Source: Flavobacterium paronense (GTDB lineage Bacteria > Bacteroidota > Bacteroidia > Flavobacteriales > Flavobacteriaceae). Taken from it: a stretch of 64,000 nucleotides of DNA. The notes beneath the pieces were generated by a model. The model had not been told where the DNA came from. It worked only from the letters and a program-made list of their open reading frames with translations, and did no database searches. Location: positions 248,001 through 312,000 of the forward strand of contig NZ_JAUFQN010000019.1 of NCBI RefSeq assembly GCF_030409795.1, given 5' to 3'. The first letter of the stretch is position 1; every line of letters begins with the position of its first letter. Positions 1 through 64,000 of this stretch are shown one piece after another. Position numbers and translations under genes: made by a program.

Positions 1-1145
1 ATTTACTGAAACATGCAGCTCAAGTATTGGTAGGTTTTTTTATTTTATACAAAATCCATAAAGTTCCATATCACTATTTCAAAACGATATCCAAAATCCT
101 GTTGCCTGTTGTATGGATTTTATTAATTTATACCTTGCTTAAAGGAACTATCATCGACGGAGCAAACGCAAGCCGTTGGATACAGATTCCGTTTATTGGT
201 ATTACGTTTCAAACTTCTACGTTAGCATCCATCGTATTATATGTTTTTGTGGCCCGTTATTTATCTAAAAAAAGAGAAACGCCTATCACTTTCCAAAACT
301 CGCTTTGGGAATTGTGGACGCCTGTTTTTATTACATTAATTTTTATTCTTCCAGCCAATTTATCTACAGCTGCCTTGATATTCTCGATGGTATTGATGTT
401 GGTTTTTATTGGAAAATATCCACTGAAATATATCGGAATTATACTTGGAGCCGGAATTATTGGATTGACCTTTTTCATATTAGTAGCTAAAGCTTTTCCG
501 AATGCTTTCCCAAATCGTGTTGACACTTGGATTGCTCGTATTGACAACTTCACCAGCGACAAACCCGATGAAGATGATTACCAAATCGAAAAGGCAAAAA
601 TAGCCATCGCTTCTGGCGGAATATACGGATTGGGCCCAGGGAAAAGCGTGCAAAAAAACTTTTTGCCACAATCTTCTTCCGATTTTATCTATGCCATTAT
701 TGTGGAAGAATACGGAATGGTTGGCGGTTTATGTGTTTTGGGTTTATATCTTTTATTGCTATTCCGATTTGTAATTGCAGCGCACAAAGCCAATTCACTT
801 TTTGGAAAACTCGTCGTCGTTGGTTTAGGTTTTCCAATAATTTTTCAAGCGATGACCAACATGGCTGTTGCTGTAGAATTGTTGCCGGTTACAGGTCAAA
901 CTTTACCATTGATTAGTAGCGGAGGAAGTTCTATTTGGATGACTTGTATTGCTTTGGGAATTATTTTAAGTGTAACTAAAAAAGAAGAAGAAATAGCAGA
1001 AGAACAAGCCGAAAAACAAAAACGGGAAGATGCTTTACAAAAGCTTATAGATAAACAATTATTAGAAGATGAAGCGGCTGAAATGGAAGATTTTTCCATT
1101 GTAGATAAGGCAAATCCAATGAGTGCTGTTTTGAATAAAAAATAA
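1..1145 (+). CDS. ftsW: FtsW, septal peptidoglycan glycosyltransferase (5' end outside window)
   Basis: SEDS-family membrane protein that polymerises lipid II at the division septum. The frame is open to the left edge (frame starts at base 3: LLKHAAQ...), so the gene begins upstream; the TTG at 27 is only an internal codon. Visible are about eight hydrophobic segments, the family stretch [10 protein letters not shown] near the start, [19 protein letters not shown], and near the C-terminus [10 protein letters not shown], all typical of FtsW/RodA. A charged cytoplasmic tail rich in Glu and Lys follows. It is the first visible gene of a tight ftsW-murG-murC-ftsQ-ftsA-ftsZ cluster; murG starts one base after the stop. 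FtsW is preferred over RodA because of this context. Confidence 0.95.
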
Positions 1146-1146
1146 A

Positions 1147-2238
1147 ATGAAAAAATTAAAATTCATATTAAGTGGTGGCGGAACCGGTGGACATATCTAC
1201 CCGGCGATTGCTATTGCCAATGAATTAAAATTGCGTTTTCCTGATACCGAATTTCTTTTTGTTGGTGCTGAAGACAAAATGGAAATGCAAAAAGTGCCAG
1301 AAGCAGGTTATAAAATTGAAGGACTTTGGATTGCCGGTTTACAACGAAAACTGACAATGCAAAATTTGATGTTTCCATTGAAATTGATCAGCAGTTTAGT
1401 CAAGGCGCGAAAAATAATTAAAAACTTTAAGCCCGATGTTGTAATTGGAACAGGTGGTTTTGCCAGCGGTCCTTTATTACAGATGGCAAATATGATGAAG
1501 ATTCCAACAGTGATTCAGGAGCAAAATTCTTATCCGGGAATCACCAATAAATTATTGAGCAAAAAAGCCAATGCGATTTGTGTGGCTTATGAAAATTTAG
1601 AGCGGTTTTTTCCAAAAGATAAGATTGTTTTCACCGGTAATCCGGTTCGCCAGGATTTATTGGAAATAGATTCTAAACGAAATGAAGCCATTAAGTATTT
1701 TAATTTAAATCCAAATAAAAAAACACTTTTGGTACTTGGCGGAAGTCTTGGGGCAAGAAGATTAAATCAATTAATTGAAAAAGAAATTTACAATATTGTT
1801 TCAAAAGATATTCAAATTATATGGCAATGTGGCAAGTTATATTATAACAATTACAATCATTATTCTGATGGACAACTAGTTCAAGTTTTGTCTTTTATAG
1901 ATAGAATGGACTTAGTGTATGCCGCAGCCGATTTTGTCATTTCACGAGCTGGAGCATCATCCGTTTCAGAGTTATGTTTAGTTGGTAAGCCAGTAATCTT
2001 TATTCCTTCACCTAATGTGGCCGAAGATCATCAAACAAAAAATGCCAAAGCAATTGTAGATAAAAACGGAGCTATTTTAATTAAAGAAAGTGAATTAGAT
2101 TTCACTTTTGAACCCATATTTTCGAATTTAATTTTTAATGAAAATTTAAAAAAAGAATTAAGCGAAAATATTAAAAAATTAGCAAAGCCAAACGCAACAA
2201 AAGATATAGTTGAACAAATAATTAAGTTGATAAAATAA
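1147..2238 (+). CDS. murG: MurG, lipid II synthase (GlcNAc transferase)
   Basis: Peripheral membrane glycosyltransferase (GT28) that adds GlcNAc to lipid I to give lipid II. The 363-residue length is normal. The N-terminal glycine loop [12 protein letters not shown] (about residues 8-19) contacts lipid and diphosphate; the C-terminal domain shows [10 protein letters not shown], and [11 protein letters not shown] with the following ...AEDHQTKNA forms the UDP-GlcNAc site. It starts at an ATG one base after the ftsW stop and ends directly against murC, so the three genes are probably translationally coupled. The last 100 residues are locally very AT-rich, which does not disturb the frame. Confidence 0.97.
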
Positions 2239-3579
2239 GTGAATTTAAACCAAATACATAACGTATACTTCATCGGAATCGGTGGCATCGGAATGAGTGC
2301 TTTGGCCCGTTATTTCCAAAACATTGGCAAGAATGTTTCAGGTTATGACAAAACACCAACGATGTTGACAAATGAGCTCATTGCTGGCGGAATGTCGATT
2401 CATTTTGAAGATAATATCAGTTTGATTCCATCCGATTATTATGTCGAAAACACTTTGGTTATAATTACACCGGCCGTTCCGATTTCACATTCAGAATGGA
2501 ATTATTTTATCGAAAGAGACTATGTAGTAAAAAAGCGTGCGGAAGTTTTGGGAATCATCACCAAAGACACTTTTTGTTTTGCCGTTGCCGGTACGCATGG
2601 GAAAACAACAACCTCAAGTATTCTTGGGCATATTTTATATGAAAGTGGTGCCGATGTTACCGCTTTTATTGGTGGTATTGTCGAAAACTATCATTCCAAT
2701 TTAATTGGAAGCGGGAAAACAGTAACCGTAGTTGAAGCTGACGAATTCGACCGTTCGTTTTTGCATTTACATCCAAATATTGCCTGTGTAACCTCTATGG
2801 ATGCAGATCATTTGGATATTTATGGCGACAAAAATGCAATTGAAGATTCGTTTCGAGAATTTGCTGATAAAGTAGAAGATAAAACTAAAATTTTTGTCCC
2901 AAAAGGTTTGCCACTATCAGGATTAACCGTTGGCATTGATGAGGGTGCAACTTTCAAAGCATTTAATATCCGAATAGAAAATGGTTATTATGTTTTTGAT
3001 GTACAAACTCCTTCAGAAACAATTCAAAATATAAAGTTTGGTTTACCCGGAAGACACAATTTAATGAATGCCTTGATGGCTTTAGCGATGGCTAAGACTT
3101 ATGGTACCCCAACCGAGTCCATTGCTAAGGCCTTGGCTTCATTTAAAGGAATTCAGCGTAGATTTTCGTATCAAATTAAAAATGAAAATCTCGTTTATAT
3201 TGATGATTATGCACATCATCCAACCGAAATCAATGCGGTTCATCAGGCAGTTCGTGAATTGTATCCAAATGAAAAAGTGTTAGCGATTTTCCAACCGCAT
3301 TTGTTCAGCAGAACCAAAGATTTTGCCGATGATTTTGCCAAAAGCTTATCTCAATTTGATGAAATCTTGTTGTTAGATATTTATCCCGCTCGCGAATTAC
3401 CAATGGAAGGAATTACATCAAGTTGGTTGCTTTCTAAAATCGAAAACCAACATAAAAAATTGGTTTCAAAAGATGATTTAATTTCGTCAATTTTAGATAG
3501 TGATGCTAAAATAATTGTTACAATAGGGGCAGGAGATATAGGTGAATTAGTTCCAAAAATTAAACAGGCATTATCATGA
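2239..3579 (+). CDS. murC: MurC, UDP-N-acetylmuramate--L-alanine ligase
   Basis: Cytoplasmic Mur ligase that joins L-Ala to UDP-MurNAc with ATP. Residues 10-20 carry the N-terminal glycine loop GIGGIGMSALA, and the ATP P-loop GTHGKTTTSS is at about 119-128. The central domain shows VVEADEFDRSF, and DDYAHHPTEI marks the MurC-type C-terminal domain. The gene has no intergenic space: it begins with GTG right after the murG TAA, and no ATG gives the conserved N-terminus. Its last four bases overlap the ftsQ start (ATGA), again pointing to coupling. Confidence 0.97.
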   Translation: MNLNQIHNVYFIGIGGIGMSALARYFQNIGKNVSGYDKTPTMLTNELIAGGMSIHFEDNISLIPSDYYVENTLVIITPAVPISHSEWNYFIERDYVVKKRAEVLGIITKDTFCFAVAGTHGKTTTSSILGHILYESGADVTAFIGGIVENYHSNLIGSGKTVTVVEADEFDRSFLHLHPNIACVTSMDADHLDIYGDKNAIEDSFREFADKVEDKTKIFVPKGLPLSGLTVGIDEGATFKAFNIRIENGYYVFDVQTPSETIQNIKFGLPGRHNLMNALMALAMAKTYGTPTESIAKALASFKGIQRRFSYQIKNENLVYIDDYAHHPTEINAVHQAVRELYPNEKVLAIFQPHLFSRTKDFADDFAKSLSQFDEILLLDIYPARELPMEGITSSWLLSKIENQHKKLVSKDDLISSILDSDAKIIVTIGAGDIGELVPKIKQALS

Positions 3580-4298
3580 AATTTTTCACTTGGATAAATA
3601 TCAGATTAGTTTTGATGATTATAGCTGTAATAGGCATGTTTTCGTTTACTTCGTATCGAAATTCAATGCGAAAAATTAAGAAAACAGAAGTCGTTTTTGT
3701 CGGAGAAAACATGCTTTTTTTAAAGCAGGAAATGGTTAATAAATTGTTAATAGAAAAAAATAGCGACCTAAAAACAATCCATAAAGTTGATTTAGATTTG
3801 AAGAAATTGGAAGCTTCTGTTAACAAACAACAATTGATTGAAAAAGCAGATGTTTTTGTTAGCGTTGATGGGGTTTTAAAAGCAGTGGTAAAGCAGAAAA
3901 CACCTGTGGGTAGAGTGTTTGACGAAGCGGGTTCTTTCTATATTGATTATGAAGGAAATAAGATGCCGTTATCAGATAATTATACAGCTAGAGTTCCACT
4001 AGTTTCGGGGGAAATTAATGTAGTAAAAAAGGAAAAATTATCTGAAGTTTTAAGGATGATTGACAAAGATGAGTTTTTGAAAAAAAACATCATTGGTGTG
4101 CGGGTTTTGCCTAATGGCAGCTTGATAATGGCAAACAGAAATTATGATTTTAGGATAGATTTTGGTCAAACCATAAATATTGACAAGAAATTTAATAATT
4201 ACAAAGCCTTTTTTCAAAAAGCAGTTTCTGATAGCACTTTGATTAAATACAAATGGATTAACCTGAGATTTACTAAGCAAGTTGTTTGCATTAAATAG
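3576..4298 (+). CDS. ftsQ: FtsQ/DivIB-type cell division protein
   Basis: Bitopic divisome protein linking early and late components in the periplasm. It has a short cytoplasmic start, one membrane segment at about residues 9-25, and a POTRA-like stretch after it (KKTEVVFVGENMLFL...) followed by a beta domain. Length is 240 residues. Sequence alone is weakly conserved; the call rests on topology and on its place between murC and ftsA. Its ATG overlaps the murC stop by four bases, and ftsA follows after six bases. Confidence 0.88.
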   Translation: MKFFTWINIRLVLMIIAVIGMFSFTSYRNSMRKIKKTEVVFVGENMLFLKQEMVNKLLIEKNSDLKTIHKVDLDLKKLEASVNKQQLIEKADVFVSVDGVLKAVVKQKTPVGRVFDEAGSFYIDYEGNKMPLSDNYTARVPLVSGEINVVKKEKLSEVLRMIDKDEFLKKNIIGVRVLPNGSLIMANRNYDFRIDFGQTINIDKKFNNYKAFFQKAVSDSTLIKYKWINLRFTKQVVCIK

Positions 4299-4304
4299 AA
4301 GATT

Positions 4305-5699
4305 ATGGAAAAAGAGAATATTGCAGTAGGATTAGACATCGGAACAACCAAGATTGTTGCCATGATTGGCAAGAAAAATGAGTATGGGAAGTTAGAAATT
4401 TTGGGTGTTGGAAAATCCAAAAGTCTTGGCGTGGCTCGCGGTGTCGTTAACAATATTACGCAAACTATCCAGTCGATTCAGCAGGCAGTTATTGAAGCAG
4501 AAGCAAATTCAGGATATAAAATTAATGATGTGGTTGTTGGGATTGCCGGACAACACATTCGCAGTATACAGCATACGGATTATGTTATCAGAAACAATCC
4601 GGAAGAAGTTATCAGTGGTAGAGACATTCAGTTGTTGATTGATCAAGTGAATAAATTGGCGATGCTTCCCGGAGAAGAAATTATCCACGTATTGCCTCAG
4701 GAATTTAAAATCGATGGACAATCTGAAATCAAAGAACCTATCGGAATGTACGGCGGAAGATTGGAAGCAAGTTTTCATGTTGTGGTTGGACAAGCATCTT
4801 CTATCAGAAATGTGGGAAGATGTATTCAAAGTTCAGGTATTGAATTATCCGGATTAACATTGGAACCATTGGCTTCGGCTGATGCAGTTTTGAGTCAGGA
4901 AGAAAAAGAAGCAGGCGTTGCCTTAATTGACATAGGTGGTGGAACAACGGATTTAGCCATTTTTAAAGATGGAATCATTCGTCACACAGCAGTTGTGCCT
5001 TTTGGCGGAAATGTGATCACAGATGATATCAAAGAAGGTTGTTCAATCATTGAAAAGCAAGCTGAGTTATTAAAAACAAAATTTGGTTCCGCCTGGCCAG
5101 GTGAAAATAAAGACAATGAAATTGTGTCAATTCCGGGATTGAGAGGAAGAGATCCAAAAGAAATTTCGTTGAAGAACTTGTCAAAAATAATTCATGCACG
5201 AGTAGTTGAGATTATTGAACAGGTTTTTACCGAAATCAAAGCTTACGGACACGAAGATCCACGGAAGAAACTGATTGCCGGAATCGTATTAACAGGTGGC
5301 GGTTCACAATTGAAACACATCAAACAATTAGTAGAATATATCACAGGAATGGACACCAGAATTGGGTATCCAAACGAACATTTGGCAGGCAATTCAAGTG
5401 AAGAAATTTCAAGTCCATTATTCGCAACAGCCGTTGGTTTAGTAATGAACAGTATCGAAAACAATTCGAATAGTGCCTACAAAATTGAATTAAAAGAAGT
5501 AGTAGTTGAAACGCCGAAGCAAGTTGTTTTTCAGCAAACAACTCAAGCTCCGGTTATTGAAGAAAAAAGGGAAGAGGTTGCTAATGTCATCGAAGATGAA
5601 GTTGTCCTTGAAACAGAAAGCACAGAGCACAAAATAAAAAGATCCTTTTTTGATCGTTATGTTGAAAAGATTAAGGACTTTTTAGACAATGCTGAGTAA
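4305..5699 (+). CDS. ftsA: FtsA, actin-like membrane tether of the Z-ring
   Basis: ATP-binding actin-fold protein that anchors FtsZ to the membrane. Phosphate-1 motif GLDIGTTKIVAMIG is near residue 9, phosphate-2 IDIGGGTTDLAIF near 213, and the adenosine motif GIVLTGGGSQLKHI near 330. The 464 residues exceed the roughly 420 of E. coli because of an acidic linker at about 390-440. The C-terminus (RSFFDRYVEKIKDFLDN) has the look of the amphipathic membrane-targeting helix. Start ATG at 4305 lies six bases after ftsQ. Confidence 0.97.
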   Translation: MEKENIAVGLDIGTTKIVAMIGKKNEYGKLEILGVGKSKSLGVARGVVNNITQTIQSIQQAVIEAEANSGYKINDVVVGIAGQHIRSIQHTDYVIRNNPEEVISGRDIQLLIDQVNKLAMLPGEEIIHVLPQEFKIDGQSEIKEPIGMYGGRLEASFHVVVGQASSIRNVGRCIQSSGIELSGLTLEPLASADAVLSQEEKEAGVALIDIGGGTTDLAIFKDGIIRHTAVVPFGGNVITDDIKEGCSIIEKQAELLKTKFGSAWPGENKDNEIVSIPGLRGRDPKEISLKNLSKIIHARVVEIIEQVFTEIKAYGHEDPRKKLIAGIVLTGGGSQLKHIKQLVEYITGMDTRIGYPNEHLAGNSSEEISSPLFATAVGLVMNSIENNSNSAYKIELKEVVVETPKQVVFQQTTQAPVIEEKREEVANVIEDEVVLETESTEHKIKRSFFDRYVEKIKDFLDNAE

Positions 5700-5751
5700 C
5701 AAAAACAAAACAAAATACAGAATATATAATACCTAATAAAACCAAAATAGT

Positions 5752-7713
5752 ATGATAAGCAACTCAGAATTTGGAAACATCTCATTTGATTTACCAAAAA
5801 ATCAATCAAATGTGATTAAAGTAATCGGAGTTGGTGGCGGCGGAAGCAATGCTATCAATCACATGTTCAAACAAGGAATCAAAGGCGTTGATTTCATCGT
5901 TTGTAATACCGACTCACAAGCACTTCAAAATAGTCCAGTGCCGAATAAAATTCAATTAGGAGTTTCCTTGACGGAAGGACTTGGAGCAGGAGCAAACCCT
6001 GATGTTGGTCAGCAATCAGCAATAGAAAGTATTGGCGACATTGAAAAAATGTTAGATACCAATACTAAAATGGTTTTCATCACTGCAGGAATGGGTGGTG
6101 GAACAGGAACTGGTGCAGCACCTGTAATAGCTCAACTTGCCAAAGAAAGAGGCATACTTACCGTTGGAATTGTAACAAAACCGTTTCAATTTGAAGGAAA
6201 AGTTCGTTATGAGCAAGCCTTGTTAGGTGTAGAAAAGCTAAGAAAACAAGTAGATTCTTTGATTGTTATTAATAACAATAAATTGAGAGAAGTATACGGA
6301 AATTTAGGTTTCAAAGCTGGGTTTTCAAAAGCTGACGAAGTTTTGGCAACAGCTTCCCGCGGAATTGCTGAAGTTATAACGCACCATTACACTCAAAATA
6401 TTGACTTAAAAGACGCCAAAACAGTTTTGTCTAATAGTGGCTCAGCTATTATGGGTTCTTCTACTGCAATAGGTGAAAACCGCGCAAAAGAAGCTATTAT
6501 TTCTGCTTTAGATTCTCCTTTATTGGATGACAATAAAATTTCGGGAGCCAAAAACGTATTGTTGCTTATCGTTTCGGGTTCTAGCGAAATTACTATTGAC
6601 GAAATTGGAGAAATTAACGACCATATTCAATCGGAAGCCGGACACGGTGCTAACATTATTATGGGTGTTGGTGAAGATGAAACTTTAGGTGAAGCTATTG
6701 CGGTTACAATCATTGCTACAGGGTTTAACGTAGAACAACAAAACGGAATTGTAAATACAGAAGTTAAGAAAATAATTCACTCATTAGACGGAGAACATAA
6801 ATTAGAGCGTGATTTAACTCAAAAGCCTGTCGAAGTTTTTCAAGCTATTGATACTCCAGTAACAGAAGTTAAAGAAGAAAAAATTGTTTTTGAATTAATC
6901 GAAGATGAAGTTGAAACACCTGTAAATGTTGCTTCTATCGACGAAAATGAATTGATTGCTATGAATCATTTCATCAGAAACCTGGATGTAACTTTTGAAA
7001 TTATTTCTCCAATAAATGATATCGATTTTAAAGTAACAACTCCGGAAGTTAAAGAAATGAAAGTTATCGAGCCAATTATCGAGAAAGAAGAAGAGCAAAT
7101 CACTTTTACTTTTGATATGCCGGCAATACCAACATTCGAAAAAGTTGAGGATGTTAAGCCAATTGAAGTTGTTGAAGAAAGCAGAATCGTTTTCGATTTG
7201 TCTGAATCAGTAAATAACATCGAGGTAAACGAGCCAGTGCAATTTGTCCCAATTACCGAACTCAACGAAGAAGGAATTATCAAATATTCTTTGGAAGAAT
7301 ACATGGAGTTGGAAAACGACTTGTTAAATTCAAAACCAGCAGCTGCAGCTATCGTTCAGGAGCCAATTGCTGAAGAGTTGAACATTACAATGAAGCTTGA
7401 AACTACTGAAAAACCAGCTTCAATGGTAAGTCATTTTGAAGATATTTCACCAGTTGAAATGACTATCGAAGAAACCTTGAAACACAGAGCTGACGATAGA
7501 AGAAAAAAATTAAAAGAGTTCAATTACAAATTCCATAACAACCCTTCAAAAATAGAAGAAATGGAAAAAGAACCTGCCTACAAACGTAATGGTATAGATT
7601 TGTCAAATAATACTCAAACAAATACAAACTCAAGAATGTCAATAGGAATTGATAGCAACGATGATACACAGTTGCGTTCCAACAATTCATTTCTGCACGA
7701 TAATGTAGACTAG
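5752..7713 (+). CDS. ftsZ: FtsZ, tubulin-like division GTPase with long C-terminal extension
   Basis: Forms the cytokinetic Z-ring. The GTPase core is clear: GVGGGGSNA near residue 26, tubulin signature GGGTGTGAAPV at 115-125, and the synergy-loop region around 210-220. The core ends near residue 325. About 320 further residues are acidic, low-complexity and Glu/Val/Ile-rich, and end with the conserved-looking patch AYKRNGIDL and a short terminal peptide. The 653-residue total is far above the 380-400 of most bacteria but is usual in Flavobacteriia. It starts 52 bases after ftsA, and a strong hairpin after the stop closes the cluster. Confidence 0.97.
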   Translation: MISNSEFGNISFDLPKNQSNVIKVIGVGGGGSNAINHMFKQGIKGVDFIVCNTDSQALQNSPVPNKIQLGVSLTEGLGAGANPDVGQQSAIESIGDIEKMLDTNTKMVFITAGMGGGTGTGAAPVIAQLAKERGILTVGIVTKPFQFEGKVRYEQALLGVEKLRKQVDSLIVINNNKLREVYGNLGFKAGFSKADEVLATASRGIAEVITHHYTQNIDLKDAKTVLSNSGSAIMGSSTAIGENRAKEAIISALDSPLLDDNKISGAKNVLLLIVSGSSEITIDEIGEINDHIQSEAGHGANIIMGVGEDETLGEAIAVTIIATGFNVEQQNGIVNTEVKKIIHSLDGEHKLERDLTQKPVEVFQAIDTPVTEVKEEKIVFELIEDEVETPVNVASIDENELIAMNHFIRNLDVTFEIISPINDIDFKVTTPEVKEMKVIEPIIEKEEEQITFTFDMPAIPTFEKVEDVKPIEVVEESRIVFDLSESVNNIEVNEPVQFVPITELNEEGIIKYSLEEYMELENDLLNSKPAAAAIVQEPIAEELNITMKLETTEKPASMVSHFEDISPVEMTIEETLKHRADDRRKKLKEFNYKFHNNPSKIEEMEKEPAYKRNGIDLSNNTQTNTNSRMSIGIDSNDDTQLRSNNSFLHDNVD

Positions 7714-7736
7714 TCTACAGATAACCCTTGAATCTT

Positions 7737-7773
7737 TAACCCGAAAGTCTTATGATTTTCGGGTTATTTTTTT
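7737..7773 (+). terminator. Rho-independent terminator after ftsZ
   Basis: TAACCCGAAA (7737-7746) pairs with TTTCGGGTTA (7757-7766) and is followed by a run of seven T. It lies 24 bases after the ftsZ stop, so it ends the division cluster transcript. Confidence 0.88.
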
Positions 7774-7780
7774 AACAAAT

Positions 7781-7857
7781 TTGGCGCAAAATAAAAGGTG
7801 TTTAAAAAAATGCGCCAAAAACTGGCGCACAATTTTTGTTTGGAAAAAAAATGCGCC
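7781..7857. repeat. Cluster of GGCGCA / TGCGCC half-sites
   Basis: Four related half-sites lie within 77 bases: TTGGCGCA (7781), TGCGCCA (7811), TGGCGCA (7823) and TGCGCC (7852). The middle two form a perfect 7-bp stem with a 5-base loop. GC-rich words this dense stand out in the surrounding AT-rich DNA. It may be a regulatory or short palindromic element; no function is assigned. Confidence 0.5.
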
Positions 7858-7990
7858 TAAAATGTTAATTTTTAGCTTTAATAATTTTGTAAAAAATTCA
7901 AGCCTATAAAATCCTATTGACACTCCAATTTTCAGGTTATTTTTTTTAACTTCGCAACTCTTTTATGGAAACAATCCTAATACATCAAAC

Positions 7991-8440
7991 ATGAGTTTAT
8001 CAACCCAAATAATGGACGAAATGAAAAATGCAATGCGCGCTAAAGACACCGTTGCATTAGAAGCTCTTCGTGCCATCAAATCAGAAATTTTATTAGCCCA
8101 AACCGCTACAGGTTCTAAAGAAGAAATTACCGAAGCTGACGAAATCAAAATATTGCAGAAACTGGTAAAAATGCGTAAAGACAGCGCAAGTATTTTCACC
8201 ACTCAAAACCGTCCTGATTTAGCAGAACCGGAATTGGCTCAAATTGCTGTAATCGAAAAATTCCTTCCGGCCCAACTTTCAGAGGAAGAAGTGGAAGCAA
8301 TTATTGCTAAAATCATTGCAGATACCGGAGCATCAGGAATTGCTTCAATGGGAAAAGTTATGGGATTGGCATCAGCACAAATTGGTGGAAGTGCAGAAGG
8401 GAAAACTATTTCAACTATTGTTAAGAAACTTTTAGTTTAG
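7991..8440 (+). CDS. GatB/YqeY domain protein
   Basis: Small cytoplasmic protein of the YqeY family, related to the C-terminal tRNA-binding domain of GatB of the Asp/Glu-tRNA amidotransferase; its exact role is unclear. At 149 residues it is the usual free-standing length. Family features are the start MSLSTQIMDEMKNAMRAKD, the KILQKLVKMRKDSA segment, the EKFLPAQLSEEEVE block and the terminal MGKVMGLA...TISTIVKKLL. It stands alone between the ftsZ terminator and a tRNA gene. An inverted repeat (GATTATTGGAT, 8440-8450, with ATCCAATAATC, 8472-8482) follows the stop, without a T-run. Confidence 0.93.
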   Translation: MSLSTQIMDEMKNAMRAKDTVALEALRAIKSEILLAQTATGSKEEITEADEIKILQKLVKMRKDSASIFTTQNRPDLAEPELAQIAVIEKFLPAQLSEEEVEAIIAKIIADTGASGIASMGKVMGLASAQIGGSAEGKTISTIVKKLLV

Positions 8441-8497
8441 ATTATTGGATTGTCAGATTTATATCTAACTCATCCAATAATCTGTCAATCTTAAAAA

Positions 8498-8571
8498 GGC
8501 TCCGTAGTTCAACTGGATAGAATATCAGATTTCGGCTCTGATGGTTGCAGGTTCGAACCCTGCCGGGGTCA
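8498..8571 (+). tRNA. tRNA-Arg (anticodon TCG)
   Basis: A 74-base cloverleaf. The acceptor GGCTCCG pairs with CGGGGTC (two G-U pairs), the D stem is GTTC/GAAT, and the anticodon stem TCAGA/TCTGA encloses loop TTTCGGC, giving anticodon TCG. The T stem GCAGG/CCTGC encloses TTCGAAC; the discriminator base is A. CCA is not encoded. Confidence 0.95.
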
Positions 8572-8576
8572 CGAAT

Positions 8577-8636
8577 AAATAAGGGATTAAATAAAATGTC
8601 TAAGCTTGCTTAAGCATTTTATTTAATCCCTTATTT
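8577..8636 (+). terminator. Long hairpin after tRNA-Arg
   Basis: A perfect 22-bp stem (8577-8598 with 8615-8636) starts five bases after the tRNA end. Its 16-base loop holds a second small stem (TAAGC/GCTTA). It is far longer than a normal terminator stem, though its position suggests termination or 3' processing of the tRNA transcript. Confidence 0.75.
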
Positions 8637-8698
8637 TCAATGCGGAGCTTTGTCAGGGAAGACGGAGTCAACCCTGCTGGACTTTTATTTTATTTGTA

Positions 8699-9361
8699 TT
8701 AGAAACTTGTCAACTTCTTTAAATCACTAATCGTTTGTGTTGGATTTGCCGCCTTAAAAACAAAATTTCCAGCCACAAGTATATCTGCACCAGTTTTAAC
8801 CAATTGCACTGCGTTTTTATCAGTAACGCCACCATCAATTTCAATTAAGGTTGAAGCGTTTTTTCTGTTGATTAATGCTTTTAGTTTTTCAATTTTAGCG
8901 TAGGTGTTTTCAATAAAGGATTGACCGCCAAATCCAGGATTCACACTCATGAGACAAACCATGTCAATATCGTTTATGACATCTTCTAATAAATCAATAT
9001 TGGTGTGTGGGTTTAGCGCAACTCCGGCTTTCATACCTTCAGCTTTTATAGCTTGTAAAGTTCTATGCAGATGAGTACAGGCTTCGTAGTGAACGGTTAA
9101 AATAGTTGAACCTAAAGCCGCAAAAGTCTTGATGTATCTGTCGGGATCAACAATCATTAAATGTACATCGATAGTTTTTTTTGCATGTTTTGTAATCGCA
9201 TCTAAAACTGGCATTCCGAAAGAGATATTTGGAACAAAAACACCATCCATAATATCAATATGAAACCAATCTGCTTCACTATTGTTAATCATTTCGATAT
9301 CGCGTTGTAAGTTGGCAAAATCAGCAGCGAGAATGGAAGGAGCGATAAGTGTATTTTTCAT
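8699..9361 (-). CDS. rpe: Ribulose-phosphate 3-epimerase
   Basis: TIM-barrel metalloenzyme that interconverts ribulose 5-phosphate and xylulose 5-phosphate in the pentose phosphate pathway. The N-terminus APSILAADFANL, the metal/catalytic block HIDIMDGVFVPNISFG, the HLMIVDP strand, MSVNPGFGGQSF, and the C-terminal EIDGGVTDKNA with VAGNFVF are all intact. At 220 residues it is full length. It is transcribed away from the tRNA and has its own upstream AT-rich region with TTGAATATTCAA-like palindromes. Confidence 0.97.
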   Translation of the reverse strand: MKNTLIAPSILAADFANLQRDIEMINNSEADWFHIDIMDGVFVPNISFGMPVLDAITKHAKKTIDVHLMIVDPDRYIKTFAALGSTILTVHYEACTHLHRTLQAIKAEGMKAGVALNPHTNIDLLEDVINDIDMVCLMSVNPGFGGQSFIENTYAKIEKLKALINRKNASTLIEIDGGVTDKNAVQLVKTGADILVAGNFVFKAANPTQTISDLKKLTSF

Positions 9362-9500
9362 TGTAGTTTGTGTTGTGTTTTAAAACTTCAAAGTTCGTTG
9401 TTCAACATTGAATATTCAACCTTTCAGCAAAAGTACAAATTATAGGCTTTCCTTTTGAATATTGAATATTCAACTTGGAAATTTGAATGTTGAAATTTGT

Positions 9501-9533
9501 TAAAAATAAAACTCCGGTAATCAGCCGGAGTTT
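9501..9533 (-). terminator. Terminator of rpoD
   Basis: On the minus strand AAACTCCGG pairs with CCGGAGTTT across a 7-base loop (9509-9533), followed by a T-rich tail. It sits 55 bases after the rpoD stop. Confidence 0.85.
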
Positions 9534-9588
9534 CAATCATCAATCAAAAAACGAACAGTTAATCAGACTGTTGTTGTCGTTATTAGGA

Positions 9589-10452
9589 TTACCCTAAATA
9601 TGTTTTTAATATTTTACTTCTAGAAGTATGTTTTAATCTGCGGATTGCTTTTTCTTTAATTTGACGAACACGCTCACGGGTTAAATCAAATGTTTCTCCA
9701 ATTTCTTCTAATGTCATTGGATGTTGGTCGCCTAAACCAAAATACAAACGTACAACATCTGCTTCTCTTGGAGTTAAGGTCTCTAAAGAACGCTCAATTT
9801 CGGTACGCAATGATTCGTGGATTAATTCTCTATCCGGATTTGGAGATTCTCCTGAACGTAAAACGTCATACAGGTTTGAATCTTCTCCTTCTACAAGAGG
9901 TGCGTCCATTGATAAATGACGACCAGAGTTTTTCATAGACTCTTTTACATCATTCACGGTCATGTCTAATTCTTTTGCAATTTCTTCAGCACTTGGTGGT
10001 CTTTCATTAGATTGCTCTAACAAAGCATACATCTTGTTGATTTTATTGATAGAACCAATTTTATTCAATGGCAAACGAACAATACGGGATTGTTCTGCTA
10101 AAGCCTGAAGAATCGATTGACGAATCCACCAAACGGCGTAGGATATGAATTTAAAACCACGCGTTTCATCAAAACGTTGAGCCGCTTTAATCAAACCTAA
10201 ATTTCCTTCGTTAATCAAATCGGGAAGTGTTAAACCTTGATTTTGGTATTGTTTTGCTACAGAAACCACGAAACGTAAATTGGCTTTTGTCAATTTTTCT
10301 AGTGCTCTTTGGTCTCCGGCCTTGATTTTCTGAGCTAATTCTACCTCTTCATCAGCAGTAATTAAGTCAACTTTTCCAATTTCTTGTAGGTACTTGTCTA
10401 GGGAAGCAGTTTCACGGTTGGTTACCTGCTTGGTGATTTTGAGCTGTCTCAT
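9589..10452 (-). CDS. rpoD: Primary sigma factor RpoD/SigA (short Bacteroidota form)
   Basis: Housekeeping sigma factor for recognition of the TTTG / TAnnTTTG promoters of the phylum. At 287 residues it lacks region 1.1 and the non-conserved insert of the proteobacterial protein. Region 1.2 starts at [16 protein letters not shown]; region 2 shows [36 protein letters not shown]; region 3 [14 protein letters not shown]; region 4 ends with [19 protein letters not shown] and a short basic tail. The gene is monocistronic, with its own terminator. Confidence 0.97.
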
Positions 10453-10534
10453 TAATTTGTCTCCTTTACTTTAAAGTGTTCAAGTGGTTGTACGGTATAA
10501 TTTTTAAAAAGTTACAATTTTTTAATGTTAATTT

Positions 10535-10572
10535 AAAAACCCCAACTCAAAATTTTTGAATTAGGGTTTTTT
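10535..10572 (-). terminator. Terminator after the anti-sigma/barrel gene
   Basis: AAAAACCC (10535-10542) pairs with GGGTTTTT (10564-10571) with partly paired inner arms. On the minus strand the stem ends in a T-run. It separates the 10592-12076 gene from rpoD. Confidence 0.75.
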
Positions 10573-10591
10573 CCATAAGTATAACTAACAC

Positions 10592-12076
10592 TTATTTATT
10601 ATTAAAACTATAACGTATTCCAGTATGAATTCCGAAAAGGAAAGGTTTGAAATCGCTGTTTGAAAAGGCTTTTATTTGATAGTTAAGCAGCGGTTCAACG
10701 AAAATTTTCGTGTTTTTGAATAACGGATAATCCATTTCTAAGCCAAGATTCACTGCTAATGATGTGCCTGATAAATTCTTTGTTTTTCCAATCTCTTGAC
10801 TAAAACCATTGTCAGTTTTGATACTTATCTTATTTTCATCGAGTAATAAATAACTAAAACCAAAGCTAGATTTTAGACCGATTTTTTTATCTAAAAATTT
10901 GTATTTCACTTCTAACGGAATTTCTGTATATGATATTTCCTGGGTTATATCCATTTTATCAGAACCATTAGAAGCCCCGTAAATTGTTCCATTTGAAATG
11001 TTCGGATTGTAACTAATGCCGCTGTAATTGTTTGTGTTTACCGGAGCATTTTTGGTTACATAACTTATATTGACTTTGCTGTAACCAATTCGGACAGAAA
11101 CATTTTCGGTCAAATCATACGTTAATCCAATGCCGTAACTAAATTTGATTTCTGATTTTTTGGTAAGCGAATCCAAACGACGGTCAAGCGAAGAACCTTT
11201 TGAAAAATAACCATACATGGTTGGAGAAGCAAATACATCGGCATAGAATTTCTTATAAATTTTTGCGCTGTCTTTTTTGATGCTATCCTTTGGATACATG
11301 TTGATGGTTATCGTTTTTTCTTTTTTCTTTTTTGCAATTGAATCTGTTTTTTTAGTTCTTATTTCAGAAGTTAAGTCACCTAAATTATTATTTTGTAATG
11401 AACTTAAATCAATTTGAACATCATTAGCTTTGTTTATTTTGTTCTTATTTGAATCTAAGTTAGCATTTTCTTTTTTAGCTTCATTTCTGAATCTTTTAGT
11501 CAATTTTCTGTCTGTTTTTTTGCTTTTTGCTTTAGAAAATAAATTGGTTTTGTTTTTCCCAGCTTTGGATGAAATGCTATTTGCATTGTCTTTTTTGGCC
11601 GATTTTAATAAAACGTTTTCAGTTATACTGTTTGCTGCATTTGTTTTGTCAGCTGCATTTTTTTCATTGATTGTATTCTTATTGTTAATGCTGTTTTTAC
11701 TTTCAGTTGCATTCTCATCATCAATTGAAGCGTCGCTTTTTATATTGTTTTCACTGCGTATAATTTTTGAGTTTTCATCATCTGAATCGGCAGTATAAGT
11801 TTTTCCATTACTACTATTCTCATTGCTGGATTCTTTTGAATTTCTTGGCGAATTCGAAGTAAAACCACCATTTTGATTATAAATATATAAACCAGCAATA
11901 CTAACTATGAGTAATAAACCAAGCATTTTGCCCCAAAAGAAAAAGAAACCAATTCTTCTTTTTTTCTCTTTCTGAAGTTCATAATTGATGCCACTCCAAA
12001 CTTGCTCTTTGGGCGTTTTGTCCAATGAGTTCAGCTTGTCGCTTATGGCTTTTCCTATATCTTTTCTATTTTCCAT
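10592..12076 (-). CDS. Anti-sigma-like membrane anchor joined to an outer-membrane beta-barrel domain
   Basis: The protein has 494 residues. The first 41 are cytoplasmic-looking (KDIGKAISDKLNSLDKTPKE...W, a pattern found in Bacteroidota proteins encoded beside ECF sigma genes), then one membrane helix at about 42-66. Next is a long linker (about 67-265) rich in Asn, Lys, Ser and Asp. From about 268 to the end are alternating amphipathic strands (GIGLTYDLTENVSVRIGYS..., FGIHTGIRYSF) ending in an aromatic residue pattern like an outer-membrane barrel. It overlaps the upstream sigma gene by 11 bases, so both are co-transcribed. A role as regulator of that sigma factor is inference; it could also be a structural envelope protein. 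Confidence 0.75.
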   Translation of the reverse strand: MENRKDIGKAISDKLNSLDKTPKEQVWSGINYELQKEKKRRIGFFFFWGKMLGLLLIVSIAGLYIYNQNGGFTSNSPRNSKESSNENSSNGKTYTADSDDENSKIIRSENNIKSDASIDDENATESKNSINNKNTINEKNAADKTNAANSITENVLLKSAKKDNANSISSKAGKNKTNLFSKAKSKKTDRKLTKRFRNEAKKENANLDSNKNKINKANDVQIDLSSLQNNNLGDLTSEIRTKKTDSIAKKKKEKTITINMYPKDSIKKDSAKIYKKFYADVFASPTMYGYFSKGSSLDRRLDSLTKKSEIKFSYGIGLTYDLTENVSVRIGYSKVNISYVTKNAPVNTNNYSGISYNPNISNGTIYGASNGSDKMDITQEISYTEIPLEVKYKFLDKKIGLKSSFGFSYLLLDENKISIKTDNGFSQEIGKTKNLSGTSLAVNLGLEMDYPLFKNTKIFVEPLLNYQIKAFSNSDFKPFLFGIHTGIRYSFNNK

Positions 12077-12650
12077 ATTTTATACTTATGTTATGGACAG
12101 CTTTGTTTGCACTAATTTGTTCTTTCAAAGTCATTTTGGCCCGATGCAAATTTGATTTCGATGTTCCGATGTTTATGTTCAGCATTTCAGCAATTTCATT
12201 ATGCGAATAATTGTCTAATTCATACAAACAAAAAACCAATCGGTATTGATTTGGCAATCCTTGAACTAACGCAAGAATATAATCGAGTGAAAATTCATCC
12301 AATTCATTTTCTTCAATTTCTGTGTCAGGATAGTTTTTATCACTAATCGAAATTAGCTGATAGGATTTTTTGTAGCTTTCAATGGCTTTATTGATGGTGA
12401 TTCTTTTCATCCAGCCTTCAAAAGAACCTTTCCCTTTATATTGTTTGATATTGGTAAAAATGGTAATAAAAGCATTGTGCAAATTGTCTTCGGCTTCGGC
12501 TTCGTTTTGACAATACTTTAGGCACAGCACAAAAAGAGTGTTCTTATACAAATGGTATAACTCTTCTTGTGCTTTGCTGTTTTGCTTTTGGCAGGATTTT
12601 ATTAATTCTTCTAAATTCAAAAATATTTTTTTTAAAAATAACGAATGCAT
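12066..12650 (-). CDS. ECF-type RNA polymerase sigma factor
   Basis: Sigma-70 factor of the extracytoplasmic group, 194 residues. Region 2 is seen at AQEELYHLYKNTLF...AEAEDNLHNAFITIFTNI (about 26-75), with GSFEGWMKRITINKAI after it. Region 4 is at about 130-175 (LPNQYRLVFCLYELDNYSHNEIAEMLNI...TSKSNLHRAKMTLKE). The ATG at 12650 lies 19 bases inside the 3' end of the upstream lipoprotein gene; a start a few codons later is possible because the first ten residues are not typical of the family. It overlaps the downstream anchor/barrel gene by 11 bases, so sigma factor and putative regulator are made together. Confidence 0.9.
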   Translation of the reverse strand: MHSLFLKKIFLNLEELIKSCQKQNSKAQEELYHLYKNTLFVLCLKYCQNEAEAEDNLHNAFITIFTNIKQYKGKGSFEGWMKRITINKAIESYKKSYQLISISDKNYPDTEIEENELDEFSLDYILALVQGLPNQYRLVFCLYELDNYSHNEIAEMLNINIGTSKSNLHRAKMTLKEQISANKAVHNISIKYGK

Positions 12651-13939
12651 CTAACTTTTATAGTGTTTAGAGCCGGAACCTTTAGGCTAATTACACTTTG
12701 TCCGTTTGAAAAATCTATTGTTTTTACAGTAGTTGCATCATTTTCAGTGGAACTCCAATAAATTGCATTTGAAAAATTCCCCAAACTTGACAGCTGTAAA
12801 TTGGTATACAACAAAGCTAATTCATTTTCCGAAGGCAAAAACCAATCGTTTCTATCGTTTAATTGATATCCCAAAGCTTCTTTGGCTACAACAGTTCCGT
12901 TATTTAGGTTGCTGCAAACATTAGGATTTGTATAAAAGTTAACTAAAGTATCATGAAAATTCAATATTGTCCCCGAGTTATAAAGTCCTTTTCCAATTGC
13001 TGAACTTTGTGAATTTGGAATCGTTGAATTGGCACAACCCCATTCAAAGAAAGCTAAATCATTTGGAGCTGCTTCAGCATAACGCCATCCTTCGCTGTAA
13101 GAACCTTTATCATAAAAAACGATTCCGCCAGCAGGGCCAACGTCTCCAATAGCATAAGGTGTACTTTCCCAACATGTTTTTTTCAGATGAATGTTCTTTG
13201 GTGGATTTTGAATAATAATTTCATCACCTGCAATGATTACTTTTCTGTCAATGTTCCAGTCTAAAGCAACTTGGGATGTTCCTTCTAAATTAATATTCAT
13301 ATGAAGTTCATCGTTCACAAATAAAAATATCCAACTGCCGGTGTATATTTCATCTCCATAAAACAGTTTGATTGTCCCATCAACATTCACATCAAAATAA
13401 CCGCTTAAATATTTATTGTCTCCAGTTGCATCATATTGGACTTTCCATACACAAGGCAGTATTATTCCTGGAACAGTAGTAGAAAATAATCCGCCACAAT
13501 AACTGATAATGTCTTCTCTCGAACAACTGTCAATGGCTAATTTTAATTCGGTGTTATTATTTACGGTAAATTCAGTTCCGTCTGCAAGTGTTGTAGTTAT
13601 TGGATAACTAATACTCAAAGATTGGTCAGCTGGTAAGATTCCGAGAAAAGCACTAAAGTTATCATCGCCAATAATAGTAACAGAACCTATTTTTTCTAAG
13701 CTCGAATTGTAAATCAATAAATGTATTGGGTATACAAAATCGATGCACACAATATCGGTCATTGGATTATCTTCAGTTTTGGTTACCCGATTCAACAAAT
13801 CGAACAACTCAGAATCTTTCTGAATTAAATCTTCAGCATTCGGATAGGTTATAGTATCATCAATGTCTTTGCAGCTATTGATGGTAAACAGGACAAACAG
13901 TAAAGTAAAAATTTTTGGAAGAGCATTGATCGTTTTCAT
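12632..13939 (-). CDS. Lipoprotein with C-terminal DUF1566-like domain
   Basis: Secreted lipoprotein of 435 residues; SPII signal with Cys at residue 23 (INSCKD). The middle (about 60-270) is of unknown fold and holds several Cys. The C-terminal 160 residues show the DUF1566/Lcl pattern: GDVGPAGGIVFYDKG, GWRYAEAAP, WGC, NDRNDWFLPSENELALLYTN, IYWSSTE, and the closing VRCIRYF. Such domains are found in surface proteins; no substrate is known here. Its 3' end overlaps the ECF sigma start by 19 bases, which suggests one transcript for lipoprotein, sigma factor and anchor/barrel protein. Confidence 0.85.
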   Translation of the reverse strand: MKTINALPKIFTLLFVLFTINSCKDIDDTITYPNAEDLIQKDSELFDLLNRVTKTEDNPMTDIVCIDFVYPIHLLIYNSSLEKIGSVTIIGDDNFSAFLGILPADQSLSISYPITTTLADGTEFTVNNNTELKLAIDSCSREDIISYCGGLFSTTVPGIILPCVWKVQYDATGDNKYLSGYFDVNVDGTIKLFYGDEIYTGSWIFLFVNDELHMNINLEGTSQVALDWNIDRKVIIAGDEIIIQNPPKNIHLKKTCWESTPYAIGDVGPAGGIVFYDKGSYSEGWRYAEAAPNDLAFFEWGCANSTIPNSQSSAIGKGLYNSGTILNFHDTLVNFYTNPNVCSNLNNGTVVAKEALGYQLNDRNDWFLPSENELALLYTNLQLSSLGNFSNAIYWSSTENDATTVKTIDFSNGQSVISLKVPALNTIKVRCIRYF

Positions 13940-14005
13940 AAATATTGGTTTTTAAATCAAAGTCAGAAAAAAGCAAAAAGGTTGCTTGGGAAACATATAA
14001 AATAA

Positions 14006-14860
14006 TTAATTGTAATAATAAAACTGCTCGATTGTACTGGTTGTGTTAGGCACAACTAATGTATTAGTGTAAACAGATTTATAATATGTTTTATAGTTAT
14101 TACTGTTAAATGTCGTGATGTCGGTATCATTTACTTTATAATAATAATTACCGCGTTCGGCTAAATTTTTCAAAGTGTTTCCCATTATAATTTCATTGTT
14201 TAATTGATTGACAGTTTTCAATAAATTACTTGGTTTTGGATTTGGATAATATTGAAAAGAAGTAGTAATGGCGGACTGCGTAAGCGAAATCAGTTTTTGA
14301 TTTTGTATGTCTGCATTGACTTCATAGTCTTCCGTTAGGCTTGTGGTCGGATTGTAACCACTTCCGTTTTCTTTAAATAACAATCCGTTTGAATCTTTAG
14401 TGAATGTTCTAAAAGTTGTGGTTTGACCATCAAGTTCATTATAATATTTTGAACTAACTGTTCCGTCACTATTATATAAATAAGTGAAATATAAAGCAGA
14501 AGTGGGCAAAAAAGTGTGTCTTCCAATAAGTCGACCTTGTGAATCGTAGTTTTCTTCGCGTTGTGCTGTCAACTCACCTAGATTTGAGAATGTCTGAAGA
14601 GTTTTTGTTAGACCATTAGTATTAATAACATTCTTTTCTAGAAATTGACCTTGATAATCAAAAGTTGAATCTGATACCACTTCAAAATTCACATAATGTC
14701 TTATGTTTTTTGTATTATAAGTTGGATTGCCCGAAAATGTAGTGAAGGTTACTATTTTTTGAAGTTCTAATGATGTGTTGTCGTTTGATGAATTGCCACT
14801 ATCACAAGATATTAATAGCATAAATAGACTTCCTAATACGAATAAATTATAATTTTTCAT
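14006..14860 (-). CDS. Putative lipoprotein with YD/Rhs-like repeats
   Basis: The signal peptide ends in a lipobox (LLISCDSG, Cys at residue 19); 284 residues in all. The body has YD-type turns such as NYDSQGRLIGRHT and YLYNSDGTVSSKYYN, resembling the beta-strand repeats of Rhs/YD proteins, but too few for a shell. No enzyme motif is seen. The same general design appears in the lipoprotein at 29095-29895. It is 67 bases upstream of the DUF1566 lipoprotein gene and could be in the same operon. Function unknown. Confidence 0.75.
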   Translation of the reverse strand: MKNYNLFVLGSLFMLLISCDSGNSSNDNTSLELQKIVTFTTFSGNPTYNTKNIRHYVNFEVVSDSTFDYQGQFLEKNVINTNGLTKTLQTFSNLGELTAQREENYDSQGRLIGRHTFLPTSALYFTYLYNSDGTVSSKYYNELDGQTTTFRTFTKDSNGLLFKENGSGYNPTTSLTEDYEVNADIQNQKLISLTQSAITTSFQYYPNPKPSNLLKTVNQLNNEIIMGNTLKNLAERGNYYYKVNDTDITTFNSNNYKTYYKSVYTNTLVVPNTTSTIEQFYYYN

Positions 14861-14930
14861 AAAAATATTTTTTGAGGTTATTACTTAATAGTATTTAAAA
14901 CTTGAAAAGGTTGCGTTATAGGTTAAAATA

Positions 14931-14968
14931 AAAAACCCCCGATTCAAAATCATGAATCGGGGGTTTTT
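14931..14968. terminator. Strong terminator after pnp
   Basis: A 16-bp stem (AAAAACCCCCGATTCA with TGAATCGGGGGTTTTT) around a 6-base loop, with A- and T-runs on both sides. It follows the leftward pnp gene by 16 bases. Confidence 0.9.
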
Positions 14969-14984
14969 ATAATCAGTAAAAATA

Positions 14985-17168
14985 TTATTTTCTGTCGTCG
15001 CGTCTTTCAGGACGTGGGCCACGATCTTCTCTCGCTGGAGCATTTTCATCTCTTGGAGGTCTTGGTAAAAGCGCTTTTCTGGACACTTTTTCTTTTCTTG
15101 TTTTTGGATCAACACCTAAGTATTTCACCATAAACACATCACCCATGTTTACTACGTCAGAAACATTTTCTGTTCTTTCCCAAGCTAGTTCAGAAACGTG
15201 AAGTAATACTTCGTTCCCAGGAGCTTCTGTATATTCTACAACTGCACCAAAGTCAAGCATTTTTATTACTTTTACTTCATAAGCTTCACCTACTTGAGGT
15301 TTGAAAATTATAGAGTCAATTTTAGCTAAAACAGCTGCAATTCCGTCAGGATCAGTTCCAAGAATTTCTACAACACCTTGCTCATCAACTTCATTAATTA
15401 CGATTGTACAACCAGTAGCTTTTTGTAATTCCTGAATCACTTTTCCACCAGGTCCTATTAAGGCACCAATAAAGTTTCCAGGAATAGTACGCATGATGAT
15501 TTTTGGAGCGTGAACTTTAACGTCAGCATTTGGTTTCGCCAATGTTTCAGTCAATTTTCCTAAGATATGTAAACGTCCATCACGAGCCTGAGCCAAAGCC
15601 TGCTCCATAATTTCGTATTTCAATCCGTCAATTTTGATGTCCATTTGACAAGCTGTAATTCCTTCAGAAGTTCCGGTTACTTTGAAATCCATATCACCTA
15701 AATGATCTTCATCACCTAAGATATCTGATAAAACTGCGAAACGATCACCATCAGTAATCAATCCCATTGCGATTCCTGAAACCGGACGAATCATTTGAAC
15801 TCCAGCATCCATTAATGCTAATGTACCAGCACAAACAGTCGCCATAGAAGATGAACCGTTTGATTCCAATACTTCAGAAACAATTCTGATGGTATATGGA
15901 TTTTCAGCAGGAATCATATTTTTCAATGCACGTTGTGCCAAGTTTCCGTGACCAACCTCTCTTCTTGAAGTTCCTCTTAACGGACGAGCTTCTCCTGTTG
16001 AAAATGGCGGGAAATTATAGTGTAAATAGAATTTTTCTTCTCCTTGTTCAGATGGTGAATCAATTTGGTTTGCTTCTCTGGAAGTTCCTAAAGTTGCTGT
16101 TGCCAATGCCTGAGTTTCACCACGTGTAAATAATGCCGAACCGTGAACTGATGGTAAATAATCTACTTCACACCAGATTGGTCTGATTTCGGTAGTTTTT
16201 CTTCCGTCTAAACGAGTTCCTAAATCTAAAGTTACGTTACGAACCGCTTCTTTGTTGACTTTGTAGAAATATTTTCCAACTAAATCTCCATTTTCAGCTA
16301 ATTCTTCTTCTGTAAATAAGGCTTTTACTTCTTCTTTTACAGCATCAAATGCAGCGCCACGTTCTTGTTTAGCCGAACCTTTGCTTGCAATAGCGTAAAT
16401 TTTATCATAAGCCGCTGCCTTTACTTTAGCGTAAATAGCCTCGTCTGATTTTTCTTGTTCATATTCGCGAACTTCTTTCTTTCCAAATGCTGCTGCCAAT
16501 CTTTCCTGAGCTGCGATTTGTACTTTAATATGTTCGTGTGCAAATTTAATTGCCTCTACCATTTCTTTTTCTGAAATCTCTTTCATTTCACCTTCTACCA
16601 TCGCGATAGAATCTGTTGAAGCTCCAATCATCATATCAATATCTGATAATTCTAATTGTGCACGAGATGGATTGATGATGAATTTTCCATCAATTCTTCC
16701 AACTCTAGCTTCAGAAATTAAAGTTTCAAAAGGAATGTCAGACAAAGCAAGTGCTGCCGAAGCGGCTAATCCTGCTAATGCATCTGGCATTACATCTTCG
16801 TCATGAGACATCAACTGAATCATAACCTGAACTTCTGCGTGGTAATCACTAGGGAAAAGTGGGCGCAATACACGGTCAACTAATCTCATGGTAAGCACTT
16901 CGTTGTCACTTGGACGCGCTTCTCTTTTAAAGAAACCTCCAGGAAAACGACCTGCTGCTGCAAATTTCTCGCGATAATCTACCGTAAGAGGTAAGAAATC
17001 GATACCTGGACTTGCTTTTCTTGAGGATACTACTGTTCCTAAAATAACAGTTTTTCCAATTCTAACTACTACAGATCCGTCGGCTTGTTTGGCTAAACGA
17101 CCTGTCTCGATTGTGATGCTTCTGCCATCACCTAAATCGATTTTTTCTACAAATAATTGTGGAATCAT
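14985..17168 (-). CDS. pnp: Polynucleotide phosphorylase
   Basis: 3'-5' phosphorolytic exoribonuclease of RNA decay, 727 residues. Two RNase PH-like halves are present (first [18 protein letters not shown]...; second with [22 protein letters not shown] and [15 protein letters not shown]). A KH domain follows with GxxG in [14 protein letters not shown], then an S1 domain ([21 protein letters not shown]). The last 25 residues form an Arg/Pro/Glu tail that is not part of the catalytic core. It lies downstream of rpsO in the widely conserved rpsO-pnp order, 151 bases away and with a terminator between. Confidence 0.97.
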
Positions 17169-17284
17169 AAATTTTTCCTTTTTAATTTTTACATTGGTTC
17201 CTGCCTGTCGACAGATTAGTTGTGTTGTAGTAGTTGTTGTTTGTAACCCAATGAAAAACCGAAACTTTTCTTCTTTTTAACCTA

Positions 17285-17312
17285 AAAAAAAGAGGCGCGT
17301 GGGCACCTCTTT
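17285..17312 (-). terminator. Terminator of rpsO
   Basis: On the minus strand AAAGAGGTGC pairs with GCGCCTCTTT (one G-U) around a 4-base loop and is followed by T8. It lies directly after the rpsO stop; read-through into pnp may still occur. Confidence 0.88.
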
Positions 17313-17319
17313 ATATTGA

Positions 17320-17589
17320 TTATTTTCTAATATTCAATTCTTTGATAATCTCACGATATCTGTTTATCTCTTTTTTCTTCAAGTAATCAAGAAGACTTCT
17401 TCTTTTACCTACCAAAAGTACTAACGAACGCTCAGTGTTGTAATCGTGACGATTTTTTTTCAAGTGCTCCGTTAAGTGAGAGATTCTAAATGTGAACAAT
17501 GCGATTTGTCCTTCTGCAGATCCTGTGTTTTCTGCTTTTCCTCCGTGTTTAGCGAAGATTTCTGCTTTTGTTTCTTTACTTAGATACAT
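17320..17589 (-). CDS. rpsO: Ribosomal protein S15
   Basis: Small-subunit protein that binds 16S rRNA helices 20-22. Length is 89 residues. Conserved blocks are NTGSAEGQIALFTFRISHLTEHLK, KNRHDYNTERSLVLLVGKRRSLLDYLKK and the ending REIIKELNIRK. It precedes pnp, as in most bacteria. Confidence 0.97.
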   Translation of the reverse strand: MYLSKETKAEIFAKHGGKAENTGSAEGQIALFTFRISHLTEHLKKNRHDYNTERSLVLLVGKRRSLLDYLKKKEINRYREIIKELNIRK

Positions 17590-17695
17590 TCCAATATTTC
17601 TTTAAATGATTATTATGTATGAATCGAGGTTTTCTCAATTCGTGTGCAAAGATAATCTTCTTTTTCGATTAGGCAAATAAAAAGATGGGCTTAAC

Positions 17696-18151
17696 TTAAA
17701 AAAGTTTGGCAACTTCCTGATTTACAAATTCTAAAAAGCGTTCGTCAGCTTCTGTGAACGGATCGATAACATGACTGTCGATGTCGATTTGACCAATATT
17801 TTTCCCATTTACAAAAAGAGGTACCACAATTTCTGACTTAACGGTAAAACTGCAGGCAATATAATTATCCTGAGCAGCAACATCGGGAACGACAAAATTT
17901 GCATTAGACTCTGCTACTTGTCCACAAATGCCTTTTCCGAATGGAATGATTGTATGGTCGGTTTCTGCACCTACATAAGGTCCAAGATGAAGCGTTTTAT
18001 TCTCGTGATTGGCAAAATAAAATCCTACCCAATTGTAATAATCAACATTGTTGGTCAAGAACTGGCAAAGGTTTTTTAATTTGACATCTCGTTCTAAATT
18101 TGCTTTAGAAAGAATAGCAATCACTTCAGGTTTTAAGCTTTCGAAATTCAT
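17696..18151 (-). CDS. GAF-domain free methionine-(R)-sulfoxide reductase
   Basis: Cytoplasmic GAF-fold enzyme that reduces free Met-R-sulfoxide with thioredoxin. The chosen ATG at 18151 gives MNFESLKPEV and 151 residues; an in-frame start nine codons earlier (18178) only adds a basic, unconserved peptide. Seen are NWVGFYFANHE, LHLGPYVGAE, PFGKGICGQVA, DNYIACSF and SEIVVPLFVNGKNIGQIDIDS. Cys occurs at the equivalents of E. coli Cys94 (GICG) and Cys118 (IAC), but the position matching Cys84 is not Cys. The gene is divergent from xrtF with a very short shared promoter region. Confidence 0.88.
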   Translation of the reverse strand: MNFESLKPEVIAILSKANLERDVKLKNLCQFLTNNVDYYNWVGFYFANHENKTLHLGPYVGAETDHTIIPFGKGICGQVAESNANFVVPDVAAQDNYIACSFTVKSEIVVPLFVNGKNIGQIDIDSHVIDPFTEADERFLEFVNQEVAKLF

Positions 18152-18221
18152 TTTCAATTTTTTATGCAAATGTAACAACTGAACCTTTTTTATTTTGTAT
18201 AAATTTGTTAAAAATTACCTC

Positions 18222-18779
18222 TTGAAAAATCTGCTGCTGCAATACAAACCTTTTTTACTTTTTCTCGGAAAATTTATTGCCAGTTATTTGATTTTAACTT
18301 TCATTTATCAAACCTATCTGAATCATTTTGATGAACAACAAGCAGAAGTTGATTCTTTTACACAACTTGTAGCTGAACAATCTGCAGCAGTTTTATCTTG
18401 GTTTGATTCACAATCTTATACAATGCCTCATTTGACAGAACCTACAGTAAAATTGTTTTATAAGGCAAAATACATATCCAGAATTATTGAAGGTTGTAAT
18501 GCTTTAAGTGTGATTATTTTATTTATTTCGTTTGTGATTGCCTTTACTGGTAAATTCAAAAAAACTATTTTGTTCATCATTTTTGGAACTATTTTGATTC
18601 ATGTTTTAAATATTGGTCGCATTGCGCTTTTGTGTGTTGCGCTTTATAATCTTCCTCAGTATGAGCATTTATTACATGGTGTGATTTTTCCATTGGTGAT
18701 TTATGGTGTTGTGTTTTTGTTATGGGTGATTTGGGTTAATAAATATTCGTTGTATGCTACAGAAATTGATAAAAAATAA
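18222..18779 (+). CDS. xrtF: Exosortase family protein XrtF
   Basis: Integral membrane cysteine protease/transpeptidase of the exosortase fold, in the small form of Flavobacteriia. The catalytic triad pattern is complete: Cys in RIIEGCNALS (about residue 92), Arg in HVLNIGRIALL (133) and His in HLLHGVIFP (152). At least four hydrophobic helices are visible. No ATG lies near the N-terminus. I take the TTG at 18222 (MKNLLLQYKPF); the frame extends to a TTG at 18195, but a TAAATTTG -7-like element at 18200-18207 would lie inside that version. The 3' end overlaps the partner gene by 26 bases. No PEP-CTERM-type target is seen in the window. Confidence 0.85.
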   Translation: MKNLLLQYKPFLLFLGKFIASYLILTFIYQTYLNHFDEQQAEVDSFTQLVAEQSAAVLSWFDSQSYTMPHLTEPTVKLFYKAKYISRIIEGCNALSVIILFISFVIAFTGKFKKTILFIIFGTILIHVLNIGRIALLCVALYNLPQYEHLLHGVIFPLVIYGVVFLLWVIWVNKYSLYATEIDKK

Positions 18780-19200
18780 AGCTAAAATTGGCTGGTCATT
18801 ATTCTTGATATTCCTTCTGGTTTTAATCAGAGCCTTTGAAGAAACTCTTTTTTATGACCCCTTTTTAAATTATTTCAAAGACGAATATGCACATTTGCCG
18901 TTTCCAAAAATCAATATTTTTAAATTATTTTTCAGCATAGGAATGCGATTCTACCTCAATTCGGTAATTTCATTATTGCTGTTATATGTCATTTTTAAAG
19001 ACAAGCAAATTGTAAAATTTTCAGCATTGCTCTACATGATTTTGGGTTCGGTATTGATGATTAGCTTTATTTTTGTACTAACATTTTTTGCCGAAGAAAG
19101 TAAAATGATTTTGTTCTACATCAGACGGTTCTTGATTCAACCAATCTTTATTCTGCTTTTTATTCCCGGATTTTATTACCAGAAACGAATTAAAAAGTAA
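18754..19200 (+). CDS. Exosortase F system-associated membrane protein
   Basis: A protein of 148 residues, strongly hydrophobic, with about four membrane helices and a short basic tail (YYQKRIKK). Genes of this size and type directly follow xrtF in Flavobacteriia, and here it overlaps xrtF by 26 bases, so it is very likely made with it. The conserved-looking N-terminal patch RAFEETLFYDPFL...F lies after the first helix. The biochemical role is unknown; it may be an accessory subunit or substrate-presenting factor. Confidence 0.8.
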   Translation: MLQKLIKNKAKIGWSLFLIFLLVLIRAFEETLFYDPFLNYFKDEYAHLPFPKINIFKLFFSIGMRFYLNSVISLLLLYVIFKDKQIVKFSALLYMILGSVLMISFIFVLTFFAEESKMILFYIRRFLIQPIFILLFIPGFYYQKRIKK

Positions 19201-19220
19201 GTATTTTTTCGTAACTTTAC

Positions 19221-19250
19221 TTGTATTGCATATGCTAAAATTTAATTTTG
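19221..19250 (+). promoter_or_regulatory. Flavobacterium-type promoter of the nuclease/MBL pair
   Basis: TTG at 19221-19223, a 19-bp spacer, then TAATTTTG at 19243-19250, matching the TTG / TAnnTTTG pattern of the phylum. The ATG at 19257 is so close that the transcript would have almost no leader. Confidence 0.6.
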
Positions 19251-19256
19251 AGTCTT

Positions 19257-20087
19257 ATGAAAATAGTAAAGCATTCTGGAAGTGTTGTTGAGTTTAATCG
19301 AGACAAACTTAAAAGTTCTTTATTAAAATCGGGTGCAAGTTCATTAGTTGTTGAAGATATTTTAAAAGCTATAGACCATGAAATTTACGAAGGAATTACT
19401 ACTAAAAAAATCTACAAACTAGCTTTTGGTTTACTCAAAAAATCTTCTAACTCCATAGCAGCAAGATACAATTTGAGAGATGCTATTCAAATGCTTGGCC
19501 CAACAGGTTTTTTCTTTGAAAAATTCATCTCAAGGCTTTTTGTAACGGAAGGCTATACCACAACAACGAATTTTTTTTTGCAGGGCAAATGTGTTTCACA
19601 CGAAGTAGATGTTCTAATTAAAAAAAATGATTTTGTTGAAATGATTGAATGTAAGTTCCATCCCAGAAGAGAAACTAATTCAGACGTGAAAGTTCCTATG
19701 TATATACTTTCAAGATTTAATGATTTAAAAGACAGAAGTCATCCTATTTTTACTAAAAGCGATAAAATTTCAAACTGTTGGATTGTAACCAATAACCGGT
19801 TTACTTCTGACGCTATGGATTTTGCCAATTGCTCCGGACTAAAACTTATGAGCTGGGATTATCCACCTAAATTTTGTTTACGAAAAAAAATTGATGAAGA
19901 TCAATTGTATCCAATTACTTGTTTAACGACTTTGACTATTGCCGAAAAAGACAAATTAATGGTGTCAGATATTATTTTGGCGCAGGAAATTATTGATAAA
20001 TTAGAAATTCTGGAAAAAATCGGACTTAGCCCAATCAGAATAAAAAATGTGATTAAAGAAGCTTCAGAACTGTGTAAATATTTGTAA
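19257..20087 (+). CDS. ATP-cone domain fused to a PD-(D/E)XK (Mrr-like) nuclease domain
   Basis: Cytoplasmic, 276 residues from the ATG at 19257; the TTG three codons earlier sits in the promoter. The first 80 residues resemble an ATP cone, the nucleotide-sensing domain of ribonucleotide reductases and NrdR (KIVKHSGSVVEFNRDKLKSS, then a helical bundle). Residues about 85-200 look like an endonuclease core: FEKFISRLFVTEGY, HEVDVLI with Asp 118, and EMIECKFH with the E-x-K pair (about 131/133). A further helical C-terminus ends the protein. One base separates its stop from the MBL gene, so they are almost certainly co-transcribed. Target unknown; DNA or RNA cleavage under nucleotide control is inference. 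Confidence 0.8.
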   Translation: MKIVKHSGSVVEFNRDKLKSSLLKSGASSLVVEDILKAIDHEIYEGITTKKIYKLAFGLLKKSSNSIAARYNLRDAIQMLGPTGFFFEKFISRLFVTEGYTTTTNFFLQGKCVSHEVDVLIKKNDFVEMIECKFHPRRETNSDVKVPMYILSRFNDLKDRSHPIFTKSDKISNCWIVTNNRFTSDAMDFANCSGLKLMSWDYPPKFCLRKKIDEDQLYPITCLTTLTIAEKDKLMVSDIILAQEIIDKLEILEKIGLSPIRIKNVIKEASELCKYL

Positions 20088-20088
20088 T

Positions 20089-21444
20089 ATGAAAATTAAA
20101 TTTCTTGGCGGAGCAGGAACGGTTACAGGTTCGAAAACCTTAATCGAAAGCAACGGAATCAGAATTTTAATTGATTGCGGGCAATTTCAAGGGATAAAAC
20201 CCTTGCGTGAATTAAATTGGGAACCCTTGCCGATTTTGCCTAATACGATTGATTTTGTTTTGCTGACGCACGGACACTTAGATCATTGTGGTTGGTTGCC
20301 AAGATTAGTCAATCAGGGCTTTGCGGGGAAAATATACTGTACAAGTCCAACGGCTTCTGTTGCCAAATTAATTTTGTTAGATAGCGCTAGAATTCAGGAA
20401 GAAGAAGCCAATATAGCCAACAGGGAACATTATTCCAAGCATGAAAAAGCAGAACCTTTGTATAATGTTCAACAAGCTCAGGAAGTCTTTCCGTTATTAA
20501 AAGTTATAAAACCTAATGAAGGAGTGCCTCTTGACGCAGAAATATCGGCAGTTTTTAGAAATGCCGGGCACATAATTGGCGCTTGTTCTATTGAGCTCAA
20601 ATTAGAAGGAAAAACACTCGTTTTTTCTGGCGACATTGGTCGGGATAATGATATGCTGATGTACCCGCCGGTTAAACCCAAAGAAGCGGATTATGTTTTT
20701 TTAGAGAGTACTTATGGCAATCGAATTCATCCTAATGAAGACGTCAAATTACTGCTGGAAACCTATATCAACAATACTTATCAAAATGGCGGGACAATCA
20801 TAATCCCTAGTTTTGCTGTAGAACGAGCCCAAACCATTATGTATTTGATTTGGAAATTAAAAGAAGAGGATAGAATTCCGGATATTCCATATATAATCGA
20901 TACTCCGATGGGAATTAGTGTTTTGGATGTTTTTACAAACAATAAAAGTTGGCACAAATTGTCAGAGGAAGAGTGTGTTAAAATGTGTCAAATATTTACG
21001 ATTAATTCAGAATACCAGGAAACAATAAATTCAATTTTTGATAAACGACCAAAAGTTGTAATTGCAGCAAGCGGAATGATTACTGGTGGAAGAGTTCTAA
21101 GTTATTTAGAAGAATATATCGGATTGCCTGAAACTACGGTAATTATTGTGGGTTATCAAGGAGAAGGAACTCGAGGCAGAAAGCTTTTAGAAGGAGCAAC
21201 TGAGATAAAAATTCACGGTAAATATTATCCGGTTTTAGCTAAAATTCTTGAAATAGAAGGATTGTCAGCACATGGCGACCAAAATGATTTGCTCAATTGG
21301 TTGTCAGAATTAAAAAGCAAACCCAAAAAAGTATTTTTGGTTCATGGTGAGAATCAACCAGCTGATGAATTGCGTAGTAAGATTCAGGAAAAGTATGGTT
21401 TTGATTGTTCAGTTCCTTTGATGGGTCAAGAGTTTGAGCTTTAA
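20089..21444 (+). CDS. Metallo-beta-lactamase fold, beta-CASP RNA-processing-type hydrolase
   Basis: A protein of 451 residues of the CPSF73/TTHA0252-like group, zinc-dependent ribonucleases. The metal site is intact: THGHLDHCGWL (H61, H63, D65, H66), NAGHIIGACS, FSGDIG, and the late EGLSAHGDQNDL and FLVHGEN histidines. The beta-CASP insert shows VFLESTYGNR, IPSFAVERAQTIMYL and IAASGMITGGRVLSYL. The ATG follows the ATP-cone nuclease stop by one base. The family implies RNA cleavage; the link to the upstream nuclease is from gene order only. Confidence 0.9.
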   Translation: MKIKFLGGAGTVTGSKTLIESNGIRILIDCGQFQGIKPLRELNWEPLPILPNTIDFVLLTHGHLDHCGWLPRLVNQGFAGKIYCTSPTASVAKLILLDSARIQEEEANIANREHYSKHEKAEPLYNVQQAQEVFPLLKVIKPNEGVPLDAEISAVFRNAGHIIGACSIELKLEGKTLVFSGDIGRDNDMLMYPPVKPKEADYVFLESTYGNRIHPNEDVKLLLETYINNTYQNGGTIIIPSFAVERAQTIMYLIWKLKEEDRIPDIPYIIDTPMGISVLDVFTNNKSWHKLSEEECVKMCQIFTINSEYQETINSIFDKRPKVVIAASGMITGGRVLSYLEEYIGLPETTVIIVGYQGEGTRGRKLLEGATEIKIHGKYYPVLAKILEIEGLSAHGDQNDLLNWLSELKSKPKKVFLVHGENQPADELRSKIQEKYGFDCSVPLMGQEFEL

Positions 21445-21497
21445 AGTTTTAATATGATTTTAAGTTTTACTAATTTGATTTTTATTAGCTTTGCACT

Positions 21498-21899
21498 ATG
21501 ATTTTGAAAAAACAAATAAGCATTTTTCTAACGTTTTTCCTTTTGATTTCCAATTTAGGGTTGGCGTTCAACGTGCATTATTGTGACGATAAAATTGAGT
21601 CAGTTTCTCTAAGTACCGTTTCTACTTCAAGCGATACTATAGACAGTTGTTGTGGCGTAGTTGAAAAAAACTCAAATTGTTGCAAAAATAAAATCATAAA
21701 ATCTGAGGCCAAATCAGACCAAATTATAGTTAAATCGGTTTCCTTTGATGCTGATTTCATTCAAGTTTATAATGATTGGAAACCTTTATTTTTTTCTGAT
21801 AATTTCAATTTTAAAACTAGAGATAATCTTACTTATTATTGCGATGCCCATGCGCCGCCTTTATATCTCTTGTACAGCCAATATACCTTTTACTCCTGA
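21498..21899 (+). CDS. HYC/CC/PP-motif secreted Cys-rich protein
   Basis: Small exported protein (133 residues) with a hydrophobic leader to about residue 23. Motifs in order are HYC (27-29), two Cys pairs CC (51-52 and 61-62), Cys 115 and APP (119-121). This set is found in a family encoded next to metal-related TonB receptors in Bacteroidota. The many Cys and His residues suggest metal binding in the periplasm; copper is likely but not shown. It is 51 bases upstream of the TonB-dependent receptor gene. A TAGCTTTG sequence (21486-21493) just before the ATG could be the promoter -7 element. Confidence 0.82.
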   Translation: MILKKQISIFLTFFLLISNLGLAFNVHYCDDKIESVSLSTVSTSSDTIDSCCGVVEKNSNCCKNKIIKSEAKSDQIIVKSVSFDADFIQVYNDWKPLFFSDNFNFKTRDNLTYYCDAHAPPLYLLYSQYTFYS

Positions 21900-21950
21900 T
21901 TTTAGTATTCGATAAGTAGTCACTTAATCACGAATATTAAAATTTAAAAA

Positions 21951-23972
21951 ATGAAAAAAACAATCTTGTTGCTAACATTGTTGGTTTCAGCCGTAACCTT
22001 TTCACAAGAAGACATCAAAAAAGATACTTTAAAAACGGTAAAAGTTCAGGCCAACAAAAGGGGACTTAAAAAATCGATTTATGGCACAGCCAATTCAACA
22101 TTGGTAACCAGTAAAGAATTACTCAAAGCAGCATGCTGTAATCTGGCAGAAAGTTTTGAGACAAATCCTTCCATTGACGTCAATTTTTCGGATGCGTTAA
22201 CAGGAACCAAACAAATAAAAATGCTAGGTTTGACAAGTCCATATATTATGATTACCGAAGAAAATATTCCTTCAGTTCGTGGTGCTTCGCAAGCTTATGG
22301 ATTGTCATTTACCCCCGGAACTTGGGTTCAAAGTATTCAAATTAATAAAGGCGCTGGTAGTGTTGTTAATGGTTTTGAAAGTATTTCGGGACAAATTAAC
22401 ACCGAGTTAATAAAACCACTGAAAGATATTCCGTTTTTTCTGAATGCCTACGGTTCTTCTGATTCTCGTTTTGAATTGAATACACATTTCAACAAAAAAT
22501 TGACCGATTATTGGGCAACGAGTCTATTTGTACACGGAAATGCCCGAGTTGCTAAAAATGACATGAACAATGATGGTTTTCTCGATAATCCGTTGGGAAA
22601 ACAATTCAACATCGCTAATCGTTGGCAATATTCTAATCCGGAAAAAGGTATGGTTTCATTCATCAATTTTCGCTATATGAATGATAAAAAGCAAACAGGC
22701 GAACTTGAGTTTAATTCAAATAGAGACCGATTGACAACCAATTATTGGGGTTCAGAAATCAATACAGAACGATTTGATTTTTCTTCCAAAGTTGGTTATG
22801 TATGGAAAGATATACCATACCAAAGTATCGGATTTCAAAATGCTTTTAGCAATCACAATCAGGAATCATATTTTGGTTTAAACCAATACAACATCAAACA
22901 GCAAAGCTATTATTCGAACCTGATTTTCAATTCGATTATCAGCAATACCATGCATAAGTTTGCTACGGGATTGAACTTCACCTATGATAAATACTCGGAG
23001 TTTGTTAACCTTTCTGATGTTAGCCGAATTGACAATTCTGTTGGATCGTTCTTTGAGTATACTTATGATGATGGCGATAAATTTAGCTACATACTTGGCG
23101 GACGATTAGATTATCACAATAGATTAGGAGTATTCTTCACACCAAGACTTCATGTGAAATACAATCCTTGGGAAAAAGCGGTGATTAGATTTTCTGCCGG
23201 AAGAGGAAAACGTGCCGCAAATATTTTTGCCGAAAACCAGAACCTTTTCGCCAGTTCAAGAACGTTTTCTATTTTGGATACTAATGGGAAAGTGTATGGT
23301 TTAGACCCTGAAATTGCATGGAATTATGGAATTAGTTTTACGCAAAACTTTATTCTTTTTGGCAAAAGTGCCGATGTGACTTTAGATTTATATCGAACTG
23401 ATTTTCAAAATCAAGCAGTTGTTGATGTAATGAATTCTCCGCAACAGGTTTTGTTCTATAACTTAAAAGGAAAATCATTTGCCAATAGTTTGCAGCTTGA
23501 TTTCAATTTAGAAATTATCAAACATTTGAATTTAAGAACAGCTTATAAATATTACGACATTTCGACCGATTATCTTTCGGGAAGTTTTCAAAGACCGTTG
23601 CAGGCGAAGCATCGTTTCTTTGGAAATTTAGAATATGAAACACACATTGTAGAAAAAGGAAAACAATGGAAATTTGATTACACTTTCAATTGGTTAGGAA
23701 AGCAACAATTGCCCAACACAGCTAGTAATCCGACACAAGACAGATTGCCTGAGTTTTCACCTTCATTTGGTGTGATGAATGCACAAATTACCCGAACTTT
23801 TTCGAATACCTTTGAAATGTATATAGGTGGAGAAAACATTGGGAATTACCGTCAGAACAAAGCTATTTTGGGTTCGGAGAATCCTTTTGGACCGAATTTT
23901 GACACGTCCATTGTTTATGCTCCTGTTTTTGGTCAGATGTATTACGCAGGATTACGATTTAAAATGAAATAA
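21951..23972 (+). CDS. TonB-dependent outer-membrane receptor (metal-associated)
   Basis: Outer-membrane transporter of 673 residues with a signal peptide to about residue 18. A short N-terminal segment with the TonB-box-like LKTVKVQANKR leads straight into the plug; the carboxypeptidase-like domain common in SusC-type receptors is absent. The plug carries a Cys pair (AACCNLAESFE, 62-63) and IKMLGLTSPYIMITEENIP. The barrel ends MYYAGLRFKM. The flanking genes encode a Cys-rich periplasmic protein and an HMA-domain protein, so the cargo is probably a metal such as copper; this is inferred from context. Confidence 0.9.
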   Translation: MKKTILLLTLLVSAVTFSQEDIKKDTLKTVKVQANKRGLKKSIYGTANSTLVTSKELLKAACCNLAESFETNPSIDVNFSDALTGTKQIKMLGLTSPYIMITEENIPSVRGASQAYGLSFTPGTWVQSIQINKGAGSVVNGFESISGQINTELIKPLKDIPFFLNAYGSSDSRFELNTHFNKKLTDYWATSLFVHGNARVAKNDMNNDGFLDNPLGKQFNIANRWQYSNPEKGMVSFINFRYMNDKKQTGELEFNSNRDRLTTNYWGSEINTERFDFSSKVGYVWKDIPYQSIGFQNAFSNHNQESYFGLNQYNIKQQSYYSNLIFNSIISNTMHKFATGLNFTYDKYSEFVNLSDVSRIDNSVGSFFEYTYDDGDKFSYILGGRLDYHNRLGVFFTPRLHVKYNPWEKAVIRFSAGRGKRAANIFAENQNLFASSRTFSILDTNGKVYGLDPEIAWNYGISFTQNFILFGKSADVTLDLYRTDFQNQAVVDVMNSPQQVLFYNLKGKSFANSLQLDFNLEIIKHLNLRTAYKYYDISTDYLSGSFQRPLQAKHRFFGNLEYETHIVEKGKQWKFDYTFNWLGKQQLPNTASNPTQDRLPEFSPSFGVMNAQITRTFSNTFEMYIGGENIGNYRQNKAILGSENPFGPNFDTSIVYAPVFGQMYYAGLRFKMK

Positions 23973-24024
23973 AAGACAATATCAATTACAATATTAAAAT
24001 ATAATAACAATTAAAAACAAAGAA

Positions 24025-24366
24025 ATGAAAAATACAATTTTAGGAATGATGTTACTGTTTGTAGCCTTTTCAACTCAAGCTCAAGAGAAAAAAAGCAAAA
24101 ATGCCAAATACGAATTTGAAGTAAATGGTAATTGTGAACAATGTCAAAAGCGAATTCAGAAAGCAGCATTTTCTGTTCCTGGCGTAAAAAGTGCCGAATG
24201 GAATATAGATGATCACATGCTGCATCTAATTATCAATGAAGAAAAATGTTCGCTACTAGATGTAAAAAAAGCGGTTGCAAAAGCGGGTCATGACACCGAT
24301 GAACAAAAAGCAACAAGTGAAGTTTATAAAAAGCTTCCCGGGTGTTGTCAGTATGACAGAAAATAA
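24025..24366 (+). CDS. Periplasmic heavy-metal-associated (HMA) domain protein
   Basis: Exported protein of 113 residues: signal peptide about 1-20, then one ferredoxin-like HMA domain with the metal-binding CxxC in NGNCEQCQKRI (Cys 37 and 40). A further CC pair lies near the C-terminus (LPGCCQYDRK), outside the usual fold. HMA domains bind Cu(I) or similar ions. It follows the TonB receptor by 52 bases and is closed by a terminator, so it is the last gene of the metal set. Confidence 0.9.
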   Translation: MKNTILGMMLLFVAFSTQAQEKKSKNAKYEFEVNGNCEQCQKRIQKAAFSVPGVKSAEWNIDDHMLHLIINEEKCSLLDVKKAVAKAGHDTDEQKATSEVYKKLPGCCQYDRK

Positions 24367-24373
24367 TTTTAAG

Positions 24374-24402
24374 AACTCCTTAATTTTAAGGAGTTTTTTT
24401 AT
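24374..24402 (+). terminator. Terminator of the metal cluster
   Basis: AACTCCTTAA (24374-24383) and TTAAGGAGTT (24386-24395) form a 10-bp stem, followed by a T-run. It starts eight bases after the HMA gene stop. Confidence 0.85.
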
Positions 24403-24490
24403 GCTTGTTTTTGAAAGAAAAAGAATTGAAAAGAAAGGGCAATGTCGCTACTTCAAAATTTTGATATGGTAAAACATTAGTTATCGATAT

Positions 24491-24542
24491 GTGAAAAATA
24501 GCAATTATCTTAAAAAAAAGGACTATTTTCACGCTCGATTTT
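24491..24542. promoter_or_regulatory. Inverted repeat upstream of the DedA gene
   Basis: GTGAAAAATAG (24491-24501) and CTATTTTCAC (24533-24542) are inverted copies with a one-base length difference, 31 bases apart and 23 bases before the DedA start. It may be an operator or a leader stem; nothing more is visible. Confidence 0.4.
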
Positions 24543-24564
24543 ATATACTTAAATTTTTTACTCT

Positions 24565-25248
24565 ATGAGTAGTTTCGACTGGACACAATTAATAAATCCC
24601 GAGTTTTATATCACTATGACAATTGGTGGTGTGAAAATTGGGCTATGGATCGTATTGTTTATTGTTTTTGCTGAAACTGGTTTGTTTGCCGGTTTTTTTC
24701 TTCCGGGCGATAGTTTGCTTTTTTTAGCTGGAATTTATAGTCGTGATTTAATTGAAAACTTTACTTTTATAGAAAGTGATATCGTTAATGTTACTTTGTT
24801 GTCGACATTGGTAGCTGTTGCAGGAATTCTTGGAAATATGATGGGATATTGGTTTGGCGCTAAAAGTGGTTATTATTTATATAAAAAAGAAGATAGTTTT
24901 TGGTTTAAGAAAAAATATTTAATTCAATCCAAAGATTTTTTTGAAAGATTTGGTGGTAAAGCTATAATTTTTGCGCGTTTTTTACCTATAGTCAGAACAT
25001 TTGCTCCTATTGTAGCCGGAATTGTTACCATGGATAAAAAGAAGTTTATGTTTTACAATATCATAAGCTCGTTTCTTTGGTCGTTCATTTTAATTTTCTC
25101 AGGGCATTATCTTTATGGAATGTTTTTGGAGAAGTTTGATATTGATTTGAAACATCATATCGAAAAAATTGTAATTGGAATTATTTTAATTTCCACTTTC
25201 CCAGTCTTTTTGAAGATGATTAAAAAAACACCAAAACAAGAAGAATAA
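24565..25248 (+). CDS. DedA/SNARE-associated family membrane protein
   Basis: Inner-membrane protein of 227 residues with about five hydrophobic segments. Family signatures are ETGLFAGFFLPGDSLLFLAG, GNMMGYWFGAKSGYYLY and the reentrant-region motif FGGKAIIFARFLPIVRTFAPIVAG with its key arginines, followed by FYNIISSFLWS. DedA proteins are proposed to flip or recycle lipid carriers such as undecaprenyl phosphate or phospholipids. The gene stands alone and shares a bidirectional terminator with groEL. Confidence 0.93.
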   Translation: MSSFDWTQLINPEFYITMTIGGVKIGLWIVLFIVFAETGLFAGFFLPGDSLLFLAGIYSRDLIENFTFIESDIVNVTLLSTLVAVAGILGNMMGYWFGAKSGYYLYKKEDSFWFKKKYLIQSKDFFERFGGKAIIFARFLPIVRTFAPIVAGIVTMDKKKFMFYNIISSFLWSFILIFSGHYLYGMFLEKFDIDLKHHIEKIVIGIILISTFPVFLKMIKKTPKQEE

Positions 25249-25281
25249 AAAAAACGTCCCGATAAATTCGAGACGTTTTTT
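25249..25281. terminator. Bidirectional terminator between dedA and groEL
   Basis: AAAAAACGTC (25249-25258) pairs with GACGTTTTTT (25272-25281). The stem has A/T runs on both sides and lies between convergent genes. Confidence 0.88.
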
Positions 25282-25300
25282 AAATAATCTATACTCACTA

Positions 25301-26956
<1,656 letters not shown>

Positions 26957-26974
26957 TTAATACTCAAATCTTAA

Positions 26975-27250
26975 TTAGATAATTGCTAAGATGTCGTCTT
27001 CACGCATAATTAGGTAATCTTTTCCGTTGAACTTTAAATCAGTTCCAGCGTATTTTCCGTAAAGAACAACATCGCCAACTTTAACGGTTAATGGTTCGTC
27101 TTTTTTACCATTTCCAACAGCTACAACAGTTCCTTTTTGTGGTTTTTCTTTTGCCGTATCTGGAATAATGATTCCGGAAGCTGTTTGAGTTTCAGCGGCG
27201 GCAGGTTCAATAATTACTCTGTCTGAAAGGGGTTTAATATTTAATGCCAT
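26975..27250 (-). CDS. groES: GroES co-chaperonin (10 kDa)
   Basis: Lid of the GroEL chamber, 91 residues. Seen are [16 protein letters not shown], the mobile loop [19 protein letters not shown], and [15 protein letters not shown]...[13 protein letters not shown]. No CIRCE element is found upstream. The 5' region shows TGGCAC 50 bases before the ATG on the minus strand, only partly like a -24/-12 promoter. Confidence 0.98.
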
Positions 27251-27329
27251 AATTATTTATTTTTTATTTTAATAGTGTGTTTCGGGTCTTTCAGAAATTG
27301 TGCCATGTCTTTAAAACGGACATTTTTTC

Positions 27330-27362
27330 TAAAAAAAATGCCAGCATGTCAGTGCTGGCATT
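27330..27362 (-). terminator. Terminator of secG
   Basis: On the minus strand AATGCCAGCA pairs with TGCTGGCATT around six bases and is followed by T8. It separates secG from groES. Confidence 0.88.
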
Positions 27363-27380
27363 GTATATTTTTTATGCTAA

Positions 27381-27713
27381 TTATTTTTTTGGAGTCTCCA
27401 CTGGTTTAGCTGGAGTAGTAGTTGTGTTTTTTGGCGCAATATTTTCTTTTTCGTCTACAATTTTTGAATTAGAATCGCTCAAGCTTCCTGAGAAACTTAA
27501 GCTTGATAATAAAATCAAAACGATTAATATTGTTGCTAATGTCCAAGTACTTTTATCTAAAAAGTCAGTTGTTTTTTGTACACCACCCATTTGAGTTGAA
27601 CCTCCTAATGAAGAGGATAAACCACCACCTTTAGGATTTTGTACCATAATTACTATGATCAATAAAAAACAAACTATTGTTATTAATACTAAAAAGATTG
27701 AAAATGTGCTCAT
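27381..27713 (-). CDS. secG: SecG, preprotein translocase subunit
   Basis: Small inner-membrane protein of the Sec translocon, 110 residues with two helices (about 5-25 and 58-78). Between them is the conserved cytoplasmic stretch MVQNPKGGGLSSSLGG. The tail is Lys/Pro/Thr-rich. It starts three bases after the stop of the TPR-like gene, so it is the last gene of the lptE-TPR-secG string. Confidence 0.93.
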   Translation of the reverse strand: MSTFSIFLVLITIVCFLLIIVIMVQNPKGGGLSSSLGGSTQMGGVQKTTDFLDKSTWTLATILIVLILLSSLSFSGSLSDSNSKIVDEKENIAPKNTTTTPAKPVETPKK

Positions 27714-27716
27714 TAC

Positions 27717-28532
27717 TTACTTATTATTTTGTTGTAAAATTTTAATATCCGAAATTCGGTTTGCAAAGAAACTACTTTTTTCTGGATATTTCAAAATTAA
27801 TATTTCATAGGCTTGAATTGCTTTTGAATATTTTTTTTGTTCCAAATAAACCCTAGCTAAAGTTTCCGTCATTAAATAGGAAGTGTCTTCGGGAACGACT
27901 TCTATTGTTGGAACTACTGCGTCTTTTGCTATTGGAGTTATCTTCGGATTGTTTTCTATAAACTTGTCAATTAAATCTAATTTTTTCTTTTTATCATCAA
28001 AAAATGAAGGTTTGCTTTCTTCTCTGACAATTGGTTTTAGTCGTGACAATTGCAACCATTCTTGAAAGGAATGTTTCTCGTTTTTAGAAAATTCTAATGG
28101 TTTTCCAATGGCTAATTTTTCTTCGACTTTTTGTTCTTCTGTGGTTGTTGCTTCTTTGATAGAAGTTAAAATCGATTGTTCTAAAGCATCAACAAAGGGA
28201 TGATTGGCTTCCACAATGATATGTTCGCTTCCAATGACACTCATGTTCATTAACTCTTCTAGTTTCTTTTCATACAAACCTTTTTGTACCGAAACAAAAG
28301 AGTCAGAAGTGATAAAGTCGAATAAAATACTTCTGTCATTAGTATAAGCAGCAGAAACTTTCAGGGCATAATTATAATTAAAACTATCCTGATTATACAG
28401 ATGCTTTAACTTCAATATACGAGCACTTTGAAAATAGGGGAAAGCATTTAAGACATTGTCTAATGTTTCAGCATATCTATCATTAATAGCATCAGGTTTG
28501 TTTAGTAAATATGTATAATCTGTTAAGTTCAT
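27717..28532 (-). CDS. TPR-like protein between lptE and secG
   Basis: A protein of 271 residues, soluble, without signal peptide. I choose the ATG at 28532 (MNLTDYTYLLNKPDAI), four bases past the lptE stop; the longer frame to 28559 overlaps lptE. The N-terminal half is helical. The middle is charged and low in complexity. The last 45 residues form a clear TPR unit (ETLARVYLEQKKYSKAIQAYEILILKYPEKSS). The order lptE / this gene / secG is usual in Flavobacteriia. Exact role unknown; a scaffold in envelope biogenesis is plausible. Confidence 0.82.
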   Translation of the reverse strand: MNLTDYTYLLNKPDAINDRYAETLDNVLNAFPYFQSARILKLKHLYNQDSFNYNYALKVSAAYTNDRSILFDFITSDSFVSVQKGLYEKKLEELMNMSVIGSEHIIVEANHPFVDALEQSILTSIKEATTTEEQKVEEKLAIGKPLEFSKNEKHSFQEWLQLSRLKPIVREESKPSFFDDKKKKLDLIDKFIENNPKITPIAKDAVVPTIEVVPEDTSYLMTETLARVYLEQKKYSKAIQAYEILILKYPEKSSFFANRISDIKILQQNNK

Positions 28533-28536
28533 CAAG

Positions 28537-29040
28537 TTACCATTTGGCCAAAGACTCATTAAAAATGTCTTGCGTTATACGCTCAAAAATCTCATCAATA
28601 TAACCATTTAATACAGAACCCGTTGGAAGTGTACTTCCTTCATAATCTCTGTAAAACGAAAAGCGTTTCTCAAAATTATCAGCTTCTTTATTTTTATTGC
28701 TAAAACGAACATTAACAGAAATCGTCAATCTGCTTTGAGCAGCACTTTGATCAGCAGTGGCTTGCATTGGCGTTGTTCTATACTCCACAATTTCTCCTTC
28801 ATAGAGTAAATCGCCATTCGAATTCGTCAAATTCAAATTGGTTTGGTTTTGAATAATTTCCTGAAGTTTTATCGTAAATGTTCTTTCAATACCAGGTTCA
28901 ATTAATTCAGCATTATTCTGAAAATAATTCACTTGAAATGTTTTGGCATCAATTTTCCCTGTTCCGGTAAAGTTATAAACGGAACAACTGTTAATGCTGA
29001 CGGCAAGGATGAAAATAGAAAGTATTTTTAAAAACTTCAT
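28537..29040 (-). CDS. lptE: LptE-like LPS assembly lipoprotein
   Basis: Outer-membrane lipoprotein of 167 residues that would plug and support LptD. The lipobox is INSCSVY with Cys at 19. The body has the LptE pattern for Bacteroidota: YNFTGTGKIDAKTFQVNYFQNNA at the start, then LTISVNVRFSNK, FEKRFSFYRDYEG and IFERITQDIFNESLAKW at the end. It precedes the TPR gene and secG closely. The annotation is secure at family level; LptD is not in the window. Confidence 0.88.
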   Translation of the reverse strand: MKFLKILSIFILAVSINSCSVYNFTGTGKIDAKTFQVNYFQNNAELIEPGIERTFTIKLQEIIQNQTNLNLTNSNGDLLYEGEIVEYRTTPMQATADQSAAQSRLTISVNVRFSNKNKEADNFEKRFSFYRDYEGSTLPTGSVLNGYIDEIFERITQDIFNESLAKW

Positions 29041-29094
29041 GGTAACAATTAAAGACCGCTAAAGTAATTCTTTATTTTGAAATATGGAAGGACA

Positions 29095-29895
29095 TTACTG
29101 ATAGTAATAATCGGCAAAAGAATACAAGTCAACAGCATTATTACTGCTGTCTAAAACTTCGATACCAACCTCTAAAAGTGTTCCATCCATATTGACAATT
29201 GCGCCATAATTATAATAGTACGGATCAGTTATGCCTTTGTCAAAACCCATAGGGCTGTTTTTTGAAACCTGGCAGTCAATGAAGAAATTTGGGTCGGTTA
29301 ATGATTTAACTCTAGCGACAGCCAAAATTGCTTTGAAAACTTCACCACCCTCAACAACACTTCCGATAAAATGGAAATTTTTGATAACATCAGTTACTCC
29401 TGAAGTTGATTTTTCGAATGACAGCATATTTCCATTAGCATAAGTCATGTGATATTCTCCGGCGTTGGTTCCTGTACGCACGAAATTTTCAGCTAAAAAA
29501 TCTGAATTAACTTGACAATTTATAGTAAAACTACTTCCGTAGGTATAGTCATAGGTTCTTGTTGCAACATCAAAAGTATATGGTAAGCCATTAATGCTTT
29601 TTATAGTATTATCAGCATTGTAATTGATGATGTCTGTTTCGGTTGCTACTCCATTTGTATATTTTACGTCTCTTATAAGACGATTCTGATTGTCATAAAT
29701 AAACTCTTCAGCAATTGTTCCGTCAGCAAGAGTGATGTCTTTTAATAAATTATTCTTAAAATTCCAGTGTTTCTCGTTTGAGCTATTACGATAAAAAACA
29801 ACTTTTTGTAAAACTTTAGTTTGGTTACTATTATCATCACTACTACAAGAAAATAATGTAGTAGTTAAAACGAAAAGGAAGATAATTTTTTTCAT
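29095..29895 (-). CDS. Putative lipoprotein, YD-like repeats
   Basis: A protein of 266 residues with lipobox LFSCSSDDNSN (Cys 17) followed by the Ser/Asp spacer common to exported surface lipoproteins of the phylum. The middle has turns like FIYDNQNRLIRDVKY and NYNADNTIKSING, similar to YD/Rhs units. It resembles the 14006-14860 protein in design. It lies between the sigma-54 activator and lptE, interrupting an otherwise conserved gene string, so it may be a later insertion. Function unknown. Confidence 0.75.
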   Translation of the reverse strand: MKKIIFLFVLTTTLFSCSSDDNSNQTKVLQKVVFYRNSSNEKHWNFKNNLLKDITLADGTIAEEFIYDNQNRLIRDVKYTNGVATETDIINYNADNTIKSINGLPYTFDVATRTYDYTYGSSFTINCQVNSDFLAENFVRTGTNAGEYHMTYANGNMLSFEKSTSGVTDVIKNFHFIGSVVEGGEVFKAILAVARVKSLTDPNFFIDCQVSKNSPMGFDKGITDPYYYNYGAIVNMDGTLLEVGIEVLDSSNNAVDLYSFADYYYQ

Positions 29896-29948
29896 GATTC
29901 ATAATTTGGGTGGCGTAAACTTAAAAAGGTATTTACTAAATAAAAAAT

Positions 29949-31211
29949 TTACAGGTCATACTGCTTGATTTTTCGATAAAGTGTTCTTTCAGAGATTCCC
30001 AACTCATCTGCGGCCGCTTTTCTTTTACCTTTATGACGCTCTAGAGATTTCTTGATAAGTTCAATTTCTTTTTGTTCTAATTTTAATACTTCTACTTCGT
30101 CAATGGTTTCTGCCATTAGATAATTAGTGTCATCGTCATCCTCAATCTCCTCTTGTTCTACTTCGTTTTGTGAAGCAATCGAATTTAGTCTTGGATCGTC
30201 AGCAAAATTAGAAGCGCTTTCTTCTTTAGATCCAAAAACCTTCTGAATCAAATTCTTATTCATTTCCTGAACTTTTGAGCTACCGTTTTGCATTAATTCC
30301 ATGGTTAATTTTTTCAAATCATGCAAATCACTTTTCATATCAAAAAGTACTTTATATAAAATGTCTCTTTCCGTAGAAAAATCATTTTCCGATTTTTTCC
30401 CACCAATAACCGAAGGTAAATTACTGCCTTCAACGGGTAAATAAGATTGTAATGTAGCTAACGAAATGTCACGATTCGTTTCCAAAACCGAAAGCTGTTC
30501 TGCAAAATTTCTAAGCTGACGAATGTTTCCGCTCCAGCGGTATTTTTGCAAAAACTGAATGGCTTCATCACTCAATTTAACGGGAGGCATTTTGTATTTA
30601 TGAGCAAAATCGGAAGCAAATTTTCGAAACAACAAATGAATATCCTCTTTTCTGTCGCGCAGTGGAGGCAAAGGAATATCAACTGTACTCAAACGATAGT
30701 ATAAATCTTCACGAAATTTCCCCCTCTCTATTGCGTCGAACAAATTTACATTGGTAGCGGCAACTATACGAACATTGGTTTTTTGTACTTGTGATGAACC
30801 TACTTTCATAAATTCGCCGTTTTCCAAAACACGAAGTAAACGCACTTGGGTAGATAAAGGTAATTCACCAACTTCATCCAGGAAAATGGTTCCGCCATCG
30901 GCCACTTCAAAATACCCCTGACGCTCAACATTGGCGCCTGTAAACGAACCTTTTTCATGTCCGAAAAGTTCGCTGTCAATGGTTCCTTCCGGAATGGCAC
31001 CGCAGTTTACAGCGATATATTTTCCGTGTTTTCTATGCGAAAGCGAATGTATAATTCTAGGAATACTTTCTTTACCAACACCACTTTCACCCACAACCAA
31101 TACCGAAATATCAGTAGGAGCAACCTGTATGGCTTTCTCTATGGCACGATTTAGTTTTGGGTCATTCCCAATAATCTCAAATCGTTGTTTTATGCTTTGT
31201 ACGGTTTCCAT
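29949..31211 (-). CDS. Sigma-54-dependent transcriptional activator without receiver domain
   Basis: AAA+ enhancer-binding protein, 420 residues from the ATG at 31211 (METVQSIKQRFEIIG); a longer frame to 31241 is not family-like. Walker A GESGVGKE is at 41-48, loop 1 GSFTGA at 88-93 (GAFTGA with Ala to Ser), Walker B GGTIFLDE at 106-113. The C-terminus has a Fis-type HTH (RKAAADELGISERTLYRKIKQY). There is no N-terminal receiver or sensory domain, so activity is probably set by partner proteins or level. It sits between miaB and the lptE string, as in related genomes. Confidence 0.92.
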   Translation of the reverse strand: METVQSIKQRFEIIGNDPKLNRAIEKAIQVAPTDISVLVVGESGVGKESIPRIIHSLSHRKHGKYIAVNCGAIPEGTIDSELFGHEKGSFTGANVERQGYFEVADGGTIFLDEVGELPLSTQVRLLRVLENGEFMKVGSSQVQKTNVRIVAATNVNLFDAIERGKFREDLYYRLSTVDIPLPPLRDRKEDIHLLFRKFASDFAHKYKMPPVKLSDEAIQFLQKYRWSGNIRQLRNFAEQLSVLETNRDISLATLQSYLPVEGSNLPSVIGGKKSENDFSTERDILYKVLFDMKSDLHDLKKLTMELMQNGSSKVQEMNKNLIQKVFGSKEESASNFADDPRLNSIASQNEVEQEEIEDDDDTNYLMAETIDEVEVLKLEQKEIELIKKSLERHKGKRKAAADELGISERTLYRKIKQYDL

Positions 31212-31301
31212 TTTATTCAATTGATAATTGATAATTGACATTGGATAATTAATTTCTATTTTTTAAAATTTTTAATTATCCATTATCAATTATTCATTGT
31301 T

Positions 31302-32750
31302 TTAATTCATTTCACTATATCCAATAGCTTCGCCAATCAAGGTTCCACTGGTACAGTTGGTAATTTTTACATTCACAAAATCGCCAATTTTATAATGTTC
31401 TTTTGGGAAAACAACCACTAAACTCTGTGAATTCCTTCCCGATAATTGTTCTGCTGATTTTTTAGAAACTTTTTCTACCAAGACTTCCACCGTTTTTCCA
31501 ATAAATTCTTGCGTTCTTGCTAAACCATGTTTGCGTTGCAAATCCACAATTTCTTGTAAACGTCTTTGTTTTATCTCTTCCGGAACATCATCTTCCATCT
31601 TTCTTCCTGCCAAAGTTCCTGGGCGTTCTGAGTAGGCATACATATAGCCAAAACTATATTTCACGGTTTCCATTAGGTTCAGAGTGTCTTGGTGATCTTC
31701 CTCAGTTTCTGTTGGGAAACCGGCAATCATATCCTGTGTGATAGAACTTTCTGGAAGTATCGTTTTAATTTTATCAATCAATTGTAAATATTCTGCACGT
31801 GTGTGCAAACGATTCATTTCTTTTAGAATTCTATCGCTTCCACTTTGAACTGGCAAATGAATATGTTTACAAACATTTGGATATTTGGCAATAATATGCA
31901 ACACTTCTTCATGCATATCTTGAGGGTTGGATGTCGAAAAACGAATACGCATTTTAGGGAATTGCACGGCAACCATTTCTAATAACTGATCAAAACCAAC
32001 AGCTGTGGCTTGTTGCATTTCTGAAGCTTTATCAAAATCTTTTTTCAAACCGCCACCATACCAAAGATAACTATCCACATTTTGACCTAAAAGCGTAACT
32101 TCTTTAAAGCCTTTATCCCATAAATCTTTGATTTCTTCAAGAATACTTTGCGGTTCTCTACTGCGTTCTCGTCCACGAGTGAACGGAACCACACAAAACG
32201 TACACATATTATCACAACCGCGCGTAATAGAAACTAGAGCGGTTACGCCATTACTCATCAAACGCACAGGCGAAATATCGCCATAAGTTTCTTCCTTAGA
32301 CAAAATTACATTAATGGCATCTCTGCCTTGCTCTACTTCTTGCAATAAGTTTGGTAAATCTTTATAAGCATCCGGACCTACAACCATGTCAACAATTTTC
32401 TCTTCATCAAGAAATTTCTCTTTCAATCGTTCCGCCATACAGCCTAAAACGCCCACTTTCATATTCGGATTTACTTCGCGTTTTACCGCATTATATTTTT
32501 CCAAACGCTTTCTAACGGTTTGTTCAGCTTTATCCCGTATAGAACAGGTATTTACCAAGACCAAATCGGCTTCTTCTAATATAGTTGTCGTATTATAACC
32601 TTCATTTGTCAATATAGACGCAACAACTTCACTGTCCGAAAAATTCATCGCACAGCCATAGCTTTCTATAAATAGTTTTTTGGTGTTTTCCTTTTTGTGT
32701 TCCAAAACAAGACTGCTGCCTTGTTTTTTCTCGTCAATTTCCTTTTTCAT
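31302..32750 (-). CDS. miaB: MiaB, tRNA-2-methylthio-N6-isopentenyladenosine synthase
   Basis: Radical-SAM methylthiotransferase acting on A37 of tRNAs, 482 residues. The N-terminal UPF0004 domain has its three Cys (ESYGCAMN, NTCSIRDKAE, VLGCMAER), the radical-SAM motif is GCDNMCTFCVVPFTRGRERSR, and a TRAM domain closes the protein. About 25 residues of charged extension precede the UPF0004 domain. It is upstream of the sigma-54 activator, about 90 bases away. Confidence 0.96.
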   Translation of the reverse strand: MKKEIDEKKQGSSLVLEHKKENTKKLFIESYGCAMNFSDSEVVASILTNEGYNTTTILEEADLVLVNTCSIRDKAEQTVRKRLEKYNAVKREVNPNMKVGVLGCMAERLKEKFLDEEKIVDMVVGPDAYKDLPNLLQEVEQGRDAINVILSKEETYGDISPVRLMSNGVTALVSITRGCDNMCTFCVVPFTRGRERSREPQSILEEIKDLWDKGFKEVTLLGQNVDSYLWYGGGLKKDFDKASEMQQATAVGFDQLLEMVAVQFPKMRIRFSTSNPQDMHEEVLHIIAKYPNVCKHIHLPVQSGSDRILKEMNRLHTRAEYLQLIDKIKTILPESSITQDMIAGFPTETEEDHQDTLNLMETVKYSFGYMYAYSERPGTLAGRKMEDDVPEEIKQRRLQEIVDLQRKHGLARTQEFIGKTVEVLVEKVSKKSAEQLSGRNSQSLVVVFPKEHYKIGDFVNVKITNCTSGTLIGEAIGYSEMN

Positions 32751-33067
32751 ATAAAATGTTTCGCTTTCGGGACAACAAAGATAATACTAAATTATAAAAT
32801 ATGACAAGATGGCAGTTTGGTTTAACAAAAGTTTTGGAGCGAATGGTTTGAGTATACATGGAGTCCTTGTTTCCGCTTTCCGTTGCAATATTTTTAGATA
32901 TCTTTTCGGGTAATCCAAAAATGATTTTCACTACAATCAGGGCATGAGAGTTGTCGTCTTTTGTGATAGTTGTAATTTGATAAAATGTGTCAATCGTCGT
33001 TAAAAAATAGCAATAAAACGGTTTTTTAAAAAAAACGTTTACTTTTGCCGACATAAACAATCGGGAT
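32751..33067. other. Intergenic region between miaB and topA
   Basis: 317 bases between divergent genes. No convincing gene: the one open frame (minus, 32734-33060) runs into miaB and has no family look. Near its centre are two related half-units (TTTCCGTTGCAAT at about 32879 and TTTCACTACAAT at about 32925), which resemble a decayed interspersed repeat. TACTTTTG at 33040-33047 is a good -7 element for topA. Confidence 0.5.
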
Positions 33068-35569
33068 ATGGCAAAGAATTTAGTTATCGTGGAGTCACCT
33101 GCAAAGGCTAAAACTATTGAAAAATTTCTAGGAAGCGAGTTTCAGGTAGAATCAAGCTACGGGCATATTGCCGACTTGCCTTCTAAAGAAATAGGAGTTG
33201 ATGTGCTTAACGGTTTCAAGCCGAAATACGAAGTCTCTTCCGATAAAAAAGCTTTGGTGACAAAACTTAAAGGCCTAGCTAAAAATGCCGAGATGGTATG
33301 GTTGGCTTCCGATGAGGACCGCGAAGGAGAAGCCATTTCTTGGCACTTAGCGGAAGAATTGAAATTAGATAAAGCCAAAACAAAACGTATTGTTTTCCAC
33401 GAAATAACAAAAAACGCTATTTTAAAAGCCATCGATAATCCAAGAGAAATCGATTACAACTTAGTTAATGCTCAACAAGCGCGAAGAGTTTTAGATAGAT
33501 TAGTTGGTTATGAATTATCACCAGTACTTTGGAAAAAGGTTAAAGGGGGATTATCTGCCGGTCGTGTTCAATCAGTTTCAGTGCGATTAATTGTAGAAAG
33601 AGAAAGAGAAATTCAGGAATTCAAAGCTGTAGCATCCTATTCGGTAACAGCCGAATTTACAAACGAAGCCGGAAAAATAGTCAAAGCCAAATTGCCAAAA
33701 AACTTCGCAACCAAAAAAGAAGCAGAAGATTTTCTGAATAAAAATATCGGTTCTACCTATAAAGTAGCCGATTTAGAAACGAAGCCAACAAAAAAATCAC
33801 CAGCTGCACCTTTTACGACATCAACTTTGCAACAGGAAGCCGCCCGTAAATTGTATTTACCAGTTGGAATCACCATGCAAATCGCACAGCGTTTGTACGA
33901 AGCGGGATTGATAACTTATATGAGAACAGATAGTGTGAATCTTTCGAAAGAAGCATCTGATGCAGCTGAAGCGGAAATAACAAAATCATACGGAAGAGAA
34001 TATTCTAAACCAAGAACTTTCAACACCAAAAGTAAAGGGGCACAGGAAGCGCACGAAGCTATTCGTCCAACAGATATGTCGAGACATACTGTGAATGTAG
34101 AAAGAGACCAAGCGCGATTATACGATTTGATTTGGAAAAGAACATTAGCCTCTCAAATGAGCGATGCTGAACTAGAAAGAACAAACGTAAGGATTGAAGC
34201 CAATAATCATTCAGAAGTTTTCCAAGCATCGGGAGAAGTAATCAAATTTGAGGGATTCTTAAAAGTATATCTTGAAGGAAATGACGATGACGATGAAGAA
34301 CAGGAAGGAATGTTGCCAGCGTTGAAAGTAAACGAAAGACTAGTAAATAACAATATCACAGCAACCGAAAGATATACAAGAGCTGCTTCGAGATACACAG
34401 AAGCATCATTGGTAAAGAAATTAGAAGAATTAGGTATTGGCCGTCCATCGACATATGCACCAACGATTTCTACTATTATCGCCAGAACGTATGTTGAAAA
34501 AGGAAACTTAGAAGGTGTAGAAAGAAAATATACGCAACTTACGCTTCAAGCAAATAAAGTTGACGAAAAGGTTTTAAAAGAAAATACTGGTTCTGATAAA
34601 GGGAAATTAGTTCCAACCGATATCGGAACGATTGTAAATGACTTTTTGGTAAAGAATTTTGCAGCGATATTAGATTATAATTTTACGGCGAAAGTAGAGC
34701 AAGACTTTGATGAAATCGCAGAAGGAAATATTGATTGGGCAAAGATGATGCAGGATTTCTATGATAAGTTTCACCCAAATGTTCTTGAAGTAGGTGAAAA
34801 TGCAGAACGAGAAAGTGGCGAAAGAATATTAGGGAAAGATCCAAAAACAGGCAAACAGGTTTTGGTTCGTTTAGGAAAATTCGGTCCAGTTGCCCAAATA
34901 GGTGAAGCAGATGATGATGAAAAACAATTCGCAAGTTTGCGTCAAGAACAAAATATTGGTAGCATAACTTTAGAAGAAGCGTTGAATTTATTTTTACTGC
35001 CAAAAAATTTAGGTATATATGAAGGAGAAGATGTTGAAGTTAGCAATGGTCGTTTTGGCCCTTATGTTCGTTTCGGTAAGCAATTTATTTCTTTACCAAA
35101 AGGCGAAGATCCATTAGATGTTACTATGGAAAGAGCACAAGAATTGATTAACGAAAAAGCACAAGCTGATGCACCAATTGCTACTTATAAAAATGAACCG
35201 GTTCAAAAAGGAGTTGGTCGTTTTGGTCCTTTTTTAAAATGGAACGGGATTTTTATCAACGTAAGTAAAAAATACAATTTTGATAATCTATCGCAAGCGG
35301 ATGTTGAAGAATTGATAGAAGAGAAATTGCAAAAGAACATCGACAAAGTAATTCACAATTGGAAAGAAGAAGGAATCTTGGTTGAAAAAGCACGTTGGGG
35401 AAAATCAGTAATTACCAAAGGCAAAATCAAAATTGAATTAAATAAAGATGTTGATGCCACCAAATTAACTCTAGAGGAAGTAAAAGAGCTAATAGAGAAA
35501 AAAACACCGGCAAAGAAGACTGCAGCAAAAAAAACAGCAACAAAAAAAGCACCTGCTAAAAAGAAATAA
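33068..35569 (+). CDS. topA: DNA topoisomerase I
   Basis: Type IA topoisomerase that relaxes negative supercoils, 833 residues. The Toprim domain starts at NLVIVESPAKAKTIEKFLG and has ASDEDREGEAISWHL; the active Tyr is in GLITYMRTDSVNLS; LGIGRPSTYAPTIS follows. The zinc fingers of E. coli are replaced by repeated acidic/aromatic domains (VRFGKQFISLPKG, VGRFGPFLKWNG). The tail is Lys/Ala-rich (AKKTAAKK-type), like histone H1 and other Bacteroidota TopA. The next gene starts three bases after the stop. Confidence 0.97.
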   Translation: MAKNLVIVESPAKAKTIEKFLGSEFQVESSYGHIADLPSKEIGVDVLNGFKPKYEVSSDKKALVTKLKGLAKNAEMVWLASDEDREGEAISWHLAEELKLDKAKTKRIVFHEITKNAILKAIDNPREIDYNLVNAQQARRVLDRLVGYELSPVLWKKVKGGLSAGRVQSVSVRLIVEREREIQEFKAVASYSVTAEFTNEAGKIVKAKLPKNFATKKEAEDFLNKNIGSTYKVADLETKPTKKSPAAPFTTSTLQQEAARKLYLPVGITMQIAQRLYEAGLITYMRTDSVNLSKEASDAAEAEITKSYGREYSKPRTFNTKSKGAQEAHEAIRPTDMSRHTVNVERDQARLYDLIWKRTLASQMSDAELERTNVRIEANNHSEVFQASGEVIKFEGFLKVYLEGNDDDDEEQEGMLPALKVNERLVNNNITATERYTRAASRYTEASLVKKLEELGIGRPSTYAPTISTIIARTYVEKGNLEGVERKYTQLTLQANKVDEKVLKENTGSDKGKLVPTDIGTIVNDFLVKNFAAILDYNFTAKVEQDFDEIAEGNIDWAKMMQDFYDKFHPNVLEVGENAERESGERILGKDPKTGKQVLVRLGKFGPVAQIGEADDDEKQFASLRQEQNIGSITLEEALNLFLLPKNLGIYEGEDVEVSNGRFGPYVRFGKQFISLPKGEDPLDVTMERAQELINEKAQADAPIATYKNEPVQKGVGRFGPFLKWNGIFINVSKKYNFDNLSQADVEELIEEKLQKNIDKVIHNWKEEGILVEKARWGKSVITKGKIKIELNKDVDATKLTLEEVKELIEKKTPAKKTAAKKTATKKAPAKKK

Positions 35570-35572
35570 GCT

Positions 35573-36727
35573 ATGGAATTTGATTTTCTATCACCTGTTG
35601 ATAACGAAGTTCTTCAATACATCAAAGGATTGTCATCACAGCATTTGGGAAGCAAAGTCGCTTTTCATACGGATAAGGAATTTCCAGATATTGATAAAGT
35701 AAAAATTGTAATCGTTGGCGTATTAGAAAACCGTGGTGCAGTAAATTATGTAGACGATGAAGTTAATCTTGAAGCTGTCCGAAAAGAACTATATGGTTTG
35801 TTTCCCGGAAACTGGCAAAGCTCAATAGCTGATTTAGGAGATATTATTCCGGGAAATTCTTTAGAAGACACTTTTTTTGCTTTACAAAAAGTAGCCGCTA
35901 AATTAATTAAAAAAGGAATTATTCCAATTGTTATAGGTGGTTCACAGGATTTGACTTACCCACTATACAGAGCATACGATAATCAGGAGCAAATGGTTAA
36001 CTTGGTTTCTATAGATAGTAAATTTGATTTTGGTAAGCAGGAAGATGGAATTACAGCAAATTCTTATTTGTCTAAAATAATTTTGGACGAGCCCAATAAT
36101 CTTTTTAATTATACTAATGTAGGATATCAAACCTATTATAATTCTCAAGAAGAGATTGATTTAATAGAAAAATTATTTTTTGACGCTTACAGATTAGGTG
36201 ACATATCAAATAATATTGAAATGTCAGAACCAACTTTACGGGATGCAGATATTGTTAGTATAGATTTAAATGCTGTAAAATCCTCATATTCAGGAAACTT
36301 TGTTACTTTTACTCCAAATGGTTTTGACGGAAAAGAAATTTGTAGTTTATCAAGATATGCGGGTATTAGTGACAAGGTAAGTTCTTTGGGTATCTTTAAT
36401 TATAATAATAAAAGAGAGGGATCAGTTCTTATTGCTCAAATAATATGGTATTTTATTGAAGGCGTTAATTATCGTTCCAACGAGTATCCATTTGGTACAA
36501 AAGAGAATTATTTAAAATACATTGTGCCATTAGAAAATGAAGAATTAATATTTTATAAGAGCAATAAAACGGGTAGATGGTGGATAGAAATTAATTTTTT
36601 TGTAGGGCAGCACAATAAACTTAAAAAAAATACGTTATTATCATGTTCACATGAAGAATATTTAGCGGCGTGTAATAATGAAATACCAGAAAGATGGTGG
36701 AAAGCACAACGAAAGAATTCAATTTAA
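35573..36727 (+). CDS. Arginase/ureohydrolase-fold protein with lost metal ligands
   Basis: A 384-residue cytoplasmic protein, three bases after topA and upstream of gldK. The fold is that of arginase/formimidoylglutamase: IPIVIGGSQDLTYP, VSIDSKFDFG and ADIVSIDLNAVKSS occupy the places of the metal motifs GGDHS, DAHxD and SxDxDxxDP. At these places the His residues are Gln (125) and Lys (150), and the later Asp residues are Asn and others, so a two-manganese centre is not expected. It ends with an unrelated 60-residue C-terminal part with WWIEINFF and ERWWKAQ. I expect a non-catalytic role. Annotation as formimidoylglutamase by similarity would be misleading. Confidence 0.82.
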   Translation: MEFDFLSPVDNEVLQYIKGLSSQHLGSKVAFHTDKEFPDIDKVKIVIVGVLENRGAVNYVDDEVNLEAVRKELYGLFPGNWQSSIADLGDIIPGNSLEDTFFALQKVAAKLIKKGIIPIVIGGSQDLTYPLYRAYDNQEQMVNLVSIDSKFDFGKQEDGITANSYLSKIILDEPNNLFNYTNVGYQTYYNSQEEIDLIEKLFFDAYRLGDISNNIEMSEPTLRDADIVSIDLNAVKSSYSGNFVTFTPNGFDGKEICSLSRYAGISDKVSSLGIFNYNNKREGSVLIAQIIWYFIEGVNYRSNEYPFGTKENYLKYIVPLENEELIFYKSNKTGRWWIEINFFVGQHNKLKKNTLLSCSHEEYLAACNNEIPERWWKAQRKNSI

Positions 36728-36771
36728 TTTAATAAACGTAAAAAACAACTTACAAACAAGACAATAAAAAC

Positions 36772-36842
36772 GCATTTTATCGTAAAAAAATGCATTTTAT
36801 CGATAAAATATTTTTTTAATTACAAGAATAATTCTATTTTTG
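36772..36842 (+). promoter_or_regulatory. Promoter region of gldKLMN with two phased ATTTTATCG sites
   Basis: GCATTTTATCG occurs at 36772-36782 and again at 36792-36802, exactly 20 bp apart. The second is part of a perfect 16-bp palindrome (ATTTTATCGATAAAAT, 36794-36809). A -7 element TATTTTTG lies at 36835-36842. A leader of about 115 bases follows to gldK. The sites would be on one DNA face next to the -33 region. Confidence 0.6.
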
Positions 36843-36964
36843 AAATGTGAATTAATGAAATGAAAGAGTAAACAAATAAATTTAATATTAATTAATTGCT
36901 TTTTTCAAAAATAATAAATAGGTTTACGCCCTAAAAAAAATTCAAATAACCCCAAAATTTACAT

Positions 36965-38383
36965 ATGAAGAAGTTCATAACATTTGCGTCATTTTTAGCT
37001 TTATTAACCAGTTGTGGTGGATCAAGTGATAAAGGTGAATTGGTAGGAGTTAAAGGAAGAAAATGGCATCCAGAAAAGCCGTTTGGAATGACTTTGATAC
37101 CTGGTGGAGCATACATTATGGGTAAATCTGATGATGACCCAGCTAACATACAAGATGCTCCAACTAAAACGGTTACAGTTAGATCATTCTACATGGATGA
37201 AACTGAAATAACAAACAGTGAATATCGTCAATTTGTTGAATGGGTAAAAGACTCTACTATAAGAGTTCGTTTAGCTATTCTCGCTGATGAAGTAGGACAA
37301 ACACCAACAGGTAAAGGTGCGAAAGGCGGAAAAGGTGGTGGAAAAGGAGGAAGTATTGGAGACTTTGCTTTCAATGATACTGATCCGGCCAAGATGACTC
37401 CTTATGATAAATACATGTATGAGAATTATTATAGTGTAGGTACTGATGATGATCCTTATGCAGGAAGAAGGTTGAACAAAAAAATCAAACTTATAAAAGA
37501 TACCAAAAAATATCCAGACGAATATTATACAGAAGTTATGGATACTATGTATTTGCCTTTAGCCGAATCTTTTAATGGTTTACGAACTATTGATGTCCGT
37601 AAATTAAAATTTAGATATTCATGGATGGATATTCAAGCAGCTGCAAAAGCAAAAACGGGTAAAAGAAGTTCATTTATCAGAACAGAACAACAACTTGTTT
37701 ATCCTGACACCACGGTTTGGATTAAAGATTTTGCCTATTCTTATAATGAACCTATGCACAACGATTATTTTTGGCACCAAGCTTACGGCGAATATCCTGT
37801 AGTAGGTGTAAATTGGAAACAAGCAAAAGCTTTTTGTGCTTGGAGAACGTTAAACAAAAATTCGTATATCAAATCAAAGAAAAAACACCACGATTTAATA
37901 AACACTTTCCGTCTTCCTATTGAATCAGAATGGGAATATGCTGCTAGAGGTGGATTAGAATCAGGAACTTTTCCTTGGGGTGGACCTTATGCTAAAAATG
38001 ACAGAGGTTGTTTCTTAGCTAACTTCAAACCTAATAGAGGAGATTATGCTGCCGATCAGGCTTTGTATACTGTAGAAGCAAAATCATATGAGCCAAATGG
38101 ATATAATTTATACAATATGGCAGGAAATGTGGCTGAATGGACTGATTCATCTTATGATGCCGCAGCTTATGAATATGTATCTTCAATAAATCCAAACGTT
38201 TCAGATTTAAAAAACATGAGAAAAGCCGTTAGAGGTGGTTCATGGAAAGATGTCGCTTACTTTTTGCAAGTAGGAACCAGAGATTTTGAATATGCAGATT
38301 CAGCTCGAAGTTACATAGGATTCCGTACAGTACAAGATTATATGGGAACTAAAGTCACCAAAAACGGAGTTCCTAAAAAATAA
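36965..38383 (+). CDS. gldK: GldK, outer-membrane lipoprotein of the gliding/T9SS core
   Basis: Lipoprotein of 472 residues (lipobox LTSCGG, Cys 17) with a formylglycine-generating-enzyme/sulfatase-modifying fold: MTLIPGGAYIMGKSDDD at the start, RLPIESEWEYAARGG, YNLYNMAGNVAEWTDSSYD and AVRGGSWKD near the end. With GldN it forms the periplasmic ring of the type IX secretion system. It carries a Gly/Lys-rich insertion (about residues 115-130). First gene of a four-gene operon with spacers of 46-56 bases. Confidence 0.97.
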   Translation: MKKFITFASFLALLTSCGGSSDKGELVGVKGRKWHPEKPFGMTLIPGGAYIMGKSDDDPANIQDAPTKTVTVRSFYMDETEITNSEYRQFVEWVKDSTIRVRLAILADEVGQTPTGKGAKGGKGGGKGGSIGDFAFNDTDPAKMTPYDKYMYENYYSVGTDDDPYAGRRLNKKIKLIKDTKKYPDEYYTEVMDTMYLPLAESFNGLRTIDVRKLKFRYSWMDIQAAAKAKTGKRSSFIRTEQQLVYPDTTVWIKDFAYSYNEPMHNDYFWHQAYGEYPVVGVNWKQAKAFCAWRTLNKNSYIKSKKKHHDLINTFRLPIESEWEYAARGGLESGTFPWGGPYAKNDRGCFLANFKPNRGDYAADQALYTVEAKSYEPNGYNLYNMAGNVAEWTDSSYDAAAYEYVSSINPNVSDLKNMRKAVRGGSWKDVAYFLQVGTRDFEYADSARSYIGFRTVQDYMGTKVTKNGVPKK

Positions 38384-38436
38384 TTTAAAACTAACTTAAA
38401 TATAAATTAAAACTAACTAACTAAAATTTTATTATT

Positions 38437-39084
38437 ATGGCATTATTAAGCAAAAAAGCAATGAATTTCGCATACGGGATGGGAGCAGCAGTTGTAATCA
38501 TCGGTGCATTGTTCAAAATTACTCACATCGAATTTGGATTTATAACGGGTAACTTAATGTTAACTATAGGACTTGTTACTGAAGCGTTAATTTTTGGATT
38601 ATCTGCTTTTGAACCAGTTGATAATGAATTAGATTGGTCTTTAGTTTATCCAGAATTAGCTGGTGGTGAAGCAAAAGCTAGAAAAGTAAAAACAGAAGAT
38701 GCAACAGACGCGCAAGGGTTATTATCTCAAAAACTTGATGCTATGTTAAAAGAAGCTAAAGTAGATAGTGCATTAATGGAAAGCTTAGGAAACAGTATCA
38801 AAAATTTTGAAGGTGCAGCAAAAGCTATATCTCCAACTGTTGATGCAGTTGCTTCTACAAAAAAATATTCTGAAGAAATGACAAGAGCAGCAGGTCAATT
38901 AGAAGCATTGAACGGTTTATACCAAGTGCAATTACAAAGTGCTGAAAGAAACGCAAAAATCAATGACGAAGTTGCTGAAAACAATTTAAAATTAAAAGAT
39001 CAAATGCAAAGCTTAACGTCTAACCTTTCTACATTGAATAATGTATACGGTGGAATGCTTTCTGCAATGAGTAATAAAGGATAA
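38437..39084 (+). CDS. gldL: GldL, inner-membrane motor subunit of T9SS/gliding
   Basis: A 215-residue protein with two N-terminal membrane helices (about 11-30 and 38-57; FAYGMGAAVVIIGALFKI and GNLMLTIGLVTEALIFGLSA), with the buried charged residues used for proton flow. It then has a long cytoplasmic helical tail. With GldM it forms the rotary motor driven by the proton gradient. It is flanked by gldK and gldM. Confidence 0.97.
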   Translation: MALLSKKAMNFAYGMGAAVVIIGALFKITHIEFGFITGNLMLTIGLVTEALIFGLSAFEPVDNELDWSLVYPELAGGEAKARKVKTEDATDAQGLLSQKLDAMLKEAKVDSALMESLGNSIKNFEGAAKAISPTVDAVASTKKYSEEMTRAAGQLEALNGLYQVQLQSAERNAKINDEVAENNLKLKDQMQSLTSNLSTLNNVYGGMLSAMSNKG

Positions 39085-39140
39085 TTAGTTTTATAACTAT
39101 ATATTTTAAACAAAATAATAATTTAAACTAATTAGAAAAA

Positions 39141-40688
39141 ATGGCAGGAGGAAAATTAACCCCTAGACAGAAGATGATTAACCTGATGTATTTGGTATTC
39201 ATCGCGATGTTGGCATTAAACATGTCAAAAGAAGTATTATCAGCTTTTGGAATTTTAAATACTAAGATTGAAAGTTCAAATTCAATCACTGACAATAGAA
39301 ATGAAAGCTCTTTTTTGCAACTACAACAAAAAGCTAAAGACCAGCCATTACAGTATGGTGATAAAAAAGCTAAAGTTGATAAAATCAGAGCTATCTGTAA
39401 AGAATACAATGATTATATCGAAGGTATAAAAACTGAAGTTACCAAAAAATTCCCTAAAGATAAAGAAGGTAACTATCCATGTGAACAAATGGATAAAAGT
39501 GACGAAATTGACAATATGTTCTATACAGGCGATAAAGAGTCAGCAAAAGGTAAAGAATTCTTAGAAAAAATCAGAGGATTTGCAGGTAAACTAAAAGCAA
39601 TTGGAGGAAGTTCAATAGCTGAGGTTGAAATGAAAAAAATCGAGAAAAGATTTGCTACAGAAGATGTTTATTCTGAAAAAGCTGAAGCAAAGTTACCATG
39701 GTTAGATTATAACTACCACCATTTCCCATTGATTGCAACTGTTACAAAACTGACACAATTGCAAGCGGATATCAAATCAACTGAAAGTGATATCATGGAA
39801 GGGATGTTTAAATCTGACTTAGTTGCTGCCGCTTCATTAACAGCGTATCAACCAATTGTTGTTCCAGAAAAAACAGCTTTCTTTCAAGGTGAGGCAGTTA
39901 AAGGAAAAATTATCTTAGGAAAATTTGATCCAAACTTAGTTGCTAAATCAGTTATCGTAAATGGAGTTAGTGTTCCTGCCAAAGCAGGTCAGGCAGATTT
40001 CTCTTTCGGTGCTGGTGCTGTTGGAGAACATGAAATTACTGGTTCATTTAACTTTGACGAAAACGGAAAAGTAGTTAGCTTACCAATTAAAGGAAACTAT
40101 GTTGTTGTACCACAACCTAAATCAGCTAATATTTCTGCTGATAAAATGAACGTAGTTTACAGAGGGTTACCAAATCCAATGACTATTTCATTCGCAGGTA
40201 TCTCTGATGACAAAGTATCGGCTTCTGCTCCAGGTTTAGCCAGAGCAACGGGTAATGGAAAATATAACTTAAACCCAGGTTCTGGTACTGAAGTAAAAGT
40301 TAGCGTTACAGCTAAACTTCCTGATGGGAAACCAGTTTCTGATAGCAAAATATTTAGAATTAAAAATATTCCTGCTCCACTTGGTGCAATTGCAGGTTCA
40401 ACAGGAGTTATAAAAGGTGCAAAGTCTCGTTTGCAAGTATCGCAAGTTACAGCAGTATTGCCTGATTTCTTGTATGACTTAAACTTTGAAGTAGTTCAAT
40501 TTACTTTTAAAGTGCAAGGTCAACCAGCGATTGTTGTAAATGGAAACAGAGTAGATGCTAAATGTGCAGCTGCATTAGTTAGAGCTTCTAAAGGTGATCA
40601 GATTACAATTTCAGATATTAAATCTAAAATTGCAGGTCAAGGTATCAAGCCACAGACAGCTTCACCTGTTATTTACGAAATACAATAA
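39141..40688 (+). CDS. gldM: GldM, periplasmic shaft of the T9SS/gliding motor
   Basis: A 515-residue protein with one N-terminal membrane helix (KMINLMYLVFIAMLALNMSKE) which inserts into the GldL ring, and a large periplasmic part made of beta domains (D1-D4) in the known structures. Ends with the ISDIKSKIAG...VIYEIQ region. N-terminal sequence MAGGKLTPRQKM is characteristic. Third gene of the operon. Confidence 0.97.
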   Translation: MAGGKLTPRQKMINLMYLVFIAMLALNMSKEVLSAFGILNTKIESSNSITDNRNESSFLQLQQKAKDQPLQYGDKKAKVDKIRAICKEYNDYIEGIKTEVTKKFPKDKEGNYPCEQMDKSDEIDNMFYTGDKESAKGKEFLEKIRGFAGKLKAIGGSSIAEVEMKKIEKRFATEDVYSEKAEAKLPWLDYNYHHFPLIATVTKLTQLQADIKSTESDIMEGMFKSDLVAAASLTAYQPIVVPEKTAFFQGEAVKGKIILGKFDPNLVAKSVIVNGVSVPAKAGQADFSFGAGAVGEHEITGSFNFDENGKVVSLPIKGNYVVVPQPKSANISADKMNVVYRGLPNPMTISFAGISDDKVSASAPGLARATGNGKYNLNPGSGTEVKVSVTAKLPDGKPVSDSKIFRIKNIPAPLGAIAGSTGVIKGAKSRLQVSQVTAVLPDFLYDLNFEVVQFTFKVQGQPAIVVNGNRVDAKCAAALVRASKGDQITISDIKSKIAGQGIKPQTASPVIYEIQ

Positions 40689-40734
40689 TAATTTAAGTTG
40701 AAAAGAAACCTACTTAAATAACTTATATTAAATT

Positions 40735-41649
40735 ATGAAAATTAAAAATCTTTTATCAGTAGTTTTTGCAGTAGCAATGGGTGCTTCAACTTTTGCTCAG
40801 TCAAACTTGTTGAATTCCAAAACTCCAGACGAGATTGGAAAGAAAACACCTGCTCAGTTAATTTCTGACAATGATAAACCATTACCATATGGTTATGTTC
40901 ATGACAGAGATGTATTAATGGGTAAAACGATTTGGGAGTTTGTAGATGTTGATGAAAGAATTAATTTTCCATTATATTACCCGATTGATACTAATTTTGT
41001 TGGTAAAGATAGAAGGTCATTGTTTGATGTACTTGTTAAAAATATCAAGAATGGTAAGATTACCGAAGTGTATGCTGACGATTATTTCAATACCAAGAAA
41101 ACGTTTAAAGATATGGCATCTTCGTTTACCTATACCGATACTATTCCAGCTGGTATAGATGAGTATAATAACTTTATTGACGATTACAAATCAGGAGCTA
41201 AGGTTTTAGATCCTCAGTTTATCAATAAAAAAGAATTAGACGCAAGTTATATATCAGGCTACAAAATCAAAGGGTACTGGTATTTTGACAAACGTCAGGG
41301 TGAACTAAAATACAGATTATTAGCTTTGTGTCCGGTTACTCCGGAAGCAAAAGATGCGGGTAATGAAAATGCTGACGTAATTGAATTGTTCTGGGTTTAC
41401 TTCCCTACGGTAAGAGATATACTGCATGAGTCAAAGGCCTTTAATGATAAGAATTCTGCGATGCCAATTACATTTGACCATTTGTTAAACTCGAGAAGAT
41501 TTAATGGCGAGATATACAAAGAAGAAAATGTTTATGGCGATAGAGAAATTCAGCAATACATGAAAGACAATTCTCAAAACCAGCTTTTAGAATCGGATAG
41601 AGTAAAAGAAAAGATTCGTAGTTTCGAATCGGATATGTGGAATTACTAA
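40735..41649 (+). CDS. gldN: GldN, periplasmic ring protein of T9SS/gliding
   Basis: Exported protein of 304 residues with a signal peptide to about residue 22 (STFAQ). Family features are DRDVLMGKTIWEFVDVDERINFPLYYP, the ELFWVYFPTVRDIL segment and a charged C-terminal helix. It binds GldK in the outer-membrane-attached ring. Last gene of the operon, followed by a terminator. Confidence 0.97.
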   Translation: MKIKNLLSVVFAVAMGASTFAQSNLLNSKTPDEIGKKTPAQLISDNDKPLPYGYVHDRDVLMGKTIWEFVDVDERINFPLYYPIDTNFVGKDRRSLFDVLVKNIKNGKITEVYADDYFNTKKTFKDMASSFTYTDTIPAGIDEYNNFIDDYKSGAKVLDPQFINKKELDASYISGYKIKGYWYFDKRQGELKYRLLALCPVTPEAKDAGNENADVIELFWVYFPTVRDILHESKAFNDKNSAMPITFDHLLNSRRFNGEIYKEENVYGDREIQQYMKDNSQNQLLESDRVKEKIRSFESDMWNY

Positions 41650-41671
41650 GAAATAGTTCATAATACAATAT

Positions 41672-41703
41672 AAAACTCTCATCTTTATGGTGAGAGTTTT
41701 TTT
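41672..41703 (+). terminator. Terminator of gldKLMN
   Basis: AAAACTCTCA (41672-41681) pairs with TGAGAGTTTT (41691-41700) around nine bases, with a T-run after it. It is 22 bases past the gldN stop. Confidence 0.88.
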
Positions 41704-41717
41704 TAGCTATATAAATA

Positions 41718-42761
41718 ATGACAGATTATATTATTGTTGGTTCAGGGTTAGCAGGTATTGCTTTTGCAGAAACACTTTTGCAGCATAATAAGTCCTTTAT
41801 AGTTTTTGAAAACAACTCACAAAGTTCCAGCAGCATAGCAGGCGGATTGTATAATCCTGTAATTTTAAAAAGATTTAGCGAAGTCTGGAATGCCAAGCCT
41901 CAACTTGAATTAGCTAATGAGTTTTATGCCGCCATTGAAAAAAAACTTGCCATTCAATTCGATTTTAAAATCCCGATATATCGAAAATTCTTCTCTGTAG
42001 AAGAACAAAACAATTGGTTTGCAGCCTCAGATAAACCAAATTTATCACCGTTTCTTTCTACAACAATTATCCATAAAAAGTACAACGGTATTGATGCTCC
42101 CTTTGGATACGGTGAAGTATTGCAAACCGGTTATGTGGATACAATTGCTTTGCTTACCCATTATCACAAGTATCTAAAAAGTTTAAATCTATTGGCTTCA
42201 GACACTTTTGATTATGCCGAATTACAGCTGTTTGACGACCATATTGAATACCAAAATATAAAAGCCAAACACATTGTCTTCGCTGAAGGATTTGGAATGC
42301 ATTCTAATCCGTTTTTTAATCTTTTACCGCTTGATGGAACTAAAGGTGAATTATTTATCATTAGAGCCCCTGAATTAGATTTAGATGTAATTATAAATAC
42401 CAGCGTTTTTATTTTGCCCTTAGGCGATGCTCTTTTTAAAGTGGGCGCAACTTATAATTGGGAAGACAAAACAAACGCGCCAACCACTGAAGGCAAGCAA
42501 GAATTAATCGATAGAATAAAAGAAATTCTAAACTGTGATTTTGAAATTGTAGAACATTTTGCCGGTGTAAGACCAACAGTTAAGGACAGAAGACCATTAC
42601 TTGGCACGCATCCAAAACATGAAAAGCTCCATATTTTAAATGGTCTCGGAACACGAGGTGTAATGCTGGCGCCAACTTTGGCTAAAGATTTATTCGACTT
42701 TATCGAAAACGGAAAACCATTAGATAAGGCTATTGATATCAAAAGATATACTACTTCTTAG
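41718..42761 (+). CDS. FAD-dependent oxidoreductase (DAO family)
   Basis: A soluble flavoprotein of 347 residues. Dinucleotide-binding start DYIIVGSGLAGIAFAETLL, then SSIAGGLYNP, and at the C-terminus the FAD motif GVRPTVKDRRPLLGTHP with LNGLGTRGVMLAPTLA. Similar to glycine/D-amino-acid oxidase-type enzymes; substrate not predictable. It starts just after the gld terminator; its 3' end overlaps the convergent DUF983 gene by 11 bases. Confidence 0.88.
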   Translation: MTDYIIVGSGLAGIAFAETLLQHNKSFIVFENNSQSSSSIAGGLYNPVILKRFSEVWNAKPQLELANEFYAAIEKKLAIQFDFKIPIYRKFFSVEEQNNWFAASDKPNLSPFLSTTIIHKKYNGIDAPFGYGEVLQTGYVDTIALLTHYHKYLKSLNLLASDTFDYAELQLFDDHIEYQNIKAKHIVFAEGFGMHSNPFFNLLPLDGTKGELFIIRAPELDLDVIINTSVFILPLGDALFKVGATYNWEDKTNAPTTEGKQELIDRIKEILNCDFEIVEHFAGVRPTVKDRRPLLGTHPKHEKLHILNGLGTRGVMLAPTLAKDLFDFIENGKPLDKAIDIKRYTTS

Positions 42762-43134
42762 CAGCATTCTTATCAAAACTAATAAACATATTGATATAAA
42801 TATTTCTGGCTAATCGCGCCGTTATCGGCATCAGGGCTATAAGTGCTAGAATAATGGCAATGATAGCTTGTTTTAATGATAATCCCATAATGACTTTCGA
42901 AATGATAAAAGCCGCAACTCCAATGCCAACAGTCAACCCGTAACTAACATACATCGCACCATAAAAAAAGGAAGGTTCTATTTGATAATGTAAACCACAA
43001 TGACTACAATTCTCCTGCATTTTATAGATATTCTGTATATGATATGGATTTTTGTCCAAATACATGCTTTCTTCTTGACAACGTGGACAAGTTCCTGTTA
43101 AAATACTATTTAGTTTGGATCCTTTTTTTAACAT
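42751..43134 (-). CDS. DUF983 membrane protein with zinc ribbon
   Basis: A 127-residue protein from the ATG at 43134 (a TTG two codons earlier is possible). The N-terminus has two CxxC pairs, GTCPRCQE and ENCSHCGL, predicted to bind zinc, then two membrane helices (about 56-76 and 84-104). The segment IEPSFFYGAMYVSYGL is typical of DUF983. Role unknown. It is convergent with the FAD gene, tail to tail. Confidence 0.88.
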   Translation of the reverse strand: MLKKGSKLNSILTGTCPRCQEESMYLDKNPYHIQNIYKMQENCSHCGLHYQIEPSFFYGAMYVSYGLTVGIGVAAFIISKVIMGLSLKQAIIAIILALIALMPITARLARNIYINMFISFDKNAAKK

Positions 43135-43235
43135 TTGCAAAAAATTTAATTTTGTTCATTTTAGTCTTATGACCTCGAGTATACAAAGGTAAATCCAAAT
43201 AAGGTTTTAATACTAATAAACTATTCTTTTTCTCT

Positions 43236-45143
43236 ATGTTAAATATCCATAACTTATCGGTTTCTTTTGGCGGCACTTATCTTTTTGAAGAGGTAACTTT
43301 TCGATTAGGCTCTGGTGATAGAGTAGGACTGGTAGGAAAAAACGGTGCCGGAAAATCGACAATGCTAAAAATTTTAGCTGGAGATTTTAAACCGGATTCA
43401 GGTCAGATTGCAACCGAGAAGGAAGTGAAAATGGGTTTTCTTCGTCAGGATATCGATTTCGAACAAGGAAGATCAGTGCTTGAAGAAGCCTATGAAGCAT
43501 TTATCGAAATAAAAGTAGTTGAAAAAAAACTGGAAAGTATCAACCACCAATTAGTAACTAGAACCGATTATGAAAGCGAGGCCTATAGCCAAATTATCGA
43601 AGATTTATCCGATTATACCCATCGTTTTGAGTTACTTGGCGGCTATAACTATGTTGGCGATACCGAGAAAATATTATTAGGGCTAGGTTTTAAAAGAGAA
43701 GATTTCAACAACCAAACCGATACTTTTTCAGGTGGTTGGAGAATGCGTATAGAGTTAGCCAAATTATTATTGCAATCCAACGATATTTTATTGCTGGATG
43801 AGCCAACGAATCACTTGGATATTGAGAGTATCATTTGGCTGGAAGGATTTCTTCGAAACTTTCCCGGCGTAGTCGTAATCGTTTCCCACGATAAAATGTT
43901 TCTGGATAATGTGACCAATCGTACGATTGAAATTTCTCTAGGCAAAGCTTATGATTACAACAAACCGTATTCACAATATTTAGTTTTACGTGAAGAAATC
44001 CGCGAAAAGCAATTGGCTACACAAAAAAACCAAGCCAAGAAAATAGAGGAAACCGAGAAGCTAATCGAAAAGTTCCGAGCCAAAGCTTCCAAAGCATCCA
44101 TGGCGCAATCGCTTATCAAAAAACTAGATAAAGTTGAACGCATCGAAGTAGATGAAGATGATACTTCAGTAATGAATATTTCATTTCCGGTATCACAAGT
44201 TCCGGGAAGAGTAGTTATCGAAGCCGAACATGTAACCAAAGCCTACGGTGATAAAACAATTTTAAAAGACATTTCGCTTTTGGTGGAACGCGGGAGTAAA
44301 ATTGCTTTCGTGGGTCAGAATGGTCAGGGGAAATCTACCTTTATGAAAGCCATCGTCAATGAATTTAAATACCAAGGTTCCATAAAACTGGGACACAATG
44401 TGCAGTTGGGTTATTTTGCCCAAAATCAGGCAGAATATTTAGACGGCGAAATTACCTTATTGGAAACCATGACCAATGCGGCTACCGATACCAATCGTTC
44501 TAAAGTTCGGGATATGTTGGGCTCCTTTTTGTTTCGTGGCGATGATGTAGAGAAAAAAGTTAAAGTACTTTCGGGTGGCGAACGCAATCGTTTGGCTTTG
44601 TGTAAATTATTACTGCAGCCAATAAACGTATTAGTGATGGATGAACCAACGAATCACCTCGATATTAAATCGAAGAATGTATTAAAAGCGGCCTTAAAAA
44701 AATACGAAGGCACTTTGCTGTTGGTTTCTCACGACAGGGATTTTCTTCAGGGAATGTCGAATATCGTTTACGAATTCAAAGACCAAAAAATCAAAGAATA
44801 TTTAGGCGATATTAACTATTTCTTAGAGCAACGCAACATGGAAAACATGCGTGAAGTGGAGAAAAAAGACGTTGCCAAAAAAGAAGCTCCAAAGGAAACA
44901 ACCAAAGTTTCCTATGAAGACCAAAAGAAAAGTAAATCACTGCAAAATCGTTTGAGTAAAGTAGAAAGCCAAATCAAACAATTGGAAATTGATATTCAGG
45001 CTGATGACAAAGCTTTGGCATCCAATTATGACAAGCACATTGAAGATGCAAATTTCTTTATGGCGTACAACAAAAAGAAAAAAGAATTAGACCGATTACT
45101 CGAAGAATGGGAAGTGATTCAAGGTGAGATTGATTTAATGTGA
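43236..45143 (+). CDS. ABC-F family ATPase (translation-associated)
   Basis: A 635-residue protein with two ABC domains and no membrane segment. Walker A motifs GKNGAGKST and GQNGQGKST, signatures FSGGWRMRIELAKLL and LSGGERNRLALCKLL, Walker B followed by DEPTNHLDI in both halves. The inter-domain linker (about 240-310) is charged and helical, and a coiled coil ends the protein (about 570-635), like Uup. ABC-F proteins act on the ribosome; whether this one is housekeeping or gives antibiotic protection cannot be told from sequence. Confidence 0.93.
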   Translation: MLNIHNLSVSFGGTYLFEEVTFRLGSGDRVGLVGKNGAGKSTMLKILAGDFKPDSGQIATEKEVKMGFLRQDIDFEQGRSVLEEAYEAFIEIKVVEKKLESINHQLVTRTDYESEAYSQIIEDLSDYTHRFELLGGYNYVGDTEKILLGLGFKREDFNNQTDTFSGGWRMRIELAKLLLQSNDILLLDEPTNHLDIESIIWLEGFLRNFPGVVVIVSHDKMFLDNVTNRTIEISLGKAYDYNKPYSQYLVLREEIREKQLATQKNQAKKIEETEKLIEKFRAKASKASMAQSLIKKLDKVERIEVDEDDTSVMNISFPVSQVPGRVVIEAEHVTKAYGDKTILKDISLLVERGSKIAFVGQNGQGKSTFMKAIVNEFKYQGSIKLGHNVQLGYFAQNQAEYLDGEITLLETMTNAATDTNRSKVRDMLGSFLFRGDDVEKKVKVLSGGERNRLALCKLLLQPINVLVMDEPTNHLDIKSKNVLKAALKKYEGTLLLVSHDRDFLQGMSNIVYEFKDQKIKEYLGDINYFLEQRNMENMREVEKKDVAKKEAPKETTKVSYEDQKKSKSLQNRLSKVESQIKQLEIDIQADDKALASNYDKHIEDANFFMAYNKKKKELDRLLEEWEVIQGEIDLM

Positions 45144-45155
45144 AAAGCCTGATTT

Positions 45156-45533
45156 ATGAAAAACATACACCTTATCATTTCAAGTTTAATTGTACTTCCT
45201 TTAGGGTTTATATATGGTTTTCAGCCCAATTTACTTTTTGATGTTACTATTAATTCGATAGATGAAGCCAATATTTTCAAGGCAGTTATGGGATTGTATC
45301 TTGGTTTTTCTACACTCTGGATTATCGGATTACTGAAACCTGCTTTTTGGAAAACAGCAACGATGTCCAATATGATTTTTATGCTGGGTTTGGCATTTGG
45401 TCGAATACTTTCTATGTTTTATGACGGAATACCATCTACTATTTTTGTTATCGGAACAATAGGCGAATTGGTTTTAGGGCTTTATGCTCTATACCAGCTA
45501 CAGCTAAATAGAGCTTCAAAAAAAGCACTGTAA
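45156..45533 (+). CDS. DUF4345 membrane protein
   Basis: A 125-residue protein with four hydrophobic helices. The pattern NIFKAVMGLYLGFSTLWIIG and FMLGLAFGRILSMFYDGIPS is that of DUF4345. Function unknown. It starts 12 bases after the ABC-F stop and may be in the same transcript. It abuts the convergent lipoprotein gene, with no terminator between. Confidence 0.82.
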   Translation: MKNIHLIISSLIVLPLGFIYGFQPNLLFDVTINSIDEANIFKAVMGLYLGFSTLWIIGLLKPAFWKTATMSNMIFMLGLAFGRILSMFYDGIPSTIFVIGTIGELVLGLYALYQLQLNRASKKAL

Positions 45534-45896
45534 TTATTCCTTATCAAAAACAAAATTTACCTTAGTTACATTGCTTTTGGTATCAAAATAGACTTGTCGG
45601 TTGTTAGCAATCTTTTCTTCTAACTGACCGTTAATCGAAAATTTCATTTCAGTATAAAGCCTTCCTGTTCTGCCGGAAATAGTGACTTGATACAAACTAT
45701 CTTTAACTACTTCTTTCATAGGAAAATCTTTGTCCCAAGATAAGGGACTGTCCCAACCACGTACACCCACTGTTTTGATATTCGGAATTCCTGAAACATT
45801 GAGCGTAAAAACTACGGTGCGCCACTGCGTTTTTTGAACGCAGCTATTTAAACTTAACAGGGCTATGGCCGCAACGATAAATAGTTGTTTTTTCAT
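45534..45896 (-). CDS. Small lipoprotein with carbohydrate-binding-like beta fold
   Basis: A 120-residue lipoprotein: lipobox LNSCVQK (Cys 19). The body is beta-rich with GIPNIKTVGVRGWDSPLSWDKDFPMKEV, a layout like CBM20/48-type early-Ig modules (VGVRG.DSPL.W). No catalytic motif. It starts one base after the doxX stop and is the last gene of the 47.4-45.5 kb leftward string. Ligand unknown. Confidence 0.72.
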   Translation of the reverse strand: MKKQLFIVAAIALLSLNSCVQKTQWRTVVFTLNVSGIPNIKTVGVRGWDSPLSWDKDFPMKEVVKDSLYQVTISGRTGRLYTEMKFSINGQLEEKIANNRQVYFDTKSNVTKVNFVFDKE

Positions 45897-45897
45897 T

Positions 45898-46380
45898 TTA
45901 CTTTACTTTTTTAGTTATCAAATAATCTACTCCAAACCGACCCGACCCTAATACCATCGTGAACAAGCTAACCCAAAGAAACCCAAGAGCCGGTAAACAA
46001 TTCCACAAGCCATTTTGAATTTGTTGCATAAAAATGGCAACCAACATCGTGCAAAGAATCAAAAAGGAGAATAGCCTGGTCTGAAATCCGAATAATAAAA
46101 ATAAGCCACCAACTGCTTCAGAAAAGGCGCCCATCCAGGCAAAGAACGCTGGCGTAATGGCAAAGATGCCACCATAATGCGCCACATCTTGTGGAAACCA
46201 AAAGGCGACTTCAAAAAAGCCAAGCCCATTTTCGGGCGGAGACCAGGGCAAGCCAAATTTTTGGGCACCAAAATTTGCCGTTAGTAAATAGCCACATACC
46301 ATACGAGGGATTGCCAATAGTAAATCTTGTGACCAGTGTGGTAATAAAACAGGTGTTGTAATTTGGTTGAGAATTCTCAT
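45898..46380 (-). CDS. DoxX family membrane protein
   Basis: A 160-residue protein with four helices; LAIPRMVCGYLLTANFGAQKFGLP and FFAWMGAFSEAVGGLFLLFGFQTRLF fit the DoxX family, which occurs in thiosulfate:quinone oxidoreductase and in redox/envelope systems. No sulfur genes are near. It is packed within three bases of the upstream small lipoprotein gene, so it is part of an operon. Confidence 0.87.
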   Translation of the reverse strand: MRILNQITTPVLLPHWSQDLLLAIPRMVCGYLLTANFGAQKFGLPWSPPENGLGFFEVAFWFPQDVAHYGGIFAITPAFFAWMGAFSEAVGGLFLLFGFQTRLFSFLILCTMLVAIFMQQIQNGLWNCLPALGFLWVSLFTMVLGSGRFGVDYLITKKVK

Positions 46381-46382
46381 GA

Positions 46383-46727
46383 TTATTCAATGGTATATGT
46401 GATGGTTAAATTTTCGTTGCTAAAATTTTTAAGTAAAACCGAACCGTTAGTTGGAACCGTAAAATCAAGTGTTGAATCGGCTAAAAGAGATGGGGAAATC
46501 CATTTCTCCACATTGTTTTTAACAGTGTAAGCTTCACAGGAATTTGTTGTATTCTTGTTCTCTAAATGAAGTGAAAATGATGCATGTTCTATATTTTGCC
46601 AAATGCTTATTGCGCCTTTGGCAGGAACAGTAATCGAAGCTTGTTTAGGAGAAATATTTACCGTTTTGCAAGAAAATGCAAGAAGAATAAGAGCAGTTGA
46701 CATGGAAATTTTAAATAGGTTTTTCAT
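46383..46727 (-). CDS. Small hypothetical lipoprotein
   Basis: A 114-residue exported lipoprotein with lipobox AFSCKT (Cys 20). The mature part is beta-rich, with TVPAKGAISIWQNIEHASFSL. Not recognised. It lies between a GIN-domain gene (35 bases upstream) and doxX (2 bases downstream). Confidence 0.7.
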   Translation of the reverse strand: MKNLFKISMSTALILLAFSCKTVNISPKQASITVPAKGAISIWQNIEHASFSLHLENKNTTNSCEAYTVKNNVEKWISPSLLADSTLDFTVPTNGSVLLKNFSNENLTITYTIE

Positions 46728-46762
46728 GATGTTTTGATTTTCTAATTTGATTGAGATTGAAA

Positions 46763-47428
46763 CTATATGTTGATTAAATCGCCGTTACCGGTCTTCTTAG
46801 AATTAGTGTCAAATTTGGCTTTACCACTGTTTTTTATGTCACCGTTTCCGTTTAATTTGGCGGTAAGTTCCTGAGAAACATTTACGGTGACATCGCCATT
46901 GCCAGTATTTTTTATAACGGCTTTTTTGGCTGTCAGTTTTTCTGCATCAATGTCGCCATTACCACTTTTTACAACTTCTAAACTGTCTGTTGTACCACTT
47001 ATTCTGGTATCTCCGTTTCCTATATTTTCTATTCTGAAGTACCGACCAATTGCATTTTTGATGTTCAGATTACTGTTGCCTCTATTTTTAATTACGGAGG
47101 CTTCGGGCATTGTGATTTTAATTTTGAAGTTAGTGTCTTCAATGTATTTCCAGTTGTTTTTGTTGTTTTTGAAACTAACGGTTAGTTCGTGTTCGGAAGC
47201 ATTTTCTGAAATAGAAAAGAGACTTTCTAAATTGTCATCAATCGTGACGGTAATGCTAAAAGCTTTCCCGATTTCAATTTCGAGTTTACCATCTAAATCT
47301 TCGAAATAGACTTTGTCGAAGTTTTTAAAATCATACGATTGGGTTGTGGTTTTTCCGGAACCTTTGAGTTGGGCCATTGTCAAGAAACTGGTTAATGACA
47401 TTGCGATTGCAAACAGAATTGTTTTCAT
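46763..47428 (-). CDS. GIN-domain (DUF2807) adhesin-like exported protein
   Basis: A 221-residue protein: signal peptide to about residue 19 (TMAQ), then a right-handed parallel beta-helix of the head GIN type. It has regular GNGD turns (IGNGDTRISG, SGNGDIDAEK, TGNGDVTVN, NGNGDIKN, TGNGDLINI), one per coil. Such proteins are secreted; function unknown. First gene of the operon with doxX. It is transcribed away from the AraC-type gene's terminator side, 120 bases apart. Confidence 0.88.
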   Translation of the reverse strand: MKTILFAIAMSLTSFLTMAQLKGSGKTTTQSYDFKNFDKVYFEDLDGKLEIEIGKAFSITVTIDDNLESLFSISENASEHELTVSFKNNKNNWKYIEDTNFKIKITMPEASVIKNRGNSNLNIKNAIGRYFRIENIGNGDTRISGTTDSLEVVKSGNGDIDAEKLTAKKAVIKNTGNGDVTVNVSQELTAKLNGNGDIKNSGKAKFDTNSKKTGNGDLINI

Positions 47429-47548
47429 AACAGGAAGTTTTAGTGATTATTACTGAGGCAAAATTGCAGCATAAAGTAGGACCAATCGCTTCAAATTATG
47501 ATTTGAGACCAATTGAGTAGTAAACGGGAAGTGTTGTGAATAAAAGGA

Positions 47549-48751
47549 CTATAGCTTTTCTATAAATTCTTTTGGCGAAAGCCCGGTGTTTTTTTTGAAA
47601 GCTCTGTTGAAAGTTGCTTTAGAATTAAAGCCACAGTCAAAAGCTATTCCGAGTAATGTAGTTTTTTTGTGTTCACCTTGTTGGAAACTGTTTTTTATGG
47701 CTTCTATTCGGTAGTTGTTGATGAAGTCGTTGAAGTTTAATCCAAAACCCTGATTGATTGTTTTAGAGATCACCGCAGCATTCGTATCCAGTTTTTCGGC
47801 TAAATCAGTTAGCGTCAATTCCGGGTTTTGATACACTTTTTGGAGTTCCATTAAAGACTCGATTTTCGCTTTCCAGGTTTCGATTTCGGGCGAGGTGTGT
47901 GCTTCAAAAATTTCATGCTCAATGTCAATTACCGCTTCTTCGGAACTGAAATTAGTAGCCAAAAGTAAAGCAGGCTTTTTATCAAAGACCGAAACTTCAA
48001 AGGGGATTTTGGTTACTATTGGATTGGCATAACCGGTTACGGCTATATAATACATGATAATAGAAAAGAACAGAAAAAACCACCAACTGCCTGTATAGGA
48101 GTTTAGTTGCGGATAAAAGACAGTGATGACATTAAAGAGAATCGGGAGCACAAGCATTATTAAAAAACTATACAGGTAGGTTTTAATCCATTTAAATAAA
48201 ATACTATCAGCATAACTGACAACCTGAAGCATTAATTTTCGATACAAATTATAATAGCGAATAGAAGCTATAAAGTAGATAGCCATCGAAATCAGTCCTA
48301 AATTATGGTACCAACTTTCAAAATCTTTATCAATACCGTCTTTGTAGAAATAGTAATCTTTAAAAATATACTTGTCATAAATCCACATAAATAGCGAATA
48401 CAACAAATACAAGATTCCCGGAATAAGATGAAAAAAATTGCTTTTGCTTAAACGAAAAGCAGGATTCAGAAGACTCTGGGTGTAGCAATAAATTATCGGG
48501 CCAATAAAAAGTAAGTGTTGAAAGGGCGTGTAAAACAGAAAATCCCGATAGGGCTGATTGTCATACCAACCGGCAAATCCCAGCATCCAGGGAGCAATGT
48601 ATAAACTGCATAAAAAAATGAAGAGACTCAGCCAATAGTTAGACTTAACCTCTGTTTGAATGGCTTTTTTTAATAAGAGAAAACTATAAATTATTCCTTG
48701 CGAAAAAGTTATAAGTAGGAGTGAAGAATAAAATCCAAATTCAAAAAGCAT
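47549..48751 (-). CDS. Membrane-anchored AraC-family transcriptional regulator
   Basis: A 400-residue protein with about seven hydrophobic helices in the first 240 residues, then a cytoplasmic part with AraC/XylS double HTH at the C-terminus (TLLGIAFDCGFNSKATFNRAFKKNTGLSPKEFIEKL; first HTH at LTDLAEKLDTNAAVISKTIN). This layout (membrane sensor plus AraC domain) is common in Bacteroidota. Candidates for targets are the neighbouring GIN/doxX genes; this is inference. Confidence 0.9.
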   Translation of the reverse strand: MLFEFGFYSSLLLITFSQGIIYSFLLLKKAIQTEVKSNYWLSLFIFLCSLYIAPWMLGFAGWYDNQPYRDFLFYTPFQHLLFIGPIIYCYTQSLLNPAFRLSKSNFFHLIPGILYLLYSLFMWIYDKYIFKDYYFYKDGIDKDFESWYHNLGLISMAIYFIASIRYYNLYRKLMLQVVSYADSILFKWIKTYLYSFLIMLVLPILFNVITVFYPQLNSYTGSWWFFLFFSIIMYYIAVTGYANPIVTKIPFEVSVFDKKPALLLATNFSSEEAVIDIEHEIFEAHTSPEIETWKAKIESLMELQKVYQNPELTLTDLAEKLDTNAAVISKTINQGFGLNFNDFINNYRIEAIKNSFQQGEHKKTTLLGIAFDCGFNSKATFNRAFKKNTGLSPKEFIEKL

Positions 48752-48879
48752 ATATTAAATTTGGTTAAAGATAATAAAGTTTGGTTTTCTGTCAAAGAAT
48801 GGTTTTTTTCACCAACTAAAGCAGTTTCAGCTTTTGTATAGATATTGGATGGTTCTTTATTTACCTATTGTTTTTATTT

Positions 48880-49845
48880 TTAAATAATTCCAATAGTTTT
48901 GGAATGGGCCATAGCTTCGCTACTGTCTTTGAAATAGCAGACAGAGACTTTCAATGTTTCTAAATTCCTTAAGAGTGACATGATTTTTTCTTTTTTATGA
49001 TGGCCCGTTTGTCTGATATAAACCGCTTTTACCGTTACGGGAAATATTTTACAAATAGCTTCATATAAATACGCATCCTTTTGAGAATCATCGCCAAGCA
49101 ATATATATTCCAGATTGGGATAAAACTCTAAAATGTGTTTTATTTTTTCAAATTTGTGATTGTGATTGCCTCTTCCCGTTAGGAAAAAATCAGAAAGCTT
49201 GGTTTTGATATCTTTTAACAGCAGAACGGCTTTGGGCAATTGGTGAATTTCTGTAAATTTGATAATAAATCGGTACAAATTCCATTCACTGCTGGACACG
49301 TAAAAAAAAGCATTTTGCTCTTCTTTGTTTTGTATTCCGGCAAAACTCAAAGCCTGATAATGGGTAACCACATCGTCAAAAACTTTTCGTTTATGAATGT
49401 CTCGAAATAATAAAATGTATAATTTTTTGAAAGGATTTAATGAATGAGAAACTAAAAAAGTATCGTCAATATCAGAAATGATTCCAAAATTTCCTTTGTG
49501 TGGCCGAATATAAGATTCTTTGGCAGCGATAATTTTATCTTTATAAATAATATTCACCTGATAGTCAATCCAACCGTATTTTTCAAATTGGTCCAGCGGA
49601 ACACAGAATTTAAAGTAGCCGTCATCCAATGTTTTGGTGTGGATTTTAATGCCATTATGCTCCAAAAAAACATCAGCATTGGCTTGCGTTTTGGTGCTAA
49701 AGAGTTCAATTATGGAACGTGCATTTTTTAAGTTTCTTTTCTGAAAATTATAATCTCGTGTTGCTGTTGGTCTGAATACATGTCCCATCACAATCAATTC
49801 CTGCTCGTTTGCATAACCACGATACAATTTTAGGATTGGTTTCAT
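48880..49845 (-). CDS. App1-like phosphatase (DUF2183)
   Basis: A 321-residue HAD-type phosphatase with motif DIDDTF at residues 125-130 (DxDxT nucleophile/acid), VSSSEWNLYRF (motif II) and ILLGDDSQKDAYLYEAI (motif III/IV). The yeast relative App1 is a phosphatidate phosphatase. The N-terminus is a beta-rich extension. It is divergent from a lipid-kinase gene 65 bases away, so the two may act on the same lipid pool. Confidence 0.85.
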   Translation of the reverse strand: MKPILKLYRGYANEQELIVMGHVFRPTATRDYNFQKRNLKNARSIIELFSTKTQANADVFLEHNGIKIHTKTLDDGYFKFCVPLDQFEKYGWIDYQVNIIYKDKIIAAKESYIRPHKGNFGIISDIDDTFLVSHSLNPFKKLYILLFRDIHKRKVFDDVVTHYQALSFAGIQNKEEQNAFFYVSSSEWNLYRFIIKFTEIHQLPKAVLLLKDIKTKLSDFFLTGRGNHNHKFEKIKHILEFYPNLEYILLGDDSQKDAYLYEAICKIFPVTVKAVYIRQTGHHKKEKIMSLLRNLETLKVSVCYFKDSSEAMAHSKTIGII

Positions 49846-49910
49846 TTAACATTATAATTTTTGAAAGGAGCTGTAAATTAATTATTTTTAAGCAATTAAA
49901 GAAGTAAAGT

Positions 49911-50780
49911 TTGAAAAAGAATATCATAATAGTAGTGAATCCTGTTTCCGGAGCTTTTGACAAATCGGAAACAATCACTGCCACATTGCTTTTTGCTAAA
50001 AAGGAAAAGCTGCAATCAATACTTTATGAAACTTCAGGGAAGAATGATGTTGAAAATATTAAAAAGCTCTACAATCTCCATAAACCGGAACGAATTATCA
50101 TTATTGGTGGTGATGGAACTATCAGAATGGTCGCCGAAGCTATCGCCAAAGAAGCTGTTGTTTTGGGAATTATTCCTGCCGGTTCGGCTAATGGTTTTGC
50201 GTTAGATTTGGATTTAAATTTGTCCTTGGAAGAAAATTTGGAAATCGCTTTTTTGCATCATTTTATCGAAATAGATGTTATTACCATAAATGAAAAGATT
50301 AGTTTACATTTAAGTGATATAGGTCTTAATGCTGAACTTATAAAGAATTATGAGCAAGGCGATATTCACGGAAAATTAGGCTACGCTTTACATACAATAA
50401 GCACATTGTTTGATTCGGGTGAGCCGTTTACCGCAAAAATTAAAGCAAAAAACACTACATATGAATATGCTGCCAGAATGATTATTATTGCGAATGCCAA
50501 AAAATATGGCACAGGAGTGGTAATCAATCCAAATGGAGTTATGAATGACGGTAAGTTTGAATTGGTAATTTTAAAAAATTTCGATTTGATTATTCTGGGG
50601 CAAATCATTTACGGAAATATGCCCTTAGATTCTGATGATGTGGAAATAATTTCTACAAACGAGGCTATAATAGAATTAGATTCTCCCGTAAGTTTTCAAA
50701 TGGATGGCGAATACTGTGGAGCCGAAACTAATCTCGACATTAAAATTTTACACAAACAATTGAAAGTAGCCATTCCGTAG
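49911..50780 (+). CDS. Diacylglycerol/lipid kinase family protein
   Basis: A 289-residue protein of the DAGK/YegS group. Motif NPVSG at 10-14, GGDGT at 66-70, PAGSANGFA for nucleotide binding, and a C-terminal beta domain ending with a QMDGE... motif. No ATG serves as start; TTG at 49911 gives MKKNIIIVVNP and an in-frame TAA lies just upstream, so TTG is well supported. Divergent from the App1-type phosphatase. Substrate may be DAG or another lipid. Confidence 0.88.
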   Translation: MKKNIIIVVNPVSGAFDKSETITATLLFAKKEKLQSILYETSGKNDVENIKKLYNLHKPERIIIIGGDGTIRMVAEAIAKEAVVLGIIPAGSANGFALDLDLNLSLEENLEIAFLHHFIEIDVITINEKISLHLSDIGLNAELIKNYEQGDIHGKLGYALHTISTLFDSGEPFTAKIKAKNTTYEYAARMIIIANAKKYGTGVVINPNGVMNDGKFELVILKNFDLIILGQIIYGNMPLDSDDVEIISTNEAIIELDSPVSFQMDGEYCGAETNLDIKILHKQLKVAIP

Positions 50781-50803
50781 TTTGTAATAAGTTTTTTTAA
50801 TTT

Positions 50804-51949
50804 TTATTTAAACGGATGCCTTTGCTGCCACACCAATGTTGGTTCTAAGCGTGGAAATATTTTATCAAAATAGGTATTTATCAATTTGTTGTTATGATAA
50901 ATAAAGCCCGACATTACAACGGGTTGAGCACCAATAGAACTCTTAATTTCTAAGGCGGTTCTTCCGAAGATTATTTTCTTAAATTGCTTTTCAATACCAA
51001 ATTTGTTCATGTTGTAGAGCATGTTCAGATAGAGCATTTTTTCCTTTTGAATTTGTTCATCATAACCCAAAAAATAGGTTTCCAAAGTGTTACCGTTGAG
51101 CAATAGCGTATGAAAACCAACCAATTCAGTATTTAAAAAATAACCAACCAGTATAAACCGTTCACCACATTGTTTTTTAAAGGAAGAGAAATGATTTTTA
51201 GCCAAAAAGAAAGTGTTGAAAGGCGCATTTTTGGCCACATGATGATACAACTCATAAATCCGGGGCTCTTGCGATATAATAGCATCCAAAGACAATTCCC
51301 GGGTTTCAATACCTTCAAACTTTTTGTGAGCGCGTTTGTATTGGTCACGGTATTTTTTAGAAAAGGAAGCTACATAATCATCATTTGTTTTCCATTGTGG
51401 ACGCAATTCAAAAATCATATTGGGTTGCGTGTTAAACTCATACATCTCAGAAAACGATGTTCTTTTAAGTTCTCTGGCGCACTCTTGATAAAAGTCTTTA
51501 AAGGAAACAATGTGAATAGTTACATTTTGCTTTTTAAAGTAAAGCGTAATTTCATCAGCACATTTACAAAGAAGTTCGCCAATAGTTTTGGCATCAATTT
51601 CTTTATTGAAAGCATAACCGTTTTGTCCGGTTATCATATTGTTGCCAAGAAATAAAGCATGCGAACCAAAATTTCTGAAAACAAAATTCCTGGCATAGGT
51701 TTTAAGGCATTTATCTCTGTCGCCAAACGATTCTAATTTATTCAAATTAAGATATTGCGCCAGCGCTACGCCAATATGAACGTTATTTTCAAAAATACCA
51801 ATGTAGAAACACTGCATGTTTGTGGGAGCCGAATCTTCTAAAACTTTTAAATAGGGTGCTTGCAAAAAAGCATTTTCATGGGCAACTTCATCCCAGGAAT
51901 CGGGAAGTTGCGCAATCGAAGTATATATTGTATAGGTAGTTGTTTCCAA
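50804..51949 (-). CDS. FemAB/GNAT-like acyltransferase
   Basis: A 381-residue cytoplasmic protein. It has the FemAB-type double GNAT layout: N-terminal WDEVAHENAFLQAPYLKVLE, and C-terminal SKKYRDQYKRAHKKFEG with LVGYFLNTELVGFHTLLLNGNTLETYFLGYD and YNMNKFGIEKQFKKIIFGRTALEIK. Related proteins are annotated as peptidogalycan/peptidoglycan bridge acyltransferases, but substrate is unknown. It lies between a convergent lipid kinase and a DUF1761 gene. Confidence 0.78.
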   Translation of the reverse strand: METTTYTIYTSIAQLPDSWDEVAHENAFLQAPYLKVLEDSAPTNMQCFYIGIFENNVHIGVALAQYLNLNKLESFGDRDKCLKTYARNFVFRNFGSHALFLGNNMITGQNGYAFNKEIDAKTIGELLCKCADEITLYFKKQNVTIHIVSFKDFYQECARELKRTSFSEMYEFNTQPNMIFELRPQWKTNDDYVASFSKKYRDQYKRAHKKFEGIETRELSLDAIISQEPRIYELYHHVAKNAPFNTFFLAKNHFSSFKKQCGERFILVGYFLNTELVGFHTLLLNGNTLETYFLGYDEQIQKEKMLYLNMLYNMNKFGIEKQFKKIIFGRTALEIKSSIGAQPVVMSGFIYHNNKLINTYFDKIFPRLEPTLVWQQRHPFK

Positions 51950-51954
51950 TAAGC

Positions 51955-51986
51955 TAAAAAAAATCGCCCTACAAATGTAGAGCGAT
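51955..51986 (-). terminator. Terminator after the DUF1761 gene
   Basis: ATCGC-C-CTACA (51963-51973) pairs with TGTAG-A-GCGAT (51976-51986), 10 bp with one mismatch, with a T-run on the minus strand. It lies between the DUF1761 stop and the start of the acyltransferase gene. Confidence 0.8.
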
Positions 51987-52008
51987 TGGTCTATAATTAA
52001 ATGTTAAA

Positions 52009-52491
52009 TTACTGCATCATACAGATTATTCCTCCCATAATTAAGAAACAAACCATCCAAAAGCCACCTGTGACCAGCACATATTTAAAACTTCTTCTTT
52101 CATATAATGCATTGGTTCCAATTAAAGGAAGTGCTAAAAACAACCCAGTTATAAAACCATGTAAGGCTCCGTGTTTGAACGTACGAAAAGCGGTTCCATA
52201 ATCAGCCATAAAGGCATTAAAAGAAGGTAAGGCTTTTGATGGATCACCACCAACCATTCCTAAAGCGCCAAATTGATGTATGGTTAACATCTGTAAAATA
52301 AAGGCCATTAAGAAAGCATAGATAAAAGAACCGCCTAACATTTTGATCATGTTGGCACCTTTCATGTCTTCTTCTTTTAATCCGGCTTCTTTCATCCAAA
52401 TGTTTCCAAAAACTTTCGGGTTGTACCAAATAAATCCAACAACCAGTGTTGACAAAGCAGCAAGTAGTAATGCTAAAAAATTGATGTTCAT
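52009..52491 (-). CDS. DUF1761 membrane protein
   Basis: A 160-residue protein with four hydrophobic segments. Start NFLALLLAALSTLVVGFIWYNPKVFGNIWM and GGSFIYAFLMAFILQML match DUF1761. It is probably an inner-membrane protein; role unknown. It is monocistronic with its own terminator. Confidence 0.85.
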   Translation of the reverse strand: MNINFLALLLAALSTLVVGFIWYNPKVFGNIWMKEAGLKEEDMKGANMIKMLGGSFIYAFLMAFILQMLTIHQFGALGMVGGDPSKALPSFNAFMADYGTAFRTFKHGALHGFITGLFLALPLIGTNALYERRSFKYVLVTGGFWMVCFLIMGGIICMMQ

Positions 52492-52707
52492 AATTTTAAG
52501 TTTAATTGGTTAGTATATCAAATGTAAAAAATATTTTTTAAATCAATTTTTCCCGACATGGGATTCCAATTTAATAGGAATTTTGCAAATATTTGTAAGA
52601 TAAATAAATAAAAAATCAAGTCAATAATGCAGTTCATCGATTTTATTTGTTTTTAAACGACTATACTTCTAGTTTTACTTCGTCATAAACCTCAAATTAT
52701 AAATGAT

Positions 52708-53562
52708 ATGAAAACAATTTTTACCTACGTAACACTACTTTTAGTTTCGGCTTCTAGTTTTGCAGAAATCTCTTCAGCCGAAAAGAATGCCTTAATTAAA
52801 TTAAACAAAGCCACTAAAGGAACGCAATGGATTAACAAATGGGATTTAAAATCACCGGTAACCACTTGGTATGGTGTTGAAATCCAAAACGACAAAGTAG
52901 TTTCTGTTAAATTGGTTAATAACAACCTTAATGGTGAATTGCCAAAAGAAATAGGTGACTTAACTTCGCTACAGGTATTAAATCTTTTCAGAAATAATTT
53001 AACTGGTGTTTTACCGGAATCTATTGGGAACTTAAAAAGTTTGACTAAACTGAATGTTGCATTCAATCAAATCTCAGGTTCTTTACCAGAATCGTTAGGA
53101 AATGATACCCAATTGAAATCTATTGAAATGCACATGAACAGACTAACAGGTGTATTGCCTTTAGCAGTTGGAAATTTATCAAATTTGGAAACACTTTCGT
53201 TATTCAACAACGAAATTGAAGGACAAATTCCAATGTCATACTATCAATTGAAATCATTGAAAGTATTGTTATTAAACAGTAATAAACTTACCGGAAAATT
53301 GGATAAAGAAGTTTCAAACCTTTCTTCCTTAGAAACCTTGAGTTTGTTTGAAAATAAAATGGATGGTCAAGTACCATTTGATTTAGAGAAATTAGGAAAA
53401 TTGAAAGAAATGAACATCTCTTATAATATGTTCAACGGATTGGTTTCTAAAAACTTATCTAAATTAGATACTTTAAATATGACTATGGTAAATGAGCAGG
53501 GTGTTGCTACTACTTTAAAAGTCAATATCGATAAAAACTCAGCTTTTGCTGCAGATGAATAG
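52708..53562 (+). CDS. Exported leucine-rich-repeat protein
   Basis: A 284-residue protein with signal peptide to about residue 18 (SSFAE), a cap region like the plant LRRNT_2 type (ALIKLNKATKGTQW...W), and about eight repeats of 24 residues with the plant-type pattern (SLQVLNLFRNNLTGVLPESIGNL). The last 30 residues after the repeats are of other type. The location is envelope or extracellular; a C-terminal sorting domain is not seen. Ligand unknown. Confidence 0.88.
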   Translation: MKTIFTYVTLLLVSASSFAEISSAEKNALIKLNKATKGTQWINKWDLKSPVTTWYGVEIQNDKVVSVKLVNNNLNGELPKEIGDLTSLQVLNLFRNNLTGVLPESIGNLKSLTKLNVAFNQISGSLPESLGNDTQLKSIEMHMNRLTGVLPLAVGNLSNLETLSLFNNEIEGQIPMSYYQLKSLKVLLLNSNKLTGKLDKEVSNLSSLETLSLFENKMDGQVPFDLEKLGKLKEMNISYNMFNGLVSKNLSKLDTLNMTMVNEQGVATTLKVNIDKNSAFAADE

Positions 53563-53650
53563 TAAATAAAGAGGAAGAAAATACCTGACTGCTACTGGCA
53601 GTCCTCCTCTTAATATCAAATGTTTTGTGTTTATAAAATTTTGTTAGGTT

Positions 53651-53683
53651 AAAAAGGTCTTGAGAAATCAAGACCTTTTTTGT
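53651..53683 (+). terminator. Terminator after the LRR gene
   Basis: A 13-bp perfect stem (AAAAAGGTCTTGA with TCAAGACCTTTTT) around GAAA, then TG. It lies 88 bases downstream of the stop; an extra hairpin (GACTGC-TACTG-GCAGTC) is found between. Confidence 0.88.
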
Positions 53684-53704
53684 ATTTAGAACTAAATAAA
53701 GAAG

Positions 53705-54157
53705 CTATTCAGCAGCTACTAATTTAGAAGTACTTCTGTAGATATAGTCATTGTAAATGTGTCTTCTGGCAAAACGGCTTGGGGATTCAGCATTCACCAT
53801 TTTGATGTAAATGGGTCTTAATACCCCAAAGTATTCAAAAGCACTTCCGTCAAGGAAAGTAACATACAGCACGCCTTTCTCGTAATAAAAATCGGCAATG
53901 TTGGTGCTTGTAGTGATTCGGGTATATTCCGCTTTGTCTTTTTCCAAAGTTTCCGGCGCAATACTTACCAGGAAATGATAAGCCGCAATTATCTCCGTGC
54001 TTTTTTCTTCTGCTGCCAAACGTTCCACAGCATCCTGAATAGTATCCGGATGGATATCCTTCATACAGTTTCTGTAAATTGTTTTTAGCTCTTTTAAGGT
54101 AGCAGTCTTAGTAACGCCAAGTAAGGCTCTGTATTCAATGATTTTTTTTGTATTCAT
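53705..54157 (-). CDS. J-domain-like plus KTSC-domain protein
   Basis: A 150-residue soluble protein. Residues 8-75 look like a DnaJ J-domain with the HPD motif at 36-38 (YRNCMKDIHPDTIQ). Residues about 90-148 match a KTSC domain (IADFYYEKGVLYVTFLDGSAFEYFGV...). The J-domain would recruit DnaK; KTSC domains have been linked to nucleic-acid-related systems. Stand-alone gene, between LRR gene and tRNA region. Confidence 0.82.
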   Translation of the reverse strand: MNTKKIIEYRALLGVTKTATLKELKTIYRNCMKDIHPDTIQDAVERLAAEEKSTEIIAAYHFLVSIAPETLEKDKAEYTRITTSTNIADFYYEKGVLYVTFLDGSAFEYFGVLRPIYIKMVNAESPSRFARRHIYNDYIYRSTSKLVAAE

Positions 54158-54322
54158 CTTATTGGAATATAACCGTTTAGGTTTTTTAAATTTCGTGCAA
54201 AAGTAGTTCTTTACTTTAGATATATAAGCACTGATTTGAAAATTAACGATTTTTTATTTTTAGGGTGTAAAAAAGGAAGCGTTTATGATGCCTTAATCCT
54301 GTATGTCTAAATTGTCCCTCTA

Positions 54323-54345
54323 CCGTCACTTCGAGTGTTTTTGGC
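54323..54345. repeat. Lone copy of the CGTCACTTCGAGTG repeat end
   Basis: CCGTCACTTCGAGTG with a following T-run matches the left end of the units in the array at 63379-64000. Only the end is present here; the central part differs. It lies near the initiator tRNA gene. Confidence 0.7.
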
Positions 54346-54373
54346 GTAACCAAAAATGCACCGAGAAGCCACA

Positions 54374-54400
54374 AAAAAAGCTCCTCATTTCTGAGAAGCT
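54374..54400 (-). terminator. Terminator of tRNA-fMet
   Basis: On the minus strand AGCTTCTCA pairs with TGAGGAGCT (one G-U) around GAAA and is followed by T7. It starts ten bases after the tRNA 3' end. Confidence 0.85.
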
Positions 54401-54410
54401 TTTTACTTAG

Positions 54411-54483
54411 TAGCGGGAACAGGACTCGAACCTGTGACCTTCGGGTTATGAGCCCGACGAGCTGCCTACTGCTCTATCCCGCG
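54411..54483 (-). tRNA. Initiator tRNA-Met (anticodon CAT)
   Basis: A 73-base cloverleaf: acceptor CGCGGGA/TCCCGCT, D stem GAGC/GCTC, anticodon stem TCGGG/CCCGA with loop CTCATAA, T stem ACAGG/CCTGT, discriminator A. Initiator features: three consecutive G-C pairs at the anticodon-loop end of the stem, A11-U24 in the D stem, and no pair at 1-72. Here the 1-72 mismatch is C-U, where E. coli has C-A. CCA not encoded. Confidence 0.95.
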
Positions 54484-54730
54484 CTGTTCGGGTGCAAATA
54501 TACAACGAAAATCTAATAAGTCAAGTAAAAAGTTGAAAAAATTACTAAGGAGCTGAGTTGCAGCCTTTCAAAGTTATAGTACACCTAACATCAGTTGGAG
54601 TGTTTTTTTCTAATGCAATCAGTAGCCGAATATTTCTTTATAACAACGGATTGCAAGTATACAGGAAGCTAAAAAATTTCACGTAGCTTTACTAAATGAA
54701 TAAGCTAACGCATACGTTTAAGCAAACAGC

Positions 54731-55471
54731 ATGAAAGCAACCCCTTTTTACTTAGTCCTGATCCTACTGTTCTTTGCTATAGAGAGCAATGCCCAGATAG
54801 ATACGATTACCGTTAAAACCGTCCCCAAAAAAGGACTGCTGAAACAAGCCATCTTACCTATCGGATTGCTAACGGCAAGCGTATTAATTAGTAACAGCAC
54901 CTTTGAAAAATCATTGCAAAAGGACATTCGGAACAGTGTGGGAAACGATTTCAGTACCAATATTGACGATTTTACAGGAAGCATACCCATCATTCAGCTC
55001 TATGCTGCCGATATTCTGGGGGTAAAATCTAAAAATCACTGGTTTGACCAAAGCAAGAATTTGGGCCTGGCGATACTGGCAACGAATGTTATTACCGTTA
55101 CCTTAAAAAAGAATATTCATAAAATAAGGCCTAATGGTGATACAGACGCTGAGTCTTTCCCCTCTGGACATACTTCAAACGCTTTCACAATTGCCACCGT
55201 ACTTTATGAGGAATTTAAGGACACAAGTCCCATTCTTGCCTATAGTGGCTTCGCCTTTGCGACTGCTACCGGAACAATGCGAATGATGAATAACAAGCAC
55301 TACCTTTCTGATGTGTTGGCAGGTGCGGGGATAGGTATTTTCGTAACCGAGGTAATCTATTCGTTTGACCCCATTATTAAATGGAATCCTTTCAGGAAGA
55401 CAACTAATGTGACGTTGCTTCCGCAGTTGGGGGATAATCAGAAAGGGGTGTATCTGTGTATACGGTTTTGA
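54731..55471 (+). CDS. PAP2-family membrane-associated phosphatase
   Basis: A 246-residue protein with signal peptide to about residue 21 (SNAQ). The three PAP2 motifs are present: KKNIHKIRP (Lys 126/127 to Arg-Pro 133-134), PSGH at 144-147 and R184-x5-H190. It would be a periplasmic acid phosphatase/lipid phosphatase. Base composition is clearly less AT-rich than the housekeeping genes. Monocistronic; first gene right of the tRNA. Confidence 0.92.
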   Translation: MKATPFYLVLILLFFAIESNAQIDTITVKTVPKKGLLKQAILPIGLLTASVLISNSTFEKSLQKDIRNSVGNDFSTNIDDFTGSIPIIQLYAADILGVKSKNHWFDQSKNLGLAILATNVITVTLKKNIHKIRPNGDTDAESFPSGHTSNAFTIATVLYEEFKDTSPILAYSGFAFATATGTMRMMNNKHYLSDVLAGAGIGIFVTEVIYSFDPIIKWNPFRKTTNVTLLPQLGDNQKGVYLCIRF

Positions 55472-55684
55472 GGAGGATCTTTTAAATCAATAGTTGTCAT
55501 TCGAATGCGAACGTCACTTTATTTAAATAGCTATCCTGTAAAACATAACAATTTTACAATTCCACTCAGCAATCAAAATGCAGTCTTTGAGTTCTTATTA
55601 ACAATCTATGCCATACTTCAGTGTTTGCAACCGAGACAGAATACCACAGACTATCCCGGAGCAAACACTTCCGCAGTCATAAAT

Positions 55685-55891
55685 TTAACTGGTATGACAT
55701 TCTTGAGTACAAGTTTTGCAGCCATTAGATTGTCGGTAAGTCTTTTTTGCTTCGGCTATGGCCGATTTGCATTTGGTAAAAACACCCAAATACTTTCTGT
55801 TTATAAAATTCGGCAGGAAGTCACACTCAGAGGTATGTACTTCATGATCGCCATTTTTTTGTGGATTGATATTAACATAGTATAAGCTCAT
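55685..55891 (-). CDS. Small conserved Cys-rich protein
   Basis: A 68-residue protein on the minus strand with a strong conserved-looking pattern: HEVHTSECDFLP, then NRKYLGVFTKCKSAIAEAKKTY and GCKTCTQECH at the C-terminus. Six Cys and four His would allow a zinc or redox site; no signal peptide. I prefer this frame to the longer antisense frame (55505-55885), which has no protein look. Family unknown; relatives seem common in Bacteroidota. Confidence 0.72.
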   Translation of the reverse strand: MSLYYVNINPQKNGDHEVHTSECDFLPNFINRKYLGVFTKCKSAIAEAKKTYRQSNGCKTCTQECHTS

Positions 55892-55916
55892 TCTTTTGCT
55901 TTTAGATGATTATTGA

Positions 55917-56717
55917 TTAGTATTTCCAAGTATCAGCTTGTGTTTTAGTATAAGTGAGGTAAAATTTATCAGGAGCACTGTTTATAAAAACAGTGGTGAT
56001 TCCTCCTCCTTTTTGATTACAAAACGTATTTTTTTCCTGTCTGAAAGCATCCTTGTAGGCAATATTGGTTATTTCTGAAACATAGAAATCGTTTTTTACC
56101 TTGTTAGTTTTATCTCCGAGTTTATAGGTTATACTATTGTAGAAGTTTAAAGGAGATGTGTCTTCTGAGAACCCTTTAGTGCTGGTTTGTTTTGAAGTTG
56201 GGTATCGCAGTAAATCACAATCTCTGATAATGGTTTGAGTAATGTTGAATTCAGCAACACTCTTGGAGGATTTAGAAGGGATGGCTACAACTTTAGCTTC
56301 TACAATTTGGACTCCGCTTGAACTATTTGTCGCCACTGTATTAGAGGTATAGGTCGATAACGAAAGCCAGCCTAATTGTGAAATCCCTGAGGTCTTTGAA
56401 GTTTTTGTTGCCGTGTTGTTTGAGTTGGTAAAGATTCTGTTTTGATAATAATCATAGGCATTACCATTGATTACATAAAAACTTTCATCCAATTGAAGGT
56501 AGATAACTTCGTTGGTTTTGTTGTAAAACGTGAAACCGGCATTTCCATTGTTTGCCCAAAGATTATAACTTATTTTGCAATTGTTATCCTCAAAAACCAT
56601 TGAGTTCCCGGATGGTTTAACGGTTTCGGATTTGGTTTTATAAACCTGATAATAGGTGCTTATTGGATTACAAGAGGTTAAAAAGCACAATAGGACGAAT
56701 GGCGTAATTTTTTTCAT
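55917..56717 (-). CDS. Putative lipoprotein, cluster protein A
   Basis: A 266-residue lipoprotein from the ATG at 56717 (MKKITPFVLLCFLTSCNP, Cys 16); the frame is open to 56795, but that part covers the promoter. Beta-rich part with ISYNLWANNGNAGFTFYNKTNEVIYLQLDESFYV, a Ser/Thr-rich middle and terminal half without known motif. The pattern NK(T/S)x...DE(S/A)xY recurs in the neighbour at 56848-57474, so the two may be distant paralogues. Its promoter has the same palindrome as the HTH gene at 58583. Confidence 0.75.
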   Translation of the reverse strand: MKKITPFVLLCFLTSCNPISTYYQVYKTKSETVKPSGNSMVFEDNNCKISYNLWANNGNAGFTFYNKTNEVIYLQLDESFYVINGNAYDYYQNRIFTNSNNTATKTSKTSGISQLGWLSLSTYTSNTVATNSSSGVQIVEAKVVAIPSKSSKSVAEFNITQTIIRDCDLLRYPTSKQTSTKGFSEDTSPLNFYNSITYKLGDKTNKVKNDFYVSEITNIAYKDAFRQEKNTFCNQKGGGITTVFINSAPDKFYLTYTKTQADTWKY

Positions 56718-56744
56718 TTTGTTTAGATTATTAGAATTAGTAAC

Positions 56745-56789
56745 CAAACTTAAACCCAATAAAAATATAATCCTTACGGAAAACCGTAA
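56745..56789 (-). promoter_or_regulatory. Promoter with palindrome TTACGG-N4-CCGTAA
   Basis: On the minus strand TAAGTTTG (56745-56752) is a good -7 element. The palindrome TTACGG-AAAA-CCGTAA occupies 56774-56789, leaving 21 bases between. The same layout is found at 58854-58898. It suggests one regulator binding near -40, as an activator would. Confidence 0.65.
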
Positions 56790-56802
56790 TGGCATAAAAA
56801 AA

Positions 56803-56847
56803 CTACCCCTTGAAATTCAATTGACACTCTCTTTGTCTTATTTCCGA
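56803..56847 (-). pseudogene. 3' remnant of the small HTH regulator gene
   Basis: Immediately after the stop of the 56848-57474 gene, the minus strand reads as SEIRQRECQLNFKG and stop, which matches the C-terminus of the HTH protein at 58583-58798 (RYERECELNFKG). DNA identity in the last part is high: 33 of 34 bases between 56796-56829 and 58576-58609. The rest of the gene is missing here. It marks a past duplication, insertion or recombination. Confidence 0.72.
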
Positions 56848-57474
56848 TTATTGTCTTACAGTAGTTTGATTTTTTTCTAAAAATATTGTTTTAAAAACAA
56901 ATACATATTCTAAAGTTTTCTCCTCCATCTTTAATGGCAACACTACTCTTACAGTTTTACCAAGTAATTCTGGTTTGTATTCTACTTTTTTTGAAAACAT
57001 TCCAGCTGACATTGTTGGAATTAATGGTGAAGATACCCAGCCTCCATATTGTCCCGAAACAAAACGAGTATAACTTGTTGGTGAAATTAAATCAGAAAGA
57101 GTTGAATTCTTATAAATTGATGATGGAGTTTGAGAATTTTCTCTGTCAATATATTTTATTCCTTTATGAAATATACGTTCAGTCACGTTTTCAATTGAAA
57201 TATATGCAGCTTCATCCCATATCAATTTTATGGTTTTCTCAGATTTATTAGTTAGGTCAAAACCTATTTGAGAAACAGCATATTGCCAATTTATTTTAAT
57301 AATAGCATCTTCATAGGTAGAAGAAAGTGAATCTACTGTTCCATGTTGAATATCTTTTGGGGATTCAGCAGAAATAAGTTGAATTGAGTAGTTTCCTTCT
57401 CTCTTGTCTTTTTTTTGAGCGAAGGAAAAAGTCGCAGTTGTAAGTAATACAAATAAAAATAGTTTATGCTTCAT
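56848..57474 (-). CDS. Putative exported protein, cluster protein B
   Basis: A 208-residue protein with signal peptide to about residue 19 (FSFAQ). It has the beta pattern IIKINWQYAVSQIGFDLTNKSEKTIKLIWDEAAYISIE, then a Ser/Thr/Pro-rich middle and VVLPLKMEEKTLEYVFVFK. Similar in layout to the lipoprotein at 55917-56717. Not recognised as a named family. It lies inside the segment between the two 34-bp direct repeats. Confidence 0.72.
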   Translation of the reverse strand: MKHKLFLFVLLTTATFSFAQKKDKREGNYSIQLISAESPKDIQHGTVDSLSSTYEDAIIKINWQYAVSQIGFDLTNKSEKTIKLIWDEAAYISIENVTERIFHKGIKYIDRENSQTPSSIYKNSTLSDLISPTSYTRFVSGQYGGWVSSPLIPTMSAGMFSKKVEYKPELLGKTVRVVLPLKMEEKTLEYVFVFKTIFLEKNQTTVRQ

Positions 57475-57515
57475 AATTTGTTTGTTATAGGTTTAGAATT
57501 CAAAAGTTACGCTGG

Positions 57516-58346
57516 CTATCTTTGTCGGTTAATAAATTCATTTGCAAATCTTTGTCCTATAATTCGCTGACCGCTTGAATTAAAATGAATCCGATCACCT
57601 TTATCGAGCAAGTCAACTGTTTTAATCAAATAGGCATAAGTGTCAGTATTGATGTAAGTCCTTATTTTTTTGTTTATTCCATTCCAATTTTCTTCTGTTT
57701 GTGAATAGGAGCCTAATTCCCCAATAAAAATCGGTAAGTTTTTAATGCCGATTTGATTTCTAAATAGGATGAATAAATTTCCCAATTGTTTATCATATAT
57801 TTCAATGGTCTCTTTTTTTAGTGCGTCATTTTCTCCTTGATGCCAAAGTATTCCTTTTATTGTTCCATACTTCTTTCCGATTTCTACTTTTTCACTGAAA
57901 TTAGAAAACAAAGTGACATTCTTGCAAATGGAATCATTAATCCATTGGCTTATAGAGCTAGCCCCAACTGCCGTTGGAATTAGTAGGATAGAAATACTAT
58001 CAGGAATATGTTTTAGTAACTCTTTTCCAAATGAAAGCCCACAGTCCAATCCTGTCATTTCAGGTTCATATAAGTGAAGTGGCTCTTTGGCTAGTATTAA
58101 ATTTCCGTTTTTGTTAATTGTCAGAATTCTGGAATCAGGTATGGTGTCCATTGGTTCAACTTTTCCCCGTCCTGCCATATTTGATTGTCCTGCAAGAATA
58201 AAAACCCAAATCTTTTCTTTGTCGGGAATTTTATTAGTGGGTAGTTTAGTCTTTGGAAAGAATTCGGTTCTGTTATCTTTCTCTTTTGCCCCACACCCAA
58301 TTAAAAAGAAAATAAATAATGCTGTACTGTATATACTATTTTTCAT
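57516..58346 (-). CDS. Sialate O-acetylesterase-like SGNH hydrolase, lipoprotein
   Basis: A 276-residue lipoprotein (lipobox LIGCGA, Cys 18). SGNH/SASA blocks: nucleophile Ser 55 in LAGQSNMAGRG, oxyanion-related GASSISQW, HQGEND at 169-174, and the DxxH pair D251-H254 in GDRIHFNSSGQ. The family removes acetyl groups from sugars such as sialic acids or plant polysaccharides. No glycoside hydrolases lie near. It lies in the 1.75-kb segment between the direct repeats. Confidence 0.9.
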   Translation of the reverse strand: MKNSIYSTALFIFFLIGCGAKEKDNRTEFFPKTKLPTNKIPDKEKIWVFILAGQSNMAGRGKVEPMDTIPDSRILTINKNGNLILAKEPLHLYEPEMTGLDCGLSFGKELLKHIPDSISILLIPTAVGASSISQWINDSICKNVTLFSNFSEKVEIGKKYGTIKGILWHQGENDALKKETIEIYDKQLGNLFILFRNQIGIKNLPIFIGELGSYSQTEENWNGINKKIRTYINTDTYAYLIKTVDLLDKGDRIHFNSSGQRIIGQRFANEFINRQR

Positions 58347-58373
58347 CGTATTGTCTTTTTAGCTTGCCCATAA

Positions 58374-58577
58374 CTATAGGATTGTGATAATTATAAAAAT
58401 GAAACTATTACTGCGTATCCCCGGTTTCTCCATTTCTTTTAGCCTTACTTTATAATTATCACATTTATTGCTGGTAGGGTTGGACTGCCAGGTAAGCTTT
58501 AATTCATGTACACCTTGAGGCTGGCTTATTTTTGAAATGTTTAAATTGTAAGAATGTCCAAAAGTAAATTCGTCCAA
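58374..58577 (-). CDS. Possible remnant frame after the HTH gene
   Basis: A 67-residue frame with TTG start, beginning just after the HTH stop at the repeat edge. Contains HELKLTWQSNPTSNKCDNYKVRLKE, which looks like the end of an exported beta protein; no signal peptide. It may be the 3' part of a lost gene cut at the repeat, or not coding at all. Confidence 0.3.
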   Translation of the reverse strand: MDEFTFGHSYNLNISKISQPQGVHELKLTWQSNPTSNKCDNYKVRLKEMEKPGIRSNSFIFIIITIL

Positions 58578-58582
58578 AAAAA

Positions 58583-58798
58583 CTACCCCTTGAAATTCAA
58601 TTCACACTCCCGTTCATAACGGTACTTTCTATTTTGGGAATCATAAGTTATTGGAGCATTGAGTTCCATTTTCATGTAAGTGATATAATTATACACCGTG
58701 CGTACAGAAACCCCTAATCTGTCAGACAGATCTTCTGAATTTCCGGCACGTTTGGCGCTGATGAGCTCGTGAATTTTTATAATTACTCTTATATCCAA
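58583..58798 (-). CDS. Small HTH transcriptional regulator
   Basis: A 71-residue protein with a winged-HTH type HTH_11 (DeoR-like) pattern: IKIHELISAKRAGNSEDLSDRLGVSVRTVYNYITYMKMELNAPITYDSQNRKYRYE. The wing hairpin at the end is visible. Start is TTG at 58798; no ATG is present. It has no ligand domain, so may be a pure DNA-binding protein. Its own promoter has the TTACGG-N4-CCGTAA palindrome, which makes autoregulation possible. Its 3' end is duplicated at 56803. Confidence 0.8.
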   Translation of the reverse strand: MDIRVIIKIHELISAKRAGNSEDLSDRLGVSVRTVYNYITYMKMELNAPITYDSQNRKYRYERECELNFKG

Positions 58799-58853
58799 AA
58801 CGGTACAATTTTAAACATTAGGTCTGCAATCAAGATGCAGTACTACCATTTTG

Positions 58854-58898
58854 TAAACTTATATTGATACTAGGAGCATTCCTTACGGTTTACCGTAA
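58854..58898 (-). promoter_or_regulatory. Promoter with palindrome TTACGG-N4-CCGTAA (second copy)
   Basis: On the minus strand TAAGTTTA (58854-58861) is at the -7 place and TTACGG-TTTA-CCGTAA occupies 58883-58898, again 21 bases apart. The palindrome extends to CC...GG on both sides. It lies between the response-regulator gene and the HTH gene. Confidence 0.65.
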
Positions 58899-58926
58899 GG
58901 GGAATTATAAACTTAAAAAATAGTGA

Positions 58927-59595
58927 TTATGCTATGCCCAGGTCTTTGGCAATAGCGATTAGGTGTACGGTATTGTTAGCGCTGAAATGGTCTTTGAGCT
59001 TACTGATATGCTTTTCGATGGTCGATTTGCTATTGGGCAGTATGCCAAGCTCTTTAAATCTTGCTTCTAAATCATCCTGAGTGATGCCAACAGCCAATTG
59101 CTGAATTATTTTAACATCATAGTCATCTATCTCACGGGTAGCGCTGGCTCTCATGAGATGCTCCAAGCTTGGAGAAAGATAAATAGCATCTTCTTCATAT
59201 ACTTTTTTAATCGCACTTTTCAGTTGATTGATACTGTCTCTGCCCTTGAGGACATAACCATTAATATGACTTTTTTCGAAAAGTGCTTTTATCTTGAATC
59301 TTTTGTTTTCAACGGAATAAACGATGATTTTAATATCGGGTTGGAGTATTCTTATTTGCTGTATGGCTTCTTCACCCGATTTGAGTTTTACTTCGCGATG
59401 ATCAGCTTCAAAAGACAAATCAGAAATAAAAAGGTCATAAGGCGTTTGGTCAGCAGTTGCCTTTCTTATTTTTAACAGGGCATCATCGCAGTATTTGACA
59501 TGGTCAATTTGGGTTACCCCCAATTCATGTAAGGTCTGTATAACTGCAATATTGATGCTGTCTATATCTTCGGCTAATAAAACTCTTTTAAACAT
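58927..59595 (-). CDS. Response regulator, receiver + LuxR-type HTH
   Basis: A 222-residue protein. Receiver: acidic pair E9/D10, phospho-acceptor D59 (LFISDLSF), Lys 117 (VLKGRDS). C-terminus with a LuxR/NarL-like HTH, somewhat divergent: VKIIQQLAVGITQDDLEARFKELGI...KSTIEKHISKLKDHF. It follows the sensor-kinase gene by three bases, so both are co-expressed. Candidate regulator of the palindromic promoters nearby. Confidence 0.92.
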   Translation of the reverse strand: MFKRVLLAEDIDSINIAVIQTLHELGVTQIDHVKYCDDALLKIRKATADQTPYDLFISDLSFEADHREVKLKSGEEAIQQIRILQPDIKIIVYSVENKRFKIKALFEKSHINGYVLKGRDSINQLKSAIKKVYEEDAIYLSPSLEHLMRASATREIDDYDVKIIQQLAVGITQDDLEARFKELGILPNSKSTIEKHISKLKDHFSANNTVHLIAIAKDLGIA

Positions 59596-59598
59596 ATC

Positions 59599-61248
59599 TT
59601 ACTTTGGTATTTGTAGGGTCACCCGGAAGCCTTTACTAACTTCTTTGTCAAAAGTAAAGGTTCCTTTTAGTGCCTCAATACGGTTTTCCGCATTTTGAAG
59701 TCCTTTTTTTGAAAACTTAGCCGTGTCAATTCCCTTGCCGTTATCAGCGTACTTTATCTCCAGAAGTTTTGCCCTGTCTTCAAAATTCAGCATTACTAAA
59801 TTGGCTTCACTATATTTCTTCATATTCACCAATAGTTCCTGCAGGACCCTGTAAATAGCAATTTTAGTTTCCGTATTGATTTTGCTCCAATCGATAGCGG
59901 ATATGTTTTTTAAGATAATAGTAACGTCATTGCTGTTGAAACTGTTTATTAAATCCAACAGAAAGTTGCTGTAGCGTTCATCGGTATAGATTTCGGCGTT
60001 GGTTTGTGAAATATCCCGGGCTTTACTATAAATATTCTCCAGGTTATCCAGTAAGGCTTCCCTGTTTTCTGTTTTTTGGAGGTTTTGAGTTTCAGCAAAA
60101 GCCATAGTCTGATACACATCATTGGCTAGTTCATCGTGTATTTTTTTGGCTATCCTGTTTTCGGTTTCATACACGGATGCTACCAGTTTCTTTCTGTTTC
60201 TCTTTCTGATAAAATAAAGCAGGAGAAAGGAAGAGAGTAAAATTAGTACCGCTAACAGCACAGCAAGCTGCATATTCACCTTGTATTTTTGTTCGTTTTC
60301 AATCGCTTTTTTGGAATCGTATTTGATTTTGGCAAACTGATTTTTGGCCGAATTTCGACTTAGTGTCAAACTATCATTTAGGCTAATAAAGGCAGCTGTG
60401 TATTGTTTCGCAGCTATTGGCTCACTATTTTCAATTAACAATCGCAACGCTTCCAGTTGGTCATCAGGACTGTTTACTTTCTTAGAAGCCAGAAGGGCAG
60501 TAACCGCATACTGTTTAGCCTTGGGCTTATCAACACCCATGAAAAATGCGGACAGGTGGATATTAGACGGAATACTACCAATTACATCTTGTAAACTGTC
60601 TCTTATTTGCAAAGATTTGTAAAGATTAGAATAGGCAGCGGCGTTATTCAATTTAAACTGAGAATACCCTATATTATCCAGGACTCTGGCAATTTGGGGT
60701 GGATTAGCTTTCAGGGGTCGATTTTTTAAAAGCGGACTGAGTAGTTGAATGGCTTTATCATGGTTGCCTTTTTCCTGATAAATTAATCCAATATTGCTTT
60801 GCGCTATTGCTTTTGACAAGGGGTCATTAAAACTGGCATAGGCCATTTTATAATAACGCAGGGCATCATCAAATTTTTTCTGTTTGTCATAGGCTATGGC
60901 CAACATATTATATAAATAGGGTCTGTAAAGAGTCCCTTCATAAGTGCTGAGTGCTTCTGTTATTGTTTCCTCACTTCCATAAAAATCACCAATATGTTGC
61001 TGGACAGTCGCTGTTTGAAGTAATACATAAGCACCATTTTCCCCTTTTTTATCGGCACAGTTTTCATAGGCAAGTTGGTAATAAAAATAGGCACTATCCA
61101 ACTGTGTTTTTTCATAAAAAGAGGCATCCCCTTTGTCTCTCAGTACTACATATTTCCTTTCTTTTTCGTTTATAAGATTAGTACAGGAACTGGTAAAGAA
61201 TAGTAAGCTAAACAATAAAATCAGGGAATGTACAATGTTGCGTATCAT
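59599..61248 (-). CDS. TPR sensor histidine kinase (HisKA_3-type)
   Basis: A 549-residue protein. N-terminus is a signal with a lipobox-like TSSC (Cys 22), then TPR repeats at about 75-225 (DDALRYYKMAYASF, HDKAIQLLSPLL), one membrane helix at 325-347, H-box with His 371 (AKKIHDELANDVYQTM), HATPase with VLQELLVNMKKYSEA and YADNGKGID. The TPR sensor part faces the periplasm. The cognate regulator is the next gene. Confidence 0.92.
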   Translation of the reverse strand: MIRNIVHSLILLFSLLFFTSSCTNLINEKERKYVVLRDKGDASFYEKTQLDSAYFYYQLAYENCADKKGENGAYVLLQTATVQQHIGDFYGSEETITEALSTYEGTLYRPYLYNMLAIAYDKQKKFDDALRYYKMAYASFNDPLSKAIAQSNIGLIYQEKGNHDKAIQLLSPLLKNRPLKANPPQIARVLDNIGYSQFKLNNAAAYSNLYKSLQIRDSLQDVIGSIPSNIHLSAFFMGVDKPKAKQYAVTALLASKKVNSPDDQLEALRLLIENSEPIAAKQYTAAFISLNDSLTLSRNSAKNQFAKIKYDSKKAIENEQKYKVNMQLAVLLAVLILLSSFLLLYFIRKRNRKKLVASVYETENRIAKKIHDELANDVYQTMAFAETQNLQKTENREALLDNLENIYSKARDISQTNAEIYTDERYSNFLLDLINSFNSNDVTIILKNISAIDWSKINTETKIAIYRVLQELLVNMKKYSEANLVMLNFEDRAKLLEIKYADNGKGIDTAKFSKKGLQNAENRIEALKGTFTFDKEVSKGFRVTLQIPK

Positions 61249-61346
61249 TCCCCGAAGTTATTAAATTAATTGTAGACTCAAACAGAATCTTGTAATTACA
61301 CTATTTACCCAGCTGTTCCGGTTCCGGATTCTCCACTGCAGACTGT

Positions 61347-61379
61347 AAAAAAAGCTCCTCAGCCATGAGGAGTTTTTTT
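61347..61379. terminator. Bidirectional terminator
   Basis: CTCCTCA (61355-61361) pairs with TGAGGAG (61366-61372) with A- and T-runs on both sides. It lies 100 bases upstream of the sensor-kinase gene and insulates it. Confidence 0.8.
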
Positions 61380-61395
61380 GTAAGGTAAGGTTGCT

Positions 61396-61410
61396 AAACC
61401 TGACAGGTTT
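61396..61410. repeat. Palindromic repeat AAACCTGACAGGTTT, single copy
   Basis: Perfect 7-bp arms around a central A. The same 15-mer recurs at 61594-61608 and inverted at 61612-61626. It resembles short interspersed palindromes of Bacteroidota genomes. Confidence 0.75.
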
Positions 61411-61416
61411 GAACAT

Positions 61417-61445
61417 TAAAAAAAGGCCACCCTCCCGGACGACCT
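61417..61445 (-). terminator. Minus-strand terminator, possible small RNA end
   Basis: On the minus strand AGGTCGTCC pairs with GGGTGGCCT (G-U pairs included) around GGGA, with T7 after it. No protein gene ends here; the transcript would come from 61450-61600. Confidence 0.6.
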
Positions 61446-61593
61446 CTTCCCAAATAGTAACTTTAAATCTTTAAATCATGTACGGCAAACGAATTCCAAA
61501 TTCCATGCCACATTTTCTGAATTGAAATGAATCGTTGCCAATACGGCGGCAACAAACTTCAAATGCCTACTGTTTTAATCATGATACTTTATT

Positions 61594-61626
61594 AAACCTG
61601 ACAGGTTTTAGAAACCTGTCAGGTTT
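61594..61626. repeat. Inverted pair of AAACCTGACAGGTTT
   Basis: AAACCTGACAGGTTT (61594-61608), three bases, then AAACCTGTCAGGTTT (61612-61626). Each arm is itself palindromic, so cruciform or hairpin forms are possible. Confidence 0.8.
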
Positions 61627-61720
61627 AAAAAAACGGCCCTCTAAAACAGCCTCGTCAAAAAAACCAATAAACATCAACATCAAATCTTTCTAAAAGTAAC
61701 TTCTAATCATAAATAACGGT

Positions 61721-61909
61721 TTATTTTAATAAAGGGATAATAGCAGGGGGGTCGAAGCCGAAGTAGTCGCAGAAGTCGTCTACTGTAATGGGCTGGTGTT
61801 TGGGTTTAGCGCTGTTCGCTCTGATTTTTTTGATGATTTCGCGGGCTTGCCGCTCGCTTTTGCCTGTGATTTGTTGGATGTCTTTGGCGTAAATGCAAAT
61901 TCTGTTCAT
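61721..61909 (-). CDS. Small HTH-like protein
   Basis: A 62-residue protein: IYAKDIQQITGKSERQAREIIKKIRANSAKPKHQPITVDDFCDYFGFDPPAIIPLLK. The first part looks like an HTH of the type seen in excisionase-like or small phage/island regulators (KDI..ITGKSERQAREII), and the rest predicts a second short helix. It diverges from the HU-like gene, with a 424-base region between. Function not assigned. Confidence 0.65.
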   Translation of the reverse strand: MNRICIYAKDIQQITGKSERQAREIIKKIRANSAKPKHQPITVDDFCDYFGFDPPAIIPLLK

Positions 61910-61994
61910 ACTGCTGTTTTTTAAACTTACGGATTACTGTTTTGATTTCTACTTACTACAGTTCGCCGCACTCCAGCAACTGTTAGGGCACTAC

Positions 61995-62019
61995 GTGGGG
62001 GTTGGGACCTGACCCACAC
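61995..62019. other. GC-rich hairpin
   Basis: GTGGGGGT (61995-62002) pairs with ACCCACAC (62012-62019) with one mismatch around nine bases. No T-run, so not a standard terminator; it may be a structured leader of either divergent gene. Confidence 0.45.
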
Positions 62020-62145
62020 TTACACCGCACTTCAAGGAAACGTTAAAGATTGTGTAAACAGTTGGCACTTTTGCAACTTTTATGCCTAACGTGGTATTTT
62101 CCTTAGGATTATCGTTTTTTTAAGCCAATCTTAATTTAAGTAACC

Positions 62146-62255
62146 AAAACTGACGTTTTTGTGCAAAAAGTGACGAAAAGTGACGAAAAGTGACGTTTTT
62201 ATACCAAAACCTGCAAAAAGTGACGATTTCCTGCAAAAACCTGCAAAAAGTAACA
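62146..62255. repeat. 10-bp-phased array of AAAAGTGACG and CCTGCAAAAA
   Basis: AAAAGTGACG starts at 62166, 62176, 62186 and 62216, with close variants at 62146 (AAAACTGACG) and 62246 (AAAAGTAACA). CCTGCAAAAA starts at 62210, 62230 and 62240. Each family keeps one 10-bp register, so the A-tracts face one side of the helix. This is the layout of bent DNA or of a cooperative protein-binding array. Confidence 0.8.
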
Positions 62256-62333
62256 TTCTGAACCTCAAGGGTGTACAACCGATTATTTTCCTCTTTTACT
62301 TTGTGGCACTATTAATTTTTAAATATATTAATC

Positions 62334-63032
62334 ATGGCTATCAAGTATTATTTACAGCCCAATCCGATTACACCGGATCCCAATGACCAATCGGCACGTG
62401 TTATTAGTAACAAAGTGCACGACACCGACAGCATTACTAAGGAAATGCTGAAACGCGGTAGCACAATTACCGAAGCTGACATCCGTGCAGTGCTTAACGT
62501 ATTCTTTATGGTCGTTACCGATGAAGTTGCCGATGGCAACAGTGTGAACCTGCCCCTGGTGAATATCCGCGCCGGGGTAACAGGAGTTTTCACTAGTATT
62601 ACCGACAGTTTTGATGCGTCACGACACATCAAAAAAGCAAACCTGTCCGCAGGGACCGAACTCATCCGCAAGATGAACGAGGCACGGGTAGAAAAAATCA
62701 CTGTGCCAACCGCTGCACCGGCATTGATTGCCTTCACCGATGTTACTTCGCAAACCACCAACAGCATCCTAACACCTGGTGGTATCGGACAAATAGTGGG
62801 TGAGGAATTGAAATTCAATCCTGCTAATGTTACCGAAGGGATTTTCTTTATTGCGTCAGACGGGACGGTTACTCCCGCAACGATTATTGCGAGTCGTACT
62901 GAAGGTAAAATTGTTTTCAGTGTACCTGCGTTGCCTGCCGGAAACTATACACTCGAAGTGCGTAAAGGCTATGGTTCGACCAACATTGTTGTCCGCTCCG
63001 GTGCCTTGCAGGACACGCTTATTGTGAATTAG
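62334..63032 (+). CDS. HU-like DNA-binding domain protein with Ig-like C-terminus
   Basis: A 232-residue protein. Residues 1-125 fit the HU/IHF-like domain of Bacteroidota (KYYLQPNPITPDPNDQSARV at the start; ITEADIRAVLNVFFMVVTDEVADGNSVNL in the middle). Residues about 145-232 look like a DUF4469/IPT-type Ig domain (VGEELKFNPANVTEGIFFIASDGT...GNYTLEVRKGYGS). GC content is visibly higher than that of the neighbours and codons like CTG, GCC and CGC are frequent, which fits high expression or transfer. A terminator lies 30 bases past the stop. Confidence 0.87.
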   Translation: MAIKYYLQPNPITPDPNDQSARVISNKVHDTDSITKEMLKRGSTITEADIRAVLNVFFMVVTDEVADGNSVNLPLVNIRAGVTGVFTSITDSFDASRHIKKANLSAGTELIRKMNEARVEKITVPTAAPALIAFTDVTSQTTNSILTPGGIGQIVGEELKFNPANVTEGIFFIASDGTVTPATIIASRTEGKIVFSVPALPAGNYTLEVRKGYGSTNIVVRSGALQDTLIVN

Positions 63033-63062
63033 ATTCCCTTTTTTGCACTCCATTTTAGGGAT

Positions 63063-63095
63063 AAGCCCGAAAATAAATTTTCGGGCTTTTTTTGT
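63063..63095 (+). terminator. Terminator of the HU-like gene
   Basis: AAGCCCGAAAA (63063-63073) pairs with TTTTCGGGCTT (63078-63088) around TAAA, with a T-run after it. Confidence 0.92.
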
Positions 63096-63111
63096 TTCCA
63101 ATACGGTCGAC

Positions 63112-63295
63112 AAAATGTTCAAGCACTTGGAAAACAAATTGTCGAAGCACTTGGAAAACAAAATGTTCAAGTACTTAGAAAACAAATTGTCGAAGCACTT
63201 AGAAAACAAAATGTTCAAGCCACGTCGAGAAGTTGTCGAGGCTGCGTCGAGAAGTTGTCCAAGCCACGTCGAGAAGTTGTCGAAGCTGCATGGAG
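63112..63295. repeat. Tandem repeat, four 24-bp and four 22-bp units
   Basis: Units alternate between TGTTCAAG and TGTCGAAG versions, giving a 48-bp higher-order period. The first four are 24 bp (63112-63207, with CACTTGGAAAAC or CACTTAGAAAAC ends). The next four are 22 bp (63208-63295, mostly with CACGTCGAG or TGCGTCGAG ends). A frame reads through (63043-63330) as 8-residue units HLENKLSK and HLENKMFK, but it starts inside the HU terminator, so coding is doubtful. Confidence 0.85.
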
Positions 63296-63378
63296 AAAAT
63301 GTTGAGGTTTTGTTATCGGTTGACGGTTGACGGTTCTCTGTTCTCTGTAGTCTGTTTTCGGTTCTAGGTTGTAGGGTT

Positions 63379-64000
63379 CGTCACTTCGAGTGATTTTTAA
63401 AAGTGAGAACGCAGTTCTTAATTTTAAAAATAATATCGAGAAGCATTGTGCGCACAACGGTTCTCGATACATTTTTGGTAAGGACAATTTTTTTCTTTTT
63501 CAAAATGAAGAACCAAAAACACTCGAACTGACGTATACGGAAATCTCGTTCTTTATACGGACCGTCACTTCGAGTGATTTTTAAAGTTGAAAACGTTAGT
63601 TTTTTACTTTGAAAATAATATCGAGAAACTTAGTGCGCACAACGGTTCTCGATACATTTTTGGTAAGGACAATTTTTTTCTTTTTCAAAATGAAGAACCA
63701 AAAACACTCGAACTGACGACTGTATAGATGATGACGTATAAATAACCTCTCTCTAACGCGAACCGTCACTTCGAGTGATTTTTAAAGTGGAAAACGTTAG
63801 TTTTTTACTTTGAAAATAATATCGAGAAGCTTAGTGCGCACAACTGTTCTCGATAAATTTTTGGTAAGGACGATTTTTTTTTTCAAAATGAAGAACCAAA
63901 AACACTCGAACTGACGTATACGGGAATCTCGTTATTTATACAGACCGTCACTTCGAGTGATTTTTAAAGTGGAAAACGTTAGTTTTTTACTTTGAAAATA
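63379..64000. repeat. REP/MITE-like array of about 155-bp units
   Basis: Three full units at 63379-63533, 63563-63718 and 63764-63916, and a fourth from 63946 cut by the window end. Each begins CGTCACTTCGAGTG and ends CACTCGAACTGACG, inverted copies of each other. The centre has ATCGAGAA...TTCTCGAT around TGTGCGCACAA. Spacers 1 and 3 (29 bp) are nearly identical; spacer 2 is unrelated. No gene is seen in the array. Confidence 0.9.

Follow-up and report, generated by a model that had tools for sequence, protein, structure and literature searches.

An array of twelve 10-bp units lies upstream of a gene for an HU-superfamily protein in Flavobacterium paronense, and arrays built from the same words stand before two further HU-HIG genes of that genome. 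The array was found in a 64,000-nucleotide stretch of contig NZ_JAUFQN010000019.1 (positions 248,001 to 312,000), hereafter the window. We read it, with a confidence that falls just short of an even chance, as a putative regulatory docking lattice on pre-bent DNA that would control HU-like genes, with HU-HIG proteins as the likeliest binders; we infer the binding, the binder and the sign of the regulation from sequence. The features on which the argument turns are the following.

62140-62259, plus strand: decamer array, 12 units in one 10-bp register, detected by sequence reading, Tandem Repeats Finder and motif matching.
62206-62244, plus strand: 39-bp core of the array, with no difference from Flavobacterium sp. 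WG47 in the alignment; the surrounding spacer is diverged and gapped.
62296-62303, plus strand: probable -7 element TTACTTTG, 36 bp beyond the end of the array, agreeing at 7 of 8 positions with the Bacteroidetes -7 promoter consensus, TAnnTTTG.
62334-63032, plus strand: HU-superfamily gene (the window gene), 232 aa, with HU-DNA_bdg (PF14848) and an Ig-like C-terminal domain, DUF4469 (PF14734).
61721-61909, minus strand: divergent 62-aa ORF that borders the same spacer, small and helix-turn-helix-like by eye.

The twelve units have an NNNRCNAAAA-like form. Those of the first half are, in order, GTAACCAAAA, CTGACGTTTT, TGTGCAAAAA, GTGACGAAAA, GTGACGAAAA and GTGACGTTTT, and those of the second half TATACCAAAA, CCTGCAAAAA, GTGACGATTT, CCTGCAAAAA, CCTGCAAAAA and GTAACATTCT. 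Every hexamer starts at a position divisible by 10, which rules out the two separate registers described in the earlier note. The motif copies that it listed upstream of the HU-like gene were all recovered: AAAAGTGACG is exact at 62166, 62176, 62186 and 62216, with a one-mismatch copy at 62146 and, by reading, a sixth copy with two mismatches (AAAAGTAACA at 62246), and CCTGCAAAAA is exact at 62210, 62230 and 62240. Its contention that chance would not produce such phasing also stands. With at most one mismatch, AAAAGTGACG occurs 17 times in the window, against a mean of 5.8 and a largest value of 11 in 100 dinucleotide shuffles. AAAA or TTTT ends nine of ten consecutive decamers in the array, against a maximum of five of ten in 187 control upstream regions (ORFs of at least 120 aa from the same fetched stretches, with a spacer of at least 120 bp, called by a simple ORF caller); six of ten was not reached elsewhere in the window once stretches overlapping the array were set aside. 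CCTGCAAAAA is not over-represented across the window (15 matches, a level reached by 29 of 100 shuffles), and what is unusual about it is its clustering, not its window-wide frequency.

The expectation that the product is HU-like was borne out by three profiles: the window gene matches PF14848 (E = 7e-26, 91.1 bits, cut-off 30), PF14734 (E = 2e-13, 50.5 bits, cut-off 22.6) and, marginally, the HU-HIG profile PF18291 (E = 3e-7, 30.8 bits, cut-off 26.2). One solved relative of the protein is 4fmr (profile E = 3.6e-9), and a structure prediction made with seven homologues had a mean pLDDT of 46, too poor for use. The HU-DNA_bdg class is rare, being found in 5 of 249 genomes of the family; the window gene had no match among 50,697 phage records and two distant relatives among 72,556 plasmid records. 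It is neighboured by a kinase/response-regulator pair at 58927-61248, and by reading AAACCTGNCAGGTTT stands twice at 61594-61627, in the spacer that precedes the kinase gene. The 62-aa ORF has no Pfam or NCBIfam match; the DNA in and just upstream of its start has matches in 26 of 397 other genus genomes, at 69-86% identity. Downstream of the window gene are 24-bp and 22-bp tandem repeats (63110-63297) and a 185-201-bp tandem repeat of about 4.4 copies (63380-64000) that extends beyond the window end (to L207:7227). Two known Rfam families also fall in the window, a Flavo-1 RNA (32865-32948, minus strand) and a flavobacterial S15 leader (17587-17654, minus strand).

The genome is 3.6 Mb in size with a contamination estimate of 9.7%, and the loci discussed here all lie on its 3.2-Mb contig. 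Apart from the window gene it carries three strong HU-HIG genes, two of which have arrays with the same words as that of the window: a 16-unit array upstream of L205 (C19:1116239; product 105.6 bits to PF18291), which contains a 50-bp higher-order duplication, and a 12-unit array upstream of L204 (C19:1506143; 107.5 bits). The third, L206 (C19:1719729), has four AAAGATGTACATCTTT-like palindromes at 22 bp (G000:C19:1719594-1719675) and no decamer array. Common to the three decamer arrays are CCTGCA, GTGACR and TATACC/CATACM, and one of the three genes belongs to a different HU family, the words being shared nonetheless. The strict pattern CNAAAAN4CNAAAAN4CNAAAA has 12 exact matches in the genome, all at these three HU-like gene promoters, and its reversed control has one; when one mismatch is allowed, 23 of 31 matches are at the three promoters and 8 are scattered, and the control gives 26. 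The array common to the three genes is probably a shared control element.

The earlier note offered autoregulation through a nucleoprotein array and an intrinsic A-tract bend as alternatives. The bend is upheld by strong predicted curvature; the choice between the two is not, and the retention of an RC step in the units favours both together. In a dinucleotide wedge model, whose sign was set so that A4T4CG is curved and T4A4CG straight, predicted curvature was 1.46 for the window, 1.80 for L204, 1.65 for L205 and 1.29 for L141, and the controls had a median of 1.10, a 95% value of 1.21 and a maximum of 1.43. The window, L204 and L205 upstream regions thus exceed all 187 controls, and the value for the array of genome G133 was reached by two. 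The phase coherence of A/T-tracts was reached by none of the 187 controls for any of the three arrays of the genome and by one for that of G133. With predicted curvature above background, the array would belong with intrinsically curved, phased A-tract DNA. At unit positions 4-5, 50 of the 51 units and 16 of the 17 distinct hexamers in five arrays have RC (a purine at position 4 without exception, and C at position 5 in all units but one), against 9.1% of 5,834 background N6+A4/T4 decamers, a contrast for which a binomial value overstates the significance because related hexamers are not independent. Since RC is constant while positions 1, 2, 3 and 6 vary, the pattern is evidence that some factor may read this step once per turn. 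Likewise, the hexamer words point to sequence-specific recognition, as the RC step is not needed for bending and the same words occur at three unlinked HU-like promoters.

Comparison of the upstream regions of homologues, which had been proposed as a check, gave a divided answer: the array core is kept in one relative, and most homologues have no array. In Flavobacterium sp. WG47, the nearest syntenic relative found, the orthologue (L004) is 88% identical and is preceded by five array units in the same position, fewer than in the window; the CTCTTTTACTTTG stretch at the probable -7 element is also common to both. Six of the seven full-length homologues of the window protein (L005-L010) have no decamer array in the 450 bp read by eye, nor has a broken homologue in G001; L007 carries another word twice, about 21 bp apart. 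Ten more distant HU-DNA_bdg upstream regions outside the genome yielded only two 21-bp repeats. In G133, a shorter array of six units with GTGACG words precedes an HU-HIG gene. The strict pattern is not matched by WG47 or G133. On the protein tree the four decamer genes do not form a clade (the 4 rows take 4 changes, no improvement on shuffles). Because they are scattered on the tree, and because L005-L010, the broken G001 homologue and the distant HU-DNA_bdg genes have no decamer array, the decamer array type follows genome lineage (G000, the F. paronense genome, with WG47 and G133) and not protein clade.

The decamer layout is not in itself peculiar to HU-like genes, since related runs occur where no HU gene was recognised nearby. 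A BLAST search with the 646-bp spacer against 398 genus genomes found array-overlapping matches, beyond the genome itself and G344, in G315 and G293. The G293 match sits inside an ORF. In G315 (L046 at about 2983; G315:C54:1475982) a decamer-like run of related words, GTGTCGAAAA TTGCTAAAAA GTGTCGTTTT TATACTTTTT, lies between ORFs, and no HU gene is among the neighbouring ORFs listed. Matches to the start of the gene region in G363, G233, G073, G119, G328 and G310 were set aside, as by reading they are not HU-HIG promoters. Among the 398 genus genomes, three consecutive RCRAAAAN3 units were found in six besides F. paronense, fewer than for the reversed control among the matches listed; two of these (L059 and L060) were read in gene context and showed no HU gene among their ORFs, and the others are L056, L058, L061 and L062. 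Four-unit RCRAAAA decamer arrays are also present in 26 viral stretches (L296-L321, viral contigs), and no HU gene was recognised among the nearest ORFs of the ten inspected. Two of the viral arrays (L316 and L318) have mixed words, and at L308 and L317 a similar small ORF diverges from the array.

The docking lattice that we favour would work as follows. Each 10-bp unit would consist of a hexamer, variable but for the RC step, and an A- or T-tract after it. The tracts would pre-bend the DNA, and with every helical turn an RC step would come to lie on approximately the same face. A DNA-binding protein that the decamer-bearing HU-like promoters of the lineage have in common would dock along that face and determine the activity of the promoter some 40 bp downstream. 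The binder would most likely be one or more HU-HIG proteins, which would act both on the promoters of their own genes and on one another's. A same-face 10-bp lattice would suit the HU fold, since the HU dimer has two-fold symmetry and introduces kinks about 9 bp apart into DNA. Because the array is shared with two other HU-HIG genes, and is lacking in six of seven homologues and the broken one, cross-regulation or a shared third factor would fit at least as well as autoregulation by the window protein. In WG47, a short HU-HIG protein is unlikely to be the binder, since its three PF18291 matches (45.5 bits, 33.7 bits for the orthologue, and 29.8 bits) all fall below the 94-107 bits of the short HU-HIG genes of F. 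paronense. Another shared factor may be at work because decamer type and protein clade do not go together and the WG47 core is present without a strong short HU-HIG gene. The shared words could also stem from copying of arrays between loci.

Alternatively, the phased A-tracts might act by bending alone, as an UP element or a general landing site for HU or RNA polymerase, with the hexamers irrelevant. The curvature and phase coherence of the three arrays of the genome (above all 187 controls in both) and of the G133 array (above 185 and 186) are what this explanation has in its favour. Bending would leave the hexamers free, however, whereas all but one of the 51 units keep RC and unlinked loci reuse the same few hexamers; moreover, the distance from array to probable -7 element exceeds that of a classical UP element, and we consider a pure bend improbable. 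A lineage-specific regulator outside the HU-HIG proteins, such as a response regulator reading 10-bp direct repeats or canonical HU, might instead co-control an HU-like regulon. That the array type tracks genomes, is common to two HU families and persists as a core in WG47 without a strong short HU-HIG gene agrees with such a regulator; but in F. paronense the strict pattern is found at HU-like promoters only and no candidate regulator was found, so that this too seems to us unlikely.

A neutral, slippage-derived minisatellite, whose link to HU-like genes would be incidental in a genus with intergenic regions rich in word-like short repeats, would account for the 50-bp duplication within the L205 array, the large tandem repeats just downstream in the window, the G315 run, the viral arrays, and the repeats CCAGCAAAAA in G289 and TCAGCGAAAA in G338, which have no HU gene among the adjoining ORFs. 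We judge it quite improbable: the three strict arrays of the genome are all at HU-like promoters, the core is identical between diverged relatives, and RC is constant though other positions vary. Least credible, to the point of being a long shot, is a partition-like centromere, a parC-like iteron array that also autoregulates its own promoter. Type II parC is laid out in this way, with phased repeats of 10-11 bp before a gene for a DNA-binding protein, and the 22-bp type of HU-HIG array described below also exists stand-alone; against this, profiles found no ParM/ParA-type partner among the window gene and its four upstream neighbours, the locus is on a 3.2-Mb contig, and stand-alone decamer arrays are not evident in the genome.

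Promoter arrays are common in the HU-HIG family, among them the decamer array as a type specific to its lineage. Of 239 genus genomes sampled, 38, counting F. paronense, carry HU-HIG genes (PF18291, E up to 1e-14). Of 81 HU-HIG places, two cut at a contig start (C207 and C218 of G069) were dropped and the window locus was added, giving 80; omission of L161, which has too little upstream sequence, left 79 upstream regions, related orthologues among them. Near-repeats at exactly 22, 44 or 66 bp were present in 28 of these 79 regions of 250 bp, the window gene being included in the set; they were found at 22 bp in 24, at 44 bp in 17 and at 66 bp in 7, against 1, 0 and 0 of the 187 controls. No such near-repeats appeared in a single shuffle of each region. 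Any near-repeat at all was found in 14 of the 187 controls, and the distances varied: two controls had one at 21 bp, one at 20 bp and one at 22 bp. Self-repeats at 10 bp occur in 4 of the 79 HU-HIG or HU-like regions, three of them in the F. paronense genome, versus none of the controls.

The 22-bp arrays belong to several HU-HIG subfamilies of the genus (L206 and loci L154-L202 were scored) and consist of often palindromic, subfamily-specific words. The window locus (L207) has a period-22 score of -13, compared with 20-83 for the labelled arrays, and so falls outside this type. The 22-bp label clusters on the protein tree (4 changes against a shuffled mean of 26.7, for 38 labelled rows), where it was set by hand at a score of about 20; no label was given to L179 (score 23), which sits on a very long branch among the RKNPQD-like genes, and at least four loci labelled as having no array (L189, L194, L196 and L198) show by eye similar words at uneven spacing. 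Genes with the label fall into the KMVPKKN-like and GKTNP/ANSNP/TKKNIP-like subfamilies and, L179 aside, there is none in the RKNPQD-like subfamily, to which L204, L205 and the G133 gene belong. Upstream of the RKNPQD-like loci L130-L153 there is no 22-bp array; many of them share a block around GCCAATTGTGAATAAGTTTGGC, and many by reading have a dyad (GTCAGTTAGRTACT ... AGTATACTAAGAC) between promoter and start codon. Paralogues within one genome carry differing words, of the GATGTACGGG, GATGTACGACTT and TCACCATGGTGA types in G014 and the TCGACGGCCGTCGA, ATGGCCAT and CTATATATC types in G139, and for this reason one common regulator reading all the 22-bp words would be unlikely.

Beyond the genus, matches came from 17 of 247 genomes in a phylum-level sample; F. 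paronense apart, they made up 38 places, of which 27 were read. Some repeat was present in 9 of the 27 upstream regions versus 2 of 27 after shuffling; eight of the nine were spaced 20-23 or 44 bp, but these come from three genomes (G857, G865 and G679), two of them are near-copies, and L257 is of low complexity. Some Bacteroidota have an expanded HU-HIG clade, with seven places in G139 and thirteen in G857. Arrays of the 22-bp GATGTACATC type also stand alone, away from the HU-HIG places surveyed in the genus, two in the F. paronense genome (C19:165711 and C19:2617126), three in G133, at least nine in G014 and one in G139 (loci L225 at about 3212, L226 at about 3127 and L227-L239, the two F. 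paronense positions included). They look intergenic, some lying 38-268 bp from another ORF, and in F. paronense and G133 one is 212 and 221 bp, respectively, upstream of a gene that by sequence reading is Mrp/ApbC-like. The nine in G014 have partly shared flanks and are perhaps a dispersed element. The 22-bp arrays may hold wider interest than the decamer array of the window.

The array types resemble each other and several known systems in part. Like the window array, the Flavobacterium 22-bp arrays are phased, lie upstream of HU-HIG genes with a spacing near whole helical turns, and are nearly absent from neighbouring genes. They differ in that their words are often palindromic (AAAGATGTACATCTTT, TTACCGCGGTAA, TGACTGCAGTCA), their curvature is near that of controls (median 1.13 versus 1.10) and their type follows protein subfamily, whereas the window array is 10-bp, non-palindromic and curved and follows genome lineage. 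In ParR/parC and the omega repressor, repeats of 10-11 or 7 bp upstream of the protein's own operon are covered as a helix-phased lattice. These systems share with the window array short phased repeats upstream of a gene for a DNA-binding protein, but they use other protein folds, and the window locus has no partition partner among its four upstream neighbours. Curved DNA, synthetic and natural, contains phased A-tracts such as A5N5 repeats; the window array has A4-A5 tracts every 10 bp in the same way, and beyond this a constant RC step and restricted hexamers. By Pfam profile the window gene is a member of the HU-HIG/HU-DNA_bdg clades of the HU/IHF superfamily. The 2017 study of HU clades by Burroughs et al. 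in Cell Cycle, a protein study, is said to propose roles in partition and against mobile elements, and is not known to describe promoter arrays. A limited literature search of titles and abstract openings found no publication on arrays before HU-like genes of Bacteroidota.

Recurrent promoter arrays with paralogue-specific words offer candidate recognition sequences for the little-studied HU-HIG proteins. A broader reading, which we think possible but hold with considerable doubt, is that the HU-HIG proteins are HU relatives that recognise specific sequences, with a word and a phased autoregulatory array of that word for each paralogue, and that the stand-alone 22-bp arrays are further docking sites. 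The arrays would then take the form of 22-bp palindromes in several subfamilies and of a bent decamer lattice in the window lineage. If this were true, a single genome would operate a number of orthogonal nucleoid address systems that diversify rapidly; and if HU-HIG proteins do bind these arrays, the HU fold would have given rise to several private specificities for DNA inside a single genome.
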